NCBI GenBank assembly: GCA_015493215.1
Contig: WGDP01000019.1
Location: 1-39,564 of the forward strand
DNA: 39,564 nt
DNA from: Bacteroidales bacterium
GTDB taxonomy: Bacteria; Bacteroidota; Bacteroidia; Bacteroidales; F082
Reading direction: 5' to 3'
Numbering within the stretch: the stretch's first letter is position 1; every line of letters starts with the position of its first letter. The position numbers and the translations under genes are program-made. A model generated the notes under the pieces. It made no database searches, was not told the DNA's origin, and was given only the letters and a program-made list of their open reading frames with translations. Positions 1-39,564 of this stretch are shown piece after piece.

Positions 1-92
1 AATAATTTTTTCATGGTAATAAACTTTGGTGAATACAATATTATACCGCATACCAAAGCATTTACCCTAATTTGGAATTGATTTATTTACAC

Positions 93-1058
93 CTATAAAT
101 ACGCCCCTCCGGCCAAATAATTCCGCACATAATCGTCCACCCCGTTTTCCAAAGCGGTAAAAGGTTTTTTATATCCGGCGGCAAGTAGTTTCGACATGTC
201 GGCCTGCGTAAAATACTGATACTTATCGCGTATGTCAACAGGCGTGTCGATAAACTCAATAACCGGTTGCCTGTCAAGCGCCTCAAAGGTGCTGTTGGCC
301 AAATCGATAAAGGTGCGTGCCCTGCCGGTACCAAGGTTATACAATCCCGAAGCCGGCCGCTTATTCATTAAAAAAATGATAACATCTGCAACATCCTTTA
401 CATAAACAAAATCACGCAGTTGTTCACCGTCTTTAAAGTCGGGATTGTGCGACTTAAACAGTTTCACCTTGCCGGTATTTTGAATTTGGTGAAAAGCATG
501 AAAAATAACCGATGCCATTCTTCCCTTGTGAAATTCGTTGGGGCCATACACATTAAAAAATTTCAGCCCGGCCCAAAAAGGCGGTTCTGTTTTTTGTTTC
601 AAAGCCCATTTGTCAAATTCATTTTTCGACTCGCCGTAGGGATTTAACGGCTTCAGTTTTTCAACCACCTCATGGTTGTCAACGTAACCAAACTCTCCCA
701 TCCCGTAAGTAGCCGCCGAAGAGGCATAAATTAACGGTATTTCATAACGGGCACAGCGGGTCCAAATCTCTTTTGTGTAATTAAGGTTTAGCTTGTCAAA
801 AACGGTTTTGTCAAATTCTGTGGTGTCGGTACGGGCGCCAATGTGGAGCACAAAGTCAACTTCCTCGTGGTTGTTGTCTAACCAGTTAAAGAAGTTGTTA
901 CGATGAACTTTTTCAGTGAAAACTTTGTTTTCAAGATTCTTCTTTTTTTCAGATTTGGTAAAATCATCCACCAACACTAAATCGGTTAAACCGTCGTGGT
1001 TCAAACGTCCTGTTAATACACTGCCAATAAAACCTGCAGCTCCTGTTACAACTATCAT
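93..1058 (-). CDS. hldD: ADP-L-glycero-D-manno-heptose 6-epimerase
   Basis: This cytoplasmic short-chain dehydrogenase/reductase-type epimerase converts ADP-D-glycero-D-manno-heptose to the L-glycero form used to build the LPS inner core. The 321-aa protein opens with the NAD(P)-binding glycine motif TGAAGFIG at residues 5-12. It has a YASSAATYG segment at 111-119 and the catalytic pair Y141/K145 in YGESK, almost the same numbering as the E. coli enzyme (Y140/K144). I chose the ATG at 1056-1058 because the Rossmann strand MIVVTG starts there; an upstream in-frame alternative would add 21 residues of no recognisable domain. A TATTTTTG box lies 14 nt upstream. No other heptose gene is in the window, and the gene is divergent from the protease at 1240. 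The family assignment is secure. Confidence 0.95.
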   Translation of the reverse strand: MIVVTGAAGFIGSVLTGRLNHDGLTDLVLVDDFTKSEKKKNLENKVFTEKVHRNNFFNWLDNNHEEVDFVLHIGARTDTTEFDKTVFDKLNLNYTKEIWTRCARYEIPLIYASSAATYGMGEFGYVDNHEVVEKLKPLNPYGESKNEFDKWALKQKTEPPFWAGLKFFNVYGPNEFHKGRMASVIFHAFHQIQNTGKVKLFKSHNPDFKDGEQLRDFVYVKDVADVIIFLMNKRPASGLYNLGTGRARTFIDLANSTFEALDRQPVIEFIDTPVDIRDKYQYFTQADMSKLLAAGYKKPFTALENGVDDYVRNYLAGGAYL

Positions 1059-1072
1059 AATTAAAATTTTGT

Positions 1073-1080
1073 CAAAAATA
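1073..1080 (-). promoter_or_regulatory. Putative -7 box of the hldD promoter
   Basis: On the minus strand this reads TATTTTTG, a full match to the Bacteroidota -7 motif TAnnTTTG, 14 nt before the hldD start codon. No TTG at the right -33 distance was seen, so only half of the promoter is supported. Confidence 0.4.
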
Positions 1081-1111
1081 GTGAATAATAACGGTAAAAA
1101 ACCATCATTTA

Positions 1112-1142
1112 TTGGCAACACAAAATATAATAATTAACTTTG
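1112..1142 (+). promoter_or_regulatory. Bacteroidota-type promoter of the serine protease
   Basis: TTG at 1112-1114 is followed after 20 nt by TAACTTTG at 1135-1142, which fits the phylum's -33 TTG and -7 TAnnTTTG elements. Transcription would begin near 1149 and leave a leader of about 90 nt before the ATG at 1240. I see no strong hairpin in the leader. Confidence 0.6.
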
Positions 1143-1239
1143 GCACCTTATTAATTATCAGATTGGCTTGTCGGACAGGGGATAAAATGCCAACCTTTTC
1201 GGGCACATTTCTGAAACAAACGAAAATAATTTTTTACCC

Positions 1240-3678
1240 ATGAAGAGATTTACTTTTTTTATTGCAGCAGCGTTAATGATTTTGCTCTCGTTTAGGAGCA
1301 TGGCACAGATTAGCAAGGGAGGCACCCCTCCTTCCATTATGTATCAAATGGATGATGATTTTCCCGTATTGGACTTGCAAAAACCCGATATGGAGTCCAT
1401 TACCGATGAAGACAGGATAAATGATGCCACAGCGGGTGCCAGCCCGCGTAGGATGGGGGTTGCAGTAATTGTTAACAAAAACCTTGCAACCTTTGGTAAG
1501 TGGACAACCCTTCCGGACGGAAGCAAAATGTTAAGAGCCGAACTGCATGTTCCCGATGCTTTGGCCTTGGGTGTTTATTACGACAATTTTTATCTGCCCG
1601 AAGGAACGGAACTTTTTTTGTATAACGCAAACAAGAAACAAATTATTGGAGCCTATACAAGTGACAACAACCCTGAAAGCCACCTGTTTTCAACACAGTT
1701 TATTCAGGGCGACAGGGTTATTCTTGAGTACCATCAGCCCGCCGAAGTAACTGACAAGCCCAATATTCATATTTCGGAACTGGCGTATGCTTACCGTTAT
1801 ATTGATTTTATGTTTGACAACGACAGAGACGGTTCATGGTCGTGTATGATTAATGTGGCCTGCGAAGAGGGCGACAACTGGCAGGATCAAATAAGAGGCG
1901 TTGCCAGAATTTCGCTAAAAATAGGGTTTAACTACTATTGGTGTTCAGGTTCGCTGATTAACAACACCTCCAACGACCGCACCCCTTATTTTCTTACAGC
2001 AGGGCATTGTGGTGAAAACGCTACTGCCAGCGATATGAACCAATGGGTGTTTTATTTTAATTATCAAGCCTCTACCTGTGCCGGCAATTCATCAGGATAC
2101 AACAGTATAACAGGATGCCAGCTTAAAGCCAAAGACCCTACAGCTGCCAGCAACGGTTCCGATTTTTATTTGGTTGAGTTTAACAACTCCATACCAAACA
2201 GCTACAATGTTTATTACAACGGTTGGAACCGTACCAACTCAAATGTTGATGCTGACAGTGGCGTGGGTATTCACCATCCTGCCGGAGACATAAAAAAGAT
2301 TTCAACCTATTTAACACCCATTCAGTCGTCAACCTTTTGGAATGGTTTGCCCACCCACTGGAAAATTATTTGGGGTGAAACCGTAAACGGGCGCTCCATT
2401 ATGCAGGGTGGTTCGTCAGGTTCACCCATATTTGATGAAAACGGACGCATCATGGGCGATTTAACGGGAGGATATACTTCAAACAGTTGTTCCACTCCTT
2501 CGCCTGCCTATTACGGCAAAATATGGTACTCGTGGGATCAGAACGGAAACGGTTCAAGCTTACGGCTAAAGGACTGGCTCGATCCCACCAATACAGGGAT
2601 TGAAAAGCTGTCGGGTGTTTCGTGGCAGGTAATTTTGCCCACTTGCGATTTTGAAGCTGATACTACCACGGTTATGCAGACCGATTCGGTACATTTTACC
2701 GACCTCTCCGGCCCGGGTGTATATATCTGGAGCTGGACTTTTCCGGGCGGAACACCGGATACTTCCAGTGAGCAAAATCCTGTTGTAATGTATAGTGATA
2801 CAGGATATTACGATGTTACTTTGGTGGCAACCAACGGTGACGGCTCCGACACAAAAACAAAAACGGCCTACATTCATGTGGTGCCCATGCCGGTACCTAC
2901 TCCCGATTTTTCATCTGACATCACCATTGTTGCTCCGGGAAATAAGATTCACTTTTATGACGAATCAACCGGTAACCCAACAGCATGGTATTGGGAATTT
3001 GATGGCGGTTCGCCTTCTACTTCTACTCTGCAAAATCCCATTGTAAGATATGGTGCCGAAGGGGTTTACGATGTTAAACTTGTAACCTCAAACAATGGCG
3101 GAAGCGACTCAATTACCAAAGCCGGTTACGTTACCTGTACCTCAACACAGGCTCCTGTTGTTGACTTTGCTGCCGATGACAACACTATTATGGAAGGCGA
3201 ATCGGTTAATTTTACCGATTTATCAACCAATGACCCGGATACATGGACATGGACATTTACAGGAGGAACCCCGGAGACATCTACGGAGCAACACCCTCAA
3301 AACATTGTTTACAACACGGGAGGCAGCTATCCTGTTAAACTGGTGGCTTCCAACATTGGCGGAGCCGACAGTCTGGTAAAAGAGGAGTATATTCATGTTG
3401 ACTGGGTGGGCATTGGCGAGTTTAAAAGCCCTCAGGATTTTCATGTTTTCCCAAATCCAGGAAAAGGTGATTTTGTGATTGAGTTTGCCCGTGCCAATGG
3501 CGAAACGGTATCCATTAACGTGGTTGATGCTTACGGAAAAACCGTAAAGCAAATAACTACTGCCAAAAACGACAAACGCTACAGGCTGAATTTGAAGTCG
3601 CTTAGCAATGGTGTTTATTTTATCAACATCAATGATGGAAATAAAACCGTTTCAAAACAGATTTCAATAGTTAAATAG
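1240..3678 (+). CDS. Secreted trypsin-like serine protease with three PKD domains and T9SS tail
   Basis: This is an 812-aa exported endopeptidase. A signal peptide covers residues 1 to about 22 (hydrophobic core FFIAAALMILLSF, cleavage after MAQ). The S1-type protease domain, most like lysyl endopeptidase relatives, spans about 190-455. Its triad is visible: H256 in TAGHC, D308 in GSDFYLVEF and S393 in GSSGSP. Three PKD-like domains follow at about 469-548, 553-634 and 640-722, each with a W-W/E-F-x-GG core and a paired ASN/TSN-GG strand. Residues about 733-812 form a type IX secretion C-terminal domain (FPNPGKGDF, then LSNGVYFI). The protein should cross the outer membrane by T9SS and be released or anchored. 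The residue preference cannot be read with confidence. Its 3' end overlaps the convergent rsmE by 15 bp. Confidence 0.9.
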   Translation: MKRFTFFIAAALMILLSFRSMAQISKGGTPPSIMYQMDDDFPVLDLQKPDMESITDEDRINDATAGASPRRMGVAVIVNKNLATFGKWTTLPDGSKMLRAELHVPDALALGVYYDNFYLPEGTELFLYNANKKQIIGAYTSDNNPESHLFSTQFIQGDRVILEYHQPAEVTDKPNIHISELAYAYRYIDFMFDNDRDGSWSCMINVACEEGDNWQDQIRGVARISLKIGFNYYWCSGSLINNTSNDRTPYFLTAGHCGENATASDMNQWVFYFNYQASTCAGNSSGYNSITGCQLKAKDPTAASNGSDFYLVEFNNSIPNSYNVYYNGWNRTNSNVDADSGVGIHHPAGDIKKISTYLTPIQSSTFWNGLPTHWKIIWGETVNGRSIMQGGSSGSPIFDENGRIMGDLTGGYTSNSCSTPSPAYYGKIWYSWDQNGNGSSLRLKDWLDPTNTGIEKLSGVSWQVILPTCDFEADTTTVMQTDSVHFTDLSGPGVYIWSWTFPGGTPDTSSEQNPVVMYSDTGYYDVTLVATNGDGSDTKTKTAYIHVVPMPVPTPDFSSDITIVAPGNKIHFYDESTGNPTAWYWEFDGGSPSTSTLQNPIVRYGAEGVYDVKLVTSNNGGSDSITKAGYVTCTSTQAPVVDFAADDNTIMEGESVNFTDLSTNDPDTWTWTFTGGTPETSTEQHPQNIVYNTGGSYPVKLVASNIGGADSLVKEEYIHVDWVGIGEFKSPQDFHVFPNPGKGDFVIEFARANGETVSINVVDAYGKTVKQITTAKNDKRYRLNLKSLSNGVYFININDGNKTVSKQISIVK

Positions 3679-4365
3679 GTTAATTGTATGGCAGGCAGCC
3701 ACGGCTGCTGTTTCGGTGCGTAGGCGCGAAGGGCCGAGTCTGACAGGAACAAAACCATGCTGCTTTGCCATTTCAACCTCTTCGGGGGCAAAATCGCCTT
3801 CGGGTCCGATTAGCACAAATGCATTGTTGCCCGGGTGGTAAGCCTTCGATAATTCAAGGGTAACCTCCTTGTCGATGTAGGCGATAAATTTTTGGCCGTC
3901 GAAGGGTAATGCAATCATCTCTTTAAACTTCATCATACCATGCAGTTGCGGGTGAAACGATTTTAACGACTGTTTTACGGCAGCAGTAATAACCCTGTTT
4001 AGGCGGTCGGTTTTTATTGCTTTTCGTTCCGAATGAAAACTGACAAAGGGAATGATGGTGTCAATGCCTATTTCGGTGGCTTTTTCAAGATACCATTCAA
4101 ACCGGCTGATGTTTTTTGTGGGAGCTACTCCCATTTGCAGCATAAAAGGCCGTTTGTCGGAACCCGCTTCTTTTAGCAGAACCTCCACTTTGCAATGTTT
4201 TGGGCTGTCGTCAATGATGGTACAGGTGTAAATATATCCTTTGCCATCGGTAAAAAAAACCTCATCGCCGGTTCTGTATCTAAAAACACGAATCAGGTGT
4301 TTCGACTCATCTTCTGTAAGCTGGTAATAAGGCGCTGCAATATCAGGTGCGTAAAATAAATTCAT
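3664..4365 (-). CDS. rsmE: 16S rRNA m3U1498 methyltransferase RsmE
   Basis: This SPOUT-family enzyme methylates N3 of U1498 in 16S rRNA using S-adenosylmethionine. The 233-aa product has an N-terminal PUA-like RNA-binding part (about 1-70). The knotted methyltransferase domain carries EKATEIGI near 94-101, IGPEGDF at 186-192 and LGPSRLRTETA at 210-220, which are the RsmE cofactor-site signatures. I chose the ATG at 4363-4365 because the family begins MxLFYxP; an upstream in-frame start would add 11 residues. The stop codon lies inside the 3' end of the convergent protease gene. The gene is divergent from the nitroreductase at 4449. Confidence 0.95.
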   Translation of the reverse strand: MNLFYAPDIAAPYYQLTEDESKHLIRVFRYRTGDEVFFTDGKGYIYTCTIIDDSPKHCKVEVLLKEAGSDKRPFMLQMGVAPTKNISRFEWYLEKATEIGIDTIIPFVSFHSERKAIKTDRLNRVITAAVKQSLKSFHPQLHGMMKFKEMIALPFDGQKFIAYIDKEVTLELSKAYHPGNNAFVLIGPEGDFAPEEVEMAKQHGFVPVRLGPSRLRTETAAVAACHTINLFNY

Positions 4366-4448
4366 TTTGTAAAAATAAATATTTCTTTGAGCAACCATAA
4401 CAGGTAATTTATTTAATTTAGGCGAGAATAAACTAAAACATTACTTTT

Positions 4449-5336
4449 ATGAGCTTTACCATCGACCAACAGCTTTGCATTCAATGTAAATTATGCATCG
4501 AAGTATGCCCCGTTAACCTTATTGAAACAGACCAAGACAACAAGGTCCGGTTTATTGCCAATCGCACGGCTATTTGTATCGGTTGTGGACAGTGCATGGC
4601 TGTATGCAGCACCAAAGCCATTGTTGCCAATAACCTCTCTTACGAAACCGGTTTTGAAGCGCTGCCTGACAAAACAGTGAGCTACAACGACTTTACAGGT
4701 TTTCTTTCATCACGGCGATCGGTCAGGAATTATACCAAAAAACAGGTTCCTGCTGAAATGATGGATAAAATTCTCCATTCGCTTTCTTACGCCCCTTTTG
4801 GTGCCTCTCCTGAAAAGATGCATGTTACAGTAATTAACAACCGGAAAATTATTGAAGACTCGCTTCCTTTTATTGAAAATTTTCTGGACAACATTGTTAA
4901 ATGGGTTGATAACCCCGTTACATCATTTATGATTAGAAAAAAGAAGGGAAACGAAACCTTTAACACCATTAAAAATCACCTGTATCCCATTGCAAAATTT
5001 GATAATTACAAATTAAAGTACGGCGACCGCATTACCCGTGGTGCACCGGCAATGATTATTCTTCATGCCGACAAAGATGCCGAGGAGCACACCAACAACG
5101 CCCTTATTTATGCTACCTATATTACGCTAACTGCCCATTCTTTGGGGTTGGGTGCCAGCATGATTGGTATTGTGCCGGCTGCCGTTAATAAGGTAAAGGA
5201 GGTTCGCGAAGCATATAAAATACCCGGGCATCACGAAGCTGTTATGGCTGTGATTGTGGGATTCCCAAAGGTTCATTATCAACGAGCCATTAAACGTACG
5301 TTGCCCGCTATTCACAACATAACTTCACAGGAATAA
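4449..5336 (+). CDS. Ferredoxin-nitroreductase fusion protein
   Basis: This 295-aa cytoplasmic oxidoreductase has two parts. Residues 1 to about 60 form a 2x[4Fe-4S] ferredoxin domain with cysteines C10, C13, C16, C20 and C43, C46, C49, C53. Residues about 85-280 form a nitroreductase-fold flavin domain, opening with the FMN-contact motif SRRSVRNY. In this family electrons pass from the clusters to FMN, but the physiological substrate of such fusions is usually unknown and is not evident here. The last codons lie inside a 52-bp sequence repeated 990 bp downstream, just before the Fe-S ATPase operon. This suggests that the gene once lay directly upstream of that operon. Confidence 0.88.
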   Translation: MSFTIDQQLCIQCKLCIEVCPVNLIETDQDNKVRFIANRTAICIGCGQCMAVCSTKAIVANNLSYETGFEALPDKTVSYNDFTGFLSSRRSVRNYTKKQVPAEMMDKILHSLSYAPFGASPEKMHVTVINNRKIIEDSLPFIENFLDNIVKWVDNPVTSFMIRKKKGNETFNTIKNHLYPIAKFDNYKLKYGDRITRGAPAMIILHADKDAEEHTNNALIYATYITLTAHSLGLGASMIGIVPAAVNKVKEVREAYKIPGHHEAVMAVIVGFPKVHYQRAIKRTLPAIHNITSQE

Positions 5337-5366
5337 CATCAACACGGCAATTTGTACGAAGCCGCC
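5315..5366. repeat. Left copy of a 52-bp imperfect direct repeat
   Basis: This segment covers the last codons and stop of the nitroreductase plus 30 bp beyond. It aligns without gaps to 6305-6356 with 43 of 52 matching bases by my count. The shared core includes ACAGGAATAACA and ACGAA. The pair brackets the toxin-antitoxin islet. Confidence 0.7.
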
Positions 5367-5565
5367 CAATTGCTAATTTTTATTTTGATGCGATAATTAC
5401 TATAGTGAGATATTGCTAATGTGTTGTGTTTTCAATTAAAAAATCTAGCTTTGTTTTCACATGGAATGCAAGTTATATAAAATCAATATCTTTGCATTAT
5501 GACAAAAAAAGATAAAATATTAGGTGAAATTATTCAGGTTGCTAATCAATTTAGTTAATTAGCAG

Positions 5566-5573
5566 TATATTTG
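5566..5573 (+). promoter_or_regulatory. Putative -7 box of the toxin-antitoxin operon
   Basis: TATATTTG matches TAnnTTTG. A TTG at 5539-5541 lies 24 nt upstream, slightly farther than usual. Transcription would start near 5580, leaving a very short leader before the ATG at 5591. Confidence 0.4.
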
Positions 5574-5590
5574 TATAAATATTTAGAATT

Positions 5591-5827
5591 ATGGACTTAC
5601 AGACACGAAAACTTAACATGATTGAATATTTGATTGGGCTTACAGACGAAAGTGTCTTTAACGTTTTTGAAGAAATTATTAAAGAATCAAAGTCAGGAAG
5701 AACAAATGCCAACAGGCAGTTCACCCGACAAGAATTGATTGAAAGAGCAAAGAAATCTAATCATGATTACCTTGTTGGAAACTTCAAAGACCAAGAACAA
5801 TTGAAGACCGAATCAAAAGATTGGTGA
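5591..5827 (+). CDS. Probable antitoxin of a RelE/ParE-type module
   Basis: This 78-aa, charged, mostly helical protein contains no domain I can name with certainty. It resembles the small addiction-module proteins found directly upstream of RelE/ParE toxins in Bacteroidota: an N-terminal stretch of the type KLNMIEYLIGLTDESV and a charged C-terminal tail that could wrap the toxin. Four bases separate its TGA from the ATG of a RelE/ParE-like reading frame, the usual arrangement of such operons. The surrounding DNA is clearly AT-richer than the neighbouring genes. Because the toxin frame is interrupted, the antitoxin may now be orphaned. Confidence 0.6.
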   Translation: MDLQTRKLNMIEYLIGLTDESVFNVFEEIIKESKSGRTNANRQFTRQELIERAKKSNHDYLVGNFKDQEQLKTESKDW

Positions 5828-5831
5828 TAAT

Positions 5832-6152
5832 ATGAAAATTATTTGGTCAGACTTTGCTTCTGAAACGCTAAAAGATATATTTCAATATCACAAAAAAATT
5901 GCGGGAAAGAAAATTGCACAAAAATTAAATGATAAAATTTTCCGTTCTATATAACAACTCGTTAAATATCCTAATTCAGGACAGGTTGAAGAATCTCTTG
6001 CAGAACTTAATGAAGGCCATAGATACTTAATATCTGTAAATTACAAGATTATTTATAAGAAAGTAGATGAAGGAATATTAATAACTGACATCTTTGACAC
6101 CAGACAAAATCCAATAAAAATAAATGACCCAAAAATAAAGCATGGCAAGTAA
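5832..6152 (+). pseudogene. RelE/ParE-family toxin interrupted by an in-frame stop
   Basis: The frame from the ATG at 5832 reads MKIIWSDFASETLKDIFQYH and continues to a TAA at 5952-5954 (codon 41). Without a frame change it then continues as QLVKYPNSGQVEE, then GHRYLISVNYKIIYK and ILITDIFDTRQNP, ending at 6152. The pieces match the order of a RelE/ParE mRNA-interferase or gyrase-poison fold: the N-terminal helical hairpin, the YPNSG turn, the RYL/YKIIY strands and the terminal F-D-x-R-Q-x-P segment. Full length would be 106 aa. A single CAA-to-TAA transition would explain the stop. The toxin is probably inactive unless the stop is read through or the base is an error. Confidence 0.8.
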
Positions 6153-6304
6153 CAATTAGCGTTCTGATGGCCGAAATGGTTAAACCTGAACGAGAGGTGT
6201 TGACACTTGCCCGACTATGTTATTCAGGCTGATTTGTAGTGCTTTTTAACGTTAAACAGGAAGTAAAAGTAATAGTCTTTACTCTGGCTACCGATTGATT
6301 CATT

Positions 6305-6356
6305 CAACATAACCTAACAGGAATAACACCATCACGGTAAATTGCACGAAGTAGCC
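6305..6356. repeat. Right copy of a 52-bp imperfect direct repeat
   Basis: This is the partner of 5315-5366, 43 of 52 positions identical in a gap-free alignment. Like the left copy it contains CAGGAATAA, which forms the final codons of the nitroreductase there but is not part of a gene here. Confidence 0.7.
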
Positions 6357-6405
6357 ATTTATAAAAATTTTCCTTTCATTTTCATCTCCTTTTCACAAAT
6401 AAATC

Positions 6406-6413
6406 TATTTTTG
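6406..6413 (+). promoter_or_regulatory. Putative -7 box of the Fe-S ATPase operon
   Basis: TATTTTTG matches TAnnTTTG and is followed by GC. It lies 51 nt before the ATG at 6465. No TTG was found at the expected -33 distance. Confidence 0.4.
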
Positions 6414-6464
6414 CATTCTGAACATAAGTTCAATTCAAGTTTTAAAACAACTGACTTAAAAAAG

Positions 6465-7343
6465 ATGCAAATAGCCATTGCAAGCGGAAAAGGAGGAACA
6501 GGAAAAACTACCCTGTCGGTTAATCTGGCGACCCTGTTATCGCAGCAAATTTCTGAAGACATAACCATCTTGTTGGCTGACATGGATGTTGAAGAACCCA
6601 ACTCGGGGCTTTTTTTAAAAGGTGAGCTTTTACGCAGCGAAGTAAAATACAGAATGGTGGCCGACTGGGATGAAAAAAGGTGTACCTTTTGTGAGCGTTG
6701 TGCCAACATTTGCGAATTTAACGCCATAGCTTATTTGGGTATCAGTGTAATGGTTTTTCCCGAATTGTGCCACTCATGTTATGCCTGTTCCGATTTGTGC
6801 CCTGAAGATGCCTTACCGATGATACCGCGAAGGATGGGTGAAACGAAAGAGTACCGGTTAACCGACCGGCTTTATTTTATGGAAAGCAGGCTCGATATTG
6901 GTGTAGAACAGGCTACGCCTTTGATTGAACAAAGCCGAAAGCATATTGAAGAAAGCAGTACTGAAAACACGATTGTCATAATTGATGCTCCTCCCGGTAC
7001 TTCGTGTCCTGTTATTGAGGCTGTTAAAGATGCCGATATTGTATTGCTGGTTACCGAGCCAACCCCCTTTGGTTTGCACGACCTTACGCTAGCCGTTGAC
7101 ACCATGCAGGAACTTAAAAAACCCATTGCTGTGGTAATTAATAAATATGGCATTGGAAACCGGGATGTTGAAAAATATTGCGCTGATAAACAGATTCCTG
7201 TTATTGGAAAGATACCCAATTTAAAAGAGGCTGCCATGATGTATTCAAAGGGAGAGATTCTGGTTGATTCAATTCCCGAAATCAGGAAGGAGATAGCTAA
7301 CATTTATCAAAACATCATCAAACTTACAAAGTCAAATCAATGA
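6465..7343 (+). CDS. MinD/Mrp-superfamily ATPase with inserted 2x[4Fe-4S] domain (first of pair)
   Basis: This 292-aa cytoplasmic P-loop ATPase has a deviant Walker A motif KGGTGKTT at residues 9-16 and a switch region around IIDAPPGTSCP. A ferredoxin-like insertion lies between them with cysteines C73, C76, C79, C83 and C102, C105, C108, C112. The family occurs as adjacent pairs in anaerobes, and an Fe-S cluster carrier or assembly role is inferred rather than proven. The ATG at 6465 is chosen because MQIAIASGKGG is the conserved start; an upstream in-frame start would add 41 unlikely residues. The stop overlaps the next gene's start (ATGA), which implies translational coupling. Confidence 0.88.
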   Translation: MQIAIASGKGGTGKTTLSVNLATLLSQQISEDITILLADMDVEEPNSGLFLKGELLRSEVKYRMVADWDEKRCTFCERCANICEFNAIAYLGISVMVFPELCHSCYACSDLCPEDALPMIPRRMGETKEYRLTDRLYFMESRLDIGVEQATPLIEQSRKHIEESSTENTIVIIDAPPGTSCPVIEAVKDADIVLLVTEPTPFGLHDLTLAVDTMQELKKPIAVVINKYGIGNRDVEKYCADKQIPVIGKIPNLKEAAMMYSKGEILVDSIPEIRKEIANIYQNIIKLTKSNQ

Positions 7344-8221
7344 AAGAAATTGTAGTGCTTTCAGGTAAAGGGGGAACCGGAAAGACCTCTATAACCGCCA
7401 GCTTTGCTGCACTTGGGGCAAAGCAAATGGTGTTGGCCGATTGTGATGTGGATGCAGCTGATATGCATTTGTTAACCGCTCCCGAAACGATCCTTACCGA
7501 GGATTTTTACAGCGGTAAAGAGGCTTTTATTAAAACCGAAGGCTGTGTGCATTGCTACAAATGCATCAAGGCATGTCATTTTGATGCCATTTCGGTAATA
7601 AACGGCGATTTTGTTGTGGATCCCATGGAATGCGAGGGGTGTTCCTACTGTTTTCATGTGTGCCCTACCCGAACAATTGAAATGAATAGCCGTTTGGCAG
7701 GTAAATTTTATGTTTCAAAAACCCGGTTTGGAAACACATTGGTTCATGCCAGACTTGGTATTGCTGCCGATAATTCGGGTAAACTGGTTACCAAAGTTCG
7801 CGAAGAGGCAAAAAAAATTGCTTCTGACCAGCAGTCCGAATATATTCTGGTGGATGCATCACCGGGGATTGGTTGTCCGGTAGTTGCTTCGCTTACAGGG
7901 GCGCACTTTGTGGTGCTTGTTACCGAGCCTACTGTTTCCGGTATTCACGATTTGGAAAGAGTTTACGAAGTAATTGAAAAGCTTAAAATAAAAACAGGTT
8001 GTATCATCAATAAAGTTGATATCAACAAGGAAATGGCAAATAAAACCAAGGATTTCCTAAAAGAAAAAGGAATTCCCTTGTTGGGAGAGTTGCCATACGA
8101 TCATCAATTTACCAAAGCAATTACCATTGGTAAAACCGTGGTTGAATATGATGATGATATTATTAAAGCACTGATTGAAAATAGTTGGAAAAAAGTTAAA
8201 GATTTGGTAGATAAAATTTAA
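7340..8221 (+). CDS. MinD/Mrp-superfamily ATPase with inserted 2x[4Fe-4S] domain (second of pair)
   Basis: This 293-aa paralogue of the preceding gene has Walker A GKGGTGKTS at about residues 9-17. Its ferredoxin insertion has C69, C72, C75, C79 and C98, C101, C104, C108, and the switch region reads VDASPGIGCPV. The two proteins probably form a heterodimer, since MinD-type ATPases dimerise around ATP; this is inference. It overlaps the first ATPase by 4 bp and is followed after 12 nt by the NifX-like gene, so all three should be one transcript. It lacks the extra C-terminal domain of Mrp/ApbC scaffolds. Confidence 0.88.
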   Translation: MKEIVVLSGKGGTGKTSITASFAALGAKQMVLADCDVDAADMHLLTAPETILTEDFYSGKEAFIKTEGCVHCYKCIKACHFDAISVINGDFVVDPMECEGCSYCFHVCPTRTIEMNSRLAGKFYVSKTRFGNTLVHARLGIAADNSGKLVTKVREEAKKIASDQQSEYILVDASPGIGCPVVASLTGAHFVVLVTEPTVSGIHDLERVYEVIEKLKIKTGCIINKVDINKEMANKTKDFLKEKGIPLLGELPYDHQFTKAITIGKTVVEYDDDIIKALIENSWKKVKDLVDKI

Positions 8222-8233
8222 AATTACAGTAAC

Positions 8234-8554
8234 ATGAAAGTATTAATAGCTGCAAAAAATGAAGGTTGGGATGCCATGGTAAGCGACCGTTTTGGCCGTG
8301 CACCGGGATTTTCGGTTTACGACAGCGATACCCAAAAATTAACCTGGCATTCCAATGCCGACAATCTGCAGGCTGAACATGGCGTGGGAATTCAAGCCGC
8401 TCAAATAGCTGCAAGCCATAAAGCCGAAGTGGTAATAACCGGTGGCAATTTCGGTCCAAAAGCTTCGGAGGTGTTGCAAAAAACCGGAGCCAGATTAATT
8501 GACTATGCCGGAAATATTACCGTAAAAGAGTCCATTGAAAAATACATTGGCTAA
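8234..8554 (+). CDS. NifB/NifX/NafY-type iron-molybdenum cluster-binding domain protein
   Basis: This 106-aa single-domain protein belongs to the dinitrogenase iron-molybdenum cofactor family. It has the family layout: an early SDRFGRAPGFSVYD segment (16-30), a central EHGVGIQAAQIAA helix and the glycine turn VVITGGNFGPKA. In nitrogen fixers such proteins carry FeMo-co precursors. Outside nif clusters, small relatives accompany Fe-S MinD ATPases, as here. No nif structural gene is present, so nitrogen fixation is not implied. A likely role is holding or delivering a metal cluster to or from the two upstream ATPases. It converges with the response regulator at 8620. Confidence 0.88.
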   Translation: MKVLIAAKNEGWDAMVSDRFGRAPGFSVYDSDTQKLTWHSNADNLQAEHGVGIQAAQIAASHKAEVVITGGNFGPKASEVLQKTGARLIDYAGNITVKESIEKYIG

Positions 8555-8619
8555 TTTTGAAAATAACCACTGTGTCTTATTGTTACGCTTGATGGGGTGA
8601 ATTGGCTGGTAGGAAAACA

Positions 8620-10038
8620 TTACTCCAGCCCAAATTTTTTCATCCTCCTGTTAAGTGCCTGCCAGGTAATGTTCAGCAGAGATGCTGCTTTGGCCTTGTT
8701 TCCTCCTGCTTTTTCCATGGCTTTAATAATCAGCCTTTTTTCGTTGGATTCAAGGTCGAAGTTTTCATCATCAGGGCTTGCGTTGGAGCCGGATGGTTCG
8801 GGTAATGGGGTTGTGCCTGCCGGAGTTTCAAAGGAGTTGTCGGTTTTCCGGCTTAGAGTAAAATGTTCGGGAAGCAGCGTGTTGCCTTCGCACATTATTA
8901 CTGCCCGTTGAATCATGTTTCTCAGCTCTCTGATATTTCCGGGGAAGTTATGCCGGCTAAGCAGATTTATGGCTTCCTGTGAGATTCCTTTTACATTATC
9001 GTTGTGTTTGGTTGCATACATTTTTAGAAAATAGTCGGTCAGAATCGGGACATCTTCCATGCGTTCTCTCAACGATGGCACTTCGATAACAAAAATACTG
9101 AGACGATGAAACAGGTCGAGGCGAAATTTGTTTTCTCGTGTCAACGACTCCAGATTCTTGTTTGAAGCGGCAATTACTCTCACGTCAACCGAAACGGTTT
9201 CGCGCGAGCCTACTTTGCTAACCTTACGTTCTTCCAATACGCGCAATAGTTTGGCCTGTTGCCCCATGGGCATATCCGATATTTCATCTAAAAACAGGGT
9301 GCCGCCATCGGCTATTTCGAACCAACCTTTTTTATCTTCGGTGGCACCTGTAAAGGCTCCTTTTTTATGGCCGAAAAATTCGCTTTCAAACAGGCTTTCG
9401 GGTATGGCTGAGCAGTTTACCGAGTAAAAGGTGTTTTTATTTCGTTCACTCATGTAATGAATTCCGTGGGCTACCAGCTCTTTGCCGGTACCGCTTTCGC
9501 CTAAAATTAAAACCGAAGTATCATCGGTATGAGCCACCTTTGCCATGAGGGCAGTAAGGTGTTTCATGGCCTTGCTTTTGCCCAACAGCTGACTGCCGAT
9601 ATTTTCAAGCAACTGCTTCGACAATCTGTCAAGTCCGGTTTCCATTGCTTTCAGTTTCCGGTTTAAATCGATAAATCGACGTGTGCGCGTAATGGCACTC
9701 TGTATGTCAACTAATCTGAAAGGCTTTGCAAAGTAGTCGGTGGCGCCCCTTCGCATGGCTTCAATAACGGTATTCATATCGCCATGGCCGCTAATCATTA
9801 TTACCTCAATATTTTGATTTTGAGCCTTTATTTTCTCCAGCACTTCGAGGCCGCTCATTTCAGGCAACCTTACATCCAGTATAACAATGTCAATATGATT
9901 ATCTTTTAAAAGGTTAAGTGCCTGCGAGGGCAGGGAGGCGGAAAACACCTTGTATTTTTTGTTTCTCAGAAATTCTTTTATTTCGTCAACTACCCTCGAT
10001 TCATCATCAACTATTAAAACACTAAGCTTACTTTCCAT
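8620..10038 (-). CDS. NtrC-family sigma-54-dependent response regulator
   Basis: This 472-aa transcription activator has a receiver domain (1-120) with phospho-acceptor D55 and the conserved K105. The AAA+ domain spans about 150-380, with Walker A GESGTGKE at 180-187, an intact GAFTGA sigma-54 contact loop at 227-232 and Walker B TLFLDE at 247-252. A Fis-type helix-turn-helix closes the protein (GGNKAKAASLLNITWQALNR). The intact GAFTGA loop indicates that it can drive RNA polymerase carrying sigma-54. It lies 10 nt downstream of the histidine kinase and is the last gene of the four-gene operon. I found no convincing -24/-12 site in the window, so its targets are unknown. Confidence 0.93.
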   Translation of the reverse strand: MESKLSVLIVDDESRVVDEIKEFLRNKKYKVFSASLPSQALNLLKDNHIDIVILDVRLPEMSGLEVLEKIKAQNQNIEVIMISGHGDMNTVIEAMRRGATDYFAKPFRLVDIQSAITRTRRFIDLNRKLKAMETGLDRLSKQLLENIGSQLLGKSKAMKHLTALMAKVAHTDDTSVLILGESGTGKELVAHGIHYMSERNKNTFYSVNCSAIPESLFESEFFGHKKGAFTGATEDKKGWFEIADGGTLFLDEISDMPMGQQAKLLRVLEERKVSKVGSRETVSVDVRVIAASNKNLESLTRENKFRLDLFHRLSIFVIEVPSLRERMEDVPILTDYFLKMYATKHNDNVKGISQEAINLLSRHNFPGNIRELRNMIQRAVIMCEGNTLLPEHFTLSRKTDNSFETPAGTTPLPEPSGSNASPDDENFDLESNEKRLIIKAMEKAGGNKAKAASLLNITWQALNRRMKKFGLE

Positions 10039-10048
10039 TTGTTTTGTT

Positions 10049-12280
10049 TTATATTATTGGTAATTCAACTGCCATAGTGGTTCCTTTTCCTGGAACACTT
10101 TGGGCAATAATTTTTCCGTTGGATTCTTTGATGATTCCATACGAAATGGATAGTCCGATACCGGTTCCCGATTCGGAATCCTTTGTCGAAAAGAAGGGGT
10201 CGAATATTTTACACAATACCTTCTCGTCCATTCCAATTCCGTTGTCTTCAACAACCATTATCATTGTTTTTTCTTTAGAATCCACTTTAATGGTAATTTT
10301 TTTCTGATAGTTACCATCATTTGTTAGCAGGGTAGCCTTTTTATTTACGGCATACCTTGCGTTGGACAACAGGTTAAGCAAAACCTGCTCAATACGATAA
10401 GGGTTGGCATGAATGGTTAGTTGATTGTTGCCGGGGATTAGGTTAAGCAATATATTTTCGCTTTTGAACTGATTGGAAATAAGTGAGACAGCATTTTCGA
10501 TTATCTTTTGAATATTGACATCTTCCTTTTGGATGTTTTGCTGGTCGCGCGAAAAAACCCTGACATGATTAATGATGTTTCGGATACGTTCGATATCATT
10601 AAAAAAAACTTCCAGCTTGGATGTTAGGTAATCGTCGGTTAACTCATTTTCGTTCAGCTTGTAAAGTATATTATCAAGGCCCATCGACAGTCCGCCTAAC
10701 GGTTGGTTTATTTCGTGTGCCAAGCCTGCAGCAAGCTCTCCCATCGACTCAAGTTTTGATTTTTGGATAAGCAGTTGTTGTTGTTGTTCAACCTTGTGAA
10801 CCTCTTCCTGAACTCTGTTTTCAAGGTGAAGGTTTAATGTGTTAAGCTCTTCTATCGCTTTTTTACGCAATGTGATATCGGAGATGAAAATTAAAAATGC
10901 ACGATCGCTGTCCCACGAAATTTCGGTGGGTTTTAGTTCAAGCCAGTGTTTTTGTTTGTTTTTATTATGGGTAATTACCACATCGACGGTAGCAGATTCT
11001 GAGCCGTTATGTTCCATTAATAAAACGGGTTTTGCGCGGTCACGAAAATCCTTATCGATAAAGTTACAGAAGGGCAGCCCTATTATTTGGCGTGGCATTA
11101 AACCGAGGATGTCAATCATGCGCGGGTTAAGCATAATTATTTTGCCTTGTTTATCGGTAAGCAAGATGCCATCGTTGGCATTTTCAAAAATAAGCCTGTA
11201 CTTTTCTTCACTTTCGCGCAGCAAAATTTCAGCTCTTTTGCGTTCGGAAACTTCTATTTCAAGTTCTTTGGTTCGTTCCTTGACCCGGTTTTCCAAATCG
11301 GCGTTGAGTGAAATTAGTTGATATTCTACTTTTTTGCGATAAAAGGCGGCCCCAATGTTTGCTGCCACAAGCCGGAGGGCATTTTTTTCCACTTCCGACC
11401 ACTGCCTTATTTGTTCGCATTCATCCAAACCGATAAAACCCCACCATTCATCTTCAACAAAAATGGGAATTACCAATAGTGATTTGATATCCTGTTCTTC
11501 AAGTATTTGTTTTTCAATATCAGGAAAGTCTGTTTCAACGTTTCCGGAAACCAAATTGTCGGATTGTAAAATAGAGATCCATCTTTTAATAGCCTCTGAG
11601 TCAACCGGTAAATTTTTGAGAGACTTGTTGTTCAATTGGCTTGATATGCCGTTTGACACCCACTCATACACCTGGCTGACAACCGTTTTATTGTTGTAGC
11701 TGTGTTTTTTAAAAATATACAATCGGGAAGCTTGTGTAGATTTTCCCAACAACTTTAGTGCGTAGTTGATGTTGTCATCCGAAATACCCTGCTGAAAAAA
11801 CAGTGCCGTTATTTCGCTAAGTACCTGCAAGATGGTATCACTTTTCTCTCTCGCGGCTTCCGCTTTTCTTCTCAGCAGTTCTTCTTCCTTAATTTTTCGT
11901 TCCAGTACAATTTCGTGTATCTGCTCTTTCAGAAGTTTTGCAAGCTTCTCGCTGTCAATGGGCTTTGTTAAAAATCCCTTAACGCCGGTTTCAATGGCCT
12001 GAATAAAATATTTTGCATCCACAAAAGCCGACATCATTATTACACGGGTGTTTTTATCGGTACGTCTTATTTTACGTACCATATCAATACCATTGATAAC
12101 CGGTATTTTGATGTCGGTAATGATAAGATCGGGAGCCGAAGACTTATATTTTAAAAAGCCCTCTTCGCCATCGGTTGCAACCAGTACATTTCTGGCCTGT
12201 TTGGAAATGATTTTTTTATATACAGCCCTTAAGATGTCGTCGCTTTCAACAAGAAGTACAGTTATGTTTTCAATATTCAT
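10049..12280 (-). CDS. Receiver-GAF-PAS sensor histidine kinase
   Basis: This 743-aa kinase has no evident transmembrane segment, so it is probably cytoplasmic. An N-terminal receiver (about 1-120) has D56 and K106. A coiled linker follows, then a GAF domain (about 150-315, with SLLVIPIFVEDEWWGFIGLDE), a second coiled coil and a PAS domain (about 355-475, with YRLIFENANDGILLTD). The dimerisation/phospho-acceptor domain carries H522 in GLAHEINQPLGG, and the ATPase domain has N, G1 (VEDNGIGMDE), F (FDPFFSTK) and G2 (GTGIGLSISYGI) boxes. A receiver ahead of the sensor domains suggests that an upstream phosphorelay modulates it. The ATG at 12280 is chosen over a TTG two codons upstream. Its partner is the NtrC-type regulator 10 nt downstream. 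Confidence 0.92.
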   Translation of the reverse strand: MNIENITVLLVESDDILRAVYKKIISKQARNVLVATDGEEGFLKYKSSAPDLIITDIKIPVINGIDMVRKIRRTDKNTRVIMMSAFVDAKYFIQAIETGVKGFLTKPIDSEKLAKLLKEQIHEIVLERKIKEEELLRRKAEAAREKSDTILQVLSEITALFFQQGISDDNINYALKLLGKSTQASRLYIFKKHSYNNKTVVSQVYEWVSNGISSQLNNKSLKNLPVDSEAIKRWISILQSDNLVSGNVETDFPDIEKQILEEQDIKSLLVIPIFVEDEWWGFIGLDECEQIRQWSEVEKNALRLVAANIGAAFYRKKVEYQLISLNADLENRVKERTKELEIEVSERKRAEILLRESEEKYRLIFENANDGILLTDKQGKIIMLNPRMIDILGLMPRQIIGLPFCNFIDKDFRDRAKPVLLMEHNGSESATVDVVITHNKNKQKHWLELKPTEISWDSDRAFLIFISDITLRKKAIEELNTLNLHLENRVQEEVHKVEQQQQLLIQKSKLESMGELAAGLAHEINQPLGGLSMGLDNILYKLNENELTDDYLTSKLEVFFNDIERIRNIINHVRVFSRDQQNIQKEDVNIQKIIENAVSLISNQFKSENILLNLIPGNNQLTIHANPYRIEQVLLNLLSNARYAVNKKATLLTNDGNYQKKITIKVDSKEKTMIMVVEDNGIGMDEKVLCKIFDPFFSTKDSESGTGIGLSISYGIIKESNGKIIAQSVPGKGTTMAVELPII

Positions 12281-12292
12281 TTTCAATAGTAA

Positions 12293-13534
12293 TTAGTGCG
12301 TGTCCCGATATTTCTTTTCACCGGCGAAGATATGAACTTCCAAATGATTTTCAAAAGGAACCAATGGGCACGACCATCTGTCGGCATATGCACAATAGGG
12401 ATTGTAAGCTTTGTTGAAATCAAGATATACGGAATCGGAGCGGGGTATTTTGATGTCTAAATACCGGCCTGCGCCATAACTGGTTTTGCCACAGGTTTTG
12501 TCGCGAAATGGCAGAAACAGCAGCTTGCCATATTCGGGATCGTTCATATAATCAACATTTTGATATACCGTAAGTTGCTGAGCAGTATCGCTGACTGTAA
12601 AATATAAATGGCCGTAAACCCTGTAGTTTGGTTTTCGCGCAGTGTTGGTAGCCATGCCAAAAACAGCACCGGTGGTATCGATTTTAAATTTTGCTTTTAT
12701 TTTATATTTAGGGTTAACGGGATAAAAATAAGGGTCATGGTAGGCCGTATTAAAATGAATGCTGTCCAATGGTGTTTCGTCAGGATTGGCAAATTCGGCA
12801 ATGGCCTTGGCACGAAAGGTTTCGATGGAGTCGATATATTTTCCAAGTTCAATCTTTTTTTCATAAGTATTTAAATCCGGATGAAAAAAGAGACGCACAA
12901 ACAGATAAGCCATAAACTCGTTGCTTACATTTCGAAAACCTCTGCTGTTTCTCCACCAGTGAACAGGATCGAACGAGAGGTCCGAATCGGCATAGATGCC
13001 TATATTATAGTCATCGCCAAATGCTTTTTCAAACATCAGCCGGCTTCGTCGCGAATGTACTCCCACCGAATAAATGTTAAAAGATTTATCCCATTGAGGA
13101 TGTGCGTCAAATAATTCGCGGGTAACCACTGCCGTGGAGTAAGTGCGGTCGCGAAGTATGCTCGATGGGATAGGGGCAAGGTAGATGGTGTCGCGGAACC
13201 CCATTTTTTTAATGACAGCAGCCGTTGCTTCGGCAACATTATGATAGTTTGATATGGGCTGCCATTGCAGAATGGGGATGCCTGTTACAATCATATTTTC
13301 GTAGTGGTCATCTCTGAAAAGTTTGATGGCTTTTTTTATCGAATAATCCGGAATCCATCCTTCAATAACCATTGTTTTAGATTTAACAGGGTCGTTAACC
13401 GTTAAAAACCGGTAGATGTTTTGAAAAAGAAAGGGTATGGCAACCAACAGTATTGCCACAATAATCAACCAACCTAAAAAGGTAGGTTTTCGGCACGTTT
13501 GTTTTTTAAACAGTATAATGTGTTTTTTTTGCAT
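12293..13534 (-). CDS. Membrane-anchored DUF218-DUF1684 fusion protein
   Basis: This 413-aa protein has one transmembrane helix (about 19-42) followed by what should be a periplasmic part. Residues about 50-230 resemble the DUF218 (YdcF/SanA/ElyC-like) fold: MVIEGWIPDYSIKKAIKLF, then YENMIVTG, then RTYSTAVVTRELF. Residues about 235-405 are DUF1684: AYHDPYFYPVNPKY, then LLFLPFRDKTCGKTSYGAGRY, FNKAYNPYCAY and the CPLVPFENHLEVHIFAGE ending. DUF218 proteins are tied to envelope polysaccharide or peptidoglycan homeostasis in E. coli; DUF1684 has no agreed function that I know of. It lies 9 nt after the barrel gene and 12 nt before the kinase, inside the same operon. The product's activity is unknown. 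Confidence 0.85.
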   Translation of the reverse strand: MQKKHIILFKKQTCRKPTFLGWLIIVAILLVAIPFLFQNIYRFLTVNDPVKSKTMVIEGWIPDYSIKKAIKLFRDDHYENMIVTGIPILQWQPISNYHNVAEATAAVIKKMGFRDTIYLAPIPSSILRDRTYSTAVVTRELFDAHPQWDKSFNIYSVGVHSRRSRLMFEKAFGDDYNIGIYADSDLSFDPVHWWRNSRGFRNVSNEFMAYLFVRLFFHPDLNTYEKKIELGKYIDSIETFRAKAIAEFANPDETPLDSIHFNTAYHDPYFYPVNPKYKIKAKFKIDTTGAVFGMATNTARKPNYRVYGHLYFTVSDTAQQLTVYQNVDYMNDPEYGKLLFLPFRDKTCGKTSYGAGRYLDIKIPRSDSVYLDFNKAYNPYCAYADRWSCPLVPFENHLEVHIFAGEKKYRDTH

Positions 13535-13543
13535 ATTCGGTTT

Positions 13544-14710
13544 TTAAAAAGCCTCGCCAAAGCCAAAAAGGAAAAAAGTCTGGTCTTTCGATAAGGCATA
13601 GTCCAAACGTATATTGGCTTTGTGTACCGGATCCACAAGCAATCGTAATCCGGCTCCCACCGACCACTTTATACCCTTAAAAGTATAGCCGTTAAATGCC
13701 GGAGCAACTTCTCCCAGTCCTCCAAACGCCACACCCGATAATATCCAATAAATGGGAAACCTAAACTCCGTTTGTACTATGGACATCAGCTTATCGCGAT
13801 ACCTGCCGAGATAAATTCCCCTCATTTTTTCGCTTCCGCCCATCAGTGCCAACGATTGAATTGGTACATCTCCAAAATTTATTTCGCTGTAAAACTGAGC
13901 GGCCAATGTCATTTTTTCCGACAATGGAAAATATTTCCGGTAGTCGATTAGCAGGTAACTGTACTTAAATTTACTTTTGAAAGCCTGTGTGAACATTACA
14001 AAATTGGCTAAAAAGTAACTTCCCGTGTGGGCATTTATGGTATTGTCGCGGGCTTCGTTGTAAAGCATCACCCCTAATCCCGACTGAACACCTTCGTTGG
14101 ACGATAAAGCGGTGTCGTTTTGATAGGCTAAAGAATCGTCTTGATGCGCATAGGCAACTTCCGTGTAATTTTTGTAACTGTATATTATTCCGGTATATAG
14201 CTTGTTATATACCCTATAACCCAACGCATCCAAAAATGAAATTTCTTTAAAAGAAACGAGGCTTTGATTGGATAGTTTGGTGTCGTTACCAACTCCGTAA
14301 TAAAAGGATGGGAAGCTTAAAATAATAAACTGTGAGTAATTGCGCCAGCCGCTTTCGCCAAAAAACAAATCGGAGTTTACAACAAATTTATATTGATTGT
14401 TTAACGTATAGTAGGCCAGTCCTGTTAAGGTGGAGGAGGGGATATCCGGGTTGCTTTGATCGTTGGTGCCAAGTTTAAACGAGTTGAATTTTGTAAGGCC
14501 AAACAACCAGTTGGTTTCGGTGTTATACGAAACAATGGGCAACGGAAACCATTTTACAATCCATACCATTTTATCGTTAATCTTATCAAAAGTGGTTTTC
14601 TTTTTGGTAGTGCTATCGGCCTGCTGCTGCGAAAATGCTGACGCAGATAAGCCAATTAGCAATATAACTACCAGAAACTTAGTCGCTTTAATAAAGAAAC
14701 GATTGACCAT
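13544..14710 (-). CDS. Omp85/BamA-like outer-membrane beta-barrel protein
   Basis: This 388-aa exported protein has a signal peptide (about 1-28, hydrophobic FLVVILLIGLSASAFS before QQQ). The rest is rich in alternating beta strands. Its barrel carries MGGSEKMRGIYLGRYRDK, which corresponds to the L6-loop (V/I)RGF/Y motif of the Omp85 superfamily, and the last residue is phenylalanine, the usual barrel-insertion signal. No POTRA domains are visible, so it is closer to short surface-antigen/patatin-associated barrels than to BamA itself. It is the first gene of the four-gene minus-strand operon. A -7 box lies at 14734-14741. Confidence 0.85.
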   Translation of the reverse strand: MVNRFFIKATKFLVVILLIGLSASAFSQQQADSTTKKKTTFDKINDKMVWIVKWFPLPIVSYNTETNWLFGLTKFNSFKLGTNDQSNPDIPSSTLTGLAYYTLNNQYKFVVNSDLFFGESGWRNYSQFIILSFPSFYYGVGNDTKLSNQSLVSFKEISFLDALGYRVYNKLYTGIIYSYKNYTEVAYAHQDDSLAYQNDTALSSNEGVQSGLGVMLYNEARDNTINAHTGSYFLANFVMFTQAFKSKFKYSYLLIDYRKYFPLSEKMTLAAQFYSEINFGDVPIQSLALMGGSEKMRGIYLGRYRDKLMSIVQTEFRFPIYWILSGVAFGGLGEVAPAFNGYTFKGIKWSVGAGLRLLVDPVHKANIRLDYALSKDQTFFLFGFGEAF

Positions 14711-14733
14711 TTTTAAGATTTTATTGTACTGTT

Positions 14734-14741
14734 CAAAGATA
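14734..14741 (-). promoter_or_regulatory. Putative -7 box of the barrel/DUF218-DUF1684/kinase/regulator operon
   Basis: The minus strand reads TATCTTTG, a full TAnnTTTG match, 23 nt before the barrel start codon. No TTG at the proper -33 spacing was seen, so an activator or a weaker -33 element is possible. Confidence 0.4.
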
Positions 14742-14926
14742 GTAAAGAAATTTAATGGCTGCTTATAAATCCTAACAAGCTTCTTGTAAGTCCTGTATGA
14801 AACAATATGAAAGTGTATTTCATTTAGTTTTGTGCTCCATCACGCATCGGTCAATACTAAATATTTGCTATCTTGCGTTGTTAATATGAAACACCTCTAC
14901 TTTACAAATCCGTTAATTTGTTTATT

Positions 14927-17900
14927 ATGAAATTAAACACAATCCTAAAAGGAATTGCGCTGCCCCTTATTGTAATGCTTGTCCTTTCATGTCAAAACAA
15001 AAATAAGCAACAACAAAATAGTAAGTTGGTGATTACCAACAATCAAACTGACAGAATCAGTGCCGATGCGCCGGTTACAATCATGTTTTTGGAAGCCCCT
15101 GAACTTTTTAAAAACTTATCTGCTTCCGAAAAAAAAGAGGTGGTTGAGTTGCAACCGCATGTGGATGGCAAAACTTTTCTGGTTGAAGCAAAGCAGATTG
15201 TGTTTCAGCCTGATACGCCCTTAAAATATGGTAAGGAGTACAAGGTAATAGTACATCTCAACAAGCTGTTTCGCCATCCTGATATTGACCGCTATTCATT
15301 CACCATAAAGGTTGACCCCCTTCAGATTAACCTGTTTTTCGATAACCTTGTTATCAAAAGCAGCACCTCAAAATACTCCACTCTTACAGGACATCTGTTG
15401 ACATCGGGAAGGCTTTTGGCGGATGACATAAAAAGTAATTTTACAGCAATGCTAGGCCATAAGTTGCTGCCTGTTATGGTTGAAAAGGAGGCAGACAACT
15501 CCTCTTTTCGGTTTGTTATCGACAGCATCACCCGGACTGCCAACGAGCAAACCCTTACGGTTGAATTAAACAGAAAGCAGCTTGGTGGCGATGGCACCGG
15601 AAAATACGAATATACAATTCCTGCTGCCGGCCTGTTTTCGTTTACCAAATTTGATGTCAAAAAACAACCGGAACCCCATGTGTTACTTACCTTTTCCGAT
15701 GTGTTGGCATCGGGACAAGACCTCAACGGTTTGGTTTATTTTGAAGATGGAACAGGCGTAAAGCTTTATGTAAAAGGCAATCAGCTGATGGTGTATCCTC
15801 AAAAGACTTTGAAAGGAACGCACACCTTAATCATTGATAAAGCGGTAAAAAGTGCCGGCAACAACCCCTTAAACAAACAATATACTTTAAAGCCTGTTTT
15901 TCAGCAGGCAGCGCCGGAAGTAAGGTTTATCGGCAATGGCAACATTTTGCCGGGAACCGATAAATGGCTTATTCCCTTTGAAGCCATCAATTTGAAGGCT
16001 GTTGATGTGGTTGTGTTTAAAGTTTACAGCAACAACATCAAACAATTTTTACAAGACAACGAGCTTGGCAGCCGGGGATGGTCGATGAATCGGGTGGGCG
16101 AATATGTACATCATCAAAAAATTAACCTTGAAAAGGAGGGCAGCAAGTCCGATAACAAATGGAAAAGTTATGCCATCGACCTGAGTAAAATGGTAAAAAC
16201 AGAGCCGGGTGCCGTTTATCGAATCGGCTTTAGGTTTAAACCGGAGTATGCGATGCTTGAGTGTGCAAAAAACAAACTCAACAAAAACCCTGATTTTGAT
16301 TCCACCGGATACTTTTATTACGACTATTACCGGCCTTACGACTTTTCGTGGAGTAAAAAAGATGATCCTTGTGATGTGTCGTATTACAATTCCGATAATT
16401 TTCCCGAAAGAAACTTTTTGGCGAGCAACATCGGCCTGACGGTTAAAAACAGCACTCAGGACAATTATACAGTTTTTGCCCGTAATTTGCTTACCGCCGA
16501 ACCGTTGAACGGCGTAAAGATTCAGTTTTTTTCGTTTCAAAATCAATTACTTGGCGAGGTAACAACCAACACCAAAGGGGAGGCTGAGGTAACCCTGAAA
16601 AAAGAGCCGTTTGTGATAGTGGCACAATGGAAAAAACAGTTTGGGTACTTAAAGCTTAGTGGCGGAAATACCTTGTCGTACAGTAAGTTTAAGGTAAATG
16701 GTGCGCGCAACGAAAAGGGTATTAAAGGAGTTATTTTTGGCGAACGCGGTGTATGGCGGCCTGGTGACACGCTGCATTTAACGTTTGTTTTGCAGGATTT
16801 GGAACAGGTGCTTCCTGCCGGCCATCCGGTTTCGATGGAGGTGCGTGATGTTCGCGACCGGAAAGTTTACAGCGAAGTAAGCACAAACGGCATCAATGGT
16901 TTTTATCTGTTTAATGTGCCAACTTCACCCGATGCACCTACAGGCATCTGGCGGGCGAAAGTTCAAATAGGTAACAACTATTTCGTAAAAAACCTGAGGA
17001 TTGAAACCATCCTTCCCAACAGGCTAAAAATAAAAATGACTGCCGATGGCGACTCTTTCCACAGAGGACAAAAAGGAAGACTGAACATTGAATCGCAATG
17101 GTTGCATGGCGGCGAGGCTTCCGGTTTGAAAGCATCGGTTACCGAAAGCATTGCCACCGCACATACTAAGTTTGATAAATATCCCGAATTTATTTTCGAC
17201 GATCCTGCCAACCGCTTTTATCCCGACGAGCAATCGGTTTTTGATGGCAAACTCAGCGATAAGGGAAAAGCGGAAGTAAATGTGATGCTGCCCGATAACA
17301 GCAACCTGCCCGGCATGCTGAACCTTACTTTTGTAACCAAGGTGTTTGAGCCGGGCGGGCGCTTTAGCATCGACCAAAAAAGTTTTAAATACACCACTTA
17401 CAACCAATATGTGGGCATTAAGCCTCCTGAAAAGGGTAACTCCTATGCCTATGAAACCGATAAAAATCAACAGTTTGAAGTGGTTACGGTGGACGATTAC
17501 GGTAATCCGGTTTCGGTACAAAAGCTTAAAGTGGAAGTCTATTTGCTGAACTGGAGCTGGTGGTACAACAGCAACAGCAGTAACCTGGCCAACTACATCA
17601 GTCAACACTATTTCGACAGGGTTGTTTCAAAAACAATCAGTACAAAAAATGGCAAGGGTGCTTTTTCGTTTAAAATCAAGTATCCCAATTGGGGGAACTA
17701 TTACGTGAGGGTTACCGATGAAGACGGCGGGCATAGTGCCGGAATGATGATGTACATCGACTGGCCGTCATCCTATTCGCGTGGCAACCGCAAGTCGCCG
17801 GGCGATGCTGCTTTACTGAGCCTGACTGCCGATAAAAAGAGCTATAACATTGGCGATACAGCCATTGTAAGTTTTCCGGGTGCTGCCAATGCTAAAGCCT

Positions 17901-20407
17901 TAATCAGCATTGAAAAAAACAATAAAATCATCAAATCGTGGTGGGTGGAAACTTCCAAAAAGGAGTCGGCCATCAAGGTTAAGATTACTCCTGAGATGGC
18001 ACCCAACATATACGTTTTTGTTTCGGTAATACAACCCCACAACCAAACTGTAAACGATTTGCCCATACGCTCTTACGGTGTAATCCCCATGATGGTAAAC
18101 AATCCTGAAACGGTGTTGAAACCTGTTTTGTCGGTACCTGAAAAAATTAAACCCAACTCAGAATATAACATTAAAATCAGCGAGATGAACGGCCGAAAAA
18201 TGACCTATGTTTTGGCTGTGGTTGATGAAGGGTTGTTGGATCTGACGCATTTTAAAACCCCCTCGTTGCACAATTTCTTTTATAAAAAGGAGGCGTTGGC
18301 AGTACGAACCTGGGATTTATATGATGATGTTAACGGAGCCTTCGGCGGAAGGTTGTCGCAGGTATTTGCCATTGGCGGCGACGAGGAAGTAAAAGAGTTA
18401 AGCAAGAAAAAAGTCAATCGTTTTGTGCCTGTGGTAACCTTTTTAGGGCCGTTTACACTTGAAAAAGGGAGCAGCCGAACACACAGGATTACCATGCCAA
18501 ATTACGTAGGTTCGGTAAGGGCAATGGCAATAGCGGGTTACAACGGTGCTTACGGTAACACCGAAAAAACCATCCCCGTAAAGCAGCCGCTGATGGTGTT
18601 GGCTTCATTTCCGCGTATGTTGGTTCCCGGCGAAACCCTTCATTTGCCCGTTACTGTTTTTGCCATGGAAGACAATATTAAAACGGTTTATCTTAAAGTT
18701 AAAGGAAACGATATGTTTGAGATAGCAAATCCTGAGCAAAATCTGACTTTTTCAAAACAGGGTGATAAGGTTGCTTATGTGGATTTAAAAGTGGATGATT
18801 CCGAAGGCACCGGGAAAGTGCTGCTTACCGTAAGTTCGGGTAGCAACCATGCTAAGTATGAAGTCAATATCAGTATTAGAAATCCCAACCAACGGAGTTA
18901 CCTGACGGCAAGTTATCCGCTTGAGAAGGGTAAAACTTGGAAAGGAAAACCGGTGTTTTTGCAAGATGCTTCTCAATATCAGCTTAATGCAACGGTTTCA
19001 ACATTGCCCTCTATCAATTTGAATAAACGAATTAAATACCTGATTCGTTATCCCTATGGATGTATTGAGCAAACGGTTTCAGCTGTTTTTCCGCAACTTT
19101 TTCTTTCAAAACTTACCCCGCTTACTGATGAAGAAAAGAGTGATGTCGAAAATAACATTCAACATGCCATTGAACGGTTAAACTACTATCAGCATTCATC
19201 GGGCGGATTTTCGTACTGGCCGGGCACAGGTTCCACCAATGACTGGGGAACCAGTTATGCCGGACATTTTCTGATTCTTGCCAAAGAGGCCGGATATTAC
19301 GTTCCTTCCGAAATGTTTAACCGCTGGGTAGATTACCAACAAACCGTTAGCAACCAATGGATTTACAGAAATGATGTCGAATACCATCACGATTTGGAAC
19401 AGGCCTATCGTTTATATACCTTGGCGCTGGCCGGAAAGCCGTTGGTTAGTGCCATGAACCGGATGAAAGAAAACCTGCACTTGTCGCAACAGGCCTCCTT
19501 ACGGCTGGCAGCTGCGTATGCAGTGATGAATGAAGAGGAAACCGCTAAACGGCTTGTCGAGAGTGCTGTTGAGTCGATACCTGATTCCAAAACATACTGG
19601 TGGTATAATTATGGTTCCGAAACCCGCAATCGGGCGCTGGCCATGGAAACTTACCTCCTTATAAACGATAAAGCCGAAGCCTATCCGCTCTTTAAAGAGA
19701 TTGCGGCTAAACTGGGTAGCGATAGTTGGATGAGTACACAAACAACGGCTTTTGCGTTGTATGCTGTTTCGTTGTTTACTAACAACCGGCAATCGGATAA
19801 GTTCAGCTTTAAGTGGAGTTTTGCCGGTGAAGATGAGCGGGTTGAGAGCAACAGCCCCATCTATTCGTTGAAACTTTCGCCGAAACAAAACAAAAAGCTG
19901 ACGGTAAAAAATGAATCGAATCAAATGTTGTTTTTAAATGTTGAAACATCTGCTATACCAAACCCCGGAGAGACTGTAAATAAGAGCAGTAATCTTTCGT
20001 TGAAAATATCCTGGTTTGATATGAAGGGCAACCCTATCGACCCGGCCTCGCTCAAACAGGGTAAGGACTTTTATGTTAAAATAAGGGTTGGCGCAACAAC
20101 ACTACGCAATTATAAAAATCTGGCGTTGAGTGCTCTATTTCCTTCGGGATGGGAAATATTAAACACACGGATGGTTGATGTGGGTAACGGGCTGAAATCA
20201 TCGCAGGCGGATTATACCGACATTCGCGACGACAGGGTAAATCTGTTTTTTGACCTTGCGCGAAAGGGCGACCATAAAGATTTTTACATTTTACTGAATG
20301 CCGCTTATCCCGGCAGGTATTATCAGTCGCCAATTACCTGTAAAGCCATGTACAACAACAATATCAATGCATCGGCAGGCGGCGGTATGGTTGAGGTAAC
20401 GGAGTAG
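14927..20407 (+). CDS. Alpha-2-macroglobulin family lipoprotein with intact thioester motif
   Basis: This 1826-aa envelope protein has a lipoprotein signal peptide with lipobox VLSC, lipidated at C22. An MG2-type segment with GERGVWRPGDTLHLTF lies near 605. The A2M domain (YVGSVRAMAIAGYNG, SFPRMLVPGE) lies near 1190-1240. A CIEQ thioester motif (C1379 to Q1382) is followed by the helical thioester-domain repeats (WPGTGSTNDWGTSYAGHF). Bacterial alpha-2-macroglobulins covalently trap attacking proteases in the periplasm. The ATG at 14927 is preferred over an in-frame TTG three codons upstream. It is followed after 7 nt by the PBP1C gene, the well-known pairing of protease trap and cell-wall repair enzyme. 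A possible -7 box TAGTTTTG lies at 14825-14832. Confidence 0.93.
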   Translation: MKLNTILKGIALPLIVMLVLSCQNKNKQQQNSKLVITNNQTDRISADAPVTIMFLEAPELFKNLSASEKKEVVELQPHVDGKTFLVEAKQIVFQPDTPLKYGKEYKVIVHLNKLFRHPDIDRYSFTIKVDPLQINLFFDNLVIKSSTSKYSTLTGHLLTSGRLLADDIKSNFTAMLGHKLLPVMVEKEADNSSFRFVIDSITRTANEQTLTVELNRKQLGGDGTGKYEYTIPAAGLFSFTKFDVKKQPEPHVLLTFSDVLASGQDLNGLVYFEDGTGVKLYVKGNQLMVYPQKTLKGTHTLIIDKAVKSAGNNPLNKQYTLKPVFQQAAPEVRFIGNGNILPGTDKWLIPFEAINLKAVDVVVFKVYSNNIKQFLQDNELGSRGWSMNRVGEYVHHQKINLEKEGSKSDNKWKSYAIDLSKMVKTEPGAVYRIGFRFKPEYAMLECAKNKLNKNPDFDSTGYFYYDYYRPYDFSWSKKDDPCDVSYYNSDNFPERNFLASNIGLTVKNSTQDNYTVFARNLLTAEPLNGVKIQFFSFQNQLLGEVTTNTKGEAEVTLKKEPFVIVAQWKKQFGYLKLSGGNTLSYSKFKVNGARNEKGIKGVIFGERGVWRPGDTLHLTFVLQDLEQVLPAGHPVSMEVRDVRDRKVYSEVSTNGINGFYLFNVPTSPDAPTGIWRAKVQIGNNYFVKNLRIETILPNRLKIKMTADGDSFHRGQKGRLNIESQWLHGGEASGLKASVTESIATAHTKFDKYPEFIFDDPANRFYPDEQSVFDGKLSDKGKAEVNVMLPDNSNLPGMLNLTFVTKVFEPGGRFSIDQKSFKYTTYNQYVGIKPPEKGNSYAYETDKNQQFEVVTVDDYGNPVSVQKLKVEVYLLNWSWWYNSNSSNLANYISQHYFDRVVSKTISTKNGKGAFSFKIKYPNWGNYYVRVTDEDGGHSAGMMMYIDWPSSYSRGNRKSPGDAALLSLTADKKSYNIGDTAIVSFPGAANAKALISIEKNNKIIKSWWVETSKKESAIKVKITPEMAPNIYVFVSVIQPHNQTVNDLPIRSYGVIPMMVNNPETVLKPVLSVPEKIKPNSEYNIKISEMNGRKMTYVLAVVDEGLLDLTHFKTPSLHNFFYKKEALAVRTWDLYDDVNGAFGGRLSQVFAIGGDEEVKELSKKKVNRFVPVVTFLGPFTLEKGSSRTHRITMPNYVGSVRAMAIAGYNGAYGNTEKTIPVKQPLMVLASFPRMLVPGETLHLPVTVFAMEDNIKTVYLKVKGNDMFEIANPEQNLTFSKQGDKVAYVDLKVDDSEGTGKVLLTVSSGSNHAKYEVNISIRNPNQRSYLTASYPLEKGKTWKGKPVFLQDASQYQLNATVSTLPSINLNKRIKYLIRYPYGCIEQTVSAVFPQLFLSKLTPLTDEEKSDVENNIQHAIERLNYYQHSSGGFSYWPGTGSTNDWGTSYAGHFLILAKEAGYYVPSEMFNRWVDYQQTVSNQWIYRNDVEYHHDLEQAYRLYTLALAGKPLVSAMNRMKENLHLSQQASLRLAAAYAVMNEEETAKRLVESAVESIPDSKTYWWYNYGSETRNRALAMETYLLINDKAEAYPLFKEIAAKLGSDSWMSTQTTAFALYAVSLFTNNRQSDKFSFKWSFAGEDERVESNSPIYSLKLSPKQNKKLTVKNESNQMLFLNVETSAIPNPGETVNKSSNLSLKISWFDMKGNPIDPASLKQGKDFYVKIRVGATTLRNYKNLALSALFPSGWEILNTRMVDVGNGLKSSQADYTDIRDDRVNLFFDLARKGDHKDFYILLNAAYPGRYYQSPITCKAMYNNNINASAGGGMVEVTE

Positions 20408-20414
20408 TTTATAA

Positions 20415-22787
20415 ATGAGAGTCCGAAAAAAATACAAGTATTTGTGGGCAATAGTGGTAGTGGTAGCAGCATTGTTTTTGCTGTTGCTAACAGGCAGGTT
20501 GATGCTGCCGGCACCTCTTTTTAACGATGATTATTCCACCGTTTTGTTCGACCGGCAAAATAACCTGTTGGGGGCACGGGTGGCAGCCGATGGCCGGTGG
20601 CGTTTTTCCGAATCGGATTCAATTCCTTTGAAATACGAAAAAGCACTCCTCTGTTTTGAAGACAAATATTTTTATCACCATTTTGGATTTAATCCCTTAT
20701 CAGCTTTTAATGCGTTGATTGATAATGTTAAAGCAGGCCGTATTGTGCGGGGTGGCAGCACCATCACCATGCAGGTTATACGTATGGCAAGGAAGGGTAA
20801 ACCTCGTACCATCAAAGAAAAACTGATTGAAGTATGGCTTGCAACGGCGCTGGAAACCAGATGCTCAAAAAAGGAAATTTTATACCTTTATGCCTCACAT
20901 GCTCCCTATGGCGGCAATGTGGTGGGGCTTGAAGCTGCTTCGTGGCGCTATTTCGGACGCAGTCCTTTTCAGCTTACCTGGGCAGAGGCAGCCCTGCTGG
21001 CCGTACTTCCCAACGCACCCTCGTTAATTCATCCCGGAAGGCACCGGAAAGCTTTGCTTACAAAGCGAAACCGCCTGCTAACAAATCTGCTGAAAAACAG
21101 AACCATCGACAGTGCTGCCTACCGCCTTGCGCTGCTGGAAAAAATTCCTGAAAAGCCACACCGCCTGCCCGACAAAGCGCCTCACCTGTTGGAACAATAC
21201 CGGCTCAGGCATAAGGCCTTTAAAATACATACTACCATTGACGGGTATCTGCAAAGCAAGGTCAACGAAATAGCATCGGCTTATTACAAAAAATACAGAC
21301 AAAACGAAATATACAACCTGGCTGTGTTGGTGATGAAGCCCGACACCAAATCAGTGGTGGCTTATGTTGGTAACGTTGTTGAAAGTGGTAAACACGGAAG
21401 CCATAACGATATGATTCAGTCGCCGCGAAGCACGGGAAGTATCTTAAAGCCATTGTTGTATGCCGCTGCCATCGACGATGGGCAGATACTGATAAACAGT
21501 CTGATACCTGATATTCCAAGCTATTTCAAGAACTATCATCCACAAAATTTCGACCGGGTTTTTGAAGGTGCCGTTCCTGCCTCACAGGCGCTGTCGCGTT
21601 CGCGAAATGTGCCTGCCATTTACCTTTTGCGCGACTATGGTATCGGCAGGTTTATGGAAAAGATGAAACAGATGGGAATTACTACCTTTAACCGTCCGGC
21701 AGATTACTATGGCTTGTCGTTGATTTTGGGAGGGGGAGAGGCTACCCTCTGGGAACTGACCTCCGCTTATGCCGGAATGGCGCAAACACTTTTGCATTAT
21801 GATGATTTCTATGGGAAATATACCGGCCATGAATACGATAAGCCCGTTATCCTGAAAAGTCGGGTTGTCCGTGCAGTTGAACCTGAAAAAACGGCAACCT
21901 TGCCGTTGTATGCCGGCGCAATATGGGAAACCTATCAGGCACTTGAAAAGGTGCATCGTCCCGAAATGGAAGAGGGGTGGGAGTATTTTAACCCATCGGC
22001 ACCCATTGCCTGGAAAACAGGTACCAGCTTTGGATTTAAAGATGGTTGGGCCATTGGCTCCTCAGCTGATTATATAGTTGGTGTTTGGGTAGGAAATGCC
22101 GATGGCGAGGGGCGCAGCGGGTTGACAGGTACTTCCTATGCAGCACCCGTCATGTTTGAGGTGTTTGATGCGCTTCAGATTAAAAACCGGTTTCAACGGC
22201 CTGAAGATGACTTAACAGAGATTGTGGTTTGCAGGCAAAGCGGCTATCGTGCCTCGAAAAACTGCCCGGAAAAGGACACGGTTTTGTCGTATGTAGCCGG
22301 CAACAGGGTGAAGGCCTGTCCGTTTCATAAAATTATTTTTACCGACCAAAATGAGCAGCACCGGCTGAGTACACGTTGTTCCAGAGTTCATCAAATGAAA
22401 AAAGTATCGTGGTTTGTGCTGCCGCCGGTTCAGGAGTGGTACTTTCATAAAACACACCCGTCGTATCGCATGTTGCCTCCTTTTAAACAGGGCTGCTCTC
22501 CTTTGGATGATAACAACGTGATGGCCTTTGTGTATCCTCTTTCCGGCACAAAGGTGTTTGTGCCCCGTGGTGCCGACGGGCAACAGGAAGCGGTTGTTTT
22601 TCAGGTTAGCCATCAAAATCCCAACATAACCCTTTATTGGCATCTTGACCGTCAATATATCGGCTCAACGCAACGCATTCACAAGTTGGCTTTTATTCCC
22701 AAACCGGGCAGGCATCTTCTAACGGTGGTTGATGAAAACGGGATAAGTAAAAAAGTTGTTTTCGAGGTGATGGACGGAGACCGGTAA
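20415..22787 (+). CDS. pbpC: Penicillin-binding protein 1C
   Basis: This 790-aa class A penicillin-binding protein has a membrane anchor at about 10-27. The glycosyltransferase domain has the catalytic E82 in FEDKYFYHHFG and the RGGSTITMQ motif (112-120). The transpeptidase domain has S342 in SILK, SRSRN and KTG at 534-536. A C-terminal BiPBP_C-like beta domain covers the last 90 or so residues (YPLSGTKVFVPRG, LYWHLDRQYIG). PBP1C polymerises glycan and may crosslink it. The gene follows the alpha-2-macroglobulin gene by 7 nt. The REP-like palindromes start 36 nt after the stop. Confidence 0.95.
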   Translation: MRVRKKYKYLWAIVVVVAALFLLLLTGRLMLPAPLFNDDYSTVLFDRQNNLLGARVAADGRWRFSESDSIPLKYEKALLCFEDKYFYHHFGFNPLSAFNALIDNVKAGRIVRGGSTITMQVIRMARKGKPRTIKEKLIEVWLATALETRCSKKEILYLYASHAPYGGNVVGLEAASWRYFGRSPFQLTWAEAALLAVLPNAPSLIHPGRHRKALLTKRNRLLTNLLKNRTIDSAAYRLALLEKIPEKPHRLPDKAPHLLEQYRLRHKAFKIHTTIDGYLQSKVNEIASAYYKKYRQNEIYNLAVLVMKPDTKSVVAYVGNVVESGKHGSHNDMIQSPRSTGSILKPLLYAAAIDDGQILINSLIPDIPSYFKNYHPQNFDRVFEGAVPASQALSRSRNVPAIYLLRDYGIGRFMEKMKQMGITTFNRPADYYGLSLILGGGEATLWELTSAYAGMAQTLLHYDDFYGKYTGHEYDKPVILKSRVVRAVEPEKTATLPLYAGAIWETYQALEKVHRPEMEEGWEYFNPSAPIAWKTGTSFGFKDGWAIGSSADYIVGVWVGNADGEGRSGLTGTSYAAPVMFEVFDALQIKNRFQRPEDDLTEIVVCRQSGYRASKNCPEKDTVLSYVAGNRVKACPFHKIIFTDQNEQHRLSTRCSRVHQMKKVSWFVLPPVQEWYFHKTHPSYRMLPPFKQGCSPLDDNNVMAFVYPLSGTKVFVPRGADGQQEAVVFQVSHQNPNITLYWHLDRQYIGSTQRIHKLAFIPKPGRHLLTVVDENGISKKVVFEVMDGDR

Positions 22788-22823
22788 GGGCAATGTATGC
22801 TCAGCATTAATATTGGTTCATCC

Positions 22824-22852
22824 GCTCATTCAGGTTGCAAACCTGAACGAGC
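22824..22852. repeat. REP-like palindrome, copy 1
   Basis: The stem is TTCAGGTT/AACCTGAA at 22829-22836 and 22840-22847 with loop GCA, extended outward by GCTC/GAGC after one A-C mismatch. It is the first of a cluster of related elements downstream of pbpC. Confidence 0.75.
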
Positions 22853-22888
22853 TTTAGTATTGGGTTTATATTAAGTATGCTTTTTACC

Positions 22889-22906
22889 GCTCTTTCAGGT
22901 TTGCAA
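22889..22906. repeat. REP-like palindrome, left half only (copy 2)
   Basis: GCTCTTTCAGGTTTGCAA matches the left arm and loop of the family, but the right arm is missing. It looks like a truncated copy. Confidence 0.55.
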
Positions 22907-22912
22907 TCATCT

Positions 22913-22941
22913 GCTCATTCAGGTTACAAACCTGAACGAGC
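22913..22941. repeat. REP-like palindrome, copy 3
   Basis: It has the same architecture as copy 1, with arms GCTC-A-TTCAGGTT and AACCTGAA-C-GAGC and loop ACA. It differs from copy 1 only in the loop. Confidence 0.75.
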
Positions 22942-22993
22942 TTCTTTCTATAAAGTTTTTTTCCTTTCTGCGCTCTCTCTGCCACCCCTACAC

Positions 22994-23022
22994 GCTCTTT
23001 CAGGTTTGCAACCTGAAAGAAG
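22994..23022. repeat. REP-like palindrome, copy 4
   Basis: A perfect 10-bp stem CTTTCAGGTT/AACCTGAAAG (22997-23006 and 23010-23019) has loop TGC. The outer GAGC is degraded. It sits between the convergent pbpC and pepT ends and could also end transcription of both. Confidence 0.7.
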
Positions 23023-23056
23023 ATTAAATGCTGTCAATAGAGCTTTAATTCCCGGT

Positions 23057-24277
23057 TTAAATTTTAGCTACATTCTTCACCACGTTTACAATAACTTCCA
23101 CTGCTTTTTCCATGGACTGAACCGGAATGTACTCGTGGATGCCGTGAAAATTGTGCCCGCCGGTAAAAATATTGGGCGTTGGTAATCCCATAAACGAAAG
23201 CTTTGAACCGTCGGTGCCCCCTCTGATGGGCTTTTTAACGGGTTTTACACCGGCATCAAGCATGGCCTGTTCGGCAATGTCAACAATATATTTTACAGGC
23301 TCAATTTTTTCTTTCATGTTAAAATACTGGTCTTTCAGCTCAGTTGTAATCACTGCTTTACCATATTTTTCGTTGATAAAATCGGCGGTATGGCTTGCCA
23401 GCATTTTCTTTTGTTCAAACTTTACCTTATCATGGTCGCGGATGATATAACGCAAAACGGCTTTGTCAACCGTTCCCTGAAAATCCATCAGATGGAAAAA
23501 GCCTTCATAGCCTTCGGTATGTTCGGGACGTTGGTTATGTGGTAACATGCGGTCGTATTCCATGCCAATGGTAATGGCGTTAATCATCTGGTTTTTAGCT
23601 GTGCCTGGATGGACGTTTCTTCCCGAAACGGTTACGGTTAGTCCTGCGGCATTAAAATTTTCGTACTCCAGCTCTCCAATTCTGCCTCCGTCGATGGTGT
23701 AAGCAAAGTTGGCGGCAAACTTTTTAACATCAAATTTATCGGCACCACGGCCTATCTCTTCATCGGGAGTGAAGCCAACTTTAACGGTACCATGTTTTAT
23801 TTCGGGATGATTAACGAGGTATTCAACTGCCGTCATTATTTCGGCAACACCGGCTTTGTCATCGGCACCCAGCAGGGTGGTGCCATCGGTTGTAATAATT
23901 GTTTGCCCTTTATAGCTGAGCAATTCGGGAAAATCTGCCGGTGAAAGTACGGCACTGTTTCCCAGTGGGATATCCGACCCGTCGTAGTCTTCGATAAACT
24001 GAGGGTTCACATTTTCATCGGAGGCGTCCGGTGCCGTATCCATGTGCGAAATAAAACCGACTACGGGCACCTCGCTGTCCATATTGGATGGCAGGGTAGC
24101 CATAATGTATCCGTTTTTGTCAACAGCAGCATCGGTAAGCCCCATGGACTTTAGTTCTTCAACAAGCAGGTTGGCAAGGTTAAATTGTTTGTCAGTGCTG
24201 GGTGTTGTATTGGATTCTTCGTTTGATTGCGTGTCTATTTTGGCATATCTTACGAACTTTTCTACTACACTTTTCAT
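23057..24277 (-). CDS. pepT: Peptidase T (tripeptide aminopeptidase)
   Basis: This 406-aa cytosolic M20-family metallopeptidase releases N-terminal residues from tripeptides. The di-zinc ligands and catalytic residues align in number with the E. coli enzyme: H78 and D80 in SHMDT, D140 in GADDKAG, and E173/E174 in PDEEIGRG. A late GGTDGS segment and a GGHNFHGIHEY ending supply the last ligand region. Length and motif order are typical. It converges with pbpC across the palindrome cluster. Upstream lies a 227-nt spacer with other palindromes; no good promoter box was recognised there. Confidence 0.96.
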   Translation of the reverse strand: MKSVVEKFVRYAKIDTQSNEESNTTPSTDKQFNLANLLVEELKSMGLTDAAVDKNGYIMATLPSNMDSEVPVVGFISHMDTAPDASDENVNPQFIEDYDGSDIPLGNSAVLSPADFPELLSYKGQTIITTDGTTLLGADDKAGVAEIMTAVEYLVNHPEIKHGTVKVGFTPDEEIGRGADKFDVKKFAANFAYTIDGGRIGELEYENFNAAGLTVTVSGRNVHPGTAKNQMINAITIGMEYDRMLPHNQRPEHTEGYEGFFHLMDFQGTVDKAVLRYIIRDHDKVKFEQKKMLASHTADFINEKYGKAVITTELKDQYFNMKEKIEPVKYIVDIAEQAMLDAGVKPVKKPIRGGTDGSKLSFMGLPTPNIFTGGHNFHGIHEYIPVQSMEKAVEVIVNVVKNVAKI

Positions 24278-24322
24278 ATATAATTTTGTATTTTATTGAA
24301 CTTCTTTCTTTTATGTTTTGTC

Positions 24323-24340
24323 TCCCGATAGCTATCGGGA
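24323..24340. repeat. Perfect 18-bp palindrome
   Basis: TCCCGATAGCTATCGGGA is fully self-complementary and is followed on the plus strand by TTTTT. It could form a terminator-like hairpin or be a recurrent genomic palindrome. A second stem-loop overlaps its right edge. Confidence 0.7.
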
Positions 24341-24362
24341 TTTTTGGAAAAATCCAAAAATC
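24339..24362. repeat. Inverted repeat with AAAA loop
   Basis: GATTTTTGGA at 24339-24348 is complementary to TCCAAAAATC at 24353-24362, separated by four A. It shares its first two bases with the preceding palindrome, so the two hairpins cannot both be complete at once. Confidence 0.6.
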
Positions 24363-24391
24363 TCGCCAAAACAATTTACCACGATTTTATT

Positions 24392-24439
24392 ACCCGGGGT
24401 TTCACCCCGGGCTATTTATATGCGACCCTTACAGGGTCG
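24392..24439. repeat. Double-hairpin REP-like element
   Basis: Two GC-rich stem-loops lie in series: CCCGGGG/CCCCGGG (24393-24399 and 24405-24411, loop TTTCA) and CGACCCT/AGGGTCG (24423-24429 and 24433-24439, loop TAC), joined by 11 mostly AT bases. From memory, similar paired hairpins recur in Bacteroidota intergenic DNA and resemble REP/RAYT substrates. It lies downstream of the dehydratase gene on the minus strand. Confidence 0.65.
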
Positions 24440-24504
24440 GATAATCATTTTCCAGTGTGTTTAGCTTGTTAATCATGGTCTTTTCATCTTTTTGTTTTAA
24501 AAAA

Positions 24505-26322
24505 TTAAAACAAGCCATCGTTACGGTAAATTTCCATCTGAACTTCGGAAAAAGCATTTATTTTTCCGGTTTTATTTTTGGTAACATTCAATATGTCGCC
24601 GGTTTCGAAGTTTACCCTGACGGTATCGCCATTTTCAATATCCGCATCTTTAAGATTGTAGTAAGTTAGTATGGGCATGGCGGCATTGATGGCATTGCGC
24701 TCGTAAATGGCGCCGAACGACTCGGCGAGAATAGCCGAAACACCCAAGGCTTTAAACCCGTCAACGGCTTGCTGGCGTGAGCTTCCGGCACCAAAGTTTT
24801 TTCCGGTGATAACAATGTCGCCGGGCTGTACTTTTTTGGCAAAATCTTCGTAGCCCTCAAGGTTGTCAAAAATATACTGCCCCATCTGTTTAATATCGGT
24901 AATTTGCAGATAACGGTTATGGAAAATCATATCGGTGTCGATATCATCCATGGGAATTAGCCAAACCCGTCCTTCCACTTCCGTGGGTTTGTCGCCGGCA
25001 GGATTCAACCTTTCTTCTTCGACGGCCTTTTGAATACGTTCTTCCTGTTCGGCATAATCGAACTCAACAGGTTTGTCGGGTATTTCAAATTCGGTAGTAA
25101 TGTAACCTGCTACTGCTGAAGCGGCTACTGTTGCCGGCGAAGCGAGATAAACGCTACCCTTGCCCTGCTTGCCGGGGAAATTACGGTTTCCGGTGCTAAT
25201 GGTAATTTCGCCGGGGCCGTTTTGTCCTACCTGCCCGGCGGCGCATCCCGCACATCCTGCATTGGAAACCAATACACCGGCGTCTTTAAATATTTTAATA
25301 ATGCCTTCATCAAGACACTGTTGCCAGATGGCATCGGTGGTAGGTACAATTTTTAAAACCACCCCCGGTGCTACCTTTCGGTTTTTCAGTACGTTGGCAG
25401 CCGCTCGCATATCTTCCATACGTCCGTTGGTACAGCTGCCTATAAAAGCGGAGTCGATTTTCACCTTTTGCGTTTCATGAATGTCAACCGTGTCGTGCGG
25501 TTTTCCGGGGCGGCTGACCATGGGCACAAACTTGCTGATGTCAATGTCAAAAGTATCGGCATAGGTGGCATCTGCGTCAGCTGAAATTCTGTTCAGTTTT
25601 TTTCCGGTTTTGCTTTCGCAATAATCCATCACCAAATCGTTGGGAGGAAACAGCAGGATGATTACACCCATTTCGGTTCCCATGGAAGCAATGGTGATGC
25701 GCTGGTCGAGGGTGAGCTTGTCAACAGCATCGCCATAAAACTCAACAGCATAGCCCAGCAGTTTGTTGGCGCCAAAAATGTGTAAAAGATTCAGTACAAT
25801 ATCTTTAGCAGTTACGTTTTCGGGCTTTTCGCCAAGCAGATTTATTTTTACTGATGGAGGAGTTTTAAACCACACTTTGCCGCGATGAAACGCTGCGGCG
25901 ATGTCTTTGTCTCCCATTCCCTGTCCAAAAGCTCCGATTGCTCCCAAAATATTGGCATGCGAATCGGTTGTTACGGCAGTGGAACCCGGCCATGCAAGCC
26001 CTTCCGAAATTAAGGTGTGGGTACCTATACCGTTGTTGATGTCAAAAACTTTAATGCCGTGTTTGCGGGCAAAAACCCTTACCAGCTGCTGGTTGGTGGC
26101 GTATTTTTGATCGCTTCCGGTGGGATTGGTATCGAAAGTGAAGAAGGTTTTTGAGGGGTCGTCAACATGCAGGTGGTAGGTTTCGATGTTTTTTACCACG
26201 TTGGGGCCGCCAAAATCTCTTGCCACACGGGCATCAATGGCAATATCAACAATATCGCCGGGTTTTACGGTTTTTTGTCCCGAATGGGCTGCTATAATTT
26301 TTTCTATAATGGTCATACTCAT
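24505..26322 (-). CDS. Aconitase/3-isopropylmalate dehydratase-type enzyme, large and small subunits fused
   Basis: This 605-aa [4Fe-4S] hydro-lyase joins a LeuC/HacA-like large domain (about 1-420) to a LeuD-like swivelling domain (about 440-600). Cluster ligands are C297 (GSCTNGRMED), C357 and C360 (AGCAGCAAG). The small domain has the substrate-loop motif NFGAGSSRQQA, with alanine where many relatives have cysteine, and MDDIDTDMI. The family isomerises citrate, isopropylmalate, homocitrate or methylmalate-type acids. The substrate cannot be decided here because no leuA/leuB or citrate synthase gene is nearby. Bacteroidota TCA aconitases are usually longer (about 750 aa), so this is a different branch. 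Either M1 or M3 could be the start. Confidence 0.85.
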   Translation of the reverse strand: MSMTIIEKIIAAHSGQKTVKPGDIVDIAIDARVARDFGGPNVVKNIETYHLHVDDPSKTFFTFDTNPTGSDQKYATNQQLVRVFARKHGIKVFDINNGIGTHTLISEGLAWPGSTAVTTDSHANILGAIGAFGQGMGDKDIAAAFHRGKVWFKTPPSVKINLLGEKPENVTAKDIVLNLLHIFGANKLLGYAVEFYGDAVDKLTLDQRITIASMGTEMGVIILLFPPNDLVMDYCESKTGKKLNRISADADATYADTFDIDISKFVPMVSRPGKPHDTVDIHETQKVKIDSAFIGSCTNGRMEDMRAAANVLKNRKVAPGVVLKIVPTTDAIWQQCLDEGIIKIFKDAGVLVSNAGCAGCAAGQVGQNGPGEITISTGNRNFPGKQGKGSVYLASPATVAASAVAGYITTEFEIPDKPVEFDYAEQEERIQKAVEEERLNPAGDKPTEVEGRVWLIPMDDIDTDMIFHNRYLQITDIKQMGQYIFDNLEGYEDFAKKVQPGDIVITGKNFGAGSSRQQAVDGFKALGVSAILAESFGAIYERNAINAAMPILTYYNLKDADIENGDTVRVNFETGDILNVTKNKTGKINAFSEVQMEIYRNDGLF

Positions 26323-26432
26323 AATAAGCTGTTTTTATTTTCGGCGCTAAAATAGTTAATGTTTTAACTTGACGGTAATTTCAAACAATCATGTACAAAA
26401 AAAATAGCGACCTTTGCGGCAAAATTATTCAG

Positions 26433-27503
26433 ATGAAAATTGCATCACTGGTTTCGGGAGGAGTTGACAGCTCGGTAACCATCCCTTTATTAAAAGAGCA
26501 GGGGTTTGACCCGCATATTTTTTACATCCGTATTGGTATGGAAGACGAGCCTTCGTTTTCGGATTGCCCTGCGGAAGAGGATATTGAAATAACCACCTGG
26601 ATTGCAAAAAAATACGGATGTAAATTTGATATTGTTGATTTGCAAAAAGAGTATTGGGATACGGTTGTGAAATATACCATTGATACGGTAAAAGCGGGGT
26701 TAACCCCCAATCCGGATATAATGTGTAATGTGCTGATAAAGTTTGGTGCGTTTCGCGATAAATACGGCCATGAGTTTGACAAAATCGCCACCGGCCATTA
26801 TGCTTCGACTTACGAAACCGGTGAAGGGATATTTTTGGGCACTGCCAAAGACAGGGTAAAAGACCAAACCTATTTTTTAAGCCAGATTACCACAGAACAA
26901 TTAAACCATGTGATGTTTCCCATCGGCCATCTTGAAAAAAAGTCGGTTCGGCGCATAGCAAACGAAATGAAGCTGCCCTCGGCCAATAGGCCCGACAGTC
27001 AGGGAATATGTTTTCTTGGCAAAATCAATTACAACGATTTTATCAGAAAATATGTAGGTGAGCGCCCCGGTGAAGTGGTTGAGCTGGAAACCGGCAGGGT
27101 GCTGGGCGAGCATAGAGGTTTTTGGTTTCATACCATTGGCCAGCGACGCGGACTGGGGTTGGGTGGCGGTCCCTGGTTTGTGGTGAAAAAAGACATCGAA
27201 AACAACATTATATATGTGTCAAACGGCTACGACCCCATTGCTCAGTACAGCGATAAAGTTTGGCTTGAAGGTCTTCACATCTTAAACCCTGCCCACGATT
27301 ATTCCGGCTTGTCCGACATTAAATTTAAAATCAGACATCAGCCCGAGTTTACCAAAGGCACGTTGGTGCAATCGGAAAGAGGCATTTACATTCAGTCGGA
27401 GCATAAAATTTCGGGCATTGCCCCCGGACAGTTTGCCGCCATTTACGATATGGAGGAAAAAACCTGTATCGGCAGTGGCGTGATAGCGCAGGGAGACGAG
27501 TAA
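26433..27503 (+). CDS. mnmA: tRNA-specific 2-thiouridylase MnmA
   Basis: This 356-aa cytoplasmic enzyme activates U34 of Lys, Glu and Gln tRNAs with ATP and inserts sulfur to make 2-thiouridine. It shows the PP-loop SGGVDSS (8-14), the nucleophile C98 in NPDIMCN and the persulfide cysteine C193 in DSQGICFLG. A later HTIGQRRGLGLGG segment is also characteristic. I chose the ATG at 26433 because the PP-loop strand begins there. A CCTTTGC sequence 14-20 nt upstream resembles a -7 element, so the upstream ATG at 26391 would lie outside the transcript. It converges with the aminotransferase gene, with 6 nt between the stops. Confidence 0.95.
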   Translation: MKIASLVSGGVDSSVTIPLLKEQGFDPHIFYIRIGMEDEPSFSDCPAEEDIEITTWIAKKYGCKFDIVDLQKEYWDTVVKYTIDTVKAGLTPNPDIMCNVLIKFGAFRDKYGHEFDKIATGHYASTYETGEGIFLGTAKDRVKDQTYFLSQITTEQLNHVMFPIGHLEKKSVRRIANEMKLPSANRPDSQGICFLGKINYNDFIRKYVGERPGEVVELETGRVLGEHRGFWFHTIGQRRGLGLGGGPWFVVKKDIENNIIYVSNGYDPIAQYSDKVWLEGLHILNPAHDYSGLSDIKFKIRHQPEFTKGTLVQSERGIYIQSEHKISGIAPGQFAAIYDMEEKTCIGSGVIAQGDE

Positions 27504-27509
27504 TGCGAA

Positions 27510-28829
27510 TTAGCTGTTTTTATGATCTTCGTTAAACTGTTTCAGCCTTTTTTCCAAATCGGTAAACTGTTCTGTTTGTACCAGCGAAGTACATGCTCTG
27601 ATGCCTTCCTTACGTTCGCTTCCGGTAATAAGCAGCGAAATGGCACTTACTCCGTAATATATCAGCTCGTTTAACAACTCTTCGGCATCCATGCCGGGAT
27701 AGCTAAAGGTAAAATAAAAGCCATCGGCAATGGGCTGATCAACATCGGTATCGTAAACAATTTTAAATCCGTTTTCGGTAAATATACGTTTCATTTCATG
27801 GGCTTTGCGGCCATACTCTTTTACGTAATCAACAAAGTTAAACTCTCCGTCGTTGGCTGCTTTTAGCAAGGCTGTTAAAGCATATTGCGCCGAGTGTGAA
27901 GTGCCCGAACTCAACGGGTACAGGGTTCCAAAAATCATCGAATACCCAAGTTTGTCGTTTACATAATACCGTTTAAGGTCGGGGTAGTGTGCGTTAAACA
28001 AGTTGTCGGATATGGCCATAATGCCAATGCGTTCGCCGGCGTAACTAAAAATTTTACTGCTAGAGATAAACAGAATGTAGTTGTCGGTGTATTTTGCTAC
28101 GGTAGGCTGGTAAGGTGGTTCGCCGGGTTTGTCATAATCTTTTCTGAAGTCCATGCCAAAGTAGGCGAGGTCTTCCAGAATAACCACATTGTATTTATTG
28201 GCCAGCTCGCCAATGGTTTTTAATTCATCATCGGTAAAACATATCCACGACGGGTTGTTGGGGTTGGAGTATAACACCGAGTGTATTTTTCCGGTTTTAA
28301 AGTACGATTCCAGCTTTTCGCGCAGTTTGTCGCCGCGGTAATTGTAAACGTCAAAACTTTCATATTTGATATCCAGTACCTTATGTTGCATTTTATGAAC
28401 CGGGAATCCGGGGTCGATAAACAGGGTTGTATCTTTGTTTTTGTCAATGCGGCTCAGGGTTAAAAAGGCTGCAAAACCGCCTTGCATCGATCCTACGGTG
28501 GGAACACATCCCGCAGGGTCAATATCCACATCCATAAACAGTTTAATAAATCTTGATGCTTCGTTTTTAAGAACCTGTAGTCCCTGAATGTTTGGGTAAA
28601 CGGCAGCCACACCGTTTTTAAGTGCATCTATTTGTGCGTTAACCCCAACGGGAGCAGGAGGAATCCCCGGTACCCCCATCTCCATACGGATGTATTTTTT
28701 GCCCGTGGCTCCTTCAATTTCATCAATTAGCTTTTTAATCTCGCGGATTGTTCCGGTACCTACCGAGTTTAATCCGCTCTCTTTTATTTTTTCATTTACG
28801 ATGTTAAAATCAATGGGTGTATTTCTCAT
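27510..28829 (-). CDS. Class I/II PLP-dependent aminotransferase
   Basis: This 439-aa fold-type I aminotransferase is probably cytosolic. Visible cofactor residues are the Schiff-base lysine K259 in SSSKIFSYAGERIG, D220 with Y223 in LEDLAYFGM, and the PNNPS motif near 190-194. The specific amino acid substrate cannot be told from the sequence; the family covers aspartate, alanine, tyrosine and others. It lies 28 nt downstream of a membrane-protein gene on the same strand and probably shares its promoter at 29586-29614. It converges with mnmA. Confidence 0.88.
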   Translation of the reverse strand: MRNTPIDFNIVNEKIKESGLNSVGTGTIREIKKLIDEIEGATGKKYIRMEMGVPGIPPAPVGVNAQIDALKNGVAAVYPNIQGLQVLKNEASRFIKLFMDVDIDPAGCVPTVGSMQGGFAAFLTLSRIDKNKDTTLFIDPGFPVHKMQHKVLDIKYESFDVYNYRGDKLREKLESYFKTGKIHSVLYSNPNNPSWICFTDDELKTIGELANKYNVVILEDLAYFGMDFRKDYDKPGEPPYQPTVAKYTDNYILFISSSKIFSYAGERIGIMAISDNLFNAHYPDLKRYYVNDKLGYSMIFGTLYPLSSGTSHSAQYALTALLKAANDGEFNFVDYVKEYGRKAHEMKRIFTENGFKIVYDTDVDQPIADGFYFTFSYPGMDAEELLNELIYYGVSAISLLITGSERKEGIRACTSLVQTEQFTDLEKRLKQFNEDHKNS

Positions 28830-28857
28830 AATATATTTGTTTAAGCTGTTTGGGTTT

Positions 28858-29547
28858 CTATTTTTTCATGTTTGCCAATGCCAGAATTATTCCCAGCACA
28901 ATGCCGAGCAGCGCTGCGAAAAGCACTCTGAAATCGGCCGGCAGTAAAAAGGTAACGGTATGCGCAGGAATCCAAAAAAAGGGGATCGTTTTTTTTAAAA
29001 CGAAGTTCCACTGTACATCCCAGTTGAGACCTTTTAATATTTTCGCAAAGGGAATAGGGGTTAAAAAGCCTTTTAAAGTACCGCCGGTAGTTAAAATATG
29101 GGTGTCAGTAATTTTATGCAAAGTCATCATTACGGGAGCATAAATCAGGTTTAAGCCGGCACTGATGGTAAAAGCCACCAACACTTTTCCTGCTGTTAGT
29201 TTTCCCGCAAATATTGCCTGTGCATGCTGCATACCCATATATTGCAAAAAAGAAGGCGTTCCGGATGCAAAAACTATAAAGGCAAATTTAATGGTGATGC
29301 CCAAAAATCCCCACACAACGGCTCTCGGTAAAATACCAAAACCGGGCTGTGTGTAGTTCCCGGTTTTGATACGAAGTCCAATTACTTCTCCAATTACTGC
29401 TAAAATGGCAAACTTTATAAATGCCATTATAAAGCCGTGATAATGATTTAAGTGAGTGTAGGTTTCGTAAACCTTCCCACTTAAAAAGAATGGTAAAAAC
29501 AAGAGCAAAACTCCTGCTGAAAACAAAATGTCGTTGCGTTTAATCAT
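28858..29547 (-). CDS. Multi-pass membrane protein of unknown function, weakly Mpv17-like
   Basis: This 229-aa protein has about five hydrophobic stretches: residues 8-22, 40-58, 80-96, about 128-142 and 205-226. The C-terminal part, with WDVQWNF, then IPFFWIPAHTVTFLLP and DFRVLFAALLGI, recalls the conserved C-terminal signature of the Mpv17/PMP22 family (aromatic, P, then a W-rich helix with F/R-V). That similarity is weak and from memory. No catalytic motif is seen. It is preceded by a good Bacteroidota promoter and followed by the aminotransferase, suggesting co-expression. Confidence 0.7.
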   Translation of the reverse strand: MIKRNDILFSAGVLLLFLPFFLSGKVYETYTHLNHYHGFIMAFIKFAILAVIGEVIGLRIKTGNYTQPGFGILPRAVVWGFLGITIKFAFIVFASGTPSFLQYMGMQHAQAIFAGKLTAGKVLVAFTISAGLNLIYAPVMMTLHKITDTHILTTGGTLKGFLTPIPFAKILKGLNWDVQWNFVLKKTIPFFWIPAHTVTFLLPADFRVLFAALLGIVLGIILALANMKK

Positions 29548-29585
29548 TAAAAAAAGGCTTCAAATTCTTAATAAATGAACAGCTT

Positions 29586-29614
29586 CAAAGATACATATTA
29601 TTTATTGTTAACAA
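29586..29614 (-). promoter_or_regulatory. Bacteroidota-type promoter of the membrane protein/aminotransferase pair
   Basis: On the minus strand TTG at 29614-29612 is followed after 18 nt by TATCTTTG at 29593-29586. Both elements match the phylum consensus, with start of transcription near 29580 and a leader of about 32 nt. It is one of the two best promoters in the window. Confidence 0.65.
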
Positions 29615-29688
29615 AACCCAAACTGTTTTGATTTTTGGCATTTTTTGCTTAACCTCTTCATGGTTATAATTTGTTTCACTCATCTTTT

Positions 29689-29696
29689 TATCTTTG
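29689..29696 (+). promoter_or_regulatory. Putative -7 box of purE
   Basis: TATCTTTG is a full TAnnTTTG match 14 nt before the purE ATG at 29711. The nearest upstream TTTG (29670-29673) is only 15 nt away, shorter than usual. Confidence 0.5.
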
Positions 29697-29710
29697 GCAA
29701 AAAAATAGTT

Positions 29711-30217
29711 ATGAAACCTGTTGTAAGTATTATTATGGGCAGTACCTCCGATTTAAAGGTGATGGAAAAAGCAGCCCGTTTTTTTGAGGAGATGAGTATT
29801 CCTTTTGAAATGAATGCCTTGTCGGCGCATCGTACCCCCGAAGAGGTGGAAAAGTTTGCCAAAAGTGCCCGGCAAAGAGGCGTGAAAGTAATAATTGCCG
29901 GTGCCGGCATGGCAGCTCATTTGCCCGGTGTAATTGCCGCTATGACCACCCTTCCCGTAATAGGAGTACCCATTAATGCAACCCTCGACGGCATGGATGC
30001 TTTGCTGGCCATTGTGCAAATGCCTCCCGGAATTCCGGTGGCCACGGTAGGTATTAATGGGGCCCTTAATGCTGCCATCCTCGCCACCCAAATGATGGCG
30101 CCGGGCGAGGATGTCCTGATGGAAAAACTCACGCAATACAAGGAAAACCTCAAAGAAAAAATTGTAAAAGCCAACGAAGAACTTAGCAGGGTGAAGTACA
30201 ACTTTAAAACTAATTAA
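29711..30217 (+). CDS. purE: N5-carboxyaminoimidazole ribonucleotide mutase
   Basis: This 168-aa class I PurE rearranges N5-CAIR to CAIR in purine synthesis. Motifs present are GSTSDLKVM (S11 and D14 bind the substrate), SAHRTPE with the catalytic H40, and [11 protein letters not shown]. Length is typical of the octameric bacterial enzyme. I chose the ATG at 29711 because [11 protein letters not shown] is the family start; an in-frame start 22 codons upstream would place the -7 box inside the gene. No purK is next to it. Confidence 0.96.
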
Positions 30218-30256
30218 CTTTAACAGTTTTTTCATATCCGGTTCAGTGGGATTTCC

Positions 30257-30264
30257 TATTTTTG
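30257..30264 (+). promoter_or_regulatory. Putative -7 box of the 841-aa exported protein gene
   Basis: TATTTTTG followed by CC matches TAnnTTTG, 19 nt before the TTG start at 30284. No clear -33 TTG was found. Confidence 0.4.
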
Positions 30265-30283
30265 CCGTTCAAATTGCAGGGCT

Positions 30284-32809
30284 TTGAAAAAAAGAATTTC
30301 TTTAATTTTTTTACTTTCAGGATGGTTTTTTATTCAGCTGATGGGGCAGAACTTTGTTTCGCCCGGGCAGGTGGTTTTAACAAACCGGTCGGTTAACAAT
30401 GACTCCGGGTTTCATCAGCTGTTTTCAATGCTGTCGGTTAATAATGAAAAAAATATTAACAGCCTGCAATTAACCGTTTCTTACCGTCAATTTGTTGAAA
30501 ACAGTAAGCAGGGAGTTAAAGTTTCGTGGAAGGATGTTGCCATAACCGGAGATACCCGTTTCAGAGATTTTGCTTTTGACACCCTTTTAATGCCCGATAA
30601 GGTGCTGGTAACGTTTACCTGGCCGTCTAAAAACAGCAATCAATTGTTGAAGCAGCAGTTTGAGGCCTCTTTTCCGGCCACCAATTTGTTGTTTAATCTT
30701 CAGGGTTATGAAGGGAAGGGGCTTACGATTAAGGTGGATTTTGCCATGTCCAAAGCAAAATACAACCGCTTTGTTAGGCTGTCAGGATTGGCCAATCATT
30801 ACTATGGCTTTTATTCGGTATTAACCAACATCTTAAACCATAAAAATGCCGAAGGCCGGATGGTGTTATTAAATTATCTGGAACTGCATCGTACACTGTA
30901 TTCCATTGATCATCTGAAGCTCATAAAATTACTCGGGCTTAAAACCCGTGACCCTGAAAAATTGCTTCCTTTAATTAAGAGAGCCGCAAGGCTTGAAACG
31001 CGCGAAAGAACCTTATCCAAAAAGCAGCTTAACAAATCGAAACCCGGTTTTCGCGAAGGTGAAGTGGCCAACGGGCTGGCTGATTTATCGGTAAAATATC
31101 TGACAAACGAAAGCCGCTATCAACCCTATATGGCTGCTTCGTACGAGCTGATGGCAAAATTAACGAATGACCCTGAAACCGTTGCGTTTTACAAGATGCT
31201 ATGTAATCGCTTTGCTGCCGTGGAAAACGATGGTACCGGTTTGTGTCAACTGGTATTTAACGCCTTTTTAAACCGGGCCGAACAATACAATACATCGGAA
31301 CAATATTCCTTTGCAATGATTATGCTCGATAATGCGCAATTGTGGTCGCAAGTGGTTAAAAACGTTGTTGAGCAGCCGGTGTTTGGTAACCGGTTAAATA
31401 GTGTTTTGGACGGAATGATGACTTCGTACCTTAAGGTGGCTGCTGCGGGTTACCGGACGGGAAATCGTGCCATGGGCTTGCGGTACGAAAAAAAAGCCGA
31501 TGACCTGTTTAAAAAGATATCTCATAAATATCCCGAAATTGTGCGCAATTCGCAGCCTCGTTTTCAGTCGATGTTGGTTCGGTTGGCAAAGGATGAACTA
31601 TCTAAAAATCAAACCCAATCCATGCTGGATATGTTTTTCCGCTTTCGCTATTTAAATTTCTCGCCGCAGGAAAAAAACGCCGTTTTTGAGATGAAATCGC
31701 AGGCTTATCAAAAACTATGTTTGCAATACATTGGTTCGGCTGAAACTGCACTTAACAACGAAAACATTGATGAAGCATACAAAAGAATGAAAACCGTTAA
31801 GGATTATTGCAGCCTGAGGAGTAACTATGTAAAAAATAATAAAACGGTTGATAAAAGGTTGGAAAAAACCGCCTATGGTTTGATTTTGGAATTTATTCAG
31901 CGTGGTGAGATATTGCTTGACAGGGGTGAGAGCGACAGGGCAATGCAAAATTTTAGTACGGCTCTGGGGTTGCAAAACGATTTTTTAAGCTACCGTTTAA
32001 CAAGGTTGGATGAGTTGATGGCGCAAACCGCTGTTCCGGTGATTTTAAGCGAGATAGAAAAGGCCGAGTTGGAGGTGTGGGCCAACAAAATGGAGGAGGC
32101 AAAAAAGCATTATAACCGGATAGTTGCTTTTCAAAACAGGTACTTTTTGGAGCAAAACCCTGAAGTAAACAGCAAAGTATCTCAGCTAAGAGAAATGCTT
32201 GAAAACAGAGTCTGTGTCGATGCCCGCTATTCGTTGTCCAATTATCTTCAGGTGGCGCAAAACCGAATTAAACAGGAAAAGTGGGAGGAGGCTGCCGTTG
32301 CACTTGATAAGGCTGAAAAACTTATCCGGGGAAAGCGTAACTGCCCGCTTGATACAACAATGATATTGGGATTGCGGTATCGTTACCGGTTTGCGTTAGC
32401 CTATGCTGTGCGCTACGATAGTGTTACTGATAGATTGTATGCTTATGGGTATGAGAAGGTATGGAAGCAGCTTGCCGCCCTGGATGCCTTTTATGCTATG
32501 CACAAACTGGATTTGCTGGGGGTAAAGCCTTCGGGACAATACCGGATTTTGAAAAGTCAGCAAAACCCAAACAACGTTAAAAGGGTTGTTAAGTACTATC
32601 TGTCCAAGGGTGATGCCGGGCAGGCTCTTCGTTATCTGATGTTGTTAAAAGAGTTCGGGGTAAGCTCACACCAAACCAAACCGCTTCAAATTGAGTTGGC
32701 AAAAAGTATGGCCGGGCAATTGTCCGAAAGCAGGTTCCGGCGTGTTGTGGATACCAATGACGAATGGTTGCAGCCCCTTGTTAAAACCTATACCGGCCTA
32801 ATTCGATAA
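30284..32809 (+). CDS. Unrecognised exported protein with TPR-like helical repeats, TTG start
   Basis: This 841-aa protein belongs to no family I can name. The likely start is TTG at 30284, because the next residues (KKRISLIFLLSGWFFIQ) form a signal peptide that would be lost from the first in-frame ATG at 30341. Residues about 23-165 look beta-rich. From about 180 onward the chain is helical with repeat-like segments such as DRGESDRAMQNFSTALGLQ, NKMEEAKKHYNRIVAF and EKWEEAAVALDKAEKLI, which resemble tetratricopeptide helices. A periplasmic scaffold or binding role is plausible but unproven. It is followed after 39 nt by pepE. Confidence 0.7.
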   Translation: MKKRISLIFLLSGWFFIQLMGQNFVSPGQVVLTNRSVNNDSGFHQLFSMLSVNNEKNINSLQLTVSYRQFVENSKQGVKVSWKDVAITGDTRFRDFAFDTLLMPDKVLVTFTWPSKNSNQLLKQQFEASFPATNLLFNLQGYEGKGLTIKVDFAMSKAKYNRFVRLSGLANHYYGFYSVLTNILNHKNAEGRMVLLNYLELHRTLYSIDHLKLIKLLGLKTRDPEKLLPLIKRAARLETRERTLSKKQLNKSKPGFREGEVANGLADLSVKYLTNESRYQPYMAASYELMAKLTNDPETVAFYKMLCNRFAAVENDGTGLCQLVFNAFLNRAEQYNTSEQYSFAMIMLDNAQLWSQVVKNVVEQPVFGNRLNSVLDGMMTSYLKVAAAGYRTGNRAMGLRYEKKADDLFKKISHKYPEIVRNSQPRFQSMLVRLAKDELSKNQTQSMLDMFFRFRYLNFSPQEKNAVFEMKSQAYQKLCLQYIGSAETALNNENIDEAYKRMKTVKDYCSLRSNYVKNNKTVDKRLEKTAYGLILEFIQRGEILLDRGESDRAMQNFSTALGLQNDFLSYRLTRLDELMAQTAVPVILSEIEKAELEVWANKMEEAKKHYNRIVAFQNRYFLEQNPEVNSKVSQLREMLENRVCVDARYSLSNYLQVAQNRIKQEKWEEAAVALDKAEKLIRGKRNCPLDTTMILGLRYRYRFALAYAVRYDSVTDRLYAYGYEKVWKQLAALDAFYAMHKLDLLGVKPSGQYRILKSQQNPNNVKRVVKYYLSKGDAGQALRYLMLLKEFGVSSHQTKPLQIELAKSMAGQLSESRFRRVVDTNDEWLQPLVKTYTGLIR

Positions 32810-32848
32810 AAAACATATCTTTACCATCGTTAAATAATATTGAACATT

Positions 32849-33583
32849 ATGACCAGAAAATTATTACTTATCAGCAATTCAACCATGGCCGGTGAAGCCT
32901 ATTTGGCATGGCCAAAAAATTATATAGCCGGTTTTTTGCATACACATCACGTAAAAAAGGTAACTTTTGTCCCTTTTGCGGGCGTTAATTTGTCGGATGC
33001 CGGTTTAACCGAATCGTATGATGTTTATGCTAAAAAGGTGGCAGAAGTGTTTGCCACGTTTGGTGTTGAAGTCGAGTCGGTTCATCAAACAGATAACCCT
33101 GTTGAAATGGTAAACAGGGCAGAGGCTGTAGTAGTGGGAGGGGGCAACACCTTTCATTTGGTAGGAAAAATGCACGAAACCGGAATTATGGAAGCCATTA
33201 GGTTAAAAGCCCTGTCGGGAACGCCCTATATGGGATGGAGTGCCGGAGCCAATGTGGCGTGTCCCACCCTGAAAACAACCAACGATATGCCCATATACGA
33301 GCCTGCAAGTTTTGACACCTTAAATTTGGTTCCGTTTCAAATTAACCCCCACTATCTCGATGCCAACCCCCAAGGCCATGGCGGCGAAACCCGCCAGCAG
33401 CGTATCGAAGAGTTTTTGGCTGTCAATCGTGGTGTGAAGGTGTTGGGGCTGCGCGAGGCAAGCATGTTGTATGTTGACGATAACTCCATGAAACTGATGG
33501 GGAAACGTGACCTGCGCCTTTTTGAATTTGGCAAAGAACCGGTTGAATATAAACCTGATACCGATTTGAGTTTCCTGTTGTAA
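32849..33583 (+). CDS. pepE: Dipeptidase E (alpha-aspartyl dipeptidase)
   Basis: This 244-aa S51-family serine peptidase hydrolyses dipeptides with N-terminal aspartate in the cytoplasm. The triad residues match the E. coli enzyme with a constant offset of 11: S131 in GWSAGANVA (E. coli S120), D146 in TTNDMP (D135) and H168 in INPHYLD (H157). The glycine-rich VVVGGGNTFHL loop forms the oxyanion region. The ATG at 32849 is chosen over an in-frame TTG three codons upstream. It may be co-transcribed with the preceding gene, although TATCTTTA just after that gene is close to a -7 box of its own. Confidence 0.94.
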   Translation: MTRKLLLISNSTMAGEAYLAWPKNYIAGFLHTHHVKKVTFVPFAGVNLSDAGLTESYDVYAKKVAEVFATFGVEVESVHQTDNPVEMVNRAEAVVVGGGNTFHLVGKMHETGIMEAIRLKALSGTPYMGWSAGANVACPTLKTTNDMPIYEPASFDTLNLVPFQINPHYLDANPQGHGGETRQQRIEEFLAVNRGVKVLGLREASMLYVDDNSMKLMGKRDLRLFEFGKEPVEYKPDTDLSFLL

Positions 33584-33784
33584 AGTGCGGCATGCTTTTT
33601 GGTTTGTTTTTAAGGTTTTTATGGGGATCGATATAATTTTTAACGGTTAAAAGAGTTGGATTACAAATAGAATATAGTAAAGCAATCAACATATGCAGTT
33701 ATTGTTGGATGTGACAAAATATTACCGGTAGTTTAAATAAAAGATTCTAAATAAGATAAGTGTAAAAATTAAAATTATAAACAA

Positions 33785-34369
33785 ATGAAAAAGTTAATTT
33801 TTGTATTGGGAATGTTGTTTTTTTTGGGCGGGGTAATGCCTGCCACGGCACAGCAAAACAGTAAACTGTCGTCACGAGAGCAACAAAAATTAGAAAAACA
33901 AAAGAAAAAAGAGGCTAAACAGTCAGAAGACCTGGCCGAGTTAAAGGCGGTAAACAAACTTGTTGAGGACACTGCCTTTGTTTTTGTGGCAAACACGCTT
34001 TACGGTCCGCGTGGCAGTTCCTATCATGTTGACCCGAGTATTAACTTTTTGGGAGTTCACCATGGTAAAGCGGTTTATCAGTTTGCCTTTAACGGATTGG
34101 TGGGCTGGAATGGTATCGGAGGCGCGACTTTTGAGGGGGACATCACCCGGTATAAATTTAAACCTTCCGAAAATATTAAAAAAGCATCCGACCTTACCAT
34201 GAACTTTAGAGCTATGGGTGTGGCCGGTTCACCTTATGTTACCATGAGCTTTTTCGGGCACAGAGCAACAGTTAGCATTACCTTTAATACCGGAGAGCGT
34301 GTACGTCTTGACGGCGAAATCAGGTCGGTTAAAGATGCGGGAGTATATAAAGGACAGTCGCTGTTTTAA
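33785..34369 (+). CDS. DUF4251 domain protein, exported
   Basis: This 194-aa protein has a signal peptide (1 to about 24, cleavage near ATAQ) and a lysine/glutamate-rich coiled segment (about 29-50). The DUF4251 beta domain follows: FVFVANTLYGPRG, FNGLVGWNGIGGATFEGDI and a final VSITFNTGERVRLDGEI. The family is abundant in Bacteroidota and has no known function. It is probably periplasmic or attached to the outer membrane. It sits alone after a 201-nt spacer in which I see no clear promoter or hairpin, and it converges with the kinase gene at 34390. Confidence 0.85.
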   Translation: MKKLIFVLGMLFFLGGVMPATAQQNSKLSSREQQKLEKQKKKEAKQSEDLAELKAVNKLVEDTAFVFVANTLYGPRGSSYHVDPSINFLGVHHGKAVYQFAFNGLVGWNGIGGATFEGDITRYKFKPSENIKKASDLTMNFRAMGVAGSPYVTMSFFGHRATVSITFNTGERVRLDGEIRSVKDAGVYKGQSLF

Positions 34370-34389
34370 ACAAAGGAAAGCGGTGCAGT

Positions 34390-35034
34390 TTATTCAGCCT
34401 CCGCTTTGCGTACCTTATAATCCATGCCCACAAACAGGTCGGCTTTGGGTTTTAACGATTGAACGGTAATGTGCTCTTGCTCCAAAACCCTCATACGGTA
34501 CTCGTTTTGAGGTTCTTTACCGCGTGATGCCTGTGCTTTTTTGGTTTCGTGGTAGGTGAGTTCAATAAAGACTTTCAGGTCGGCATCTTCGCAGTTAATG
34601 GCATACAGCCCGTCCATAATAATCATGTCAATTCCTTTAAAATTGGTGGTGAGGCTGTCAACCTGCTCGGTAACAAGGTCAACACAAGGCATGGTATTGC
34701 TGCGGGAGTTTTTAAAATCTCCAACGGTTTGTTTGATGCCCTGCCAGTCGATTTCACCAAGGCCTACAACTTTTTCAATGCCGTTGTCCTGTCGCCACTG
34801 TGTACGCTTGAGGGGTAAAATCTTATAGAAATTATCAATATGAACCGGCTTGGCAAAGATACCATGCTTGCGCAGGTTTTTTGCTACAACGTGGGTAAGC
34901 TCCGATTTGCCCGATCCCGATTCGCCCGAAATGGCAACAATGTATTTGTCTTTTTTGTTTTTTAAAATTTCTTTAACGATGGCATCGGCAGCAGTGCGAT
35001 GCTTTTCTGTTATTAATAATACGTCTTCCAGCAT
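34390..35034 (-). CDS. Uridine kinase/phosphoribulokinase-family P-loop kinase
   Basis: This 214-aa cytoplasmic kinase has Walker A GESGSGKS at 37-44 and the family's HIDNFYKILP segment, which places the acceptor. It also has the GEIDWQGI and IIMDGLYAI strands and an R-rich lid (RMRVLEQEH). These place it in the PRK/uridine kinase superfamily, but not clearly among true uridine kinases. Its ATG lies 5 nt after the stop of the phosphoglucomutase-GH65 fusion gene, so the two are co-transcribed. From this context a sugar or sugar-derivative substrate is at least as likely as uridine; this is inference. Confidence 0.8.
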   Translation of the reverse strand: MLEDVLLITEKHRTAADAIVKEILKNKKDKYIVAISGESGSGKSELTHVVAKNLRKHGIFAKPVHIDNFYKILPLKRTQWRQDNGIEKVVGLGEIDWQGIKQTVGDFKNSRSNTMPCVDLVTEQVDSLTTNFKGIDMIIMDGLYAINCEDADLKVFIELTYHETKKAQASRGKEPQNEYRMRVLEQEHITVQSLKPKADLFVGMDYKVRKAEAE

Positions 35035-35039
35035 TTGAT

Positions 35040-38000
35040 TTATGGTTTTATTAATGTTTTCTTTTTGTTGATAACAATTTCAGCTTGTCGATCAGCAGTT
35101 GCTTCCACTTTGTTTTTGCTTACTTCGATATGCCATTGTGTGTTTTTAAAATGCAGGCCGGTAGAAAGGCTTTTCCATCGTTCCGGCATTTGAGGGTTGA
35201 TGGCAAGCAGGTTACCTCTCATGTCGATGCCTGCAAAGTTGGTAAGGGCAATCATAAGCGTGCCGGCCATTACCCCGGCGTGAATGCCTTCGCCGGTGGT
35301 GCCTCCCTGAATATCGTTGTAATCGCTCTCCAGTGCATCATAGTAAAGGTTCCAGCTTAATGTTTCATCGCCGGCCATATTTGCAAGCTGGGCATGAACC
35401 ACTCTGCTGAGTGTGGAGCCGTGCGAGGTGCGGGCAAGGTAATAGTGCAGGTTTTTTTTGAGATAATCCGATGGCAGCTGATAGCCCATCTCCGAAAGCA
35501 ATGAATCCACCTCCTCTTTTTTAAGGTTGTAAAAAACCATCAGGGTGTCAGCCTGCTTGGCCACTTTGTAATCGTCGGCTGATTTGCCTTCCGCTTTTAG
35601 CAGTCTGTCCATCCTGTAAACATTTCCATATTTTTTGCGGTAGTAGTCCCAGTCCAGTTCTTTCAGGTCGAAATAGCCATCGTATTGGGCAATAATACCT
35701 TCGTTGTTGATTACCAGTCTCAGGTTTTTTCTGATAACCTCCCAATGCTTAATTTCAGTTTCGTCAAGGCCTGTTTGCGCATACAGCTTTTCCTTTGCCT
35801 CATTGCTCATCGTGGTAATAAGTTCGGCAGCTTTATTAAACAACCAGGCAGCCATGATGTTTGTGTAGGCATTGTCTTTTAAGCCTCCTTTTTCAGCATC
35901 AGGGTACTTTTCATGAAACTCATCAGGACCCATCACCCCTTCAATAGAGTAGCGTCCTGTTTTTTCATCGGGTTTGGCCATGTCGGCCCAAAACCTTGCA
36001 ATTTCAAAAAACATTTCAGCCCCGTAGCTGTTTAAAAACGTTTCGTCGTTGGTTACATGAAAATATTGATAAATATTGTACGCCACTGCCAGCGATACAT
36101 GGCGTTGCAGCGAGCTGTAGTCGTCGCCCCACTCACCCGAAACGGGATTTAAATGTAATATTTGTGTTTCTTCGCGTCCGTCGCTGCCGCTTTGCCAGGG
36201 ATACATGGCTCCTTTGTGTCCGTGTGCTTTGGCATATTGGCGTGCTTTGTCAAGGCGGCGGTAGCGGTACATCAGCATCGATTTGGAGACTTGGGGAAAG
36301 TGAATGTTGTAAAAGGGAAGCACAAACAATTCGTCCCAAAAAATATGGCCACGGTAGGCTTCGCCATGCAGGCCGCGGGCGGTAATGGAAGCATCGAGTT
36401 TGGTGTTGTGCGGAGAGGCCGAAACCAGCAGGTGATAGATATGCATGCGAAGCAGCCGCTGCGAAGCCCTGTCGCCGGTTAATTGTATGTCAGCTTCGTC
36501 CCAAAGATGCCCCCACGCTGCCGAGCTTTTATGAAAAAGTGTGTCGAAGTCTCCGGTTCCCGTCAACTGATCCATCACAAAATTACGACGATTGGTTTTG
36601 GTTTCCAGCGAAGTGGCTATTGCAACAGTTTTTTCCAGTGTAATGGTTTGATTTTGTGTTGCATCCACATCCATATAGGTGTAAACAATGCCCTCGTCGG
36701 TGGTAACTCCGAAATGATCGTAATATTTGTCGCCCGTTTTTAACGACAGCTTTGCAGCGAGGGCAATTTCCGTGTTGGATTGGTTTGTCTTTACTGTAAG
36801 CCACGAAATGGCTCCTTCACCTCCTTGCTCCATGGGGGTAAGATGTTTGGAGTTTAACGATTTATAGCGCTCAACCCCTTGATTGCTAATGGTTCCGTCG
36901 AGGGTTGAAAAAATGCTGACGGGTGCCGAATAATTGAGTGGCGTAATCTTGTAGCGCAGGGCGGCGAGGTGCATGTTGTCCATGGATGCAAAACGGCACG
37001 ATTCGATATGGGTGCGGCGGCCTTCATCATCTTCTGTTATTAAAATGCGATGCAGCAGGCCTGTTTTAAAATCCAGGGTACGGTTCATTTCGATGATTTT
37101 GTCCTTGTTGGGGTCGAACCATTCGCCATCTTCTATTTTAAAGCTTACCGGCAGCCAGTTGGGAGCGTTAACAAAATCTTCATTTTCAACATCATGGCCG
37201 GCAATGGGGGTTTTTAGCCGGTTGTATAATCCTGCAATGTAGGTTCCCGGATAATTTACGCTGTTGGCATGGGTCTCTTCCATGGCACCCCGTGTTCCGA
37301 AAAAGCCGTTTCCCACGGTGAGTAGAGCCTCTCTTGATCGTTCTTTATCAGTATTGTAATCGTGATAGATAAGCATGTTGCTGTTTTGTTCCATCTCCAC
37401 GTTAAACCAGTGGTCAATGTCACTGATGGTGATTTCTGCGAGGTCTTCTACTACTTTATCGGCACCGTTGGCCCACAGTCCGGCTTTGTTGTCTTCGCGT
37501 GCCACACCGATTACCAGGCCAAAGTTGCCGTTTTTTCCGGCTGCTACGCCTGAAACGGCATCTTCAACCACCACCGAATAGTGGTAGTCGCAATTAAGAT
37601 TTTGAGCTGCGGTGAGAAAGATGTCGGGAGCTGGTTTTCCGTTTAATTTCATGGTTGCCGATACAACTCCATCTACCCTTGTTTCAACAAGATGCGACAG
37701 GCCGGCAGCCTTTAAAACAGCTTCGCAATTTTTGCTTGAAGAGGCAACGCCAACCCGGATACCCTCTTTGTGCAACTGCTCCATCATGGCAACGGTTGAA
37801 GGATAAACTTCTACGCCTTCGCTTTTTAGCACTGCGTTAAAAGCATCGTTTTTTTTGTTTCCCAGTCCGCAAATGGTTTCTTTGTCCGGTGTATCTTCGG
37901 GCGTGCCATAGGACAGTACAATGTTCCTTGATTCCAAAAAGGATTTTACTCCGTCGTAGCGCGGCTTGCCATCAACATAAGCAAGGTAATCTTCCTGTGT

Positions 38001-38150
38001 GAAGGCTTTAAATGGTTCGCCTCGCTTTTCTGACCTTTCGCGAAGGTAATCGTCAAACATTTTTTTCCACGCGTGGCTGTGTACGGTGGCGGTTTTGGTG
38101 ATGACACCGTCCAAATCAAAAATTACAGCTTGTACTTTATGTTTTTTCAT
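35040..38150 (-). CDS. Beta-phosphoglucomutase-GH65 disaccharide phosphorylase fusion
   Basis: This 1036-aa bifunctional enzyme begins with a HAD-type beta-phosphoglucomutase domain (about 1-245) with nucleophile D12 and acid/base D14 in FDLDGVITKT, then SSSKN and VVEDAVSGV. Residues about 265-1030 form a GH65 domain with an N-terminal beta sandwich and an (alpha/alpha)6 barrel. The general acid is E744 in GPDEFHE, followed by KDNAYTN. The phosphate-site motif SHGSTLSRVVHA supports a phosphorylase rather than a hydrolase. GH65 would split a glucosyl disaccharide (trehalose, maltose, kojibiose or nigerose type) to beta-glucose 1-phosphate, which the first domain converts to glucose 6-phosphate. 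The ATG at 38150 is preferred over a TTG eight codons upstream. Confidence 0.93.
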   Translation of the reverse strand: MKKHKVQAVIFDLDGVITKTATVHSHAWKKMFDDYLRERSEKRGEPFKAFTQEDYLAYVDGKPRYDGVKSFLESRNIVLSYGTPEDTPDKETICGLGNKKNDAFNAVLKSEGVEVYPSTVAMMEQLHKEGIRVGVASSSKNCEAVLKAAGLSHLVETRVDGVVSATMKLNGKPAPDIFLTAAQNLNCDYHYSVVVEDAVSGVAAGKNGNFGLVIGVAREDNKAGLWANGADKVVEDLAEITISDIDHWFNVEMEQNSNMLIYHDYNTDKERSREALLTVGNGFFGTRGAMEETHANSVNYPGTYIAGLYNRLKTPIAGHDVENEDFVNAPNWLPVSFKIEDGEWFDPNKDKIIEMNRTLDFKTGLLHRILITEDDEGRRTHIESCRFASMDNMHLAALRYKITPLNYSAPVSIFSTLDGTISNQGVERYKSLNSKHLTPMEQGGEGAISWLTVKTNQSNTEIALAAKLSLKTGDKYYDHFGVTTDEGIVYTYMDVDATQNQTITLEKTVAIATSLETKTNRRNFVMDQLTGTGDFDTLFHKSSAAWGHLWDEADIQLTGDRASQRLLRMHIYHLLVSASPHNTKLDASITARGLHGEAYRGHIFWDELFVLPFYNIHFPQVSKSMLMYRYRRLDKARQYAKAHGHKGAMYPWQSGSDGREETQILHLNPVSGEWGDDYSSLQRHVSLAVAYNIYQYFHVTNDETFLNSYGAEMFFEIARFWADMAKPDEKTGRYSIEGVMGPDEFHEKYPDAEKGGLKDNAYTNIMAAWLFNKAAELITTMSNEAKEKLYAQTGLDETEIKHWEVIRKNLRLVINNEGIIAQYDGYFDLKELDWDYYRKKYGNVYRMDRLLKAEGKSADDYKVAKQADTLMVFYNLKKEEVDSLLSEMGYQLPSDYLKKNLHYYLARTSHGSTLSRVVHAQLANMAGDETLSWNLYYDALESDYNDIQGGTTGEGIHAGVMAGTLMIALTNFAGIDMRGNLLAINPQMPERWKSLSTGLHFKNTQWHIEVSKNKVEATADRQAEIVINKKKTLIKP

Positions 38151-38343
38151 GTTTTTTAGTTGTCTGTTTTTCAACCTGAAGGTTTGGGTGGGTAAAAAAT
38201 AATCATTAATAATTTACTATTTAAACAATGTGCAAATTTGCTTAAAAAAAGGGTTGTATTTTATGTTTTATAGCGGGTGTGCTAAAAAAAATTGAAATAA
38301 ATTATCCTGTTTTTTTAAGGTTGTTATTGCAAACGGTTGCGGC

Positions 38344-39321
38344 TTACAAATAACTTTTGCTAATCAGCATTAAATCTGCCAGCACTATTGCTGTAACCGC
38401 TTCCACCACCACCGGAACCCGGAGGGCAATGCATGCATCGTGACGGCCTTTTATTTTAAGTTCTGTTGTTTGATTTTTTGCAAAGTCAAAGGTTTTTTGT
38501 GCACTTGATATGCTTGAAGTGGGCTTGACGGCCACCCTGAATATAAGCTCGTTTCCGTTGGAGATGCCCCCGTTGATGCCTCCGGCGTGGTTGGTGGCTG
38601 TTTTTCCGGTGTGGTCGATAAAACGGTCGTTGTGTTCACTTCCTTTCATGGATGCAGCGCTGAATCCCGAACCGAATTCGATGCCTTTGATTGCAGGGAT
38701 TGCAAAAACAGCATGGCTGATGAGTGATTCGATGGAATCGAAAAAGGGGTCGCCAAGTCCCACCGGCAATCCGTTAACTCTGCATTCAACAATACCGCCA
38801 ACCGAGTCGTGGTTTTTCAGGGCATTGTCGATGGCATTGTCAATATCGATGCTGCCTCCCACTTGTGTTAGTTTAGCTTCGACAGATATTTTTTGAAGTA
38901 TTTTTTTTGCAACAACGCCGGCAGTTGTCAGGCCAATTGTGAGTCTTCCCGAAAAGTGGCCGCCGCCACGAGGGTCGTTAAAGCCTCTGAATTTTTTGTG
39001 CGCTACAAAATCAGCATGGCCGGGACGCGGTATTTTATTAAAATTGTAGTCCTCCGAACGTGTGTTGTTGTTTTTAAACAAAATGGTAATGGGACTTCCG
39101 GTGGTAAATCCGTTAAAAACCCCACTGATTATTTCGGGTTTGTCTGCTTCTATTCTCGGAGTGGTTCCCTTTGCGCCGCTTTTGCGTCGTTGTAAATCAG
39201 GTGTGAAATCGTTGGTATTTAGGAGAACCCCTGAAGGGCAACCGTCGATGGTAACGCCAACATACAATCCGTGCGATTCGCCAAAAATTGAAACTCTGAA
39301 AAGACGGCCAAAGGAATTCAT
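38344..39321 (-). CDS. aroC: Chorismate synthase
   Basis: This 325-aa FMN-dependent enzyme makes chorismate from 5-enolpyruvylshikimate 3-phosphate, the last step of the common aromatic pathway. Signature segments are FGRLFRVSIFGESHG (4-18), RPGHADF, DPRGGGHFSGRLT, NHAGGINGGISNG, KPTSSI and KGRHDACIALR. It is shorter than the 361-aa E. coli protein, the difference lying in a reduced central insertion and C-terminus. The ATG at 39319-39321 matches the family start; an upstream in-frame start would add 37 unrelated residues and run through the promoter. No other aro gene is adjacent. Confidence 0.95.
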   Translation of the reverse strand: MNSFGRLFRVSIFGESHGLYVGVTIDGCPSGVLLNTNDFTPDLQRRKSGAKGTTPRIEADKPEIISGVFNGFTTGSPITILFKNNNTRSEDYNFNKIPRPGHADFVAHKKFRGFNDPRGGGHFSGRLTIGLTTAGVVAKKILQKISVEAKLTQVGGSIDIDNAIDNALKNHDSVGGIVECRVNGLPVGLGDPFFDSIESLISHAVFAIPAIKGIEFGSGFSAASMKGSEHNDRFIDHTGKTATNHAGGINGGISNGNELIFRVAVKPTSSISSAQKTFDFAKNQTTELKIKGRHDACIALRVPVVVEAVTAIVLADLMLISKSYL

Positions 39322-39342
39322 GGATATGGTTTTAATTTTCAC

Positions 39343-39372
39343 CAAAAATACATAAATTATTACAACCCCCAA
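39343..39372 (-). promoter_or_regulatory. Bacteroidota-type promoter of aroC
   Basis: On the minus strand TTG at 39372-39370 is followed after 19 nt by TATTTTTG at 39350-39343, which fits both consensus elements and their spacing. The -7 box ends 21 nt before the aroC ATG. Confidence 0.65.
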
Positions 39373-39384
39373 GTTCGTCCTGAT

Positions 39385-39411
39385 TTGCCCGCCCGTTCCG
39401 CAGGCGGGCAA
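39385..39411. repeat. GC-rich hairpin upstream of the aroC promoter
   Basis: TTGCCCGCC (39385-39393) is complementary to GGCGGGCAA (39403-39411) around a 9-nt loop. It begins 13 bp from the -33 element of aroC and may be a REP-like element or the terminator of a gene beyond the window. Confidence 0.65.
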
Positions 39412-39451
39412 TCCTGATGAGTTAATATACACATAATGATGTTGTTACATG

Positions 39452-39478
39452 GCTTTCGGATTACAAATCCGAAAGAGC
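39452..39478. repeat. REP-like palindrome related to the pbpC-pepT cluster
   Basis: A 10-bp stem CTTTCGGATT/AATCCGAAAG (39453-39462 and 39466-39475) has loop ACA, with AGC following. It keeps the layout of the copies at 22824-23022, but both arms carry changed bases that preserve pairing. Confidence 0.7.
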
Positions 39479-39504
39479 ATGTGAGGGGCATGTGGGATTC
39501 GCGC

Positions 39505-39531
39505 GGGAACGGCGGGAACGGCTGGAACGGT
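39505..39531. repeat. Three 9-bp tandem repeat units
   Basis: GGGAACGGC occurs twice and is followed by the variant TGGAACGGT. It lies at the window edge in DNA with no recognised gene and may be a short intergenic minisatellite. Confidence 0.55.
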
Positions 39532-39564
39532 GGGCATGCAGAAATGATGTCCAAATTGTATCAT

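Follow-up and report, generated by a model that had tools for sequence, protein, structure and literature searches.

REP/REPIN-like hairpins associated with a Bacteroidetes-type RAYT in a Bacteroidales genome

The hairpin cluster between the convergent pbpC and pepT genes of a Bacteroidales bacterium is very probably part of a REP/REPIN family, that is, of short non-autonomous mobile hairpins dependent on a Bacteroidetes-type RAYT (REP-associated tyrosine transposase) encoded elsewhere in the genome. The family has the features by which REP/REPIN elements are recognized, namely dispersed and mostly intergenic copies, a one-sided 5' tag, a RAYT gene flanked by the repeats, and inverted doublets. 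The link to the RAYT is supported by this flanking, by the orientation of the hairpins and by their co-variation with the enzyme, and the homology of the enzyme suggests that it would copy the hairpins. The cluster lies in a window of 39,564 nucleotides (the whole stretch of DNA that was analysed); the assembly comprises 355 contigs and 3.9 Mb, and the window is its contig 19.

The hairpin cluster and its genome-wide family

The features of the window were as follows.
20415-22787, plus strand: PBP1C, above the cut-off of TIGR02073
22824-22852, minus strand: REP unit, G-type, read on the minus strand as GCTCG-TTCAGGTT-TGC-AACCTGAA-TGAGC, with a second GCTC on the other side
22889-22906, plus strand: 5' half copy, T-type, GCTCT-TTCAGGTT-TGC-AA, without the 3' arm
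22913-22941, minus strand: REP unit, G-type, read on the minus strand as GCTCG-TTCAGGTT-TGT-AACCTGAA-TGAGC
22994-23020, plus strand: REP unit, T-type, GCTCT-TTCAGGTT-TGC-AACCTGAA-AGA
23057-24277, minus strand: PepT, profile score above the cut-off
39385-39411, no strand: GC-rich palindrome of the REP-apex family, outer arms decayed here (flanks inspected)
39453-39478, minus strand: REP unit, T-type, GA arm class, read on the minus strand as GCTCT-TTCGGATT-TGT-AATCCGAA-AG

A sequence-only reading of this DNA had described three full copies and one half copy between the convergent genes, and these were found with the cores at 22829-22847, 22918-22936 and 22999-23017 and the 5' half at 22889-22906. 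The relative that it had placed at 39452-39478 was confirmed as well, with a core at 39455-39473 adjoining chorismate synthase, and its three-base loops GCA, TGC and ACA agreed with the window copies, which read GCA, ACA, TGC and ACA. The directionality of the copies was absent from that reading: GCTC was present on one side of the hairpin (on both sides in two window copies). The units at 22913 (G-type, minus) and 22994 (T-type, plus) formed an inverted T/G pair of REPIN-like appearance. The window contained five palindromes whose loop is 3 nt and whose arms are 8 or longer, four of them belonging to the REP family, compared with a mean of 0.77 and a maximum of 3 in 60 Markov-1 resamples of the window. 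A further palindrome, CCCGGGGTTTCACCCCGGG, was located at 24393-24411 between pepT and the next gene, outside the REP family. When folded as DNA, the two G-type window units gave -12.1 kcal/mol on the minus strand versus -9.8 (22824-22852) and -10.1 kcal/mol on the plus strand; G faces T on the favoured minus strand, whereas A faces C on the opposite one. The two T-type window units showed a difference of at most 0.2 kcal/mol between the strands.

On the one strand that is read, a unit comprises a tag of three nucleotides followed by C (GCT+C), then a stem some 10 bp long whose loop has three nucleotides and is mostly TGY. GCTC stood 5' of the stem on the strand with the TGN loop in 40 of the 42 copies with readable flanks, and the base after it was T in 38 copies (T-type), G in 30 (G-type) and A in two. 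All 11 inverted neighbours within 120 bp combined T with G and all eight tandem neighbours within the same distance were of like type, an order matched by none of 20,000 label shuffles. The elements look two-ended, being made up of two slightly different ends (T-type and G-type) in inverted orientation. Around other RAYTs, the outer three stem bases differed in 47 of 49 distinct inverted neighbours and also in 21 of 29 tandem neighbours, so that the type rule looks looser there.

Across the 3.9 Mb, the core TTCRGRTTNNNAAYCYGAA occurred 77 times, with no match in the backwards-read control, in keeping with the dispersed family that the sequence-only reading had expected. For an unbiased view of pairing, both variable arm pairs were left as N and the tag was added (pattern GCTCNTTCNGNTTNNNAANCNGAA), which gave 72 rows in the host genome (38 + 34) and none in the control. 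These represent 70 distinct palindromes, since two window palindromes with GCTC on both sides were counted twice, and the pattern prescribed the bases at the other arm places, which leaves decayed copies uncounted. Pairing at the two free arm pairs was kept in 71 of the 72 rows, the sole exception being one G.T in C342; the outcome that would have spoken against the sequence-only reading, pairing broken by variation as often as preserved, was thus not observed. The 5' arm had A or G, and no other base, at both of its free places, which gave the classes AA (26), AG (25), GA (12) and GG (6) plus the one G.T copy. Pairing at these places is far better kept than chance, in rows that are non-independent. 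The arm variation with kept pairing claimed for the cluster stands genome-wide but not within the cluster, whose three full copies have one arm type in common; the copy at 39455 and the rest of the genome are the source of the variation. The paired changes had also been said to imply selection or a hairpin-copying enzyme. The connection with a RAYT gained support, but selection is not proved by the pairing of changes in itself: copying that amplified a handful of such changes would leave the same picture.

Seven 5' half copies (window 22889, L030 4866, L034 274 and 585, L035 702 and 72, L038 2687) kept the tag, the arm and, in most cases, the loop, with the 3' arm absent; six of the seven were T-type. 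The count of 21 for 3' half copies mixes reverse reads of the same places with nested copies. Half copies and tandem copies are allowed by replication-based correction of palindromes, in which template switching in the hairpin copies one arm from the other while slippage and recombination spread the repeat with neither enzyme nor selection. Such correction would account for the paired arms, and the sole unpaired core was in the G.T state. However, it leaves unexplained the dispersed copies with a directional tag, the strict T/G order, the lasting G.T at the base of the stem (of 17 copies with G there, 11 have G.T and 6 G.C) and the flanking of RAYTs across the phylum described below, and we regard it as very improbable.

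T-type copies of the AA class with TTAACATG-like flanks were observed about 700 bases or less from contig ends (L034, L035, L036 and L040, on the short contigs C113, C114, C107 and C117). Repeat arrays may thus break the assembly, and the true number of copies may be higher than counted.

The RAYT gene and the hairpins around its relatives

Six genes were found in the search of the host genome for Y1 transposases. One of them, on another contig, encoded a RAYT flanked by the same palindromes, the arrangement that the sequence-only reading had suggested looking for.
C2:6945-7490 of the host genome G000 (locus L022), strand not given: RAYT of 181 aa, 97.2 bits with NF047646 (cut-off 80)
C2:6609, 6661, 6716, 6791 and 6857: five palindromes upstream of the RAYT
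C2:7500, 7538 and 7596: three palindromes downstream of the RAYT
C2:7669: further palindrome near the RAYT, with a second palindrome in its loop

The score of this protein with the IS200 model NF033573 was 24.6 bits, below the cut-off of 55, so that by score it is not an IS200/IS605-type TnpA. The HUH histidines and Tyr144 were invariant in 18 of 18 relatives, and the best solved relative was 4er8, a TnpA-REP. Judged by its motifs (NHIH, WQ and YIHNNP), the phylum and the absence of GT[AG]G, the host RAYT is classed with the Bacteroidetes type, subclass 2.6 or Bertels group 5. Subclass 2.6 was preferred to 2.4 because the motifs fit both and the repeats of 2.4 carry GT[AG]G, which is absent here. 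Among the five other Y1_Tnp genes, the four that were scanned (L024 was left out) fitted NF033573, three above the cut-off and one at 52.5 versus 55. No core was found in the stretches of 5-9 kb around L024-L027, and the core nearest to the fifth gene, L023, was 4.7 kb away. With no core in the stretches around four of the five, these IS200-type genes were rejected as a source of the repeats.

Among 173 genomes of the host's family, 58 had a RAYT and 47 a core match. The four other family genomes with RAYTs at 77-79% identity to the host RAYT had 43, 38, 13 and 7 cores. As counter-evidence, 19 cores in G152, 19 in G004 and 17 in G149 were accompanied by RAYTs of only 45-48% identity, G005 (12 cores) had a RAYT at 66%, and no RAYT was found in G003 (10 cores; completeness 77%); copy number does not strictly track the host-type RAYT. 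The GTT-type hairpin CAGCCGCATT was present in five of the 173 genomes (G094, G100, G104, G106 and G132) with one or two copies each, not dispersed, and these were the genomes whose RAYT loci (L055-L059) carry it.

The association of hairpins and RAYTs extended across the phylum. In the best 80 of 558 RAYT loci of named genomes, all titled Bacteroidota except one MAG titled Chlorobiota (titles taken as given), 106 TGY/RCA hairpins with arms of at least 9 were counted in 47,367 bp within 300 bp of the gene and 16 in 187,632 bp beyond 1,200 bp, a density 26 times higher near the genes. Some palindrome was present near the gene at 69 of these 80 loci. The tags mostly pointed outward from the RAYT (34 forward and 8 reverse on the 5' side, 50 reverse and 14 forward on the 3' side of the 80 loci). 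Enrichment near RAYTs was also seen for hairpins with other loops (45 near, 16 far), and TGY is thus one form among others.

A first set of 99 Bacteroidota RAYTs, several of them near-identical in sequence, included 70 with readable hairpins, 200 in total, of which 130 had perfect arms of exactly 10 and 170 had the loop TGC or TGT. The finder took perfect arms of at least 8 and certain loops only (T-first or A-last), so the rate of arm decay is invisible to it, and the tag counts do not include the 4-nt-loop hairpins of Pontibacter and Rufibacter loci. For 29 of the 99 RAYTs of this set and 37 of the 57 in a second set, no hairpin with a counted kind of loop lay within 400 bp. The frames of L099 (306 aa) and L079 (228 aa) extended past the usual RAYT end, and by eye the tail of L099 resembles the end of a DDE transposase.

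Tag diversity, nested palindromes and turnover

In hairpins across the RAYT lineages, the positions -13 to -11 from the loop contained 0.78, 0.60 and 1.10 bits of information, compared with 0.03 bits at -14 to -16 and 0.06-0.23 at +11 to +16. GTAG or GTGG stood directly 5' of the 10-bp stem in none of the 200 hairpins at the 70 RAYTs, and GT[AG]G occurred anywhere in the 16 nt before the loop in 15 of the 200. A tag class was assigned to 49 of the 99 RAYTs (28 GCT, 11 GTT and 10 ACT/TCT/CCT); the remaining RAYTs lacked a hairpin or had none of these tags in the majority. The pairs of Pontibacter diazotrophicus (L082) and Phocaeicola coprophilus (L116) are examples of a GCT and a GTT pair. On a quick RAYT tree, in which 40 of 96 inner branches are drawn open as weak, the tag class changed six times, whereas 2,000 shuffles averaged 18.9 changes and never gave fewer than 13; with the tags kept as printed and unclassed, 18 changes were counted, a number that has no shuffle control. 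The distance between stems also followed that between RAYTs (Mantel r 0.587, equalled by none of 2,000 permutations), the stem difference per 10 rising from 0.84 in the closest bin of RAYT distance to 5.72 in the farthest. In the second, more distant set of 60 RAYTs, 57 had an ORF and 20 a readable hairpin, and 18 of the 20 had GCT, GTT or ACT/TCT/CCT (pooled) as the majority tag at the same place, L168 and L195 being different.

A residue code for the tag was also considered. Residue 130 carried the most information on the tag in the first set, with 133 equal to it at two decimals; K130 was present in 25 of 28 GCT rows, none of 11 GTT rows and one of 10 ACT/TCT/CCT rows. Predictions for the second set were fixed before it was gathered. 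None of the 20 held-out RAYTs with hairpins had K130. The prediction that a RAYT without K130 is not mainly GCT was right in 14 of these 20 and wrong in six (L153, L193, L198, L201, L204 and L207), that of GTT from E130 was right in none of three, and that of GTT or ACT/TCT/CCT from I or V130 was right in 12 of 17. The code failed this held-out test, was unsupported outside the main clade and was rejected; the pattern probably reflects shared ancestry.

The GC-rich palindrome TTGCCYGYC...GRCRGGCAA, a pattern that itself includes the TT and AA next to the loop, occurred nine times in the host genome and not in the control.
L221-L229, on contigs C45, C114, C120, C129, C133, C134, C189 and C281 of G000 and at window 39385-39411: nested palindromes

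Their flanks placed all nine at the apex of REP-type hairpins, with the arms clear or nearly so in eight and decayed at window 39385. Nested palindromes outside this pattern also exist, such as that at C2:7669. Nested palindromes were sought around other RAYTs in 169 loci as well, and this candidate was rejected: the eight loci that gave rows were judged to contain REP pairs lying close together and not inserts, with the exception of one short row in L207.

The left flanks of nine repeat sites were sought in three congeners (G001, G003 and G004). G004, which shares 91-92% DNA identity with the host at the RAYT locus, contained all nine flanks, and eight of the sites aligned in it on both sides. 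The repeat was absent from four of these eight (S2, S4, S6 and S7), S4 being a clean empty site, and one of three copies was kept at S5. At S3, S8 and S9, G004 had the repeat with another palindrome in the loop, absent from the host at these orthologous repeats, and two of the three were decayed; at S9 the host had a plain TGT loop. Insertion of the nested palindrome at the loop and its loss from the loop are both possible. No cores were found at the loci of G001 (8 sites, with one weak match of 81% over 77 bases left out of the comparison) and G003 (6 sites), where the far side often fails to align. At the window cluster, no alignment of G001-G003 reached past pepT itself into the neighbouring stretch, and G004 aligned on the pbpC side only.

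At the RAYT locus itself, G004 and G001 kept the neighbouring genes and had no RAYT, differences that would fit either gain or loss of the RAYT at this locus. The place of the RAYT in G004 (L217) was taken by a gene resembling the RelE/ParE type by eye, adjoining a decayed REP. The corresponding locus in G001 (L218) carried a group of similarly built hairpins of another family, with CACGGTT or TACGGTT arms and loops mostly TGC or TGT, and CACGGTT hairpins flank a different RAYT in G004 (L195).

The absence of the repeat from S2, S4, S6 and S7 of this near congener also bears on a host-used signal, such as a transcription terminator, an mRNA 3' stabiliser or a nucleoid or gyrase site, kept by host selection with the RAYT as a bystander. 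The position of the window cluster between convergent genes, the strong hairpins and the location of 39 of 42 copies outside called ORFs, though 88.6% of the examined bases were called coding, would suit such a signal. Against it, besides the empty sites, no terminator-like site, promoter or known RNA was found at 22600-23200, and Rfam gave no match at gathering score anywhere in the window. Nor was there an excess of clusters at convergent sites, since the 22 intergenic clusters comprised 11 co-directional, 2 convergent and 2 divergent ones and 7 at contig ends, compared with 58, 16 and 22 co-directional, convergent and divergent background intergenics. A host signal of this kind is therefore very unlikely. 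The inverted two-ended structure would also suit a DDE-transposon MITE that has inverted ends and no relation to the RAYT, but each end here is itself a hairpin with a 3-nt loop and a one-sided tag, tagged hairpins surround RAYT genes, and no target duplication was visible by eye at S4, which leaves this explanation a negligible chance.

Taken with the REP/REPIN reading, these observations allow a broader proposal, which we put forward tentatively and with clearly less than even confidence. In Bacteroidota, the label of the RAYT/REP pair, a tag placed at a fixed 11-13 nt from the loop, may have shifted among GCT, GTT and ACT/TCT/CCT in step with the divergence of the enzymes, while loop and stem length stayed constant, and the REP apex in the host genus may be home to a gene-less palindrome, gained or lost at orthologous REPs, as a repeat parasitising a repeat. 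If this is true, nature supplies a series of guide-switched RAYT/REP pairs.

Proposed mechanism and comparison with known systems

By analogy with the RAYTs studied so far, binding, cutting and copying by the host RAYT, as well as a selective reason for the pairing, may be pictured as follows. The tagged strand would become single during replication or transcription and fold, and the folded strand would be bound by the RAYT via tag, stem and loop, as for TnpA-REP of E. coli and the group 3 enzymes (PMC8266576). The HUH/tyrosine centre would cut close to the hairpin, and the two-ended unit would be excised or copied and then joined at a new intergenic place. Pairing would be kept because only the copies that fold are substrates.

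Inverted pairs, subtypes and RAYT flanking are already standard in REPs. The palindromy of REPs kept by complementary changes was noted in 2010 as 'suggesting selection for complementary mutations' (PMC2817692), and the REP/BIME of E. coli are tagged hairpins with inverted subtype pairs (Y, Z1 and Z2), one RAYT gene flanked by copies, a mostly intergenic location and a preference for one strand (PMC6006769, PMC8266576). The host family resembles this system with its TnpA-REP (group 2, subclass 2.2) in the presence of a tag on the hairpin, the inverted pairs of different subtypes, the RAYT flanking, the intergenic location and the strand preference. It differs in the sequence of the tag, which is GTAG in E. 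coli versus GCT+C in the host REPs, and in the stem, which is long with a required bulge in E. coli, whereas in the host it measures about 10 bp and carries a loop of 3 nt that is mostly TGY. The REPs of Stenotrophomonas and Pseudomonas (group 3, subclass 2.5) are similar as short near-perfect palindromes with small loops, their palindromy is likewise preserved by complementary changes (PMC2817692), and loop bases of group 3 REPs matter in tests (PMC8266576), but these REPs have a GTAG or GTGG tag, occur in Proteobacteria and belong with another RAYT subclass. The host repeats are not canonical GTAG REPs of groups 2 and 3, having GCTC instead of GTAG or GTGG at the foot.

Two other systems bear comparison. 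The CGTC-tagged repeats are short tagged palindromes, also reported from Bacteroidetes, for which no dedicated transposase is described there (PMC3733652); with GCTC and a RAYT, the host family is not of the CGTC type. The elements IS1397, IS621 and ISKpn1 insert into REPs (PMC1525189) and so use REPs as targets, like the apex palindrome in the host, whose insert is some tens of bases long and gene-less.

The closest likeness is to the subclass 2.6 TnpA-Y1 (Bertels group 5), described in the available text of the class survey as mostly from Bacteroidetes, with the motifs NH[LIV]H, WQ and YIH[QN]NP and a length near 179 (PMC6006769). The same text reports for these genes no GT[AG]G consensus, atypical and weaker flanking structures that called for manual inspection, and copies in the host (PMC6006769). 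The motifs and the 181 aa of the host RAYT, the absence of GT[AG]G and the copies in the host genome all fit. As far as our searches of the full-text literature reach, the Bacteroidota form with a GCT/GTT/ACT-type tag at fixed distance, a 10-bp stem, a mostly TGY loop and two ends, in which the tag follows the enzyme tree, is new, and supplementary Table S1 of PMC6006769 may list some of the hairpins. For groups 2 and 3, the RAYTs studied best, the tag is GTAG or GTGG and its fit to the enzyme has so far been probed by mutation; with related enzymes that have different natural tags at a fixed geometry, recognition would be testable by swapping pairs. The main text of the survey, in its available part, gives no tag or geometry for subclass 2.6, whereas both are defined here for the host-type REPs, and the repeats left as atypical in that text thereby gain a usable definition by their tag, a 10-bp stem and a loop that is mostly TGY.
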